Position numbers and translations under genes: made by a program
Notes under the pieces: generated by a model
The model's database searches: none
Told to the model about the DNA's origin: nothing
Seen by the model: the letters and a program-made list of their open reading frames with translations, nothing else
Source: Tubulanus polymorphus
Lineage: Eukaryota > Nemertea > Palaeonemertea > Tubulaniformes > Tubulanidae
Reading direction: 5' to 3'
Length of the DNA stretch: 64,000 nt
Assembly: GCF_964204645.1 (NCBI RefSeq)
Contig: NC_134025.1
Coordinates: 4,407,001 to 4,471,000 of the forward strand
Shown: positions 1 to 64,000 of the stretch, piece by piece
How the letters are laid out: each line of letters starts with the position of its first letter
How positions within the stretch are numbered: the first letter of the stretch is position 1

Positions 1-740
1 GAACTTTCGTTTTGGCGCCCCCGCCAAAACAACGAAAAACGTCGAAATTTCTCTAAAAGTTCGTTTTGGCGCGCCAAAACGGAGAATATTCCGTTTTGGC
101 GCCCCCGCCAAAACGAACTTTCATTTTGGCGCCCCCGCCAAAACGAACTTTCGTTTTGGCGCCCCCGCCAAAACAACGAAAAACGTCGAAATTTCTCTAA
201 AAGTTCGTTTTGGCGCGCCAAAACGGAGAATATTCCGTTTTGGCGCCCCCGCCAAAACGAACTTTCATTTTGGCGCCCCCGCCAAAACGAACTTTCGTTT
301 TGGCGCCCCCGCCAAAACAACGAAAAACGTCGAAATTTCTCTAAAAGTTCGTTTTGGCGCGCCAAAACAAAGAAAATTCCGTTTTGGCGCCCCCGCCAAA
401 ACGAACTTTCATTTTGGCGCCCCCGCCAAAACGAACTTTCGTTTTGGCGCCCCCGCCAAAACAACGAAAAACGTCGAAATTTCTCTAAAAGTTCGTTTTG
501 GCGCGCCAAAACGGAGAATATTCCGTTTTGGCGCCCACGCCAAAACGAACTTTCATTTTGGCGCCCCCGCCAAAACGAACTTTCGTTTTGGCGCCCCCGC
601 CAAAACAACGAAAAACGTCGAAATTTCTCTAAAAGTTCGTTTTGGCGCGCCAAAACAAAGAAAATTCCGTTTTGGCGCCCCCGCCAAAACGAACTTTCAT
701 TTTGGCGCCCCCGCTAAAACGAACTTTCGTTTTGGCGCCC
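1..740 (+). repeat. Left terminal/subterminal tandem array, 144-bp unit, about 5 copies (cut by window edge)
   Basis: The unit repeats with a period of exactly 144 bp (for example the GAACTTTCG starts at 1, 145 and 289). Each unit holds three hairpins of the form GTTTTGGCG-CCCC-CGCCAAAAC (the third starts with A instead of G), one perfect 16-bp palindrome TTTTGGCGCGCCAAAA containing an AscI site, a 32-bp spacer beginning AACGAAAAACG, and a 12-bp spacer in two versions (GGAGAATATTCC or AAAGAAAATTCC). Copies are nearly identical. The array ends abruptly at about 740, some 80 bp before the proposed transposase start. Confidence 0.97.
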
Positions 741-820
741 CGGAAACGTGTCTACTCCAGATGCTGACATACAAATTATGTACATACGCATACGTACTCG
801 TGCACGACCGCTTAATTATA

Positions 821-3113
821 ATGGACACCGTTCGGACTTGTATCCTTTTACGTAATAAAGACCAAGTTGCTCAACGGTCGATTTTGCTGTTGATCTTGTT
901 GATGATCTTAACAGATTCCTCTAGTTGATGATACTGTTAGGAAGCTTTTTGCAGATGGGTACACAAATGCAGAAATGAGGATTGCCATGTTATCTAACTT
1001 CGGAATAACTATTAGGTACGTATATATAAATTCCATGGCCTACATCAAGATGGTCTAAGAATAGATTTTAATTGTCTGCAGCTACGTATGGGCACTGCCA
1101 TTTTTATTCAATATTACTCCTTATAATGATGTGATATAGTAGTTTAGTTCACAAACCGTCTTGTTTATTTTAAACTTTCAGTGAACGCCACCTCAAACGA
1201 CAATTGAATAGGTTAGGTTTGAAAAGAAACAACAATTACGTTCTCAATGACGTAACCGCTGCAGTCGAGGAAAGTAATCCGAATTTTTGAAGTGATGCTT
1301 ATATCTGATAGAAATTGAAAATGTCTTTTGGGTTTAAGATTATGTTCTCTGCATTATTACAGGTTGAGCTTGCTGGCAGCGGATGTTGCATGGGATATCG
1401 TGCTATGTCACAACGTCTCCGTCAACGCTACGGAATAAGAGCCCCTAGGTAAGATGTATGATCGGGTGGCTACCTACACGGTTAATTCCTGACATGATAA
1501 ATGAGGGCGCTAAAGTACCAAAACGCCATAACTAAAAAAACTTAATTTCTCGAAAAATATTTTTTGGCCAAATTGAAGAATTGTCAGTTTTGTTACTCCT
1601 GACAAAAAGAACTTTCGAATCGGCCAGCATATGTATAAATGTGTATTTGATTGATGTAAGACCTTTAAGATGAGATCTGGATCACTTCACTCATGTGTTA
1701 TATGATTGTTTACTTCTAGGTCTCTAGTTTCCAATATCCTTCAGAATTTAGACTTCGAAGGAGTACAGAATAGGACCCATGGAGTTTTAAGACGACGACG
1801 TTACTTTAACAAGGGTCCCAATTATCTTGTCCATCTCGATGGTTATGACAAGCTCAAGCCTTTTGGTTTCCCGATTCATGGGTGTATAGATGGGTAAACA
1901 TAATATATAATTGATATATCCTAAAAGATATTATTTCCACCTATCAACAGCAGTTGCTATAAGTTCAGAATTTGGTTTGTCGAACATGTTCATAAACACA
2001 GTCTATATTTAAAAGATTTTCCCGACGAATCCTTTGGTTAAGAGTTGGAAATACTAATAATGACCCAGAGGTGGTTGCGTGGTACTTTTTAGATTTCGTT
2101 CAGGACATTGAAGGTAGATAGAATTGTCATATATAAATACACAATGTGCCGAAATTATGCCTGGGAAAATTTATCTGTTATCAATCGTCGATTAAGATAA
2201 TACTCTGACCGTCATCTTTATATCATCATTCAGCAGTTCCTCGCTGCATCCGTATGGACGCTGGAACCGAAAATGGCAGAATTGCAGCGATTCAGAAGGC
2301 CTTTAGAGCAGAATATGACGACGAAACGTGCGTTCTTGTGGGTAGATCTACGAGTAATCAGGTTCGTGGTGTCATTAATATGGGTAGATTTGGACAATCC
2401 CCATTTCTGCGCTAGAACCAACTTAAGATACTTCAAAACTCACCAATTATTTTATTTTTCTTTGTTTTAAGCGCATTGAACGATGGTGGCGAAGTCTTCG
2501 AAACGAAGTTGTTCAGTTTTGGATGAACGTATTTAAAGATATGGAGGAAAATGGAAGTCTATCTACCGCGGACGTTGTGCACATGTAGGTTAAATACCCG
2601 CCTTTAAAGCGCGTTGCGATTTTTTGTGATCCACGTAGTAATTTCCCTTTCTCCAATATTTTTCAGTCAAACCTTAAGATACTGTTTTTTTGATTTGATA
2701 AATGCCGATCTTCAGGATTTCGTGCAGGAGTGGAATACACATGCCATCAGGCCTCAACGAAATGTGGATGTTCCACCCGGAAAACCTGATCTATTATACT
2801 TCTCGCCGGAATATTACGGTACGAAATACGCTGTATAAAAATGAGCATAGGTTTCTAAGTTTACGATGTTTTTATCACTTCTTGATAATACGAAATAATA
2901 TTTTCAGGCACGATAGACTACAAATTTCCAGTGGACGCTGGACTACTTCCGCAAATTCGAGAGGAATTTTGTAGTAAGCCGAATGAATCGAGAGGCTGTG
3001 ATCCGGACTTTTCAGCGATGTGTGATCTTATAACGAGGCAGGGACAACAATCAAGACCGACATCAACCCCAGAAGCCGCTGCTTTGTATGACTGGCTATT
3101 AACTCAATTCTGA
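821..3113 (+). CDS. Integrase-core (rve) DDE transposase, spliced
   Basis: Exons read by eye: 821-865 (tentative), 915-1015, 1182-1263, 1363-1448, 1720-1893, 2016-2113, 2234-2361, 2472-2584, 2667-2818 and 2908-3113. Together they give 1185 nt, 394 codons plus TGA. The N-terminus is a small helix-turn-helix-like region (ITISERHLKRQLNRLGLKR, about residues 45-65). The catalytic core follows: first Asp in HLDGYDKLKPFG (about D145), second Asp in RMDAGTENG (about D204), Glu in QRIERWW (about E241). The second Asp and the Glu are 36 residues apart. The C-terminal part has EWNTHAIRP and PGKPDLLYFSPEYYG, usual in this family. No stop or frameshift interrupts the joined frame. The first exon and the weak donor GCA|GTCGAG at 1263 are the least certain points. 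The protein would cut and join the ends of its own transposon. It converges with the HECT gene at 4718-7320. Confidence 0.85.
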
Positions 3114-3835
3114 GAGCATACATGTTAGAATCATTTTTATACGTATCTGTCCTGCACGGTTTATGTGTTGTCTGTTCATGATGTATTTCGAAGATTCAAA
3201 TATATCTATGATACACGTTACGCGTTGAAAAGAATATGATTGTAATTTTTCATGGATTCATGCGACTGTTTGGGCTTAGTAATACATCATACTAACACTA
3301 CCCATGTTTTAATTCGCTATCCAACCCCATCTTAAGTAGGTGTCTCAGAAATAGAATACGCGTGCCATCAATTTACATGGAGAATTATCTGCGAAAGCGT
3401 ACTCCAGTATCCGCTATTCTCAAAACGCTTCAGAATAAATTTGCGTATGGTTCAAAAAGATGTATTTTTGATTAAATTTATTTTGAGAAAGTTCTATGAA
3501 GCGGTTGTTTAAAAAGTGGTCTTATGGACAAGTCACATATCTTTCATCCTCGCATGCCAGGGGTCTGGTATCGCACCCCGAACTCGTTTCCACCACCCCC
3601 TGGCCTCACGACGCGTGATTTCATTACTGGTTGAAATACCTCCTTGTACGTTGATTGGTCCATTTAACGGGAAAATCAACAGAAGCCTATAATATCGTTT
3701 GCTTAAAGCGCTGTGATTGGTACGACCGGATTCTGGTCGGCTAGTAACGACTCCAACGACTCGCGAGGTCAAGGGGTTCGGGGAACACGGCTTTAGCTTA
3801 GTGAATTCGATTCCCACGACAGGTGAAGATGCATA

Positions 3836-4009
3836 CATTGGAACCTCGTTACAACGAACCTCTGGGGACCAGAAAATATTGTTCATTTTAACAGATATTT
3901 CGTCATATCCAGTGTGAAATTAATCAAATTGTCTAATGTGGGACACAATCTTGTATTTGTTATGTCCGATGAATCGTTGTATCCCAGTTAGTTATAACGA
4001 GTTCCACTG
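3836..4009. mobile_element. Short TA-flanked inverted-repeat element (MITE), copy 1
   Basis: Starts CATTGGAACCTCGTTACAACG and ends in its inverted form TATAACGAGTTCCACTG, flanked on both sides by TA (3834-3835, 4010-4011). The termini resemble those of Tc1/mariner-pogo type elements, which duplicate TA on insertion. The same family occurs, inverted, at 14719-14875, with similarity along the whole length. It has no coding capacity. It is nested inside the large transposon, so it inserted after that element. Confidence 0.8.
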
Positions 4010-4410
4010 TATCTCTATATGAATGTGCAATTTTGACAGTATATAATTTAATCGTGTTCGAATACGTGCCAATGACACTTTCGTACTACGATATCATTTG
4101 CAGCTCGAGTGAAAGTGAGACACCATGAAAGAACGAAAACGCAATGAAGTGAAGATATTTGAATATTTTAATCGAAGTATCAAAGTTTCTCTTAAAAGCC
4201 TTAAAACATTATCTACGTTTTAATACCGTGTTGATACAATATATCAATATGTACTTAAAGATGATTGTCTTACAATTTCGAGACAAAACATAACTTGACA
4301 GCAGAGAAGTGGCACCCCCAAATCGCCCTGTTTTCAATACAAACAAAAAACGTATTTGGTCATGATTGATTCCCTAATTTGAAACGACAAATATAAGGAG
4401 CAAGTTTAAC

Positions 4411-4501
4411 AGCTCTCGGTAAGGTTTGACTCGAGAGTCAAGTCGGTTTTTTTCAATATTTCCAATGCTTTAACTCTAGAGTCAAACTTAACCGAGAACT
4501 G
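4411..4501. repeat. Imperfect inverted repeat (stem about 29 bp)
   Basis: The left arm around 4411-4441 (CTCTCGGTAAGGTTTGACTC) pairs imperfectly with the right arm around 4472-4501 (GTCAAACTTAACCGAGAACT) across a loop of about 30 bp. It lies beyond the 3' end of the HECT gene, where it could form an RNA hairpin, or it may be the remains of a fold-back element. Confidence 0.6.
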
Positions 4502-4717
4502 TAGAACCTGGTCAAAATGCACTGCATGAATAATTACTTCTATCATCAAAAGATCGTCACTAAGTAATTCTATGATAAAAGAAACGACATCAGGGCTGGC
4601 AATATTAAAAATAAACACACCACTTTTGGCCTAAACAAAAGAACTTAAACACGTTTTGATCCAACTTTGAAAATATGAAACTTACGTGGATTACGTCATT
4701 TCGTTTCTAGAATAATT

Positions 4718-7320
4718 TTATACGACGTCCATAACCCAAACATTGCTCTGGAGAATATTATCGAATTCTTGTTTCAGTTCGACGTATTCGTCATATGTTT
4801 CTGGTAACTCCAATATCTGGGCACATGTTCGAGCAACTGGAGCTCGTTGGAGACCGTCTACCTTAGTAAAGGTCACGTCAATCTTTTGGCAGTTACAGAT
4901 GTCAGAACCAGTACAATAGCGGAGGAACTTAGACAACATGCTTTCATCCAATGATCTGACATATCTCTTCAGTAACGTAGCAACATTTGACTGAGGAGCT
5001 GACAAAACGTTTGGAAAAGAAAGTAATTCTACCACTTTGCGACAGGAGGGTTTAAGATCCGTACAAAGATCGAGGTACTGTTTATATGATATTGTTACAT
5101 ATTTCTGTATCATAGGTTTTATACAATCAACTATAAATCTCGGCTTTTGCACCAATTCCTGGTGACTAATTTCCCGAATCAACATGGAGAAGTTCTCCTT
5201 CGTAGGAAGTTTCCGACATTCATATCCCCCCAGTATGTCTATTATCTCTTCGACGTCATTTGCTTCATCATCGAAATTAGCCAATGCGCGTCGAAATACC
5301 AGCTCCTCAGACGGAGAAACATATTTCAGGAATGATTCGACCAAGTCTACGCTATCATCCTGCTGGAAGAACAATTCGGAAACAAATGGCTGCGCGAGGA
5401 ATATTGGGAAATATGATGTTTCCTGAAATCCTTTACTGATGATGCGTCCTACAGCCTCCCATTTCTCTGTGCCATAATCATGGCGTATGAGAGGGATCAT
5501 CTGACTACTACCCGTCATACATTGCTTTCTAAATTCTGACCAAAATTCAGTAAGACACTCTCGAAAGACACCGTGTCCTTCTCCGGCTTCAACATTTCCA
5601 TTAGGGAGTATCATTCGAGCATTTATTATTTTCCCCATCACCGATGCATCACAAAAAGCGTTTATCATATCTTCGACCATGGCTGTTCTGCGAACCAGAA
5701 GGTTGTATTCTTCCCGTTCAATGCGATTAATCTCTTCTTGTGATAACTCGCCACTAGTCTGTACTCTGAATTGAATTGTAGGCGTATCAGGCTGTATCAA
5801 TTCGAAATCATTAAAGTTGATATCTGCTATACCATCACGGGAATGTGTATCATTTGCACCCGTATGTATGCCAACAGCACCGGTAGGCACATAACCAGAC
5901 TGAATCCCGGCCGCAAATGGAGTTGAAAGTGTATGGGCAGATTGGGTATGCGTAGTTAAAACGATAGGTTGAATATCACTACTAGCCGAAATTGTAGATG
6001 AGGCTGCTGGCGTAAACGACAATGCCGGTTGCATCAACGAAAACATAGGTAAAGTTGACTCAGAAATCGGTGGCTGGTGGGTATTAGCAAGAAAGGATGA
6101 CATGGATGGCAAGGATGTTTCATCATCACTATCGTCAACTAAAACAGTTGTGTGAAGATAGAGCCTAATAGGGTTTGTTTTATGTGCTGCGATGTAGGCC
6201 TCTAGACCAAAAACATTACCACACTCAAGATAATCACATAACCGATTACCATTGAAATTTGCTAAGTAATAGCTCACATCATTGATTTTTAGGTTCATCG
6301 CATTCGATTTGCCGTCTGGAAAAAATAGGTTTAAGAACTCCATGGTTAAGGCCGACAAGTTCATTTCTTTTTTCAGGTCCAAAGTGTGTGTCCCCCCACC
6401 CTTGCTTGCAGTAACTAGTACAAAGGTCCCGCTTTTGATGGCGTGTTTCCAACCTAGTTTTATTCGTCGTGTATCTTTCTCTGCATTTTTTGTCGTCATT
6501 GATTTCTTGGTGCCGGCCTTCCGTTTTTGAAATTGCGTTCTCAACCTGCACAAAACACTAGATGATCCTGAAAATGAAATAATAAAGGAAAGTGTTATAT
6601 ATTTCAAGTAAACAATTTACAAATTTGTAAAAAGATCCATTGATCGCAGACCCGTCGTAAGTCGAATCGCAAGGATAGAACAAGTTCTATTTCAGCGATG
6701 AGTTATGCGTCAAATGACCTTTGGACTCGGCGATGATTGAATCGTTGTCGATCTGACTGTGACAAACGAATCGCCAATCGGCGGTCACGTGTTTACTACC
6801 GCTGTTTTTACGACGAGATGGTCGTCGTAAGTCGACCTCAGCTTAGCTTAATCACGAGAAATAGGCACAAGCCTTCATAACCTCTCTAAAAGTATAACCC
6901 TCTGATAGCACAATCTCATGGACAGAATTGAATTAGCGTAACGGTCAGTGACAACGGTCATGAAAGTTGGAATTAAGCACGTGATTTATCTTAAAACTCA
7001 AATTATTACCTGCACTAGACACATTTTCATCTTCTTTAGGCTGAGAATTTACTATCCTACACCTATTCCTTAGCCGGACTCTATCCCCGATAGCTGTAAC
7101 TCCTGCTGCTTCAAAATCATTATCTGTCATGGTCGTGACGTCACTAACACCTATCTGGATGAGAAATTAAAATATGATACATTTTCAGAAGTTATGGCCC
7201 TATAGCATTACCAATCGGGGCAAGTCTGTGTATACATAAAGTATTGAAACACGGTACCTTATTTTCGAGAAACTTTGCAATGTATTGGCCTAATCCCAAT
7301 TCTAGGAGTATGTTGTCCAT
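4718..7320 (-). CDS. SAM-HECT E3 ubiquitin ligase-like protein carried by the transposon
   Basis: Three coding exons on -: 7320-7258, 7154-7010 and 6567-4718. They join in frame to 685 residues. Residues about 1-55 form a SAM domain (LLELGLGQYIAKFLENK, then TDNDFEAAGVTAIGDRVRLRNR). A basic stretch and a segment with KGGGTHTLDLKKEMN follow, seen in transposon-associated relatives of G2/M-phase E3 ligases. A Ser/Thr-rich linker comes next. The last 330 or so residues are a HECT domain, with the catalytic Cys in PVARTCAQILELPETYDEY (about C651) and the usual 34-residue tail. The ATG follows directly on an acceptor-like TTCTTTACAG, so a 5' exon upstream is likely. HECT ligases pass ubiquitin through this Cys to a substrate. 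The substrate here is unknown and could be host factors or the transposase. The large exon has no internal stops. Confidence 0.85.
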
Positions 7321-8030
7321 CTGTAAAGAAGACATTTACGAATTAACGCCATTGAATGATTATAATTCATTAGTTTTCACTAATGCAGACCGAGCAAAAT
7401 AATCGTCGCTTACAATGATTAGGCAGTACGAGAGAAACGGCTCACGTCGAAAACTTAGAATACTACCAGTACGTGTTATATTGCCTGCGCATACCAGAGA
7501 ACGACATCGGTTTTTTTAATATGTTTTCAGCGGCCGAAAATCAATCGATTTTTAAAATATATTGGCATATTAAAGAACAAAGTTTATGAATAGGCCTATG
7601 TGAGCTAAGCAATGCGAGGCAATGTATAGGATTTAAATGATACCAGGGGCTGATCCAGCATTTTTTAAGGAGTGGGGGTCGAGGGGGTACGGTGGTGCTC
7701 TGCTGGTCATCCCGAGAAATCTTAAAAACTTAGTCCCATTTTCATGAATTGTAAGCGTTTTTAGGCGCTACTTGATCATCTCATACATTTAAGATGTAGG
7801 CCTAACATGTCTACTTTGAAAAGTAGTTTTCCAAGTGGGAGGGGTTCTCGAGGACCCAAAGAAAACCCCTGCATTTAACCCTGAATAGGCTACATACCTG
7901 TTCGTTAGTCCGTTAATGTATACACCACCACCATCGACAACGATATGTATTATCACGTATACCTAGATCCGACTCGTAACAACAAAATCGAAGGGAGACG
8001 AATCGGATTTTCAAAGAAAGTTCGACGTTT
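7321..8030. other. 5' flank of the SAM-HECT gene
   Basis: About 700 bp between the HECT start and the right array. It begins with a splice-acceptor-like tract (- strand TTCTTTACAG next to the ATG), so a non-coding first exon and the promoter should lie here or in the array. I see no coding exon in it. Confidence 0.45.
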
Positions 8031-9357
8031 TTCGCTGTTTGGCGGGGGGCGCCAAAACGAAAGTTCGTTTTGGCGGGGGCGCCAAAATGAAAGTTCGTTT
8101 TGGCGGGGGCGCCAAAACGGAATATTCTCCGTTTTGGCGCGCCAAAACGAACTTTTAGAGAAATTTCGACGTTTTTCGTTGTTTTGGCGGGGGCGCCAAA
8201 ACGAAAGTTCGTTTTGGCGGGGGCGCCAAAATGAAAGTTCGTTTTGGCGGGGGCGCCAAAACGGAATATTCTCCGTTTTGGCGCGCCAAAACGAACTTTT
8301 AGAGAAATTTCGACGTTTTTCGTTGTTTTGGCGGGGGCGCCAAAACGAAAGTTCGTTTTGGCGGGGGCGCCAAAATGAAAGTTCGTTTTGGCGGGGGCGC
8401 CAAAACGGAATATTCTCCGTTTTGGCGCGCCAAAACGAACTTTTAGAGAAATTTCGACGTTTTTCGTTGTTTTGGCGGGGGCGCCAAAACGAAAGTTCGT
8501 TTTGGCGGGGGCGCCAAAATGAAAGTTCGTTTTGGCGGGGGCGCCAAAACGGAATATTCTCCGTTTTGGCGCGCCAAAACGAACTTTTAGAGAAATTTCG
8601 ACGTTTTTCGTTGTTTTGGCGGGGGCGCCAAAACGAAAGTTCGTTTTGGCGGGGGCGCCAAAATGAAAGTTCGTTTTGGCGGGGGCGCCAAAACGGAATT
8701 TTCTTTGTTTTGGCGCGCCAAAACGAACTTTTAGAGAAATTTCGACGTTTTTCGTTGTTTTGGCGGGGGCGCCAAAACGAAAGTTCGTTTTGGCGGGGGC
8801 GCCAAAATGAAAGTTCGTTTTGGCGGGGGCGCCAAAACGGAATATTCTCCGTTTTGGCGCGCCAAAACGAACTTTTAGAGAAATTTCGACGTTTTTCGTT
8901 GTTTTGGCGGGGGCGCCAAAACGAAAGTTCGTTTTGGCGGGGGCGCCAAAATGAAAGTTCGTTTTGGCGGGGGCGCCAAAACGGAATTTTCTTCGTTTTG
9001 GCGCGCCAAAACGAACTTTTAGAGAAATTTCGACGTTTTTCGTTGTTTTGGCGGGGGCGCCAAAACGAAAGTTCGTTTTGGCGGGGGCGCCAAAATGAAA
9101 GTTCGTTTTGGCGGGGGCGCCAAAACGGAATATTCTCCGTTTTGGCGCGCCAAAACGAACTTTTAGAGAAATTTCGACGTTTTTCGTTGTTTTGGCGGGG
9201 GCGCCAAAACGAAAGTTCGTTTTGGCGGGGGCGCCAAAATGAAAGTTCGTTTTGGCGGGGGCGCCAAAACGGAATTTTCTTTGTTTTGGCGCGCCAAAAC
9301 GAACTTTCAGAGAAAATTGGACGTTTTTTTTCGTTTTGGCGTTCTGGCGTTCTGGCG
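8031..9357 (-). repeat. Right terminal/subterminal tandem array, 144-bp unit, about 9 copies, inverted relative to the left array
   Basis: Same unit as at 1-740, in reverse complement, with period 144 (the motif CTTTTAGAG ends at 8160, 8304 and 8448). The 12-bp spacer alternates between GGAATATTCTCC and GGAATTTTCTTTG-type versions. At the outer edge the unit decays (9310-9357: run of T, then GGCGTTCTGGCGTTCTGGCGCCC). Long open frames on both strands here (7913-9364 and 7945-9465) exist only because 144 is divisible by 3 and the unit lacks stops in those frames. They are not genes. Confidence 0.97.
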
Positions 9358-10307
9358 CCCTCATTTACATACCAGGAATTTTACGCTATGGCCCTTATCA
9401 GCCACCATAAATATGTCATATGTCATGTAGTTTCATGCAAACATAACAAACCTAAGCCTAATTAATAGGCCTAAGCGATGCCAGAACAGAATGGAGCAAC
9501 TTTGATCATTTTAGCGTGCCAGCGGATGGATGGAGTGATCTGAGAAAAAGCTTAGCGAGGATTTGTAGTGTTTGTGTCGATCAGCAGCAGATCAGGCGAG
9601 AAGACTTGTCATCAATGTCACATTCTTCTTGTTCTCCTTCTTTTAGTGGGTTGTGAAATAAAAATCATTCATACCTGCTTTGGAACTGATTTCAATCCTA
9701 TATGCCCTTCCTTCAAACTTTCACCTCCATAAACGGTTCGTATACCCTTTTGTTGAAGTGAAATGCACGTAAATCAAACACTGCACTAAAATATTCTTGA
9801 ACCAGGAAGTAAAATACTGGCTTTAGGTCATATAGACGTGTGAAACTATACGCGGTGGTCGCTAATATCCGGATTCGGCATCACACTGCATAAACACATA
9901 AATATGTAAACTGATGAAGTTCAAAAATGATTTCATACCATCGAAATTGATAAACATCACTGTTATTTTACACGCATCTGTACTTTAATTTTTGCGGGAT
10001 TAATGGTTTTAACTAACATTGATTTTCGTTTGTAATGTTCTCAACAATCGGCCCTCAGGTTTTACGAATGTAACAACAATTTTTCAATACACTTTTCCAA
10101 TAATCAACCATCATTTCACTTATGTTCCATATTTTTCATTTAGAAAATTAAAATTTCGTTTTCAAAATAATTCTGGAATTGTTTTTATTGGGAAAATGAT
10201 ATGTTTTACTAAGAATATTCATTTAGTTAACTTTTAAATCGACGCAACATTCTGAATCCAAGGCCCACGTGTTGTTTCCAAACTAGAGTTTATAAATCAG
10301 AATTGAA
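9358..10307. other. Intergenic region upstream of NOP58
   Basis: About 950 bp between the transposon's right edge and the NOP58 ATG. It should contain the NOP58 promoter and 5' UTR. The open frame at 10019-10237 is low-complexity, AT-rich sequence without recognisable homology. I see no clear TATA box. Confidence 0.5.
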
Positions 10308-13300
10308 ATGTTGGTTTTATTTGAAACTGCGGCCGGTTATGCCGTATTTAAGGTAAATCGTTATCGTTTAATATCTGAAGTAGCAATTACAATATGCGTT
10401 ATCATTAATAGTCCATTCTTTTTCACTAAATATGTGTTGTAGCCTGACTATTCTCTCAATTCTCAAATTCAATTCAAATTAATTTCGTGTATCGTATGGT
10501 TAAACAGTTTGTTTTCATATGATTTCAGCTACTCGATGAAAAAAAATTACAAGAAACAGAGAACTTGTATTTAGATTTTGAATCTCCAGAGAAAGCTAAT
10601 AAAGTGTAAGTTGCTGAAGGTAGATCGATTGACTTATATTGCGGCCTTTTTTTGTGATATGCTCTTTAGTCTTTGTAGATTGAATTAACTATGTCTTTGT
10701 CTTTGTGAAGTGTTATAGTTTACCATTTAAAGTAATTAGCATATATATGAGCTAACAGTCTTATGCTATTTTCATTTTAGAGTCAAATTAAAGCATTTCT
10801 CAAAATTCAATGATACCACAGAAGCACTTGCAGGTATTTCAATTTAATCCTTAATCAGTGAAATGAAATGGATGATATCTGTAATTAATCGATCACAAAC
10901 ATATCTTTTCAGCTGTCACTGCTGCAGTTGAAGGTAAAATGGGAAAATGCTTAAAAAAATTACTGAAAAAGGTTGTAGCCCAAGAAGCGCAAGAGAAACT
11001 TCTAGTATCGGATTCTAAATTAGGTGGTTTAATAAAGGTAGGTTAATTCTCAAGAATAGCCAATTAAGTGACTGGAAGACTGATATTAATCTCGGTATTT
11101 AGACTTAACAAGTAAAAACCCACAGTTGATATCAAAGCGTTTATTGTCTGACAGTTTCGGAGTTTTGAATAAGAAATGCCTTATTTCTAACCAACAATAC
11201 CTCGGTGATTTTGTAGGAAAAGCTAGACATGCAGTGTGTTAGCAATTCTGCTGTCCATGAATTGATGAGAGGTATAAGGTCACAAGTTAACAGCCTAATT
11301 ACTGGTCTAGGAGAAAAAGAATTATCTGCAATGTCTCTAGGTCTTGCCCACAGGTAGGCTTACTTCACGTATGATAAATGGTGCGAATTAGCCTCATCAT
11401 TATAATTTTCCATGTACAGTAGTTCAATTTGAATGATAGAGGTCTGCAGCTCTAGGAGGTGCTAAGTAAACAGTAATTAATGCAAGATATTTGTTTCAGT
11501 CTTTCGCGTTATAAATTAAAGTTCAGCCCTGACAAAGTGGATACTATGATCGTGCAAGCTATTTGTAAGTGTGTCTTCAAATGTAGTTACAATATTCTTA
11601 AGTAACCACTGAATTTCAATTGTTTTATCAATGAATTCCATCTTATTTCTACTCGATCTTCAGCATTACTCGACGATTTGGACAAAGAATTAAACAATTA
11701 CGCCATGAGAGCCCGTGAATGGTATGGTTGGCACTTTCCAGAAATGGGAAAGATAGTTTCAGATAATTTAGCTTTCGCTAAATGTGTTAAAAAGATGGGT
11801 AAGTAGTAAAGTAAATATTTTGAGGTATTATATAAAACAATTGATACTAATGTTGGTGTCGAATGTTTTGAATACCACTGGAGACGATAACAATTTAGTA
11901 TTTGTTGTTTTTAGGAAGTCGAATAAACTGTGCAGAGACTGATTTTTCATCAATTTTACCCGAGGAGGTCGAAAGTGAAGTCAAAGAAGCTGCGGAAATA
12001 TCAATGGGAACTGAAGTATCAGAGGAAGATATCGAAAATATCACTTACTTATGTGATCAGGTGAATTGTCACGGCTTTAAATGTTATCTGTATTTATAAT
12101 ATATCATTGTGAGTTTTACGGTATATGTTTATTGATTCAATCTCTGTTAACAGGTAATTGAAATCACAGATTATAGAGCTCAGTTATACGATTATCTAAA
12201 AAATCGAATGGTTGCAATTGCTCCGAATCTTACTGTACTCGTCGGTGAACTTGTCGGTGCTAGACTCATTTCACATGCAGGTAATACTCGTACTCTATTT
12301 ATTTCGCATTTCATATTCGATGTTTATCAAATTTTTAAAACCAATGATTTGATAACTATCTTTGCTTCAGGCTCTTTAATGAACTTGGCTAAACATCCAG
12401 CATCCACAGTTCAGATTCTCGGCGCCGAGAAAGCTTTATTCCGTGCGTTGAAAACGAAGCACGATACTCCCAAATATGGTTTGATCTACCACGCTTCAAT
12501 GGTTGGCACAACTAGTGCCAAGAATAAGGGAAAAGTAAGTAATTTTCGACTGGTAGTCATTATATGTCTTTGACTTATTGGCATCGTGTGCATTTAGCTT
12601 ATGTTTGCCCATTGTTTTGTTTGAAGATGTCACGTATGTTGGCCGCCAAATCTTCACTAGCTATTCGAGTAGATGCTTTAGGAGAAGATGTCGGAACTGA
12701 CCTCGGTATGGAACATAGAGCAAAGTTAGAAGCGAGAATGCGTATGCTAGAAGAAGGCGGGGTAAGTTAATGATATAAAGTTGAAGCTAGTAAAAGGCAA
12801 TACGCTAGAAGATTAATTTGGTTCCCTTTGATGTAAAGGAAATCTGAAATTATCAAACAACTATTTCAATTCGTTTACATATATATTTGTTCATAGGCCA
12901 AAAAGATCAGCGGTACCGGTAAACAAAAGGCAAAATGGGAAAAATATGTAGGTAAGGGCAATGTTGAGACTTATAATGCGGGCGCTGACTCAACTTTACC
13001 CAGTATACCGAAAAAACGTAAACTTGATGAGGAAGAAGATACTAAACATGTGCCAAACGGTGATTCTCCAGCAAAGAAAAAAATCAAAACTGAATCTGAA
13101 GAAGCCACTGAAGGTATGTAAAATGAATAAAAGAAAAAAAAACGACAAAATTCAAATGGAGACTGAATAATGATGATAATTTTTCAGCACCATCTTCGGA
13201 AAAGAAGAAAAAGAAAAAGAAGATTAAAACTGAGGCTGATACTACCTTGGATAGTACTATGGAAGGTATGTTTAGTAATTTCCGTCAAATAGTATGGTTT

Positions 13301-13602
13301 CCTATGTAGCGGTACTTCGAGACATTGAATTTCTTAATCCCTTTTATGACAATGATTGGCACTTCTATTCACAGCTGATACATCTGTTTCTGAGTCAAAG
13401 CCGAAGAAAAAAAAGAAGAAAGAAAAGGATGCTGACTCGACATTAGATACGACGCAGGAAGATGGTAAGTGTAGAAATGAGCTGAAGATATTTTGCTCTC
13501 GACCCTGCATTCCCCAAAAACTGAGCAATATTCTAACGATCTTCCACTTCAGCTACTCCGAGCAGTGAGAAGAAAAAGAAAAAGAAGAAAGATAAGAAAT
13601 AA
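10308..13602 (+). CDS. NOP58: NOP58, box C/D snoRNP core protein
   Basis: Fifteen exons: 10308-10352, 10529-10605, 10781-10833, 10913-11037, 11217-11353, 11500-11564, 11664-11798, 11915-12060, 12154-12280, 12371-12534, 12627-12761, 12897-13113, 13188-13265, 13375-13464 and 13553-13602. They give 1644 nt, 547 residues plus TAA, all junctions in frame. The start [15 protein letters not shown] is the NOP5 N-terminal domain. A coiled-coil/NOSIC region follows ([13 protein letters not shown], about residues 190-260), then the Nop snoRNA-binding domain with [35 protein letters not shown] and [14 protein letters not shown]. The tail has several Lys-rich KKE/D blocks. NOP58 pairs with NOP56, fibrillarin and the 15.5K protein in nucleolar snoRNPs that guide rRNA 2'-O-methylation. 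KISRMLAAK-type sequence and the tail favour NOP58 over NOP56. Length is close to the family norm of about 530. I saw no convincing intronic snoRNA. Confidence 0.95.
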
Positions 13603-15234
13603 AGATGGAATCAAATTAGTGAATGATAATGAGTGTGATAGCATCAGTAAATGCTTCCAGAGTCATGAAAGATAATGAATGCATATATGTATGGAGTGAT
13701 GTAACAGATTGGCATTTATTAAATACTGTATATACATGTACCTTAAACCCAGTGAAATTGTCTTGTGGGTATCTAGGTAATATTATTTAGTGAAGAGGTG
13801 ATGGATGATTCTTGAAAAGCTTAACCTGATGCCCTGAAAGCAAAGATTGAAGTACATTAATGATTTTAATGATGTCTTATTTTCATATTTTAGTATAATT
13901 GATTATGATCAGTTCTTAAATCTTCATGCAATCCTACATAGTATAAAATCAGTGAGCACGTGTAATATTATTAGCACTCGATATGCCATTTATAGTTTTA
14001 GTAACTAATATTGAAGTTATTTTAAGAGAGATGTGTTAATTGACGTGAAACTGATTTTAGAAGAGCTTGCGATCATGCAACAATTCGTAACCAGGGTTGC
14101 TCGATGCGATGATTACTACTACATGAAATATTTTGTTACATTATACTTTGTGCTAATTGATATCATGATTTAATTGTAAATACCATTAAATTCTATTCCG
14201 TAATGAAAGAATTTATCATTTCTCAAATAAACACAACATAAATGAATGTTTTAGTATGCTCGAGGTCAATTCTTCACATCAGTCGTACAGGTCAGATATA
14301 GGGGAATTGCTGACAATTCGAAGGATGCAATGCTGTAACCCTGCCGTGCACATTAGTTGGTGCAGAGTGAAGGCTGCTGAAGTCCATATCCATTGATTTC
14401 TCTTACCCTAGGAACAGGTCGGAAATTGCAGATAAAAGAGCGGCTTAACTTCGTGTTTTTGTTTTAAACGGGCGCTTAATCTACTAAATTATGATACTAC
14501 ATGTATGAATCCATCCTAAATTTTAAATGATATTTCCGCCATATCTCTAGGTAATATTCTATTTTAGCATAATTAATTTATATAAGCTTTACCGGAATAA
14601 GAGGTGTGTCGGGCTGGTCATAGGCCTACGCTAGTATTCATCCAAGGTCAATCTGTGGTGTAAATACAAGATGATTCTTTTTCATTTAATGTTCCATTCC
14701 GTTCATCAACTTAGTACATAGTGGAACCTCTTTACAACGATTCATCAGATATAACAAATATAGAATTTTGTCCCAAGTAAGACAATTTGATTTATTTCAT
14801 ACTGGATATAACAAACTTTTGCTTAATGAACATATTTTCTGGTGCCATAAAGTTCGCTGTAACAAGGTTCCACTGTATACTTTAGCAAAAGGATAAGAGA
14901 ATTTAGAAAAAAAAACTTCATTGAACTCATAAAATACATAATTACCATGTTAGAAAATGGTTGCATGGTAGTGCATTTTTATTTACATAATTTACATTTA
15001 CAACGTAACTATAAATTCAATTACTCAGCAATGGATCACTAACAGAGATATTGCCATCACACACAGCCATAAACATTTGTTCCGAATATTCTGACATTTC
15101 AGATATGTCAAATACCGATACTGAAATATTTTCAGAGAGCCATGTCACTCGGGGCCCTTAGCTCTATACATGTATATTTAGTTGTCCAGCAGCAGTAAGT
15201 CTTTGTATCATTCACAGAAAACAGTTCATTTTCT
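13603..15234. other. 3' flank of NOP58 and intergenic DNA
   Basis: Contains the NOP58 3' UTR, with possible polyadenylation signals such as AATAAA around 14226, and one short inverted-repeat element (14719-14875). No protein-coding exon is recognisable in the rest. Confidence 0.5.
14719..14875. mobile_element. Short inverted-repeat element (MITE), copy 2
   Basis: Its reverse complement matches 3836-4009 along most of the length, including the ends (GGTTCCACTG at 14866-14875 and GTGGAACCTCTTTACAACG on the left). TA is kept on the right flank (14876-14877). On the left the expected TA reads CA and the first C of the element is T. It is about 17 bp shorter than copy 1 through internal deletions. 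Confidence 0.75.
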
Positions 15235-15937
15235 TTAGCTACCATCAGTATCCATTTGCTTTTTATAGTTATCTTCATCTCCTTTGATGGCATCACGGAC
15301 CCTCTGTCGGCTTTTCATGATTTGCACTCTATTTGAAATAACTTGATTTCGCGCCAGGATAAAACCATATAAGCCGCATCCAAATATTAATGACCTGAAA
15401 AATGTATTTTTACATCTTTTTACAATAATATTAATAATTTTTTTAACAGTTTCACCGAGAGAAACATCCCAAAAAATCGATTTCAGATAATAAAAATAGA
15501 TATTAGACTACTATCTATTAGGCTAAACAAAAATGATACCTTGTTTCTCCGCAGCGGCTGGGTCATTTTTGTAAAATATGATAAAATTTATAAACAGTTC
15601 ATTTCTATAGCGGCCGGGTCTTTTATGGTGAAATTGATCACGATTTTAAAAAAGAGTAATGTATAGGGTAGATAGGCGGCCGGCCGGGTCAACATTTAAG
15701 CTCAGCAGAGCGGAGAAACAAGGTATCAATTTTTTTTTGCCTTAATTGTATTTTTTAGCAGAATGAATCCATTACTAGTATATGCCATATGTAGTCAGTA
15801 ACCTGGTGGCTGATCGGATATTTCACAAACCACATGGTATAAGCCCATCCGATTATAAAAAGCTTACAACCAACGATTAGGTAACTAACAACTGCCTTTG
15901 CCTTTGCCTTTCTTTGGCACTCTGCTCTGGCTGGCAA
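15235..15937 (-). CDS. Possible small membrane-protein gene (doubtful)
   Basis: A candidate last exon at 15393-15235 follows an acceptor (TTTTTCAG) and ends TAA. Its C-terminus reads FILARNQVISNRVQIMKSRQRVRDA with the tail YKKQMDTDGS. A second open frame at 15937-15755 starts MPARAECQRKAKAKAV and contains hydrophobic stretches (SYLIVGCKLFIIGWAYTMW). I cannot join the two with confidence. In the stop-ending frame the exon's first residues read VINIWMRLIWF, while another frame gives the more membrane-like LIFGCGLYG, as if one base were missing. An inverted-repeat element (15535-15727) sits between the two parts, which would place it in an intron. I do not recognise the family. It could be a small mitochondrial or ER membrane protein, a pseudogene, or chance. 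Confidence 0.3.
15535..15727. mobile_element. Short inverted-repeat (fold-back/MITE-like) element
   Basis: GATACCTTGTTTCTCCGC at the left end is matched exactly by its inverse GCGGAGAAACAAGGTATC at the right end, enclosing about 155 bp rich in GGCCGGGTC-like motifs. No coding sequence. Perfect 18-bp termini suggest a recent non-autonomous element. Confidence 0.75.
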
Positions 15938-16889
15938 AATGGCATGGCATACACACCATCATTTTGAATATAAAATCATCTACGTTACTACTCCTCACAT
16001 ATTTCTAAAAGCATCCATACAAAATATCCAAATGGTACCTACCAACAAGCGCCTATTTTGAAAGTTTTGCTCAGACGCATAATCGCTTTTCGAGAGATAC
16101 GATATAATTAAATTCAATAAACTTTATTACTCATTTCAGAGACAGACATAAGACATACGATTAAAGTCATACGATTACATTTTATCGTGGTATAGGACGA
16201 ACAAATACAAATACAAAAGTTTATTACTCTCTTAATTGCTTGACCGTCCTCTGGCGCCACCTCGAAGCATTTCGATATTCAAATGTTCAATCGTGGCATG
16301 ATAACTACAAAAATATTAACTTATTCATAAAAAGCATTTTATTCAACTACAAGTATTTTTCTTTAAAATATTGATGAATACCTAATGAACTATTTCGATT
16401 GTCACTATAGTCAACTAATCCAGTTGAGCATCGTGACTGGCCTCGACTCTGGTCGAGCACCCGTCCACACCCGTAAGGAAATCTTTCCGGCACCTCACTT
16501 TATTGAAGTCATACCTTTATAAACGTCTCCTGGCTCGAACCTAGGCCTATCCCAATTGATATATGTACCGGTTTTAAGTTTTTTTAGGCAGGTGATATTT
16601 TTGCCTATGCGGCCCTATGAAAAGGTGCCACAAGCGCTACACCTAAAGGTTTGCAAATCAGTTGCACAACTCATCTATATAACATGCATAAAATACGAGA
16701 ACGAACGCTGTTGATAGTGACATCCTGTTTTATCTCGTCACCGTGATTACAGCTAGGGAACATCACTCTTGAAATCTTCGAAAAGCCATGGACATCAATA
16801 GAAACCCGCAACCACCGTTACCAGCATCGCATCTACGATTGTTACTGAGAAGCGGTATTTTTGCTCGCTCCATAAACATTATTTTCAAA
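15938..16889. other. Intergenic DNA
   Basis: No recognisable exon, RNA gene or large repeat. It contains AT-rich stretches and two similar short motifs (AATAAACTTTATTACTC near 16114, AAAGTTTATTACTCTC near 16215). Confidence 0.4.
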
Positions 16890-17663
16890 TCTGTTTCACT
16901 TTACCTGTGATAGGCGTTTGTCTCAATATTGTTTAGTATTTTCGTCTTTCGTAGAATGTCTGACAGCCGGCAAGCTATACACCTTTTTATCCTCATTGCA
17001 CTATCGGATATCATCTATCTTACTAATACATTCTTAGACGGTCCATTTCGTCACCTAATCTTTAGAGCGATCTACGTAGATATGTTATCTCATCGATACG
17101 AGCTGTTTCCAATCTGGAACTGGCTCCGAATTGCTTCCTACAAGTCTTCGGTAACAATTCGAAATTAGCTGATAGTTCTCACAGCAGTTATTAGATGTCT
17201 TTACATTCTGTTTCCGTTGTGGTCACGACGCTATATTGATAGGAAACGGGTTCATATTTCTACAGCCATAATCATAATGATATCAGCGGCTCTTTACGTC
17301 AATCGTTATTACGCATAGGCTCGAGAAAATGTCGAGGTGGTACCACTCCAATTTTCCAGAAAAACTATTCAATGGTCATTGGATATTAACAAAGATGAAG
17401 ACGCTTCCGCAAAACAAGCAAAAGCGACGCAATTAGTTTTAATCACGACATCTGTTTATTTAGTATGTGAATTACCGACCATCATCTCGATAGTATATAA
17501 CTATTTGCGCGCAGGTTGGGACCATGTGCTGCTCAAGTCTATATTTGCTTTTACCGATAACCTAACACCGATCGACTCGGCCATTAATTGCTTAATTTAT
17601 CTGATCGCTAGTAGCTCCTTTCGGTCAACGGTCAAAATATTATGCAGGAAATATGTTACCTAA
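16890..17663 (+). pseudogene. Class A GPCR pseudogene
   Basis: Fragments of a seven-helix receptor follow in order. A TM1-like LPVIGVCLNIV (about 16900) is broken by a frameshift. Then come SIFVFRRMSDSRQAIHLFILIALSDIIYL (loop and TM2, shown with its break at 16929), an in-frame TAG at 17166, and TM3-TM4-like LIVLTAVIRCLYILFPLW and HISTAIIIMISAALYV. A TAG follows near 17317, and the sequence runs straight on to a Lys-rich loop, TM6 (TQLVLITTSVYLVCELP) and TM7 (DSAINCLIYLIASSSF). TM5 is missing, and the DRY motif after TM3 reads IRC. The NSxxNxLIY-like TM7 resembles the FMRFamide-type peptide receptors expanded in invertebrates (inference). Several independent lesions make a working receptor unlikely. 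Confidence 0.75.
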
Positions 17664-17983
17664 TTCGCAACATTTCTATCACTCGGCTTAGTGCGTATAT
17701 CTTGAAATGGTTGATTTTCATGGAACGCAGGCGCATGTAATATTCTTTTACGCAATATCAACGAACAAAGGGAGTCTGAGATCCTGGTGAGACAGTTTCA
17801 CACATATTTTCACAAGTTTCACATCATGTCATTTACTGGATGTTTCTATACCATTATCTCATCGAAGTGCTCTCCGTGCTCAGCTCGCAAAGGTAACGAT
17901 TTGGAGATGCTGCGCTGACACTGCGACGAGGGGCGTAGGCATTCATACAGGCAAAATCTTGCATAATATATGAATTAATTTTT

Positions 17984-18200
17984 TGACGCCGTAAAACCGT
18001 CACAATAATATTTTTGATACCCGGTACTTAACTAGGTACCAATAGTACGCGTTATTGGGGTTCTGTGTGAGTCGATGTGCACTACGCTATCAATATTGGC
18101 GTTTCATACAATTAAGTGAATTTTGGCGTTTATTTTGTAATTATTTCATAACTCCTATTTTTATTTTTGATGAATTTCAATAATTATTCTTGAGGAGCAC
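17984..18200 (+). repeat. Interspersed repeat, copy A
   Basis: Matches 45066-45290 in the same orientation. Shared blocks include GCCGTAAAACCGT, GGTTCTGTGTGAGTCGATGTG and CAATATTGGCGTTTCA, followed by similar AT-rich sequence with TGATGAATT. Similarity is diverged and gapped. Non-coding, family unknown. Confidence 0.7.
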
Positions 18201-21200
18201 TGATCAGTGAATATTGAATCAGTGCCATGTCGCTATTGACTGCGTTTCTAATTCCGCAATACAGAAAGAGAGAATAATCGGAGTCACGTATTTAGTTTCA
18301 AAGACCGTTAAATGTTTTCTTTTACCCATTGTTTAGGGTTTTCACGCATGTGACATCTTCATAAATTCAAAATTGATGTTTCGTTAAATAATCTTAGATT
18401 GAGCCTTGTATTGACATCCTTCTTACAACAGGTTAGAACCTACAAGCAGCACTCGGATGTATATCTTCAATACGCAGGGATGCTTGAGCAAAACCTTAAA
18501 AGAAATTCCTTGCATTTCCTCAGCTTTAGAAACTGCATTGCATCTCATGACAAAACGTGGTCATTTGAATTCAGTAATGTCAAAATGGAGAAAACTCCAC
18601 ATAAAAAAAAGTAAAGTCTTTATGTAAAATGTTAATGTTTTATTCAACATTAGCCAATAAAATGCCTACATATTGCACATGCTTTAGCTGTATGTTTACA
18701 GGTTGGAGTGAAAAAATAAAACGTACAATGTTGCAGGTTTTAGAAGGTTGTGAATGTTCACAGGTTTTGTGACAATTCTTAGTAATAGATGGCAGAATTT
18801 AGTGCTGATTAACTTTTATGAAAATTAAATAGAAATATTTTGACAGGTTTGACCGTAAACGTTTTATTTTATACATTAAAACAATAAGGTCTATTAAACC
18901 ATAATTCAACATTCGAATAGATTATCAACTCTGCCATCAAACTTTCTATGAAAGGCATTGTGAAAATGATATTAAATTACGTACTTTGCAAACCCAGAGC
19001 CTTACATGATACATTTCCATCATTCTCGAGAATAATTGTCCGTGTTAAATTACGTAATTCTTTTACCGCATGAAAATGAAGACAAAGTGCACTATTTCAT
19101 ATCAATAAATATCTATAATAATGATAGAAAAAGCATGTGCTCTGGTTGTGTGCTATGATGAGACTCTCATCAATTTATCAACGTTTGTGCTTGCCTCAAA
19201 TATATTAAACTCTACCGTCATAACTGAGTACTACAGAATGATATTTATATCAACATGTACAATATATTTTGATCTATAGCGAACAACAAGTTTATCTTCC
19301 CTCTACTGTAGCTGTAGTTATTTACACACAAACTGGGGGGAATTTAAGAATCCGAATTGTAAATACGAAGACCCGCTATGTTCCTTTCACTAGTGATATA
19401 CGTCAGAATGAATTAATATTTCCAAAAAAAGAAAATTTCTTTCAAGGCCCATTTCACTAAGCATTTATCTAGAACATAGGTGATCTTCATGTAACATATT
19501 GTATCTGTGTAGATTGGATGTACGCACTCATACACTTTTTGATTAGCAATAAAAAAGGGTTTTGATATTTAAGCTAAAGGTACAGAGCATTTGTATTTGG
19601 GAGGGTTGTAGAAGGTAAATAACTTTGGAAGAAACACATTTCAGTTTTTGTTTTATTATTATTATTATTATTATTTACGATTCTACACACACTTACTGTC
19701 GGCACACACTGGTTTTATTTTTTTACGTATTCATGATTAATTCATATATATATTCATCATATGTACAATGCTTTCCAGAATAAAATCTTAAAAATATACA
19801 AGAAAATTACAAAATCCGACAAGAAAATAATAATATACATGTACATAGTTCAGTACAATTACAACAACGCGAGGCCAACTCTCATTATCAATAAGGGTCA
19901 GGTCGATTAACCTTGAAAACCAACAAAACCGTTCAATATTGGATAATGCAGGAGGCCTCATCGCTTGTACAAGATTTTTCAAACATTTTACAGTTACGTT
20001 TTGTCTCACATATTAATGTACAAGGAACGAATGAGAACCATTATATCGACGGTTCTTATATATCATTGCCAGTGCTATGTACTCCAGTGTGGTTTAGCAT
20101 TTTTTAGATACTACATTACATCGATAGCTATCAATAAGAATGCACAGCGCAATGTAGGCGGCATAAAATCTAGCCAGTCTGCCAACCAAAACTAATCTTA
20201 TATCGAGAACACTCTGAAGAGTCTCAGATCATGACAGACGGCTAAGATATACAATCAATTTCCTTTTGAAGTCATTATTACGATTCAATTTGAAACTAGT
20301 ATTTAGAATAATAAATAAGTAATAGATATTCCCCAGGAAGGAAAATAATTCAGCAGCAAAAATTCAATACACAATTCCAATCACATCAACAAATCGTGCA
20401 ATTATCAAAACCTAAGCAGAAATCAGATTCAATTCGGAATTTTAAGCTTAGCTCTTATGCACAATCAACTAGAGGATGAGCGGAAATTCGAACAAGTTTG
20501 GTGTTATCATGAAGCGATCAAAACCATCGAATTAATCGAAAGGGTGAATAAACTACAGCTAATAACCAATCACAAACGATGACATTTTGTCGTCATAAAA
20601 TAAAGAAAAAAAAATCAAACGTAAACCACACTGGAAGAATCAGATGATTGGCAAGAAGTCGGTTTCAGATATCTACATATTTATACATCTATATGAAGGC
20701 AAGCGAAGACACGCTTATATAAATGTACACGCATGTAAAAATCTATAGAATTTTCCCCCAGTTCACTGCACATACATGTGAACAACATATGCGCAATATA
20801 TTTTTGTTTTGAGTCGCACGCAGTTCAATAATGTCAATTATTATCAATCCCCTTGAATACAAGAAGAAACAAATGCATTTTACTACGTATAACAGGAACC
20901 ATTTCTTCGATGTCTGGCCATCGGACAGCCAGATATCAATCAATATATTGAGCACTGATTACATATAATGGATTCGGTGTAAATCAGTGCGTCCCCTATA
21001 GACATTCTCAGTATTCCAGAAAGTCTAAAATTCAGTTCGTTTTATCTCATATTGCATCTAAATTAAAGCATCGAAGCGATGAACACATTAAGTGTATATT
21101 TATAAAGCAAAATACTCATGCACGAATCTTTCCAAAACGAGGATAAACTTTTCCTTTCTCGAGCGAGTAAGATTTATAGTCGAGTGTCATTTCTGCAATT

Positions 21201-21559
21201 GTACATTAACAGTTGTACAATAATCCGATAATAAGCCAATTTTACAGTTCACTTCTTCTTAAGTCATTAGCCGATAACTACGATCGTAGCGTATGCAATC
21301 AATACGCATGCATATATCGTATAAATCCGTTTTCTGTTAACAGGTGATTGTCTCCACATTATGGCAGACTATGAGCTGTCAATAAACTGCAAATCAGATT
21401 AATTTACTATCCAGGAAGATGAGGCGCGATTATTCCATCATGCGAGTTACGATTATGGTGAAAAATAATCCATCTGCTAGAGTATTTTAGTAGAAATCAC
21501 TGCGCAGTTGTTCTAATTAAATAAATCTTGGTTGGCACTGACGGTGGGGTGTTTATCCA
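18201..21559. other. Gene-poor region, probably including the trio 3' UTR
   Basis: The side next to 21560 should carry the trio 3' UTR (- strand). Candidate - strand AATAAA signals appear as TTTATT on +. It also holds an ATT microsatellite near 19654-19676. The + frame at 18432-18614 follows an acceptor-like TTCTTACAACAG and ends in MEKTPHKKK, but it has no recognisable domain and no supporting upstream exon. The - frame at 19788-20009 is also without support. Confidence 0.4.
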
Positions 21560-23033
21560 TCATCGACATGCAAGGATGTTAATAGGAGGAATTACACGAG
21601 TATCGGTCTGCAAGGAAACAAAATAACTACGATGAAATGAATGGAACTACCGAATTAGTCATTTTTAGCTGTGCAACCATGCGCTACAATACAGAACAAA
21701 GTAACCAAATTCTAAGCATTTGTCGATTAATCCTTAAGGGAGGATCTTCAATCAATGCCTTCTCCTTGCACCGGAAATTATTTTGTGGAATTCCTTCATT
21801 TGTCGCTGGATGTGATACACACCTGGTATTTTCTGCGTTCAATGAAGTCTGACAGACGTGTTGTCGTTATCTGGACAGCATCTGCGCGATTGTTTGCAGA
21901 TTCATTCATGGTTTTAATCCATTGACTTTCAAGACATGACTGAGCAGATGGCCGTTGACTGCAATGAAATCAGATACCAGTAACATATAAAATCCAAGGC
22001 CTCAGAGTTAGATCATACGATCGTTTTACGACTTACTGGAGATCTTCGATGAGCAACGACGCGATCAAATCTCTCGCTTCTTGCGATATTCCGTCGAAAT
22101 ATTCATCAGGGAAACAATAATCCCGTCGCAAAATGTTCGAACACGTCTCTTCAACGCTTTCATCGAGGAACGGCGACACACCACTCAACAAAACATATAT
22201 CACCACACCAATACTCCTATATAAACATACGCAATTTTCCATTAGAATTTGGTATAAGAATCTTTTGAATTCAACAAAGATATCTAAAAATAGCTTTGAA
22301 TATTCTTTGAACTTGAAAGGGGTTGATAACTTACCATATGTCCGTCTTCAGATTCACAGGTGAGCCGCTAACTAACTCAGGGGCTGCGAATTCTGGATTT
22401 CCGATCAGTGGATGCACGTAATAATTTGTGTAAATATGACGAGCATCACCAAAATCAATCAGTTTTAACTGAGGTGTCATACTGCAGATTTCTACCATTA
22501 GATTCTCAGGCTTTAAATAAAAAGGCAATCGCAACATAAACCACCAGAGATATCGACTCATTTAGGCCAAGATGTTAGATAGAACTTCAAACCAGAACAT
22601 TGAGTATTACCTTGATATCAAGATGTGCAATACGGCAGTTATGCAGATATAAAACTACATTGAACAGCTGTCGAATAAAATTGGCCGCGATGATTTCATC
22701 AAACGATGGTTTACAGACTAAATAGTCAAATAATCTTCCACTTGGTAGCCTGAAAAAAATATATGACCGTATCAAAACTGGGTCCAGTAAGCAGGCCGCC
22801 TTTTCAGCTGCTGACATATCGTACAGAAAACTTACAAATTCATAACGATGATGTAAGAAGATATGTTTTCATATACATCGATAGCGCTGTGTAAGTTTGG
22901 ATGTTCCAGACTCTGCAATGTGTTGAATTCAGTCTCGGCGGCATCTTTTTGCGTCAGTTTTTTGCTGATGTATTTAACTGCGACCGCATGATTCTTATCA
23001 TCCTTACATCTTTTAACGATTGAAAATCGACCC
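21560..23033 (-). CDS. trio: trio: C-terminal Ser/Thr kinase domain and tail
   Basis: Exons 23033-22836, 22749-22611, 22510-22335, 22216-22037, 21958-21823 and 21607-21560. Landmarks: glycine-loop GRFSIVK, VAIK-type lysine in HAVAVKYI, alpha-C Glu in AAETEFNTL, catalytic loop [11 protein letters not shown] (HLD for HRD, usual in this family), [15 protein letters not shown] and [17 protein letters not shown]. The tail exons read [25 protein letters not shown], and a last 15 residues ending LACR before TGA. All catalytic residues are present, so an active kinase is expected. The last two exons are small and were found from their match to the conserved tail. Confidence 0.92.
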
Positions 23034-26000
23034 CTGAATAGTAATGAATACATTTAGAATATACCGATGATAGGAGGATACATTTAGATTTTTCAATGCA
23101 GAACTGTGATATGTACCTAGCTATTTCACCAACATCACTGTAATCCTGACTAAATGTAGTTTTCCAGTTGACTTTCTCTGAATCCGACGTATCGTGTGGA
23201 CTTGTCACTGCTGATTCACCGTCGATGCGTATCGGTTCCGTAGGTGGACTGGGTTCGCTGATACCGATGCGATTATTTGCGCTAACGCGGAACTGATACG
23301 ATGAACCGGGTTGTAGATCCTGTACGATCGTATACGTGGTCGGCACATACGCGCAAACCGCTTGCCAAATATCAACACCTCGTTCCATATATTCAACTGT
23401 ATAACCTTGTATCGGTGTATTACCGTTGTGTGCGGGTGATTGCCACTCGAGTTGTACGTTCGTTCCAGTTGTCAGTTTAACCGTTGGTTTACTAGGCGCA
23501 TCTGGTTTACCAGTTACGGTCAATCGAGCGGATGAAGAGACAGATCCCAGTTTGTTGTTAGCCACACATGTGTACTGACCACTCTGACTGACTGTCACTT
23601 GATTCAGCTTGATAAAATAAACAAAAGATATGAAATCAGAATCATTATCAATTCTACTATTTCTCAAAAATTACTTCACACAGATACGACTACAACAGCT
23701 GTTTGAGAGCAGTTTCTATTCTTTTTAAGAGCTTAACTTCTCCCAAAAATATCAAAATCATTTTCAATCAAACTACTAACTATTTTCAGTGTCAAATTAC
23801 TCTCATTTTTTGAGAAAACTATTACAATTACAGAAATCAGGTAGTCTGGTCTGCTTCATAGTATACAATATATTTATTGATTATTATGCTGTATATCTTT
23901 ATACCTGCAACGTGACTGTGCCATCATCTGCATAGTACATTTCTGCCAGATCACTAGGAGTGACAAACTGATTGTCTGGTCCTTTCCATGCAACGTTTGG
24001 ACGAGGCCGTCCACAAACTTTACACGTAAAAACAGCAGTTTCACCGGTTTGAACAGTTATTGGACACAGCTCTTCTTCGTATGATGGACTAACATCTGGC
24101 ACTAAATGCTAGAAAAGATTTTCATGAAATTATTCCCCTAAATGTCTATGTAGTAACTATGTTTTCATTTGCAACAAAATATCTATTCAAACAAACCTTA
24201 GAATACTTGGATGACTTAGATCGGTGGTATCTATCGAGGCTGCCACCTTTGCCATAATCTTTCTGTTTCTCCTTATCCTTCTCATTCTTAAAACTTGGCT
24301 TACGGAATTTTAACGCGGCCCATGAAGACTTTCTATAAGCATCCAAGCATTAGTCATATGAATTAATGAATAAATTTAAGGCCATACTAGCACTTCTTTA
24401 TGATATTAAATACGGACCTGTTTTCTGCATCTTTGGGCAGTAACAAATGACTAGGTATCCATCCCTCAGCAGCTGGACTATTATCATTAGCTGCTCGATG
24501 GACTAGATAACGTTTCTGATTGAGTGAAATTACTTGAACTGTTTCGCCTTTACTGACAGATATCTCATCTTCCTTGATAGCTGTATAATCGGCAAGTACT
24601 TTCAATGTGGAGTTCACCTGTCAAAATCAATGAAATCAATTCTTACTCCTACTACAAATTACTGAATTCATGCATTCATACAACAGACCTCGAAATGAGA
24701 TTTCATACTATGAAATTTCATCAAACTGTCTAACAATTGTCATCTTACTCATTCAAACAATCACAACTTAATGACTTATCAACTACAGATAGATGTATCA
24801 ATCATTTCTAAAGATTACATGAACAAATTTTGACTAACCAATGATGTATCGGCATCAGACTGTTGTGATTCTGTAAAATCTGGTAGTTTATCCTGGCTGG
24901 AATTATCCGCCAATGCATGAGAATTCGCTACAACTTCGGCATTTCGAATGTGAGTATCACTCTTAGTTTTGTGAACACGTTGAAGCGTATTTTTAAATCC
25001 TTCGAATATATTTCGACGTTTACTATGTTTCTCCAGCGTGCTGCTTTGTTGTTTCTCGACCGGAGAGTTCGGATTTGATGAGTCCGTTTTTGGACTTTCG
25101 ATCATCTGTAGAGGGTTCGGCACTGATTTACACCGTGAATGCTTGTTTGAATCTTTTAGACGTTCTTGGAGTTTCTGGGCACTGGGGCCTGGGGGAGGAA
25201 TTCCCAGGCCTGAAGCTTGCCCATCGGCCCTGAGCGTGGAGTTCATCCCTAAACTGCCGAACTCCATTGATGATCTGAAACAAAAAGACAAATATAAGAT
25301 ACCGCCTTGAGACGTAGGATAAATGTATACATTTGAAAGAAAGCGGTATTGTACACAAACGTCCGTTTGTTATGTGGGGCTTCATTCTCATATCTTTGAG
25401 ATGAGAATATACACAAAATTACACGTAACACTCCAATTAGTACTGGTGATTACATCTGAAGTAGTCTCTTTATAGTCAGAAACAATTAGTAATGATGGTA
25501 ATAAACAACATCGGGTATTAAACAAGGGTCGTTGGGTATCCATTGAACAATAACAGCTTTCATAACGAATGTATACATTTACATATTCAAAGGATCAATC
25601 CATCTACAGCCAAAACATGCCATTTAGTGGGGACATGGGCCGTTCGAGTTAAAAAATTGTATCTCATGCATTTGATTGAGTTGCATCCTAAAAAATCTAT
25701 ATGATAACTTGTGATGCGAATTCTATTCTAAACATGCAATTCAAGTGTTTCTGGCATGTGATCCTTGCTTTTAGTACCAATATTTTAGTATTCTTAGTAA
25801 ACACAAATGCACTAATGTGAATATTTCGTGTCCAGATAGAAGATAAATTTTCAAAATTCTGTGCATATTTCAGCCAGACTGAGATATTCGAACATCAAGT
25901 CAATCTCAATTGTTTTACGCTTGGCAGATTAACTTAGGAATAAATGTATGAAATCATTGAAACATTAAACAGTGAAAGCAGTAAAGATGAGGTATACACA

Positions 26001-29000
26001 ATCAACAGGGCTGCCCATAATTCAGTATAAATCAATTCCCATTCTTATAGATGTACATAGATCTGTTCTCATTACTGAAAGTATATGAGTTCAGATCAAT
26101 TTTTGAGCATTCTAAAATGGGCAGCCTGAATAACGCTTCAAAAACCACAATAACGGGTCTTGAAACGTTTTTTTGATGAAAATTTCGACAGAAGGTAAAA
26201 TTCTCTCCAAGCGGACAGAGGAAAACAGGGATGTCATAGATTGCAAGTATGACTGTTCGAAATTGCCGAGATAGCAAGATTTTCGAAGAAAATGCTAGAA
26301 TTCAGTCAGGTGCCAGAAAAATATAGAGTTTTTCACAGCAAAATCGGACTGCTTACATGTATGGAATACCGCGATTCTTAGATCGTACGGCTTTCAAAAA
26401 TGACTACAACAAAGAATAACTAAATCAGGCAAAACAGATACATAAAAGGTGAAGTGCAAATAAATAAAACTCAGACTGATGCAAAAAACATCTGTATTCG
26501 TTTTTACGATTGATTTGATAAATCCAAATTTTGATTTGCTTGAAATTACGAAGAATACAGATATGGCCCGGCGTGAAAATAAAATAGGGTTGTGGAAATT
26601 CTACTCAGTGATGTCTATCAGTCTAACAGTACTAAACTCGCGCTACTAATCGATAGATTCATGCCAAGAATAAAAAGACACATAGTTCGTTTTTTACACA
26701 GAGACTACAGCGAGAGAACAACACCGAGAACGTTATGAGTAAAGTTAAGACTTACAGGAGTGCGTTACTTACGCCTCTTTCTGTTGCATGAAAACCAAGG
26801 GGTTAGTCAGTGCTGAAATACATACATCAAAAACAACAATTCATTAACAATTGCAAGCATCATGAAAGTATCTTTTGTACAGACATATAAATATGATTGA
26901 AATCGAATGTCATCGGATTGAGCTCTGTTACTGAAAACTCACCCCGCACTAAACCTGCTTGCATATCGAGTATATTTCGGATTTCAGAAATCCATTGTTC
27001 TCTCACTTCTTTACTTGAAGCTTCTATGTAATATTTCATGTCAGACCCGGGAGATTTGTCGATTATGATAAACTGAAGCGGTTCATTTTCTACATTGTCT
27101 TGGAGGCTCATTTGGTTAGCCTGCACAAAAGAACCATGCATACATCTTATTCATCATAGAATGAATTTATTTCAAAAAGGAAAACATTCCAGAAACGATT
27201 CATTACCTTTACGCTCTTTTTGTAGATATAGCGACAATTTGATATATTGCCTTTCTTTCGTTCAATCATTTCACTTAATATAATGATTTGTTGAAATAGA
27301 AATACACGACGTTCTTTGAATTTCTGCTGACCGGCTACAGCGCTACGTTCAGCTACGTTAAGCGTTTCCTACAAATAACCAAAAATATGAATGAAACCAT
27401 TGATACAAACTTCTACATTTAATCATATAATCCAAACTGTGTATAAAGACATGATTATTTTTCATTCAAGAACTACTTACTTGTAATTTGAGATGACCCA
27501 ATGCTGTAATTTTACCCTGAAATGAGAGCGAAATCAAACAGTTTCATTCATAGTAGCTGTTATTATAATTAAGGACCACACCCAATAATTTACTCGATCC
27601 ATAATACGTATATGTGACCCATATAACAGTGAAGTTTTGATGTTTTTGTGCTAATTGAATTGATATCTTACATCAAAACCTTGTAAGCGACCAACATTCA
27701 TCATATCATTGGCTTCTTTTGGCACGACTTTCATCACATTGACGGCAGCTTTCCAGTCGGTTGTATCGACACCAGAGCGTTCTGTATATTTTAAGATATC
27801 CTAAAAAGCAAGTTTACACACACCATTGAGTTCATCAGTATAAAGCTTATCAATACTTTCTAAAGTAGTTTGATCTGATTGAAAGTGATAAATTCGAATC
27901 ATGTTAAGCAGCAGTACCTTGAGCAGTAGTTGATATTTCATAATTCTCTGTACAGGTTTAATCAGCAGGTCAGGCAAGGTCAAACGATGACCTAGTTTGA
28001 GGCGTAAATCCTCAAAGAATGTATCCATATATTCAGCTACTATATATTCTGATTTCGGTTTATTTTCACAATATTTTACATACATATGGAGCCGTTGTTT
28101 CTGCAATATAAAGACATTTGTTACTTCATGATTAACAGTATCCACCTATGATATGATGACACATTAACATATAATTACACTTACATATCTTAGAAATACT
28201 CGGGCAAGTGAATCTGGATCATCGAGGCATTTCTCAAATTCATTTAATAAAGTGCTAGAAATAAGAAATACAAGAATCTCATTAATTTCTATCCTATACA
28301 AGTTTAAAGTACATTGATAATACGATTATAACACTCACTCTCTATGCCATTCATATATTTGTTGTGTGTTGCCAAATACTATGCGATCTTTGCCCTTCAT
28401 GTCTTCTGGAAGGGTCATCTTCTCCATGGCCTGCATATAACCTTCAACAACGAGTCCCAAGTCTTTAACATAGTCTCGTTCTGTGTCTATGAGCTCTTGT
28501 ATAACATACCTACAAATTCAATATCAGTTCAGATCATATATCTAATAATTTTTGATCATTTGCGTTTAGCTTTATTCGATCGATAATATTTTGTACGTAC
28601 ATTCGTTTTTGGAGACACTTAGTTTTGAAATCTTCATTATCTGCAGTATTTTCGCTCTGGGATAACGAGGCATCATCCTGGTTGTCCTGTGACGTGTCCT
28701 GGCTATCTGTATGTATCATGCCTTTGACCTGGTTCTCCAGTTCCTGCGCTATATCGACAGAACTGCCACTCGCAGCTTCTGATGTTTTCAATGAAAGACT
28801 CGAGGACTGTAAATAAATGAAAGTGCCATTCATCATAAAGCAGAAAATACGACCATAAATATGATATTTATGTTTTTGATATCAGGAATTTGATGATGAA
28901 AACATAAATAATACACCTCCACAAAAAGTTGTCAATGATTTATCATTTGATTAAACTGTTAATCAATCGTTCCATGATTTGTAGACTAATCAAAATGCCT

Positions 29001-32000
29001 TATTAAAATACTGTTTATTTCTTAACATTTAATCATAGACTCTCTTCGTTTTAGAGTCTGTGGCTTAATATATAGCATCCTGAGTCACATCAATCCTTTC
29101 TTCATAAGAGATCTCATTATGTGTACATAAGGAATTCAATAAAGTATCACAGACAGTGTATCAATGTGTGCTCAATATGTTTAATCAGCAATATGAGTTT
29201 ATGGTTAATGATGAGAGCTTATAGAACTCGACGATCGATCGATAAATAAGCAGCTCTCAATTACTAAGTGACAGCAATATTTATTACATTGATTTCTAGA
29301 TTTCTGATTTCCGAATAACTTCAAAGGGCAGATCAAAGAGTTTTACAGGACATTTTTCTATGTACCAAGATGTATTATTCCCTCAATTCCATTGCATATG
29401 CATAACAATATGCATAACAAAATCTTGCTAGATAAATGTGAAATATTCATCAAGCACCTCTTGAGAACCTTGTAGTGATTTTTTTTTACAATTAGGAAAT
29501 TGACCCCTGATCTCAAAATGCCTAGATAAATCTATAAAATTTCCTCTTATCACAAACCTGGGTTTCAAGTGCTTTTAACTTGTCTTCCCTAAATTGATTC
29601 ATGCCCTTCCTTAAGTCCTGCATTAATTTCCTAAATGCTGCCATTTCCAATCCCAAAAGTTGTGAACAACTTGTCCACCTCAATTCATATATCATGTAAA
29701 TATAACAAAGTTTTAGTTCCTTTTTGTGATAAAGTAGTATATTTTACTCATACCCACTTGTTCATATTTAGTAATTGGTATTTTCGAGTCATGCACAAAT
29801 ATTTCAGGAAGTATTTCTGCTATTCATTGGTGTTGCTCGATGTCTAATTCAGTTTTACCTTTTTCACAAGATATAGAGATTTCAAAAAAATATCCCTGAC
29901 TTTTCCTTGATTTTTAGGTTAAGTGGTCACCCTGTAACTTTCAAAACATTTCCTAAAACATTTCATACCCGAGTCAGAAAAACCCACGTTTTAGCCGGGG
30001 AACTGGCGGTCGGAGTTGATACTTACTACTTTAGAATGTACATCTTCTTGGGATTCTTGCGGTGATGAAGCAAAGTGATGCGTTTGTATTTTTTCCATAG
30101 GAGGCGGAATTTCCACGTCTTGCGCTTCTTCTGCATCTTCGGCATTCGTGTCGGAGCGTTCAAGTAAAGCTCCATCAGACGCGGTTTTAATCGCGTCACC
30201 CGCCGGCGATTCCGCTCGTTCCTACAAATATACATCGGTCAAAAATGAATTTTACAACCAAACAAATTGTTTAATTTTCTTTTCTCCGCCACCAGAATTT
30301 TGCGACAATTGTCTAAATTCCTGAAAAGCGATTGTATCCATCATTGACATTAAAATATTGTTTTCAATGTAAATGATTAATGAACAGTATCAAAAATATA
30401 CAAATTCTAAAATGTTTAATTCGAATTTAACTCGATTTTCAATGAATTAATTGCTGTAATGTACAGCGAATAATTTGGACTACATGTTGTTGGTAAGTGT
30501 TGTCACTGAGAGCATGCTTAAACTGTGGCAGTTGAATTCATGAAGTTTCACGAGGAAGGACTAGATATTATGAATCTATTAGGAAGAATCACTACATTTA
30601 CACCTCAAAGGAAGACTAACATGCAACAGGACATGACGTATAGTAGTATAACCTAAAAACATCGCGCCAAATTTGGAGCAACAGATATCGTCAATCTTCC
30701 TACCCGGTTCTGACTAACTTTCTCTGTCTGATATGATTTCTTGCGCTTGTGGCAAAAACACAGCACCTTCAGAAAGTTGAAATTGTCGAGATTAAATATA
30801 GTTGCCATGGTAACGAGTGGTTGTAATGTCTGATCGTTCGTTGGCCCGATGTCTGTCAGATCAATGAAGATCAGCTAAATCATCAACTTCATTAAATCCG
30901 TGTACAGGACATTTTATTGAGTGTATTTTTTAACGATAGCATTTCAACGTGACACACGCGCGCACACTATATATCACAGTATTCCATCGCTAAATGATGT
31001 TGAAGCAGAATTTCAGCCGTACATAAAAATACCGTTTTTACTTTCCGAGCGATAAAGTCTGTGTAAGGTGTAGAGTGACGTTGTTAACTAGTGAATATCT
31101 AGGTCAAGTACTGTCACTCGATCACTCGCCCGTGCCTAGCTGTTATTCCGCTAAATCAATTCAACCAACCAATTCATGAGCACCAACAATAGTGCAAAAA
31201 TACTGCATGGCTGTTCATCGCTACTGCTAGTGCACCAGACATGACTAAATTGGGAGATTAAATAAATACTCATTCATTCACTGGTGAACTTTATTGACAT
31301 ACTTTTGTCAAATACTTCAGACCCATAATGTTACTGTAATAAAAGTCTTTTCATCGATGGCTTCTTTTTCCTCTAATAAGCAAAATGAGTAAATAGTAGT
31401 AAAAAAGAATTATGATAGGCTTATTTCGGGTAAAAGGCTTCATTTATTGACACACTTTGTCTAATACTTCTGACAAATAATGTTAACGTAATAAAAACTG
31501 CGGATAAAAAATCTTTTTATCAATGAATTACTTCTACTTCGACCAATAAGCAAAATGAGTAAATGATAGTAAAACGACTTTTATTGGCTTCTTTCGAATG
31601 AAGGCTTTCATTTGATCGTCAAATATGTATTTCAGTCAGTTTATTCATGTGAAAACATATCACAGCGACCCAATGGAGATATAAGTAATTCAGACTAGAC
31701 ACCCATTACTCGAGCCTGTTAGCGAAATCATGTGCTACTTGACCATTGCTGATTGAGCAATTTCACCGTGACACAGGCAATTTGCGCCAACATGCTGGTC
31801 GTATAATTACTAGAATAATGATGATAAGTTTTGACGTGCGCTTAGCAATCTATTATATCAAAGAACGAAGGATAGAGGTAACTAAGTGTGCTGAGACAGG
31901 CCTGATTATATACGGCTTCGTTCAGAGCAGTTTCCAGTCCAATAGTTAGGTCTACCAGATACACATACTGTGGAAATTAATCGGATGATTCGAGGTTAAT

Positions 32001-34617
32001 TCGACGAGTCCAAATTTAATTCTAGAACAGTATGAAATACCCTCAAATCAAAAGACACGTTCGTTTTCAATTACCAAAACACATAAGAATACGACGATTG
32101 AAAATGAAATTCAATCAGTGATAGACTACGTATAATCATTAGTTATTTATACTGCCTTTTGGTTGAATTGAAGGTCTTTCATATAGGTATTAGCAGACAC
32201 CACTGGCATTTTGAATATAGATTTTAATGGGCCACACCCTATATATAATAGTTGCACTATACAGAATGAGGAGTGCGCTCTTCAGCTAAAATCATAACTA
32301 CCTCATACATATGATCCCCAACCCGCAATTCACATATGTAACATTACTGTTCTTATCATCACCTGACGGCGTTAACCACGCCAAAATTAGAAATTCTTTT
32401 TTTTTCGCGCATCATCATCATCGAGAGGCGGAGGTTTTTTTCGGAAGTTCATATGAATCATCGATGGAAAGTAACGATATTGAATAGAAACTCGACGTGA
32501 TGTTTGTCGACACAAACTATCGACAAAGACGACTACGACACACCTGTAGTAAACACGTACTCAACGCAGCGATCAATGAGAACAGCTCTCAATAATATAT
32601 AGGGAATCGCTAATCAGCCAGCTATAATCATATTGACTGCATTTACGTAACGACACGCAGTAACTAGTGCATCACTAGTTCATGGCCGATGACCTGTTGC
32701 TCTAGTCTCGACAGCTAAGACAAATTCAATCTGAAATTGTGTTCAGAATGACCGGTCCCGGACAAACTAATGACCGCCAACATCTGAAAAGATCTATCAG
32801 CAATAAGTTAAATACTTATTCAGGAACATTTAATTTGAAATATGAAAGAAAATGTTCAAATCAATCAGTAATCGATGCTAAGACATTCAGTAACGTCTGC
32901 GCGCATCGAACAAATCAAATCAGTATTTCTCAGGACAAAATAGTAACGAACTACTGAAAATCAGAAACAGCTAGCAGTAAGAGCTGCAGGCCAATGAATA
33001 GATGTATAAAACAAGGCTCAACCTAATCACCGCCTCATACATAACTTGTATGAGAAATATTCATATGATTAAATCAGGGCTCGAATTATCACCAAGGACG
33101 GTCGATAGCGATCGCGACCGAATGACGTCTGGGGACGATAGATTCCTCCTCTATATGAGCGAAAGATCGTGCCGATGGAATGTAATTGACAATTCTCTCG
33201 AGTAGATACCCGAAGAGATGGATATTCCCATCGAGGCACATTATACACGCTGATATTCAATGGTCGCTAATCATACATGATACTGCTATTACAGATTAAG
33301 ATTCTATGCCTAATGTACCGTATGTACATATGTAGATGTACTAAGACGATTGCAAATATCATTCTCGCATTATATGTACCTTTTTATGAATTTCTAACGA
33401 AATTATTTCTTACTCTTCGTTTAATCACTTCGCGATCAATATTCACTCAATTCCTAGAATTCTGATTCCTGACCTTCGAACAATGTCCTAATCGCCGATT
33501 TGAACGTTGATACATGACTAGAATTGCTCATGAACATAAACCGTTTACAAAGACCTGTACCTATATACAAATGCCTAATATCCTAGGTAATGAATGCGAA
33601 AAGAGCAGCCTGAAGAATATCGCCTTTCGGTGGCTACATCCTTTTCCTGCCGCCATTTATTTCGGCAATTGATCGCAACCGCGCGAAATGAAGCATGAAA
33701 ACGAAAGAGACGATAATCAGCCGAGCATAGGGACGTACATGATCAATAAAATACATCAGTGAATGAACACACACAAGACACCGGTTATAACTCTATCAAC
33801 AGCGTCATTATAAACCGCTGTTAAAACGTCGTTTCTGGCAGCGGTCACGGCAGTAGTCGCACAGCAGTCGTTTATTATATCTCTTCGATAGACAATGAAC
33901 GATCTCACGCAATTATTAAAATCCTCACACGCTGCCGTCGTCGTCGTAGTCGGTCCATTATGTTAATCCGTCATTTCGTTTGAAACGCGACGGCTTACCG
34001 CTGGCCGACTGCAGAGCGATACGTGCGCCGTGCAACTACGCGATATCGACTCTACACAATCAGTGCAGTTGTAATCGTGCAATTATTACGCGAGAGCAGC
34101 AGCAGCAGCAGCAGCAGCAGCATGTCTGTTCAGTCTGCAGACAGAGGCAGCTACCCATCCCCGAACTTCAATCACATACTATACATATATAGATACGAAT
34201 CAGTTATAATCAACAACTTGATGCCTGGTGACGCCCTATGTATCTGTCAAATCCATGAGAGCAAACTTCCAAAAGGGCTGATTAAAGGCTTTCATTTCCG
34301 GAAACATACCATGATAATTGTGATATATATCTGATCTCCTTTGTTGTTTTCAGTAATTACACATCAATTCCGTATCATTTATGAGAAATTCATATTTCCA
34401 AGATCTAGTGATACTTCCACAATCCAGGCCAACAGACTCTATATCAATTTGAAGTAGTTTTCCATCTCAAAAAAATCCAGAGACAAAATCATAGTGTAAA
34501 ATTGAAGGATGAAAGAAATTCTAAAGCCAAAAGCATTTGTCGAAGGCAGGTCTTAATCATTTTTTATCAGAAGAAAACAGTATAGAAACTGATCTTTTTC
34601 AGTAGCATTGAATTACA

Positions 34618-34700
<83 letters not shown>

Positions 34701-37700
34701 GTATGAGCGCAGTGACTTGTGTGTAATAAGTGCTGCCCTCAGTGTGTGTGTCAACTATCAGCAATCAGCGACACATCTTAGACATACAATTAACATCAAA
34801 CTGTAGCTGGTGCCATCTACATCATACAACAAGAGTTGTACGAGCCATATTTTAAAATGTTGTTTCATCAAGAAATATAAATGGCAAGGAGAGAAATACT
34901 TCTTTGCAGAGAAACATGCCACGTAGCGATATATTTTTGAAATACGGCTTTATGGTCAGAGAGGATTTCAGGTTTTCACACATTTATCTGGTTACATGCA
35001 CATAAACTCTGAGTTAGTCAACAACAATAACCAACCAACTAACATGACTCAAAGTGCAGTAAAAAACAATATAATAATGTATAATGGATGCCCGCCACAG
35101 GAGAGTAGACACAATTTACCAATACGTACTAATTTACCAGTTATACCGACGAAAACAACAATAAAGGGGTACACTACCTTCCCTACCTCCTCAGCAAGGT
35201 CTTCAGCTTGAGCAAGGGGTGGAGACTCAGACTTACGATCAGAGTCTTCATTGTTCGCAGGATGTTGCTGAAAAATCCAAACATGAAATTCATTTGAAAA
35301 GCTGGCAACGTTAAAAGACAAAGAAGGTACCGATACCAGAATTCGTAGGAGAAAGTTATCATCGAATTAGAAAACCATTAGGGAAATGTGGTGGAATTAG
35401 ATACTTCATTCCGATCTAAAATGAAGTGTTATATTTTGTTTTAGAGAGATACAATCTAGTCTTATTTTATCTCATACAACTGCAATGAACTGACCTGAAA
35501 ATAAAGTTTAACTCCTTAACATTGCAGGAAATCACTGCATGGTTTTATTGGAAGCACCTAGTGACACATCGGTTTTTTTTCAGAGAACACTTACCTTCTA
35601 AGAAAGTTATGAAATATCGAATAGAATTCCTTCCATAACTTATGAACAGGCATGTTGCCTATACTAGAATGGTGGTAGCTACATCTACACCTTATTGAAT
35701 AACTATAAAAGCCAATTGTTGGGATAACTCAAATATAAAGAATTATCACGAAATTAGCTAGAACAAAGCCAAAAACTATGATCTTACAAATTTGAAATTC
35801 TATCAAATCAGGGAGGTGCTTGGCCCTCATAGTTAGATATACATTGCAACTCTAGTCTGGCAGTAAAAAGAACATACCGTATTTTGAAGTGGTTTTTTGT
35901 CACATGTATTGACCATACCAGGATAGTCATCAGCAGCACTACTGCTGATACAGGAACAAAGCTTGAAAAACTTCCTCTTGGTCTTCAGTTTGCTCATCAC
36001 CTATGCCACCTGAAGTGAACGCATATATAATCACACTTCTACGAGTATGGCTACCGGGTAAACTTTCAAAACGTACTACAATGCTTTCGGCCGTTGTTAC
36101 TATAGCGCTATCTAACCATTTATCTCTATACGTGACGCATCAAACGCGAATTTGATGACTTCAGACGGGTAAAAACCCTGATGATGTATGCACAGATAAT
36201 TTTTATTCTATCAAGATGTGTCAACTAATAGCTTAATAAAAGACGTCAATACCCAGATATCAAAAATGGTCTAACTTGGTCTAATGGAAAAACTGCAGAA
36301 TCTAAATCATAAAGGTTTTATTATTGTGCGCTTTTGATACATGAAATCACTATTGTATCAGTTCTCAAAGTACAAGAAACCTGATTCATAAACGAGCCTT
36401 AATTCACAGTGTCGCAGATTGTCTACACAGTGAATATTGGACATTTTCGTCGCTATTCAGATTCATAATAAGAATGTAGCAAATCAATGGATGAAATTTT
36501 CTATTACTGCAAATATCTGAATCCTGTCTCATTCTGTAATAGATCAAACAGGAAATTGATGAAACCAGAGGATTTACGAATGAGATTTCGAAAAAAAAAA
36601 CGGAGAGATCTTCATGGAATATAACGCGCTACGGTTGATCTGACAAAGAAAAATGACATCATGATTACATCAGATGTACTGTTTGAGGAACAGGACCTTA
36701 CATGACCTGTAACCATGGTAACTAGGAAGCAGGCGGGTTTATCCGGTGATCGCACACCAACATTAGTAATGTAAAGCAAAGCAATGTTATGATTATAAGC
36801 TTCAAAATACGGACTTGACAACAAATCCATTCGACAAGGAATCCATTCGGATCCTTGTATGCATAATATACAGTATCTGAACAGCATATGGAAATCCATA
36901 CTAGAAGATACACGTATAAAGTCTCAGGACAGCAATGGAATTTGAGAATATTCAATGTTCTAAGCGCGTTAAGATGTTGAAATGAATTGAAGTTGCACAA
37001 TCTTATTATAGATCTTTTAAGAGTGTAGAGAGCCAAAATGAAAAAAACACTACTCTATAATTGCACTTAGTCCTGGGTAAAAGAGAGAGAGGATGTTCAG
37101 CCAAAATCAACGACGGATGTTTGAAAAGACAATTACTAAAATCAATGCAAAGTATAAACTCATTTGAATAAAAGCCATCACAATTCACGAAACTAAAAAC
37201 ATCTTTTTTTTCATTATCGCGTAAAAAAAAATATGAAATGAACAGCTGAATAATTAATAGAGTAGTGGCGACAAAAATCAGAATGCTGATGCCGCGATAT
37301 GGAGCCCCGGGGAAAACAATGCGCAATAACGAGAAAAAATTTCACTTCATGACACACGATATATATCATACTAATAATGGCAGTGTGAATACTTCACAAT
37401 GTACCGACCAAAAAACATAATTGCATATACAGCCACTAGTTAATTCGAGCTGTAGTAATTGACAGCATATAAGTGATGATGTATACCTTACAGTAACATA
37501 TATATGTCCTAAACAAAACTAATACAATAAGTACCGGTACATGACACTAGATGAGACACTCTGAGTCCGTGTTGTGATGATAATTTAGAAAATCCTGCAA
37601 TGATAATGGAAAAAAAAGTCTGAAATGTTTCCTTGAGCTAATTGTTTATTCGACATTTTGACTATATCCTAATAGAGTATTCCTGGGGCCGGTTGCATAG

Positions 37701-40700
37701 TCATGGCTTAGACTTAAGACCAGTCTAAGACCAACTTAGTTCTATAGACAATCTAACAACTTAAGACCAGTCTTAAGTTTTAGGACCACTTTTGGACTTA
37801 AGTCACGACTGTGCAACTGGCCCCTGAAGATGACTATACGAATATAGTCGAAACGTCAAATAAACAATTAGTTCAAGGTAACATTAGCTAGATTTTCTAT
37901 CTTACCAATACAATCTTTTCCAGATCATTCTACTATGATGTCATTTAATGACAAAATGAATAGTGACATGGTGACCAGGTAACTCAGTTGTGTCGAACTG
38001 ATAAACCTTACAAAAAATGAAATGCCAAACATTTATCAACATATCGCATATCTATATACACACCCGATAAAATAAACGTATGTTTTAGCAAAGAGTCACT
38101 AGGTATGTATGTATACCGGTCTAATCATCTCAATAATGTTTCAGCTCAGTAAACAAAATATGATGTCAAAATTAATCATAATTGTTTGAATAGCGTTTCT
38201 TTCTAGACCAGAAATATATGTTAACCCCGTTGATACAGCTTAAAGAGATCAAACGTTCACTGATCAAACAATAGTCTTTACAGTCATCTTAGGATTGCCT
38301 TCCAAACACAACAACGACTTTTAGCTTTCAGACGTTAAACCTGTTTCATAATCAACTTCCTAAATGGTAATCTCTTGTGTTCTTTCAATACGTGTGAACA
38401 TTGCATATAAGAGTGTTCTTCTAAAACATATTTCATGATACATTACAATACATGTATATCGTATAGTGTAGCGAGTCCGAACTCACGCTTTCAGCTCCAT
38501 TTCTACGGAAATATTATCTCAAAATTATGTTACCGTTTACACAAATAGCAACGGCGATGGTAGATACGAATCATGTTGCATTCAAAGAGAATAGCGTGCG
38601 CTGATAAACTCAAAAAAAGATCTTTCCTTTTAAACTCGTGGTAATTTATTCCCCATTGTTTCTTCTTTACATGTATATCCATATAAACTAATTCATACCT
38701 CTGACTTGATTAAAATACTAATTAAATTCAAAACGTCAAAATATAATTTGACTTCAGGAAAAAGTGTTTCATGAAATGCGATTCTCTTTTAGACAGATGA
38801 AACATCGTGATGTGAATTAGCATTTCATTGTAAATTTCCCAGTGGTCGCAATAGCTGATGGAACTCGGTTTATTCATCGATTACTACCTAAATACATACA
38901 AGTATCTTTCAAAGTATATAACGTAGATATCCATATACGTTGTATTCATTTGAAATAGCATCAGATGTACCCAAAGCATAAATTAATGTCCCAATCACAA
39001 CAGCTGTTGAGATGTGTCACATATTCCAGAGAATACATCCAATGCGATACACACAAACACATCTCATTATGTGAATGAACCCTTGACAAAGATAATAATG
39101 TGTTCCGCCACTGTACGAGGGGAAAACTGAAACGGCCAATTAATCAAACGGGAATCATCTACCTGAGCACATCCTGTAGAAACATTCATCAGGGGTGAAT
39201 CCACAAAATTCCCAATATCCACAATATCGCGGCGTTAAAATTCCATGCTCCCCGAGTCTCGAGCCTGGCAATATCGACTGCACAGCTGACCTTCCTGATG
39301 ATATGGGTTTATCCTACTACATTTTATAAGGGGAGGTAGCTTAGCAATGATCAATACCCGTGCGTTGCCTGCGCTCTCACTCTCCGTACGCGTTGCCGTC
39401 GTAGTCTCTGTCTCCGGCTCGCTTATCCACACGAAGAGAACGCAATACACACAAACGGCAAATATCACATGTGAACGGTGAAAATTTATGCAGTCTTCAA
39501 GCCAAATTTTCTGTGGCAGTTGATATAGAAAAATTTAACATTATTCTTTTTTAATCTGGAAATTGACCCTGTTATCTATTTGATGCTATAGGTAGATTTC
39601 ATTTGTTCTTTTTTTGTTTGGTGTCCCTTACAAACGCACCACACTTACCAGGAATGAAACCGGGGGTTTGATTAAGAAATTGGAAATCGGAGTACAGATA
39701 GAGTTGTGTGATAGCGCGCGAGTTTACAGAAGTTTTTGTTTAAATCGAAGTACATAATTGGATATTCCAGTTCGTTCCCTGCAGGTGTGGTGGGTTTGTA
39801 AGAGACACCAAATCAAAAATTGAGAAAATCAAACAAAATCTACCCATCAAATAAATAAGGGTTAATGAGAGTTAAAAGAACCGATCGGAGCAGTGGTATA
39901 CATCTCATACCCGTACTGTATCAACTCAACTCATATATAATATCAACTCAATCTTATCCATTACAAGATGCGAAGAGAGAGGAGAGAGGGGTCAACTGAA
40001 ATGCGGATGATAATTAGATGAAACACCGACGGAGCCACACTTGACACTGATATGATCAGATGTGACAGTAAATCAATCGCTACACTTAACTGTGCCAAAT
40101 GGACCTCGTTAATTGCGATTTGATTCGATTAGGACGAGCTTACAAATCACTTAAAGACTTCAGCAAATGAACCGATCGTGTGCGGTGTGCATCGGGGTCT
40201 GTGGACACCATCAGATTGTCACCTAATGCCGCGTTAAGAACTTTATGGTGTGTAGTGAGATGTCTTCCTGGACCATTACAATGTCCATGTCCTCCCAGAT
40301 AAATACTATATCAATATATAGTGAACTACTATTAGTAAACTCTGATGCGGGTAATTGAATTGAGCTCGTCATGTCTCTCCCATCAGCTATGATCACGCGT
40401 CATCGAGAGATCATTTTTAATGAGAGAATCCGATACACTTACATGAAGACAATCAGGTTGGACACATGAAGATTTCTGTTCTCGAGCGTCATTAGTATTT
40501 CGATAAGGGATAAATGTCGCTTGTTCGATACTATTTGACATTTTACATCACCATCGATCAAAACAAGTCACTGATCGCTCGGTCTCGCGCGCTCAATGGG
40601 TCGAGTAATCAATAAAACAAATTGATGAAATAATTATTCATACCAATCATGCTCAATTACCGGATCTAACACCTGGGAAGAGTTTTTACATTGTTAATCT

Positions 40701-43700
40701 GTCTTCCTCGAGAGTAGTTCGACAACTGAATTTTTCCATGAAAAGATACTTTCGTCAATGATATAAATCTATCGGCTTTGAAGTAGATCGACTCCGAATA
40801 TGCCTTAGAAGTAGATACTAAAAAGGCACACCCTTTAAATAAATGCTACGTTATATCATCACAGAATACCGGTCGACAAAAAAAATGAAGATCAATCATG
40901 AAATTTTTATGAGATCCGATGCATGGTATGTTTTACAATTTATCCACAGGGTACCTACAATAGTTATATCGAGGATACAAGATCATCAGCGGGAGAATAC
41001 TCTACAATACTGCGGCATGTAGCCTGAATCTATGCCAAGGTCAGGGGTCCGACTAAAAGGTGCTGCCACCTCTAACAGTTGACATGAATGGAATGATGGC
41101 GCATTTATATCCAAACTTTTGTTACGTCACATTATTACGCTCAATTCTATAATGAAAACTTCACTCACTGATGATAAATCAAACTGCCGCCTGAATTACC
41201 TCGATCGAACAGTTGTCAAATAGCGCTCTCCATTGAGTTGTGACAGGAATTAAAATATAACCTGCCCTGCTTTAAACACTGCATTCGAAGAACAAGAATA
41301 TCACCTATACATACGCAGCACAACGGGTGGGCTGGTCGTAAACATGCTCGTAAACATGCTTTCTCGGAAGGTGGGGATTAAGAGAATATAAACTTAGAGA
41401 CCAGATGCAGATGACAGGTGACGACTACCAACGATGTACCACTGTTTCATTTCGAAATATCTATTAGAAATTATAATCATAGACAACCGTCTGCCTGATC
41501 TACAGTAAAAATAGGGGGGCCATAGTACCAATATTGATGTTCAATAATATGCCATACTTGTAGAAGTGAATTATATATAAATGCACATCAGATGCATGCG
41601 CTTACCTTCTCAAAACTTACCTCTGCAATGAATATCAGCGTTTTCTGCCTGGGCTTACCTTCTGCAGTCTCATAAACATTTAACATAAACCGTTGTATCA
41701 CTACCTCCACACAATTCATGTAAACATATATATATATTTTCAGACATATTTCGCTCTACTAGATTAGACATTAGTAGCTTTCTGCAATCACCATCTTGAC
41801 GGAAAGATTAAATCTCAAAATGTGAAATCAAATATGTATTTCCATACAAAGATAACACAATATTTTGATCATCAAGTATCTTCATACAATCATTTTCGTT
41901 CTTCACCACATTTCCATTATAGTTTCTGATGTTTTAATAGATATTTTGGAGTGTTGACTTACCTTGGAGATCTTGAAAGTACTGAAGACACTTCCAGTGG
42001 GCTTGGACTTGCTCTTGCTTGGCATTTCGACAGATTTATCCACCGACTTTTCGATCTTACTTTGACTTAACTTTCTCACTGGGAACCATTTCCTACAATT
42101 TTTGATAAAACATATATGAACTGAACAATCGTAACACTTCCCATGTGTAGAATTAAGTCAAGTTTTAAGATACGCAGATAATAATGCAGATCAATCAATG
42201 TTTACCTGAAACTGTGTCTTCGTTTATTACTTGGTGATGATGATGATGAAGCAGTGTTGTTACCGAGGGTGTATGTGGATGTGTTGGGACTATGATCCCC
42301 TCCCGGGTCTGAAAAATAAAATAAAATACATTTAATACAAGTGTCGAACATAGAGGTCTTGTGGGCTGTGTACAGTCTGCCTTATTATATAGAATCCTAT
42401 AAACATCTCTTGCATAATTTATAGGAAAAGGAAAGGTTTTCTACTTGGAAATGCTGTAAAATGCATCTAACCCACCTATGAATTTTCATATGCAATGCCT
42501 CGATTAGATATACACCTTAAAAAATGCCTTTTCAATGATTAAAAATGCCTTTAAATGTGTCACATGACCTTCAACAGTAGGCTTTAGATCCACCCCTGCC
42601 TGTTATTATACCGGTGCCACCCTCTCAGAGTGACATTTCTGAGCTTCTACCATTGTTTGAAGTTAGCCGCGTTTCATCAAGATTTTCAACAAATCCTATA
42701 ACATGATATACCTGCAGTCTCTACATAATCTTGAGACAAGCAAATCTCAGATTAATGAGTTGGCAGGTAGCAGAGATACTGAATGGAACATACAGATCCT
42801 TGTACCAGAGACTAAAAAGCCAAGAGTCAATCTCTAGTTCAGTTTTCAAGAGTTCATCTACCTGAGCAAGGTGGACTAGGATTTGAAATAATCACTATTA
42901 TTCATGTATTCTCTTCAACATTCGATGAAACTCAGAAGACTAGACAACATTTCTGAAGGATCGAGAATTATCAGCTCATAATCGGAATCACTGACAATTA
43001 CATACTTTCATCGTCATCATCATCATACATATACTTAACAACTAAACCTGTATTTTCATCTGAAATATCGTAATCCCAGCAACTAGAACATAACAGACAT
43101 TTCAACAAAGTCATGTTAAAACCAGCTTATGATAGAAATATTACTATACATATACAGCAAATCTGTATGATATCTCTCTATAGTTCAATGTCAAGAGCCG
43201 ATATCAAAAGTTGATAAAGTTATTGAAAGAAAGAATGGCATTTTCATCTCTCCTCATCAAATATAGAGCGATACCAAATATAACCCTAGCACTTTTCATT
43301 TTGGCAGATATGTTTCAACGATTTACTTGCTGTTATTGTATATCTATCTGTATCAATGGATACAAATGGTTCAATCATATATTGACCAACTGATATACTG
43401 GCACTGAGATAAAACCAACATTGACATTGATCCAAAAATAGTTCAATACTTTAACGGCGTCAATAACTGATTGGAATGCATTCAAATTCCAAAGGTGAAC
43501 GTATATACCAACCGCACTGGACTGGTTTCTGATGATTCAAAATCAAAACGGTAACAAAATTGCCTACAAATAATGCTTCAAAATTGACCTAAATTGAAAA
43601 AGGAGTTTGTAGTTTTTATCATTTTTGTCAACCGGTGATAATAAAAGTACGTTCATCTTGAGCCCGGACTGCAGAGACGAGGTGAATATGAATAAATGAT

Positions 43701-46700
43701 TTTGCAGACTGTTTGAGCTCAAATACAAAATCACATAAACACAACAAAAACACCTAAACATATTAAAAAGACAAGATTACTAGAAGTTTCTCTCCTCTGA
43801 ACAATGTTATTACTTTTAGTCGGCTTAATGTCTCGTCTTCAAAAAAAAATTCTGACAGCCATATCAGATTTTCAACCAAAATCAATAATCGATGGCTGAC
43901 TGCATACATCTTCTTCCCCGGTTTTAACAAGAATCATAAGAAAAAAATGCGCCGGGACAGCGCTGCAGTTTGACTGGATCGCTTCGAATCGCCGTATCAA
44001 AGGACAATATATATGTCAACGTTTATTGGAAAGCTAATTAACCCACGACCTCTAATCAGTATTACTAATCTGACAAGCCACTACACGCACATACTTGCCT
44101 GTGAGCCCAATGAGCAAAATGGCAGCCAACTCGATCTTACCAACGCAGGCAGGAAGCTTCAAGCAAGACAGCAAGGAAACCCTTATCCAATTAAGTGACA
44201 ATGCAGGGTTGTCATGGAAACTGATGTCAGCGCCGAGCTGCGGTATGTGTACGTATGTGAGTATTCAGCCGACGTACGTACGTTAGATAGACATCACAGC
44301 TACTGGTGAAACCAGTCAGCCAGCGAAAACCAACCACAACAACATGATCAGCTATGGTTTTAGTGTGTGTAGCTGAAATCGTTTGGTCGGCATTCTAATG
44401 AAGCTGATTAGCAAATAACTCCATCATGTTATTATCGTAAAGAGCTTTACAGAAACAACCCCGACTTCCCCCTCGTTCTCCCTCGCAGCGGAAAATTATC
44501 ACAGGTCATCGGATCAATGAGCAACCGGAAGACAAGCGATTATAGCAGCTATTTATCACTTGAGAAAACTGGTTGATTTTTAAACTTTTCAGATGACTGA
44601 ATTCCCTCGGTCCCAGCTCCACTGCTTTTTTTGTCTTGTTTTTTTTGGGTTAATATTCAACTGTCAGGAATGATCAGAAACTTGGATCCGTCTGGCTTCA
44701 TCATGAATCGCCATTTGATAAAATGAGCAGGAATTAACTTACTGGGAGAACTTAAATCAATACTACATCCATTTTTAATCTTTCAAAAATGATTAATGCT
44801 ATCTCTAAAATCCATAAGTCTAACGAGCATTAAAGCAATTTCAGTCAATTGCAATAATGTCTTCGACACAAGACGCTTCGTCGATGAGTGTCGTAAATCC
44901 GAGAGCCATCTATCAGTTGCAGATAGAACTATTTCGAGCAATTCGTTCCATTGCCTGCTGGTAGATGGCAGGTGATTCTGTTTTACAGTACAGGAGTACA
45001 AGAATGCGAAGTACGGGATTCACTGGGACTCAATGAACCAGTAAAATGTAGGGTAGATTTTGTTTGATGCTGTAAAAACCGTATCAATATTATTTTTATA
45101 CATCGATAACTACTATACGTTATACGACGGGTTCTGTGTTAGTCGATGTGCCCTACATCAGCAATATTGGCGTTTCAAAACACCAATTAAAACTGTGAAA
45201 AAATTGACATTTATTATGTGATTAATCAAATTTCATGACTCTCATTTTCATGACATTTTGATGATGAATTATAATGGCTATTCTGGAGAGTGGATGTACA
45301 CTACGCTGATATTGGGGTTAGACTGCTAGCCAGTAAATTCAATTCAATTGTCGAAATATTCAAATTCGATCTACCTTTAAAGATATAATAATACTTCTAA
45401 TATATATCATATTACTCATGCTATGTTGGCTCTATTATGTTATTCATTATAAGAATATCAAGCAATAATATATATGTTAATAAGGCACCAATAAACTTAC
45501 AATTCTTCTTGTTTCATTTAGGAATTGAATGAGTGAATAATAATTGTGGGATGACACAGGAGGGACTAGTGTCAAATACTTACCATCATTTTCGATACTT
45601 GTCCGTGATCCCGACTGGGAAACACGTAGATTTGGCACATGTTTCAGAGCAGCCATTGGCACAAGTCCTTCACTGGGGCCGCCTCCCTCAACTGAGAACG
45701 TGCGAACTAAACACCATTCACTCGGCTGATTATTTGTATTTTCGATTATTTCGACTTGTTGTCCGCGCTGTAATGATATCTCGTTCGGAGTCTGCGCTGT
45801 ATAATCCTCCGCTGCTATCGTTATTTCATACGACGCCTGCAAAAAGAAACCAAATCGGTTCAAACAATTACATTTAGTTTAAACTGTATGAATGGAGACA
45901 TAGCAAAATTCTTCATTTATTCTATCAAATGAAGAATCAACTTTAGAAATAAAAATCTTCAAATTCAGCGCATCGGACCGATAGAAATTAATCAGTTTAC
46001 AGTCTAGTAGTAGTTATTGTATTGTGGTTTACTGGGGCTAAACCTTTTATATATACACATTAAAATACACAGGAGGCTTTCAGATAGGTCTCAGCTCAAC
46101 CACGCCGACCTATGTAATGACTGCTCAGGGAATTCTATAATGTAATGAAACCTCCATTAAATAACACCACGAGATGACAATTAACAATCGCTAGGATAGA
46201 GCATCTGTAACACAATTCTCTATTTATCTGTACATATCAGTCATTTATAAATTCGACCTTTTTGAAACCTGTGACATTTTCACTCATGCGTCATTGCCGT
46301 TTCATTTATATCTTGTTTTGTGAGTTGTTGAAGGCAGTCGATGATGTTAATCAAGCCTGAATTGTGCAACGCAATTCAACAATTGATCGAATCCTTGACA
46401 TAATAAGAAAAAATATCCGAGAGAAATGAAATGGAATCGTCGGGAAAATAATCGAATCAGGTGTCCGACTTGAAAATTGTTGGTCAGCGGGAACGCTTAT
46501 TCTTTGATCGTGACAATTATGTTATCGCAACTTTTCCGAATCACTTCAGTTTCCATGGCTACAGGAAGCAAGTCTATATTATTCTCTCTATCACAACGAA
46601 TTAAATAGTATATCATATAATACACATTCACCAGTTGAAAGAGCTTCACTTCAATTGATGTTTATACGCGCAAATCGACAATCAAAACGTGTGCTTTGAA

Positions 46701-49700
46701 TTAATGATCATCATCTCATTAATACAGTAAACCTCATCTTATCGGACATGGCTTTAGACTTTAGACTAACTCAAACAAAAACTCACACTATCAGTGCTGA
46801 GTTATTAATACCCTAAAGCGCTGGAGATCTGAATTTTTTTTAGAAATTCCATCCAAGTAAATTGAATAATGGGCATACTGTTATAGTGCGTCTACACCTC
46901 GACGCGGTGTATTCATAGTAAATAACATTCAAACTGTTTGACAGATGCTGTCATCTTTCATTAGAGATAAAAAGTAATCGGCTATTATATCAATACACCG
47001 CGATGCGGTGTACTAGCTAAGTCCATCACCGATTTATACACCGCACTATGATGTAAACACACTGAAAGGGTTAAATCATTTTTCTGACTTCCTTACGTAT
47101 TTTCCTATCCTTAGGTTTGAGTTCGGTGAGGTTTACTGTAGTATAGGTACAGTCAGGCACCAGAAAACAATAGTGAGAAGACAGAAAGTTGATAACGCGC
47201 AACTAGAAAAATGCATCAGTTTGATACAGTTCTAATTCTGGCAGACATCGGTAGAATTTATACACTATGTACCCGAATTTCTCTGAATAAATCACCATGA
47301 TCGAAGTCAATTCTCCGACTGAGACAGTTACCGGTATATTTGCATTACAGACCGTGTCAGTAGGTGGTTTACCGGAATCTCATTAAAAGGTAAGCACAAC
47401 AAATACGTAGCCTATTATCTCGTGATAGCCTTAAAACAAAGCGCAATTGTTCCTTTCGGATAACCATGGAAAGTGTACTGGAGTAGAGAAACCTGTCAGC
47501 AAACCAGAAACTGAAGCTTATCTTCCGTGTAAGACCTAGAGGTGGAAAGCATGGATCATGTTTTACAACTAGAGGATACATCTATCTTTTTACAGAATGT
47601 GTGGACTGGCCGAGCCGAGACAAAAAACACCCATTTAAGCCTATCACATTTGAATGTATAAATGACAGCACAGAGCAGCAACGATCCGCGAGCCTCCGAA
47701 CTGATGACAACCAATTAATCGACGAAGCACTTTTATTTGGATCATCAGTCGTCGAAATGCTCTTGAATAATTTGCCATTATCCGATAACGGTTCCGCGTC
47801 TGGAAAAGTGCTACAAAAAGTTATTGCTGCATGTCTAAACGCTAATTACATCACGGTTGATTAATAATTGATCTCTGAATCGTGGAGTGCATGGTAAATA
47901 CGACATTAGTATATAGACCACATCGATAGCCACCTCGTACCCCTTATTGAACTCGGTCTAACAAAGTAATCTATCGAAAACATTCGTCGCAAAAATCTGA
48001 GAACCCGGGGACGTTGAGAGGAGATATACGAATATCTCTTTGACATCATCATCAGCTGTATACAAGCCGATATAACTGATTAGTATTAATCTGATATTCG
48101 AGGCAGGTTTATTAAACAATGAATGACGTAGAAACGCACCGGCTTAGTTTCTAAGAATTCGCCATCCATCAGAGCGGCCGTTTTTCATCGCCGGGCTGCA
48201 CTAATATGAAATGCTTAGTAAACACCGTGGAGCAAATGAACAGTCTGTTACTACACCGTATTATGATTCCTTACAGCGAATTGCTGGGTACTATTTTTAG
48301 CGTTAGAATCCAAAATAAACCAACAAACATCGGATTGAGCGATTGAGATTATCAAGCCAGCGATGAATATTTCCGGAATTACGATATAAAAAGAAATGAA
48401 GCCGAGAATTGCAGCGGTCCAGGACTGTAGAATAGAAGGGGTCCAAAACTTCCTAGGCCTAGTTGTATATACCTTACAGTATACAAAGAGCGATCGCCAA
48501 AGGTGCGAAGCCTATCAGGGGGGTTGGGGGCCTCCACAAGAAAATTTGAGAAAGTTGATCATCTAGAATGATTCTAAAAACAAAATCACCACGCAATAAT
48601 GTTATCTCGGCAAAATTCAAGCGGCCACAGGCCCCTGGGGCCCTCTAATTCCGTCCCTGAATTATCCTAACAGAGAAAAACAAGAGAACTAGAGAAAATT
48701 ATTCAGTGTAAATGAATCATGAAAAGAATTGGTGGGCAGGTTGTGGCGTACAGTTACTCTCCTAGACAAGATATCATTATTAGGAAATTGCGTGAAAGCC
48801 GCATTAACTATCACTGGTCAACCGGTACAGTATCCAGCACTACCTGATGCGGCAATATGTTTGCACACGCTAATGGTGATGTGACATAGATTAATAGCGC
48901 GGTTAGCGATATGACTAGTGAACTGTCAACTAAAATCATGAAATTTACGACATCTCGTGACCGTCACGCTCATATGCCCGATGTTTCCCATTAACGCTCT
49001 CTATGCGATGAGCGAGAGTCAGTCGCCCCGAGATCCACACAGAAATTCTATGATTACAGCTGGCAAATCTAACGAGCTATGTCATCATCATCATCAATTC
49101 TATCATTGAAGGGACTTCGGTTTCTGCTCACTTCTTGAAACTGCTGTACAAATGGTAGCTAAATGCACTTTACAACGCATAACACCTCACCGCATTATCG
49201 AGTTAATTACTCTTCAGTCCATCACACATGCTGAATTCAGTTTTGATTCTAAATCCTTTACATTAGTCTTTATAAGCTTTATTCAGATTAGAGACACAAA
49301 CCTGAGGGCATCATGAGACTCGGGCATGGTACCAAAACCAGGCAATAAAGACCAAGAGTTGTTAAGGCAATTGACATTTTCAAAACAAGAATAGTTTCCA
49401 AGTCTCAACTGGCTTCAAGAACATTCAAAAAGAAATAGTATATCAGTTGATGTATCAGTTTTTGGAAAACTTTGCTTCTTGAAAAAGAGATCAACCATAC
49501 ACCAGAATGTGGTCTAATCTGTCTTATAACAAGGCAATAAGATATTTCAATGATATCAACGAGAGAAATTCTATTTCAAGCATTCTAGAAGAGAACACTT
49601 CAGATATCTTATAATATACGCACGTCTTAACCTTCAGTTAGTAACTGAAGCTGAAAATCTTTGTTACCCACAACAACCAGGTTGCTGGTGCGAGCTTATT

Positions 49701-52700
49701 ACCTGCTGATTATTACATTCATCCATACACAGTGCCAAAAACGAGATGAAAAATCGACGGATTTGATAAATCCTGGTATTTGGCAACGCGATGTGAAGTC
49801 AGGTTGTTGTATATATTGGCACGATCGTCTTACTGACCGACTGACGGCGTACGAAGCCAATTTGAAATTACAGTTGAGACGCGAAACCTTACGATCGGTG
49901 AATTCCGTGTGATACGTCCGTCTGCCATGAATCTTAACTACCGACACATCAGCTAACAGATTCACCCGCCATCCCGTCCTTCTCGTGCCGACTGACGCAC
50001 GGGATGAATGACACGGTGCTAGTTGAATATGATACGGAATAAAAACCCTTTATCTGAATATCAGACACCGTTAATAAAGTCCAAAGGTCTTACGAGTATC
50101 TCGTATAACCAACTGGAAAATGAATAGGATCATCTCATCCTCTCATCTGCAATAACTCTTTATAATGATGATGGAGGTGTTTTCTACCCGCGAATATATC
50201 AAAATATGAGAAAGCAATTCAACCAAAGTTCGGCGTGAAATTGGAATTTAGAACTCAAGACAGAGATGGTCACCTTTGCCTTTTTAAAGACGAGGTGGAT
50301 ATTGAGACTAAATTCGACTATTCTGAACCATAGTGAAATTTGAAACAGCCTCAAACAATGATCATTTGACATTTGATGCCGATAATCACGTCTTAAAATT
50401 GCAATCATCGGCAACATCCACAGTTATCAAAGCAAACAGAGAAAATATCTAATAATGAGCACGATTCGGCCACTAACTGTCGGCTATGAGGTAATCAATA
50501 TTCGATCTTCAGACTAATCAAACAGATGACTTCACAGGCATAGAAACTGAGAGAAGACGAAAAAGAAACTGCTGACCGATAAGACAAAAATAATCCAGCA
50601 GAGTTTTTTCAATATCAAATTTACAAGTCCCGTGTCATGTAAAAACCGATGAGACAGGTAACATACTTCTGCTAATTCCTGTTCACGCGTATCAAGATCA
50701 GATTGAAAAAATGTGATTTATAGACACACCGTATCTACAAGTATTACCAGGAATCGGGGAAAATACCTGGAAAGTTTCAATATCTCAGGCACGACCTATA
50801 CTATAGGTCTCCTCGCTATACTCACTGAAACAACGCGATAAACGATGATAAAACGCAGTTTATCTAGTCCTAACCCTGCAATGAATCTTACCTCCCTGTC
50901 TGACACTTCGCAATCGAATACCTCCTCCTCGTCATCATCAACAACAACAGTCTCGATATTTTCATCATCACCTCGATCTGTATGGCCGTCTATATGTTCA
51001 TCATCGACGGGTATATTCCAATGCACTTGCCCCATGGCTTAGCACAAGGCTTATGGGAATATAGGTATGTATATATAACATAAGCTACAGGGTTTATATA
51101 CGCAGCTATCTTCAAGAGAAACACAGCTCAAACCGCAGCAGAAACAGCCAGCTATATGTTATGTATAGTTCCTCATTTTGTTTCTTCTACTAGTTGTTGC
51201 GTACAATGTGCGCTATAAACAGATCTCTATAGGTAGAAGAACATAGTTATACTGCTGCTGATACTGGTGAAGAGATAACCGTTGAGTAATGGGTTAATGA
51301 AATGAACAACATTCGCTGTATGATGAATTTCAGCTATGTAGAATAATCATCGGCGGAGTCGACACCAAAAACCAATCATCAAATGACTCGTTAATTTCAA
51401 TTCACGTCAACCCACACAATATTTATTGTAACCTCAGGATGTTCCATGTATTAATCGGTATTTTTAACCTGTAAGGATTTCACGACGTAAATAGAAAAAT
51501 CAACTCGTCGAATATATCAGTAAAAGCATTTGTGTTTTCATCAAAGCAGTTGATGTTTAATCTAGCAAGAAAATGCTTTCCAATTTGGTGACAAAAGAAT
51601 GAAATCCATCCCGACATTTCTTCAAAAATCTGTCCATGATGGGATAATGAATTCCACGAGAACTTCAGTATTTCTTAGACAGCGAGTCTCTCGTTTAAAT
51701 TCGAGACCTAAGATGCCCGTTGGACATGATATCGCATATCCTCTGTCTATATGACTTGCTAATGAGCTTTTATTGTGACTTCCATCAACATTGTCAATAA
51801 GCAGCGATTAGCAACTTTCTTAAACTGCCGTCAAATGATATCGATTTGGATTTCAGATCATCGAGGCAGTCCACGCACCTTCAGAAATATCAACTGGCAT
51901 GACATCTCGTGAATTATTTCTGAGCATTCCGTTATTTGTTTGTCCACCGCTTCACATAGCCTGGCAACCGTCTTAGCAATTTAGCCGCGAAAAGAGTGAA
52001 GCATTATTAGATTAACAGTGGATTGAAGAGAGAGGGCGAGAGGCAGGAGTACCGCGTATTTACACGCATCATTTAGGCGAACGATATTTTTTAAAGCATA
52101 GGCAGATTAATTACGACACTATTGCAGCCACTATGGGGCAAACGATAGACGACACCACCGGTTAACATTAACTTAATTAGTGGCCTTAGAAAGCTAACAT
52201 GATTGTATCCCATCAGCATAACCTAGTAGCTCTTCTCTCAATCATGCGCGGTGTTACTCGAGGCGGCAATCTGGAAACATGCTGCCACCCAGCACAGCGC
52301 GACCGGCCGTCGTATACCCGCAGGACTGTTTATATCTGTATAGATATGCGATATTGTTTGATGATTGGCAACAATCACTAGGGAGTCACTTATTACGCCG
52401 ACTGATGGCGGGAATTGATAGTTTGTTGACGTGGAAGGATGGACAACTGGTATTGAAGTCTCGGCGCTCGCCTTGTGGCGGGTTTGTCTTCACCGAACAG
52501 CAACATCCAGACATTCGCATTCACACGCAATTCTCAAGTGTCACAATAGACGTGATTAATGAGCATGAATTACGTTTGTTATTACATTAACTGAATTTTC
52601 CTAATATATTTGCATCGCGGCAATTTTGCAGTTCGTACGACACCGATGTTCAACTCCGATATATTCAATGATGAATTGAGAAGCCTGACAAAAAATAAAC

Positions 52701-55700
52701 GATCTAAACGAATTCGACGATGAGAACTCGTTCGCCAGTTCACCCAAGATTCTAACATTAGTGACAAACATCGAAATACGAGTAATAGGCAAAACACTTC
52801 TTCGATAATGTTTGCCTGGAAAGAAAGTACTGCAGGGCATACCCACAACCCTCACTCTACAGACGTTAGAAATCTATAAAATCGAGGTTTACAGTTCAAT
52901 CGAATCATCTCTTATCAATGCTGCTTACATTGACTAAGACAAGTGTGTGGGAGATGACACATATGGTGGAGTATATCGATAGCATAACTATTACATTACA
53001 TTACATTACTAACAAGTTATTCTTCATTTCTATGTCCTATTCTCATGTGTTCATTATATGTGTCATCACGAATACAGAGGGTTGATTATACAGCATATCC
53101 TATCGACTTCGTTTCGACATATACGGATCCGTATCTGTATCCAAGAGAGGTGCGGAAAACAAACATGTCTCAGTTGTACCAACGTTAGACCGAGCATCTA
53201 AAACTATTCATTAGCTAATGAATGATTTCAAACCCGAACCCATTTCGTGGCCATAAAACGGATTGAACACCAGACTCGTAAACAGAGCATTCATTCAAAT
53301 ATTGAAATTTAAAAAAACAATTTCACTTATGACGGACTTAGATTCTATTGGCAATTGGTTAGGCTGTCTAGCTCGGGGTTCTCAGCGCAATGGATTGGTT
53401 ATCAGGGTTTATGAGCTAGGATCAGCCTATTGTAATTAATTATCTTTATGCTTGACTGAAAAGAGGGGATTTTCTACATTAACTGCAAACATTTCGAAAT
53501 ACAGGAAAAGTAAATCTAGTGATCAAATATGTTACGATGCCAAATAGCTGTAATCACGTGAATGCCCGAATCACCAGAAAATAGATCACAGGTATTGGTG
53601 GTCTAAGCTTCATCCCCTGTATCTGTCAGATAAAATGCATTGGAAATATGGATCTCGATGGATTCCTATCAAAATCGTCGGAAATGAACGCATTGCTTTT
53701 CAATTTCCAGCAAATCATCGCGGTAATATCACCTGGTTAACCGTTTAGATGTGACTATCTGTTTACCGCAGTAATAACATGCTGTTTGTCATAAAACTGA
53801 ATTATCCCGTCATTCAATACAAGAAAACATAGAAACGCCTATCTATTTCTACTACAATTTTTCGTGACTTCACAGGAAGGAAGCCCTCCGCGAGTGAGGA
53901 ATGAGGCTGGCACCCGTGATGTTTAATCAATTCGATAATGTTATACATTAAATACATGGGTACAAAAAAATCAGGCAGCGGCGGGATAACGCGCTAGTAC
54001 GGCGCGTACAGTCTCGCAGATATTTCTAGGTTTTCAGTTCCGAACGTGTAGAAATTTCATATAACCTCACATTCTTCTTAAAAAAGAAAGTTGGTTATCG
54101 CGATAATATAAACTAAGTCGTATATATATATATATATATATATTCATAAAGTTTTTACATCCTCGCTCACATTTTGTGTATACATCGAAAACGGCTGCGG
54201 TTTACGATTTCCTCGACGTATAAAATCGTGCGCAATATTATTCCTAAAGCCCCAGACAACAAGTGCACGCTGTAAATGGGGCTGATTTAATTCCGCCCGA
54301 TGAAGACAAATGCAATAGATTCCGGTGTCTTAAGCCGTTAAACAGCTATGCCGAAGGAGAATTACGTCTAATTCAAATTCAATCAATCTTAAGCATCTCC
54401 TTCAGAATTCGAAATCGATGAACATTTTACCATCGATTCGAATAGACCCTTCACTGATTTCGTACACACAACTATTTCCTAAAGAACGAACCCGATTAAA
54501 AATGCTCTCATTCCGCGACGTCGTTTCGGGAATTTTTACCTGATAAAAAAACGCGAATACTTACGAAGATCTTTCACGTAATCCAAAATGTCAACATTTA
54601 GAACAGTTCGCTCAATAGTAAGTGTCAAAAGATACTTTCCACGCTTTTGACCGAACCAATTAATCCGACAAAAAACACACCGAGCGTTATAAGTACGTTT
54701 CCACGAGACACACGTACGCGCCAGTAAAATAGAACTGCGTTGACAACACTGAGCGCGAGAAGAGTGAGTGAGAGAGAGAAGGGTGTAGGCTGCACACTAG
54801 ACTGCAGCAACTATTAAAGTGAATGAGAGCGCAGTACAACAATACAACAACACTCGTACGACAACCGAGTCAGTCTGTGGCAAGTGATTACGGCACAAAC
54901 GCAGTTTTGCACTTTCCGAACAAAGTTATTCGATGAATTTACGTCACAGATAACTATGATAACAAGGAGTAGATAGAATGTACGGAAGCCAGTTGATGAC
55001 ATATGAGATAATTTTTTCATGATTTTGACTGTAATTTCAATATTATGTCATCAACTGGCTTCCGTAGAAACGTGTCGAGGGAACATTCATGTCATTAGAA
55101 AAAGGAAACTTTTAGAGGTGAAATATCCTTTTCATTGTAACAGACCCTGACCAGTTCCACAGGCGCCTTGCATAATTACATCATTATTGATTGTTGTAAT
55201 ACAGTCTACAAATAGTGATGGCGATTGCAGTAACAAATAATTGGTAAATCTAATCTATTTCAACTAAAAAAACTAGTTTTCTCTAAACAGATCACCTTTA
55301 CTGAATGCACCAAAATATATACGAATATACATTTATAGAGAACCACCCAGAATGTTGGAGGATGCAACGCGCTTCAAAGGCTGCTAGATTTCAAGCGGGG
55401 AGGCTACATTTATGCATCGATTCACGAAAAGTCATAAGGTTTTGTTGTATGGTTTCGCTTGTTTCGTCAGTAAAAGATCAATCAACAGTAACATGCACTG
55501 GGTATCAATAAATTCAACCTTCGTGAATTAAAAACTTTCATTATATACACATAGATGGTTCACGCCACAATATTTTTGTACAAAAAATACGACTTGGATC
55601 CATTTAATCACTAAGTGTGAATACTGACGCTGTGAAGTTTGAATGTTTCGACACGTTTACTGATGTGTATCCTAGCACACATCGTTACAACCCAAACACA

Positions 55701-58700
55701 ATATGGATTTAAGGAGAAATGTTTCACCTCTAAACGGTTACTTTCACCGCTGAAAATGGCTACCTAGCAGCATCGACTGAGTACTCCTGTTTAAATGTCA
55801 AGATATGATAATTTCGCGGTAGAAGGAGAATGAGGGCAGTCTATTCTATTGAAGGCCAGCGAACAACTGTAGTCTTCATTGTTTCATCGTACAGACCGCG
55901 GCTTATATGAACGCTGAGTTATGAATAAAAACTTTTTCGCCAGACCTAACGTTTTTTCTATTATGCCTCCTCGGTATAACATCTAAGGAATAATACAACA
56001 CCATGCATTAATTAAGATACACCTAGCAAGAAATGACCTTTTTCAGAAGTTGTTTCGCTACGGACTCGGAATTTCGATTAAAAATTTGTGATCCTCGTAG
56101 GCTCCGAAAGTAAGACCAGGAAAGGCACAGAATTAACCGGGGGTGTCAACTACGAGCTAAATATCTAAGACATAAGAAACAGTTGGCCGACATTTTCGCT
56201 ACAAAATCATTATTTCAGCCCACAGTTACATGGAACAACCTTTCTACAGAATGTTGATGTAGGTGGGATTTGTAGATCTTTGAAACTATTGAATTTACTT
56301 CCTCTTCATTATCGGACAATCCTACAAAGCGATTTCATTATCAATATTCTATACGATCTCCTCATATAGGGGGTACTGGTACATTCATCATATAATCAGG
56401 CGAATAAATATTCAACAATGATTAATGATGGTAAAATTATGATAAAACCATAAAAAATACCATAAAACTACAACGAGGGATGATAGATAGAGTATCATTA
56501 TCATTACGGATATATCCATCCATAGAATTTCTAAAAATACTCGCTTGAAATACATATGTTTTTCTATGGGAAAAATATATGCGGAACTTGCCTCAAGCAA
56601 TGAGCTCATTCCATCCCACGTAGTTACAGTTTTCAATTTCATACCAAATTTCATCGCGATATAATTTCGTACTTATTGTTTTTCCAATTATTCGTCCAAT
56701 CGAGAAAAAAAGATGAAAGGTAATGAAAAATTCTCGACCTGCCAGTGCGCCCTCGGGAGTACAATCATTCGTCGCAATTTCAGCATCTACCTCGAGATCG
56801 CGTAACTCGGGGCCTTGAGAATTTGAAGTATCGCGTAACTATATCGTAATATTCTCGGAGATATTGTACGATAGGGTTAAAAAAGCGCAGGTGCTCGGCT
56901 TGAGCCGAGTAAATTGATCAATTTACAACGATGCTTTCATCTATTGATCAGTTATCGATGCACATATGGATAAGCCGTCTAGTCTACCGCGCTATTGTCA
57001 GGCATTTTCGTTAAATTGATTTTCGTCGAACGCAAAAAATAGCCGATAACCAGTTGATCCCGCTAGATAACACGGCCGATGATTGATCATAATTTCGATG
57101 ATAAGTTCGTTTTTACAACAACAAAGTGATGAAATCTAACGACGCTGATGTTTTGCCAATTCCCGCTATATATAAAGAATTCTGTGTCATTTTCCTAAAA
57201 TTGTCCTCATAAAACCTAATTTGTTTTCTCCACATAGAAAAACCATTGGCGATCGATCCAAATTTAGAAAATATTGGCAAAAACCATAGGAAAGGGAACA
57301 GTACTTGACGGAAATATTCTCTTATTTCACTTTTTCCAGTTTTCATATAAACTCCTTTATTTGAATTTATGAGTCACAAAACAGGAAGGTCTAACTTAAC
57401 TTCCCGGTATGTTTATTACATTATTTTCAGGTGAATATGTTTAGTGTATGAGTTTAGTATAGCGGATGAAATGAGCTCCTGTAGTTCCCACTTCTGCGAG
57501 ATGTGATTTTATTTTAATTGGCGCTTGTAGGAATAGACCTGCGATACCTGCTATAGATTCCACACATAGTTATCCTAGAGTAACTGATATAAAGCAATTA
57601 CTGTATTGGAGTAAACAACATATATTCTCCCTGGTCGTATCAACAAATCATGAAAATGTGAAACTAGCACTGAGAAAAGAATGTGATTAGTGGTCAAGCA
57701 CTCTTGTTCCATGACCAAATGAAGCCTTGAATAAAAACCATGGCCTATTCATTTCGGATCGCGTGGTAAGATCACTCTTTGGACCTACCCGTAGCGCTAG
57801 AACCTGTTGCCGCAAATTCACTCTTTAATATCTTCAAGGACAGTTTGAACAGGTCGTAAGCGTTGGAACCAATCACTATAAATACCTGGCAGCGTGGTCG
57901 GTATATAATACGCCTATCTCCCGGCGGAAATGAACGAGTCAAGAATCAGTTTTATCAGTCGAGAGGCGAGTGCCATTCCGAGAATACCACGTTGATCACG
58001 TTATCAATGTCAGGGTATTCCCCAAACACGCGGCTAATAAATCATACAATATGTAATACCAGCAGCGACGCTATCTCACCATTCCATTCACAAAATGCAC
58101 TGCTTTAACCTCGGTTTAAGCCGAGGAAAATCTCCATCCATATTTTCACCATATTAAATGTTAGGCTTTTTTCAAAAATTACTTGAAGCATGGATCTGTC
58201 GCCAAGAATTCCACCAAAAAAAAATCATATCGAAAAACAGACAAGTCCTCATTCCTTAGTTCCTCTCTCCTGCAGTCATCATAATTTTCAACAGAATAAT
58301 TTTTCAAAATATTTCTGTCTTAATATTCGATCTAATGATTTGCGAAATGTTAGTTTTCTTCGTTTCTCGGATCATCTAAATTCAATTCAACACAATTTTC
58401 AGACTTTTAAATTTTTTCTGCAATCAGGATTTTATATGGAAATTGTTTTTCATTTTTTTGCGTGTTCCCACCCATTCTAAAAACGCTGCAATGGAAGTTT
58501 TTTACTTTCTTTCCCTTCATCTTTCAATTTTTTTCTTGAAAAAAATCGTTCGGACAAGCTTACCCCGAACAACCAACTCCCAAAACAAAGGGTAGTATTA
58601 TCAGCCTAATGAAGTTCATACAGTATCCTAACAGTGTGAAGACTGTGATTTGAATTGTAAACCTATCGAGGTTTTTACTTATTCATTAAAGATTAATTAG

Positions 58701-61700
58701 ACACATCAGGCGTAACTAGATCCGCTAGCATGGATTGCAACGGAATCCCGGTGAACAAGCTAGAAAAACAGCGGAATCCAAATCGAGTCGCTAGGCAACA
58801 AGACAAACGTCACGCGACCCCGCGCGTAAGAAAAATTAAATACTAATTGTATCCAAAATGAATCGGACATACGAGTACTGACGTTCTCAGTCAGTTCCTG
58901 AATAGAATGACGGGAAAAAATATAATTTTTACATAAACCTGAGTAGATTCAGTCAGGGTAAGGAGGACACGTATCGTACAAGGCCGATCAAGACATAATT
59001 TGCGATGTATGGATTGAATTCAAAACTGCAGGTAACAAACATTTCGGGTTGAGCTGCAGCAACCTTGGTGGCCCTTAACATCATGATACAAACTAATCCC
59101 TGTTCGTGGCTCTCGGCATCATTGGTATCTTTCCTTAGAAATTTCTAATTCATTACTTCATTAAAAAAATGTCTTGAAATTAAGAATACGAACCTCACCG
59201 CATATAGCTGGTGCAACTGATGGTAGCGCAGTAACAATGCTAATCACTCGAGAGATAATCAATGATTGATGTATTAAACTTACAGTAATTATCATCATTC
59301 TATATATACCTATATACTTATATACATATACACATGTGTAACACCATTATCTAACCCTAGTATCAATCAAAAACCATTATTGGACCCGTTTCATAAGACT
59401 CTGTATCAAAGTAGATGTACTCGTACATGAAGTCAGCCCCAGGATATTCATTTTTGTTTCTTCAATTAATCACATTTACTACCCAGAGTTAGAAGTTGAG
59501 AATCAAATGTCAGACGAACATATCATACAGCCATAAGGCTTTATGAAAACTATTTTCTTGTCAGTACGTGAAGCTCTAAAACTGAAGCTAAAAGAGTGAA
59601 GTCCCGGTGAAATGATGTAAGAATAGATCCCAACTCCTTTACTCAATAAAATGTCTGAAATAAATGATTTCAGTCTAAAATAAGAGATTACTGCGGCAGT
59701 AAGTCCTGGATTTAAACATGAGAATGTTTGCAATCCTCTGGGATATTAAAGTCATTGAACTAAAGTAGAAATGGTATATAAAACTGGCCTCAGTTCCGTG
59801 AATTTTTTATGAATCAACTTTCAATCTTTTAACATCTATTAAATACATAACTGCTAAGGAAGGGCACCAGTTTCTGATAATTCTAGCAGAATCCTAATTT
59901 TCGTGCATGAATGTGCTAAGAAATCAGCAATTCATCACTGAACAAAAGATATTGTTTTCTGGAGAGAGTTTGACTTACCTTTCCGCCGCCACCGCCACCA
60001 CCGCTGCTACTACTGTCAGTGGTTGATATCGTAGTTATTGAGTTCACCGACGTCATTGATCCACCATACATCTCTTTCTGTTCGAAGCTCATATCTTCAA
60101 ATGACACCGTGTCATCCAAATCCCTTTAAAAATCAATTTGATAAGTAGTATCAAATTACACATACATATATATACTTTTTTCAGCGCCTCACATGTTTTA
60201 TATTTCAAAAATCTATAATTTTATATACCAGTAGGCCTATATAGTGTGTCCTAGAGTTAGTTGAACAGTTGCTGATTTTTATTTGAATCACCCACTTATG
60301 ACAAACCCCCAACTAGTCAAAATATCAGTGTTTAAAGACATAGATTTTAGCCAAATTTTAGCTATGGGTAAAATCACTCCGTGTGAATACCAACTGGTTC
60401 TGGAAGTGCTCATCCCATTTGGTACAGCGTCTTTTTGAAAGTATTTTAGTAACAAGTGTTTGATTAACATGTAAATGCGCTCTCAAAATAGGCTTGGGCC
60501 AAATTTGACTAGGGTCAGGTCCGGGCAAAATTGTCTCCGTGTAATCGCGGCTATTCTATCAGAATATAACGTCATTAATATGGTTTTCATCTCTAGATGA
60601 CTGTTCAGTTCAGATCAGCAAATAGTGAATGCATGTGCTTACCTGCTTGACCTATTATTAAATAGTTTAGCCTGTGCAGCAGTTGGTTTATACTGAGTCT
60701 GTTTAATAAGAGGCTCATTCAGTGCACTGTTCACAAACATGAAACGTTCTTGTATGAGTTCACGCAGTTTTTTCACCCATGATTGTTTACTCTCTAATGA
60801 CGAAGCCTGGATATAAATCAATGAATGATTATAGTTTTTGTTTATAATTGGCAAACAGTTCATGGCCTTTACGAAAGGGAATACATTAATTGTACCTTGA
60901 GGACCAACTTGAAATCATTACTAGGCACGATGCTTCCAGTCCATAAGGCAAATTTACAAGGATCACCTTCAATATGTTCGGTAATACCAATCTCATTTGT
61001 CTGAATATAAAGACATATTACACGATTAATACCGAGAAATTCCACTAATGGCAGCACCTTCCTTATGTCTCATTGACATCTCTGGCGGTAAACTGGCTTT
61101 CATTCTTAGTTTGGCTGAAATATGGGGTAAAATCCCCTTCATATCTTTACCATGAGTTTAAATTTGAGCACATATTTTGTCTTGCCGAGGCCATCTTTCA
61201 CTTCCTTGGCAACGATAAGGCACATATCAAACAGGAATATATGTCGATCACGGCCTTTTTTGATAAGTTGTTTTGGATCCCAAACCGTAAAAGCGTCCTG
61301 TAGAATAACTTCACCGAGCACATCTAATGAATCCTGTTAGTAAAACAAAACTGGTTTAGAACATTTTAGTAGTTACGTACTAAATTATACTGCAGCACAG
61401 GCCAAATATCCAAGCCTAAAATTTTGACCCCATTTTTTAGTCAATTTGACTGACTGCAGCTTATACATTGTTCCCTACTTAAAACCTCACCTCTAGACCT
61501 TCTAACATGCTCAAATGCATGGCGTCATTAGCTTTTTTCGGCACATTAAGCATCACCTCCAATCCATCCTTAATCTCACCCTTGCCTTCTTCACAACATG
61601 ACAACAGGTCTTTCAATAACAACTGATATTTGGTTATTCTTTGCACTGGTTTTATCAAGTATGATGCCAAAGGACCGGTAAGGTTATTTTTGTGTTGTAA

Positions 61701-64000
61701 ATCCTGAAATTTCAAAGAAACAACCTCTCCAATAAGAATTTCACCAAAATTAGACAAAGCCAAATGCACTGATGAACGAATTTGATGAATATCAAACTCA
61801 TTAGTAGACAACGCTACACTGTTACTTACATCAAAGAATGTTCCAGCATTTTGGACTAAAACTTGGTTGGAATCAGGCTTGTTTTTACAATATTGGACGT
61901 ATATGGAGAAATGTTCAGCCTGGAAAATGAGAAAACATAATTAATACTCTCAGCCAAGGTAATATCTACCAAGTTGCTTTCATTATCTAGAAACTTACCC
62001 ATGTGACAAAACAATGGCCAACATCTTCAGGCAATGCTTCATACTTCTCTAACTCTTTCAAGAAAATACTGTTGTGGAATTCATAGATTTCTTTAATGTT
62101 TCCAAATATCACATCGTGCTTGCCAGCAATTCCTGCTGGAATATTGCTGGAATTACTTGCATCTAGCATCTCATCGAGGTAATGCTGGAAGTAGAATTGT
62201 GGGACAATGTAGGAAATAGGTTAAATTGAATATAAATTGAATAGTAATGAGTGTTAAGTTTAACCAAAAAGTCCTAAATCAAGAATACAAACTCACTTGT
62301 ATGCATATCTGCAGATCTTTAACATAAGTACGTTCAGTTTGAAGCAGTTCAGCCATAATAAACCTGAAATAGAAATATATCAAATTAATCACTTTCTTTG
62401 AATCTTGATCTTTCCAAACGTAACTTAAGAATCTAAACTTACTCTTTCCGTCGAGCAGACTTCCTTTTCTCTTCAGTCAATTCTTTTGCAGTTTGCTGAA
62501 GTTTTTCTTCCAAATTCGGATCACTTTGGCGATCTTCTTTTTCCGGAGGCTGTATGATAGGAAAATTTAATATTTCAAAAATGCAATGAATAGTATAATA
62601 TAGATAACAAATCTAGAATTCATAAGAAAACTCACCTCTGTTGTAATACCTAGACTACTCTCTAGTTTGGCTCGGTATTTTTCCATCCTAGATGCAAAGT
62701 CTTTATAGCGTTTATCAACGGCTGAGACCCATTGTTTGATACTGGCAGCGTGTGCATGGCCTTTCTCCACGAGGCTATCGGCAAGTTGTAGCAATAACTT
62801 AACCTTTTCTCTAGTTTCCTGATGTATGGAAATCACATATTTTCAGGAATGTTGAAAAAAATTAATTCAATCAAATACCAATTCCCCGGCAAGCTTACCT
62901 TGGCAGTTACTTTGAATTCATTATGTTCTCTGAGCAGGCCCTCAGTTTCTTCAGGATTACTACCAACATTTGTATGCGTTGATAGATAAAACTCCCCAGT
63001 GTCATGGATCCATTCTAATGCCTGAATAGATGAACATTTTGATGCCTTAAAAATCGCTTAACTCAAACAGACAGTTCATCGCATTATCAACTATATCAAC
63101 CTAAATATCAGACACTATTTCCAACCTTTGAATGAATCAATATTCCGAGTACAGATTACACATTTACCTGCTTAGCACTTCTTTCAAACAACACAAACTG
63201 TTGACAATGGTCTAATTTGCGTTTTCTCATCGTCCAATATTCCAACACAAGATTTTCCTGTTTGAGTAACTGGTCTAGGGTGACTGCAAAATTTCATAAA
63301 TACATGACAAAAAATGCTATCATTCTGATGAATAAGATTACTACTGCTTGAGAATGAAATTACTTACTTTTAACCTGAGTTTCTGGACTGCGAGTTTTCA
63401 TGTGCATTCCTAATGTATGAATGTTTCTATGTACATATTTTAGAAAAGTTTCAGCTGTACGCCGTGCTAAGGTACATGCCTAAAATAAAAACAATAAACA
63501 TTTCTTTTCCAGAAGCATGAATTGTGTAGGCGTCTTTGGACCATCAAATGAAAGAATTCATACCTTTAAAAAAGCTTCTTTCTGTTCTAAATGCTTATTG
63601 ATGAGTTGTTGAAGATATTGCGCTTTATCAGCACCACTTTTATCAGTGTTACACCAGTCTTCATCTCGACGGTATTCACGTTCTAAACTCTCTAAAACTG
63701 AACAAACCTGCAACAACAACAATAACAATGGTTCACATCGAAATTCATTTATCTACATTCATTCATTATTGAAGTATGACCAGAAAGAAGTTAGACTAAG
63801 ATTCCCTATGAAATCCCAGCAGGAGGTGAAGTCATTCTATCTAAAGAACGAAATAAATTTGTTAAGACTTACTTGTTCGGCTGTTTTATACCAGTTCATT
63901 GAGGCCATGACGAGTTTATGACGTTCCTCAGCGTGGTACATTAACTGTTGCCATTTCTCACTGAGACTCTCCGCAATTGTACGCACGAGTTGAGAATTAT
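21560..64000 (-). CDS. trio: Trio/kalirin dual Rho-GEF kinase, 5' end outside the window
   Basis: Forty exons from 64000 down to the TGA at 21560-21562 join without a frame break into 2114 codons plus stop. The order is that of vertebrate TRIO/KALRN: end of the spectrin repeats, DH1-PH1, SH3, linker, DH2-PH2, linker, SH3, Ig, FN3, protein kinase and a short tail. Family knowledge: the first DH-PH activates Rac/RhoG and the second RhoA, guiding axon growth, cell migration and actin remodelling at the membrane. Exon coordinates are in the block entries below. Long introns (45837-59978, 35268-41962, 30222-35186 and others) contain five candidate alternative first exons. As a single invertebrate gene it could equally be called kalirin-like. 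The N-terminal Sec14 domain and most spectrin repeats lie beyond base 64000. Confidence 0.95.
23117..24108 (-). CDS. trio: trio: Ig and FN3 domains
   Basis: Exons 24108-23905 and 23607-23117. The Ig domain has the paired Cys in [11 protein letters not shown] and [11 protein letters not shown] and the core Trp in [11 protein letters not shown]3 follows: [47 protein letters not shown]. The exon runs into the start of the kinase region ([16 protein letters not shown]). Human TRIO has Ig plus kinase, and kalirin has Ig, FN3 and kinase, so the FN3 here is kalirin-like. Confidence 0.9.
24197..25274 (-). CDS. trio: trio: linker and second SH3 domain
   Basis: Exons 25274-24839 (Ser/Pro-rich linker with [15 protein letters not shown] and [18 protein letters not shown]), 24617-24418 (SH3-2: [40 protein letters not shown]) and 24332-24197 (basic linker [21 protein letters not shown]). 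The SH3 has ADYTA and the Trp-Ile-Pro motif. The basic stretch corresponds to the Lys-rich segment before the Ig domain in vertebrate Trio. Confidence 0.9.
26773..28806 (-). CDS. trio: trio: second DH-PH module (GEF2)
   Basis: Exons 28806-28601, 28509-28339, 28254-28185, 28100-27918, 27800-27672, 27516-27481, 27368-27207, 27120-26943 and 26812-26773. DH2 begins at [21 protein letters not shown] and includes [58 protein letters not shown] and [14 protein letters not shown]2 follows with [27 protein letters not shown] and a closing helix [14 protein letters not shown]. The DH2 exon at 28509 is joined through the split codon AT|G. GEF2 in this family acts on RhoA. The 3' exon [14 protein letters not shown] matches the conserved ALTSPIE stretch after PH2. 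Confidence 0.93.
29558..29644 (-). CDS. trio: trio: candidate alternative first exon E (helical start)
   Basis: ATG opens 29 codons, [18 protein letters not shown] then [11 protein letters not shown], strongly amphipathic-helical. It ends at donor CAG|GTTTGT in phase 0. The next constant exon (28806-28601) enters in phase 0. It would begin a protein immediately before DH2. No Cys is present, unlike B-D. An internal exon is possible but the sequence before the ATG has no pyrimidine-rich acceptor. Confidence 0.5.
30027..42308 (-). CDS. trio: trio: linker exons between SH3-1 and GEF2
   Basis: Exons 42308-42206 (Ser/Asn-rich, ending NKRRHSFR), 42092-41963 ([16 protein letters not shown], aligning with the conserved RKWL-PVRRLS block of vertebrate Trio), 35267-35187 (acidic [16 protein letters not shown]) and 30221-30027 (acidic, with [14 protein letters not shown] matching a conserved PLPPPM block). 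The region is low-complexity, but the splice phases all fit and the conserved blocks occur in the order of the vertebrate protein. Confidence 0.82.
30704..30808 (-). CDS. trio: trio: candidate alternative first exon D (Cys-basic start)
   Basis: ATG in a strong context (ACCATGG) opens 35 codons: [19 protein letters not shown], then [11 protein letters not shown]. It ends at donor CGG|GTAGGA in phase 0, and the next constant exon (30221-30027) enters in phase 0. The LCFC plus HKRKK pattern parallels exon C. It lies 480 bp upstream of its partner exon. Confidence 0.6.
31283..31613. repeat. Tandem duplication of about 150-170 bp in a trio intron
   Basis: Two adjacent, diverged copies (about 31283-31436 and 31437-31613) share ordered blocks: TTATTGACA, ATACTTC, ATAATGTTA, GTAATAAAA, AATAAGCAAAATGAGTAAAT and GGCTT. 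Non-coding, in the intron before the exon at 30221. Confidence 0.65.
34093..34122. repeat. CAG trinucleotide microsatellite
   Basis: GAGAG is followed by about nine CAG units on + (CTG on the transcribed - strand). It lies in a trio intron. The short open frames running through it (33980-34334) are by-products of the repeat. Confidence 0.85.
34618..34699. repeat. CAT/ATG trinucleotide microsatellite
   Basis: About 27 perfect CAT units on + (ATG on -), in a trio intron. The - strand open frame 34567-34764 is a poly-Met artefact of this repeat. Confidence 0.95.
35878..35997 (-). CDS. trio: trio: candidate alternative first exon C (basic, Cys-containing start)
   Basis: ATG opens exactly 40 codons, [18 protein letters not shown] and then SSAADDYPG..., and ends at donor ACG|GTATGT in phase 0. 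The following constant exon (35267-35187) enters in phase 0. Lys/Arg-rich residues next to FFKLCSC suggest membrane association by charge plus acylation (inference). It would start a GEF2-kinase isoform lacking GEF1 and SH3-1. Confidence 0.6.
37631..37878. mobile_element. Fold-back element with another inverted-repeat element inside it
   Basis: The outer arms, 37631-37678 (CCTTGAGCTAATTGTTTATT...) and 37831-37878 (ending AATAAACAATTAGTTCAAGG with the strand reversed), pair over about 47 bp. Between them, 37683-37826 has its own inverted ends, CTGGGGCCGGTTGCATAGTC and its inverse GTGCAACTGGCCCCTG, with inner CTTAAGACCAG repeats. Two nested elements or one compound hairpin element; no coding capacity. 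Confidence 0.7.
39556..39872. mobile_element. Long inverted-repeat (fold-back) element in a trio intron
   Basis: Arms of about 85-95 bp (39556-39648 and 39777-39872) are inverted copies. Shared blocks are GGTAGATTT, TTTGGTGTC, CTTACAAAC and CCACCACAC. About 130 bp lie between. Diverged by small gaps, non-coding. Confidence 0.7.
43006..43114 (-). CDS. trio: trio: candidate alternative first exon B (Cys-rich start)
   Basis: ATG opens 36 codons plus one base: [18 protein letters not shown], then an acidic stretch ending in five Asp. The donor is A|GTATGT in phase 1. The next constant exon (42308-42206) needs exactly phase 1 at entry. A TTCTAG tract lies within the reading, so it could instead be an internal exon, but the frame that follows from such an acceptor does not fit its neighbours. 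The cluster of four Cys near the start is a plausible S-palmitoylation site (inference). Confidence 0.6.
45066..45290 (+). repeat. Interspersed repeat, copy B
   Basis: Second copy of the family at 17984-18200, same orientation, in a trio intron. Shares GCTGTAAAAACCGT, GGGTTCTGTGTTAGTCGATGTG and CAATATTGGCGTTTCA, then similar AT-rich sequence. Confidence 0.7.
45584..45836 (-). CDS. trio: trio: first SH3 domain
   Basis: One 253-nt exon, phase 0 at entry and phase 1 at exit. It reads [20 protein letters not shown], then [27 protein letters not shown]. The ALYDY motif is replaced by AAEDY, and the Trp and the final GLVP are present. It lies between 14.1-kb and 3.3-kb introns. The upstream intron contains a candidate alternative first exon (51035-50892) with matching phase. 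Confidence 0.9.
46725..47138. mobile_element. MITE-like element, 414 bp, TA-flanked
   Basis: Starts CAGTAAACCTCATC and ends in the inverse GGTGAGGTTTACTG, with TA directly outside both ends (46723-46724, 47139-47140). It holds internal palindromes such as ACACCGCGATGCGGTGT. Terminal CAGT and TA target suggest a Tc1/mariner-pogo relative. Non-coding; lies in the 14-kb trio intron. Confidence 0.75.
47596..47863 (+). other. Orphan open frame with exon-like features
   Basis: Following an acceptor-like CTTTTTACAG, a + frame runs about 89 codons to TAA ([20 protein letters not shown] ... [17 protein letters not shown] ... [11 protein letters not shown]). Composition looks protein-like, with no low-complexity runs. 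There is no ATG at the start, so it would be a terminal exon of a nested gene or a decayed fragment. I do not recognise the family and found no partner exon. Confidence 0.3.
50892..51035 (-). CDS. trio: trio: candidate alternative first exon A (before SH3-1)
   Basis: ATG in a strong context (GCCATGG) opens 48 codons, [17 protein letters not shown] followed by a very acidic run, and ends at the near-perfect donor GAG|GTAAGA in phase 0. The next constant exon downstream (45836-45584) also begins in phase 0. It would make a protein starting just before SH3-1, without spectrin repeats or GEF1. No upstream acceptor is needed. Transcript evidence is not available. Confidence 0.6.
52279..52590 (+). 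other. Orphan open frame, 103 codons
   Basis: ATG to TAA without interruption on + in the 14-kb trio intron ([14 protein letters not shown] ... [10 protein letters not shown]-like middle ... HELRLLLH). GC-richer than its surroundings. No recognisable domain, no clear splice sites. Either a remnant of a mobile gene or chance. Confidence 0.2.
54121..54143. repeat. TA dinucleotide microsatellite
   Basis: About eleven TA units preceded by CG and followed by TTCATAAAG, in the 14-kb trio intron. Confidence 0.9.
54981..55066. repeat. Perfect 23-bp inverted repeat, 40-bp loop
   Basis: TACGGAAGCCAGTTGATGAC plus ATA at 54981-55003 is matched exactly by its inverse at 55044-55066. The loop is AT-rich. 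Either a very small fold-back element or a functional RNA hairpin in the trio intron. Exact pairing implies recent origin or constraint. Confidence 0.8.
59979..62549 (-). CDS. trio: trio: first DH-PH module (GEF1) and Gly-rich linker
   Basis: Exons 62549-62443, 62363-62297, 62184-61999, 61919-61830, 61703-61491, 61333-61151, 61000-60896, 60806-60643 and 60123-59979. DH1 starts at [21 protein letters not shown] and includes [19 protein letters not shown] (CR3 helix) and [19 protein letters not shown]1 starts near [19 protein letters not shown], with [12 protein letters not shown] and a closing helix [17 protein letters not shown]. The last exon is a Ser/Gly linker ending in seven glycines. GEF1 of this family loads GTP on Rac and RhoG. 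Core residues look intact, so activity is expected. Confidence 0.93.
62636..64000 (-). CDS. trio: trio: C-terminal spectrin repeats
   Basis: Exons 64000-63873 (partial), 63707-63564, 63479-63368, 63283-63168, 63021-62899 and 62818-62636. They encode helical spectrin-repeat sequence with the landmarks [83 protein letters not shown], and [19 protein letters not shown]. This region leads directly into DH1. In the family the spectrin repeats bind receptors and scaffold partners and restrain the GEF activity. All junctions are in phase. Confidence 0.93.

Follow-up and report, generated by a model that had tools for sequence, protein, structure and literature searches.

A SAM-HECT gene recurrently paired with an IS3EU-like transposase in the Tubulanus polymorphus genome

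As a rule, a transposase is considered all that a DNA transposon needs. As described in parts of PMC10045372 and PMC12730594, elements of the IS3EU/GingerRoot kind have TA..TA termini (TAYGG..CCRTA), usually a 6-bp target-site duplication (TSD), and an integrase-type DDD/E transposase. Passages of the latter paper further report fungal IS3EU families that carry alpha-kinase and TET/JBP dioxygenase genes (PMC12730594). HECT and ubiquitin have no mention in the main text of PMC10045372 or PMC12730594, and a literature search, with Repbase outside its scope, found no report of HECT in IS3EU.

Here we describe an element at the left edge of a 64,000-nucleotide stretch of the Tubulanus polymorphus genome (hereafter the window). 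A first-pass annotation had proposed a single transposon at 1-9357, in which inverted 144-bp arrays enclose two converging, uninterrupted genes, one for an integrase-type transposase and one for a SAM-HECT ubiquitin ligase that may tune transposase stability, host repair or cell-cycle state. The features within the window are as follows:

1..741, no strand: left inverted array of 144-bp units (Tandem Repeats Finder, 5.1 copies, 97% match)
912..3113, plus strand: IS3EU-like DDE transposase gene (modelled exons; PF24764, rva_4, match)
4718..7335, minus strand: SAM-HECT gene (exons 7335-7258, 7154-7010 and 6567-4718; Pfam SAM_1 and HECT)
8015..9341, no strand: right inverted array of 144-bp units (Tandem Repeats Finder, 9.2 copies, 98% match)
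9342..9409, no strand: right terminal inverted repeat, ending ..CAGCCACCATA
9410..9415, no strand: 3′ target-site duplication AATATG

The whole element measures 9,888 bp: it begins 479 bp before the first base of the window and ends at base 9409, and the right limit of 9357 given in the first-pass annotation has to be moved accordingly. Extending the contig leftward, a check which that annotation had proposed, located the left border at C1:4406522 with the 5′ TSD AATATG immediately outside it; the left terminal repeat and the outer portion of the left array lie within these 479 bp. The terminal inverted repeats (TATGG..CCATA) are perfect and the TSD is 6 bp. The left and right arrays are mutually inverted, and the units of the right array contain short palindromes. 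This is a young, well-formed cut-and-paste transposon whose ends and duplication fit published elements of the IS3EU superfamily.

We modelled the transposase as nine exons (912-1015, 1182-1251, 1363-1448, 1720-1893, 2016-2113, 2234-2361, 2472-2584, 2667-2818 and 2908-3113) with eight GT..AG introns, giving 376 aa; where the gene starts on its 5′ side, and which donor exon 2 uses, is uncertain. The predicted integrase core was borne out by a Pfam match to rva_4 (E 1.1e-38, 133 bits versus a cut-off of 26) and by the residues D127, D186 and E223, which were picked by motif in the 376-aa model and correspond to DD36E. The N-terminal part, where the first exon is uncertain, gave helix-turn-helix matches only, all below cut-off, and a phmmer comparison of the transposase with the PDB returned chance matches only (E 1.5 and 1.6).

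The SAM-HECT model has two introns and encodes 690 aa, with a single, terminal stop and an uncertain true start. SAM lies near the N end and the HECT C-lobe at the C end, and both exceed their Pfam cut-offs (SAM_1: E 4.6e-7, 30.5 bits versus 23; HECT: E 1.1e-8, 35.5 bits versus 23.9), the HECT match spanning the C-lobe only. The catalytic Cys is retained, as had been claimed (Cys656, within RTCAQILELP). The N-lobe shows a weak profile alignment to UBE3C (3.9 bits), and the best PDB match is UBE3C (E 0.005; E 0.0088 with a profile). An AlphaFold2 model of the single HECT exon was discarded (pLDDT 35.7). The two genes converge between the inverted arrays, the transposase on the plus and SAM-HECT on the minus strand; they are uninterrupted in the sense that the spliced frames of the window copy are open, but both contain introns.

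Fifteen copies of the window family were studied in the T. polymorphus genome, six with the whole inner part and nine that are short and array-only. Across the six long copies, the aligned pieces of the inner 7.27 kb are 99.66-99.87% identical. Both ends (TATGG..CCATA) and a 6/6 duplication are present at 14 of the 15 loci (the window, L006-L009 and L011-L019), and the duplications at these complete loci are 14 different sequences; at L010, the sole exception, a right end was looked for and not found. The exact terminal repeats, the 6-bp duplications and the further copies place the window element beyond chance. The main HECT exon is free of stops in every young copy (six of six); the transposase carries a nonsense change in two of them (L006 and L009), and both modelled frames are stop-free in four. 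In old window-family copies both genes decay and drift alike, and HECT frames are broken too. At L020, a second candidate end (772-7268; 16 of 20, TSD 5/6) was taken as internal, as homology with L021 continues beyond it.

The association of the two genes extends well past this family. Clustering of the matches listed (one underlying search had 167, part of them listed) gave 56 transposase and 64 HECT loci, and among these a HECT locus lies within 10 kb of 27 of the 56 transposase loci, against 0.27 expected; conversely, 27 of the 64 HECT loci adjoin such a transposase. This is the co-occurrence that the first-pass annotation had proposed looking for, here within one genome. Reading of locus sequences, which covered a subset of loci only, revealed one more pair, at L026, bringing the paired count to 28/56 and the number of transposase loci with no HECT within 10 kb from 29/56 to 28/56. 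The pairs are tail-to-tail (convergent) in 26 of 27 cases, the exception being C5:13570527. Upstream exons at C8:2448924 were scored as a separate locus and are probably part of the gene at C8:2440060. Near copies of the window family make up 14 of the 27 pairs, and pairing is present in about ten families, down to ~32% transposase identity and in both deep transposase groups.

As controls, we examined two other transposase types. For DDE_Tnp_4, 2 of 150 scored matches (out of 371 candidates) have a nearby HECT, one of them convergent and located between both genes of a pair; for hAT, the count is 4 of 79 matches, none convergent. The PF04236 profile had no match in the T. polymorphus genome or in the control genomes, and viral contigs scanned with an intronless relative yielded no confirmed relative. 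The recurrence of the pair in distant relatives across the genome suggests that the predicted ligase is a long-standing partner rather than random luggage, and our data support the SAM-HECT gene as a recurrent, conserved partner of this transposon lineage. Ends, duplications, copies and recurrence thus uphold the proposal of one transposon pairing both genes: the left array belongs to the element, and relatives of the two genes do occur together, against the refuting case that the first-pass annotation had set out.

One related family, with ends TACGG..CCATA and copies 96.6-98.8% alike, shows no HECT gene, and the ligase is therefore not strictly required. The original description of the ligase as cargo nevertheless understates an old and recurrent pair. 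Inverted arrays of the 144-bp type were demonstrated around the pair for the window family only, and the first-pass placement of the genes inside such arrays holds for that family; at 15 of 16 other loci, several of them short pieces ending near genes, TAYGG..CCRTA ends with a 6-bp TSD were not found.

HECT identity between the window and other families is 23-50%, and transposase and HECT identities covary (Spearman 0.71, for 28 non-independent pairs among 9 loci, using an unblanked L038 row that makes the L038 transposase identities too low). Nine HECT changes were counted among the six young copies, three of them nonsynonymous, against 75% under neutrality (p 0.01, small counts), with HECT exon borders in these selection and copy-change counts a few bases off the final gene model. 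The catalytic Cys is kept in the window, L023, L030, L037 and L038, with Tyr in L032, as scanned with a pattern in which T must be followed by C, Y or S and which is therefore blind to loss of Cys. The C-lobe tree excludes three of a set of 19 HECT pieces, L047 and L055 (no pattern match) and the near copy L057, and also L024, L033 and L038. Window-type C-lobes group as one clade (100/100), and the branch leading to it is very long; since this clade sits among host HECTs ("host" being our label for a HECT without a nearby transposase locus) and other element types fall apart from it, separate captures of HECT are possible. A single origin of all element HECTs is neither established nor rejected (p-AU 0.077, 87 columns). 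The transposase tree was built without L021 and L022 and with part of L038 blanked out. L031 and L034 each have a window-like N-terminal part that is separated by 3-5 kb from a C-lobe of a different type.

We think it probable that the window element is a recently mobile, likely autonomous transposon of the IS3EU/GingerRoot kind, and that SAM-HECT is its long-term partner, most likely raising net transposition. The transposase would bind the element ends, and perhaps also the array units, excise the element and insert it into target DNA across a 6-bp stagger, and would mobilise array-only copies in trans. SAM-HECT could raise net transposition in either of two ways: a host factor that holds the element back would be removed or modified, or the protein would control how fast the transposase and the post-integration complex turn over. 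Passive cargo, a captured host SAM-HECT riding along with no role in transposition, strikes us as an improbable alternative: about ten paired families with the same tail-to-tail layout, the HECT identity retained between families and the catalytic Cys kept in the window, L023, L030, L037 and L038 all speak against it, even if the HECT-less family with close copies, the decay of both genes in old copies and a C-lobe tree that fails to show a single origin of element HECTs count in its favour.

Marginally less improbable is a self-limiting or host-serving repressor, with the HECT protein degrading the transposase and damping spread. Intact HECT exons alongside occasional transposase nonsense changes in young copies fit such a role, but the numbers are tiny and old copies have broken HECT frames too. 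Chance neighbourhood of unrelated genes between satellite arrays, for which we found no supporting point, has next to no probability given the terminal repeats, the duplications and six colinear copies. We propose more tentatively, at roughly even weight, that an IS3EU-type lineage in this probably animal genome has kept a dedicated SAM-HECT ligase gene as its second gene through deep divergence in a fixed tail-to-tail arrangement, and that its product manipulates host proteins or the transposition complex; this would be a ubiquitination system encoded by a transposon, in parallel with the fungal kinase and dioxygenase partners. If an E3-ligase partner is recurrent, some transposons would, like viruses, bring their own means of altering the stability of host proteins, and a share of the HECT genes in such genomes would be transposon genes.

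With HECT ligases (UBE3C and UBE3A, by sequence) the window protein shares a C-lobe with the TC..L.LP motif; in contrast to them, it matches weakly, has an apparently diverged N-lobe and carries a SAM domain at its N end. Short window-family copies resemble Foldback elements and MITEs in being made of inverted tandem arrays, but share exact ends with a transposase-bearing element. As far as IS3EU/GingerRoot elements are described in the parts of the reports cited above, the window element is like them in its TATGG..CCATA ends, its 6-bp TSD (14 of 15 loci) and its integrase-type DDE core, and unlike them in carrying SAM-HECT and subterminal inverted arrays of 144-bp units. Fungal IS3EU elements, within the same descriptions, similarly have an additional enzyme gene that runs opposite to the transposase gene; kinase and dioxygenase genes take this place there, whereas the partner here is a predicted ubiquitin ligase.

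Base 1 of the window (G000:C1:4407001-4471000, contig C1 of this genome, G000) already lies inside the transposon. Extending leftwards, as the first-pass annotation had proposed, reached a terminus at C1:4406522 and a target duplication, AATATG. Using the left flank and further copies, we place the limits of the 9,888-bp element at C1:4406522-4416409 (window -478 to 9409), with outer 20-bp inverted repeats that match at 20/20 positions. Two arrays of a 144-bp unit lie within these ends:

Window 1-741: left array of the 144-bp unit
Window 8015-9341: right array of the 144-bp unit, inverted relative to the left array

Open frames of 217-506 aa cross the arrays on both strands (window 1-928 and 7913-9465); because 144 is a multiple of 3, they most likely arise from the repeat itself rather than representing genes.

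An array probe gave 425 matches in the genome (267.8 Mb, 77 contigs), from which 15 loci were chosen for examination. The whole inner part is present in six of them (the window and L006-L010), the long copies being 99.66-99.87% identical to the window over aligned pieces; one intron of L006 is missing 160 bp. Counted with a fuzzy motif, the forward strand of each of these six loci holds 3 to 9 units and the reverse strand 5 to 8. The nine short copies (L011-L019; 1,362 to 3,576 bp) have inverted arrays enclosed by the same ends as those of the window element. At 14 of the 15 loci both ends are present with a perfect 6-bp duplication, the 14 duplication sequences all being different; the right end of L010 was not found within the fetched piece. 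L011 has two left ends and so is a nested or fused copy. On contig C12 (6502727-6553210; L038, L063), three decayed copies stand in the same orientation at ~23 kb spacing, as if a block with one copy had undergone tandem duplication.

The two genes had been described as uninterrupted, a description that our models uphold only for the spliced frames of this copy: the transposase is modelled with nine exons separated by eight GT..AG introns, and the oppositely oriented SAM-HECT gene (690 aa) has three exons. The transposase donor at 1251 was chosen to keep frame, and further upstream coding sequence is possible. The 376-aa transposase model matches Pfam rva_4 (PF24764) at 133 bits, with D127, D186 and E223, residues picked by motif, forming DD36E. 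The SAM-HECT protein scores 30.5 bits against SAM_1 and 35.5 bits against Pfam HECT at profile positions 211-293, the C-lobe, with the Cys of RTCAQILELP at residue 656. In the PDB it matches UBE3C best (E 0.005); a profile built with its relatives finds UBE3C at 0.0088, including a weak N-lobe stretch in the correct order. From these matches the predicted C-lobe is solidly identified, and an N-lobe is likely but not proven.

We searched the genome with the transposase, rva_4, the HECT exon and Pfam HECT, clustering at least 56 transposase and at least 64 HECT loci among the matches listed. Among these matches, a HECT locus lies within 10 kb of 27 of 56 transposase loci, where random placement predicts 0.27; the co-occurrence that the first-pass annotation had suggested checking is thus evident in this genome, with enclosing inverted arrays shown for the window family. 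The layout is tail-to-tail in 26 of the 27 pairs, at 0.9-5.1 kb, and the remaining pair is 8.2 kb apart and not tail-to-tail. Near copies of the window element make up 14 pairs; by identity and tree, the others represent about eight further families, or nine with L026, whose convergent HECT C-lobe lay below the earlier search threshold and raises the count to 28/56. As controls, HECT lies near 2 of 150 scored DDE_Tnp_4 rows (one convergent) and 4 of 79 hAT rows (none convergent). The convergent DDE_Tnp_4 row, at G000:C5:10763367, sits between the HECT and transposase of one pair and is likely a later insertion.

Element-type HECT C-lobes also occur at seven loci (L050-L054, L056, L057) where a convergent transposase was not detected nearby. 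At L059 (around C1:14533967), a short convergent minus-strand frame (6986-6726) resembles a transposase C-terminus by eye. Long related open frames adjoin two transposase loci on the minus strand (L022:530-3427 and L028:1105-4338), perhaps representing another large mobile element.

Two deep groups make up the transposase tree; each holds paired families as well as related families without HECT (three, L027-L029, in one group and L020 in the other). The L020-L022 family is intronless, with open frames of 400-401 aa and copies 98.8% and 96.6% like L021; at L021, TACGG..CCATA ends lie ~8 kb apart with a 5/6 duplication. It falls in one group with the nine-exon window family, which implies intron gain or loss within that group. 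No HECT was seen at this family by tblastn or by genome searches with the HECT exon and Pfam HECT, and the ligase may therefore be optional in the wider group, or act in trans.

Transposase and HECT identities correlate across loci (Spearman 0.71; 28 non-independent pairs among nine loci), with the window element sharing 61% transposase and 50% HECT identity with L023, and 40% and 35% with L030. Window-type C-lobes form a clade (100/100) that falls, on a long branch, among host HECTs, and the two other element C-lobe types group apart (94/90); the data do not reject a tree with the hosts as one group (p-AU 0.077). At L031 and L034, a C-lobe of a different type is preceded, 3-5 kb upstream, by a stretch resembling the window protein's N-terminal part; this hints at a swap of the catalytic end if both parts belong to one gene. 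Among the six young copies, HECT differences are 6 synonymous and 3 nonsynonymous (p 0.01 against 75%); those in the transposase are 3 and 4, two of the latter being nonsense changes, in L006 and L009. In old copies, which partly share changes, 86/137 HECT changes (p 0.0009) and 50/77 transposase changes (p 0.026) are nonsynonymous or nonsense, both somewhat below the neutral 75%. Because these shares are similar, there is no clear sign that HECT has been preserved better than the transposase.

Movement by a DDE transposase acting on inverted ends is established for this class; the window element would move likewise, and its arrays may serve as multiple binding sites. We consider it probable that this is a recently mobile, probably autonomous IS3EU/GingerRoot-type transposon (a published DNA transposon superfamily) with SAM-HECT as a long-term partner. 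The ligase is most likely a working partner, and its putative role could about equally be removal of host factors or control of turnover of the transposase or its complex; self-limitation by the ligase is a rival account. That an IS3EU-type lineage keeps a dedicated SAM-HECT to manipulate host proteins or the transposition complex is a tentative proposal, to which we give slightly less than an even chance. Both assessments allow for the other paired families, whose ends were looked for and not located at many loci, and for the C-lobe tree, which is also compatible with separate HECT captures.

Complete IS3EU families are described as having TA..TA ends and, in most cases, duplications of 6 bp (PMC10045372), and fungal members with TAYGG..CCRTA ends (PMC12730594); by its ends and duplication the window element appears to fit these published descriptions. 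Among the titles and abstracts listed, none reports a HECT gene in IS3EU, though Repbase and subscription journals, outside this search, may note one. The consulted parts of PMC10045372, PMC12730594, PMC11645255 and PMC12763893 draw no IS3EU-HECT link, and a term search of the main text of PMC4255032 returned no HECT. In fungal IS3EU elements with TET/JBP, that gene lies between the transposase and an oppositely oriented alpha-kinase gene (PMC12730594). Whereas the partner genes described there are alpha-kinase and TET/JBP, that of the window element is SAM-HECT.
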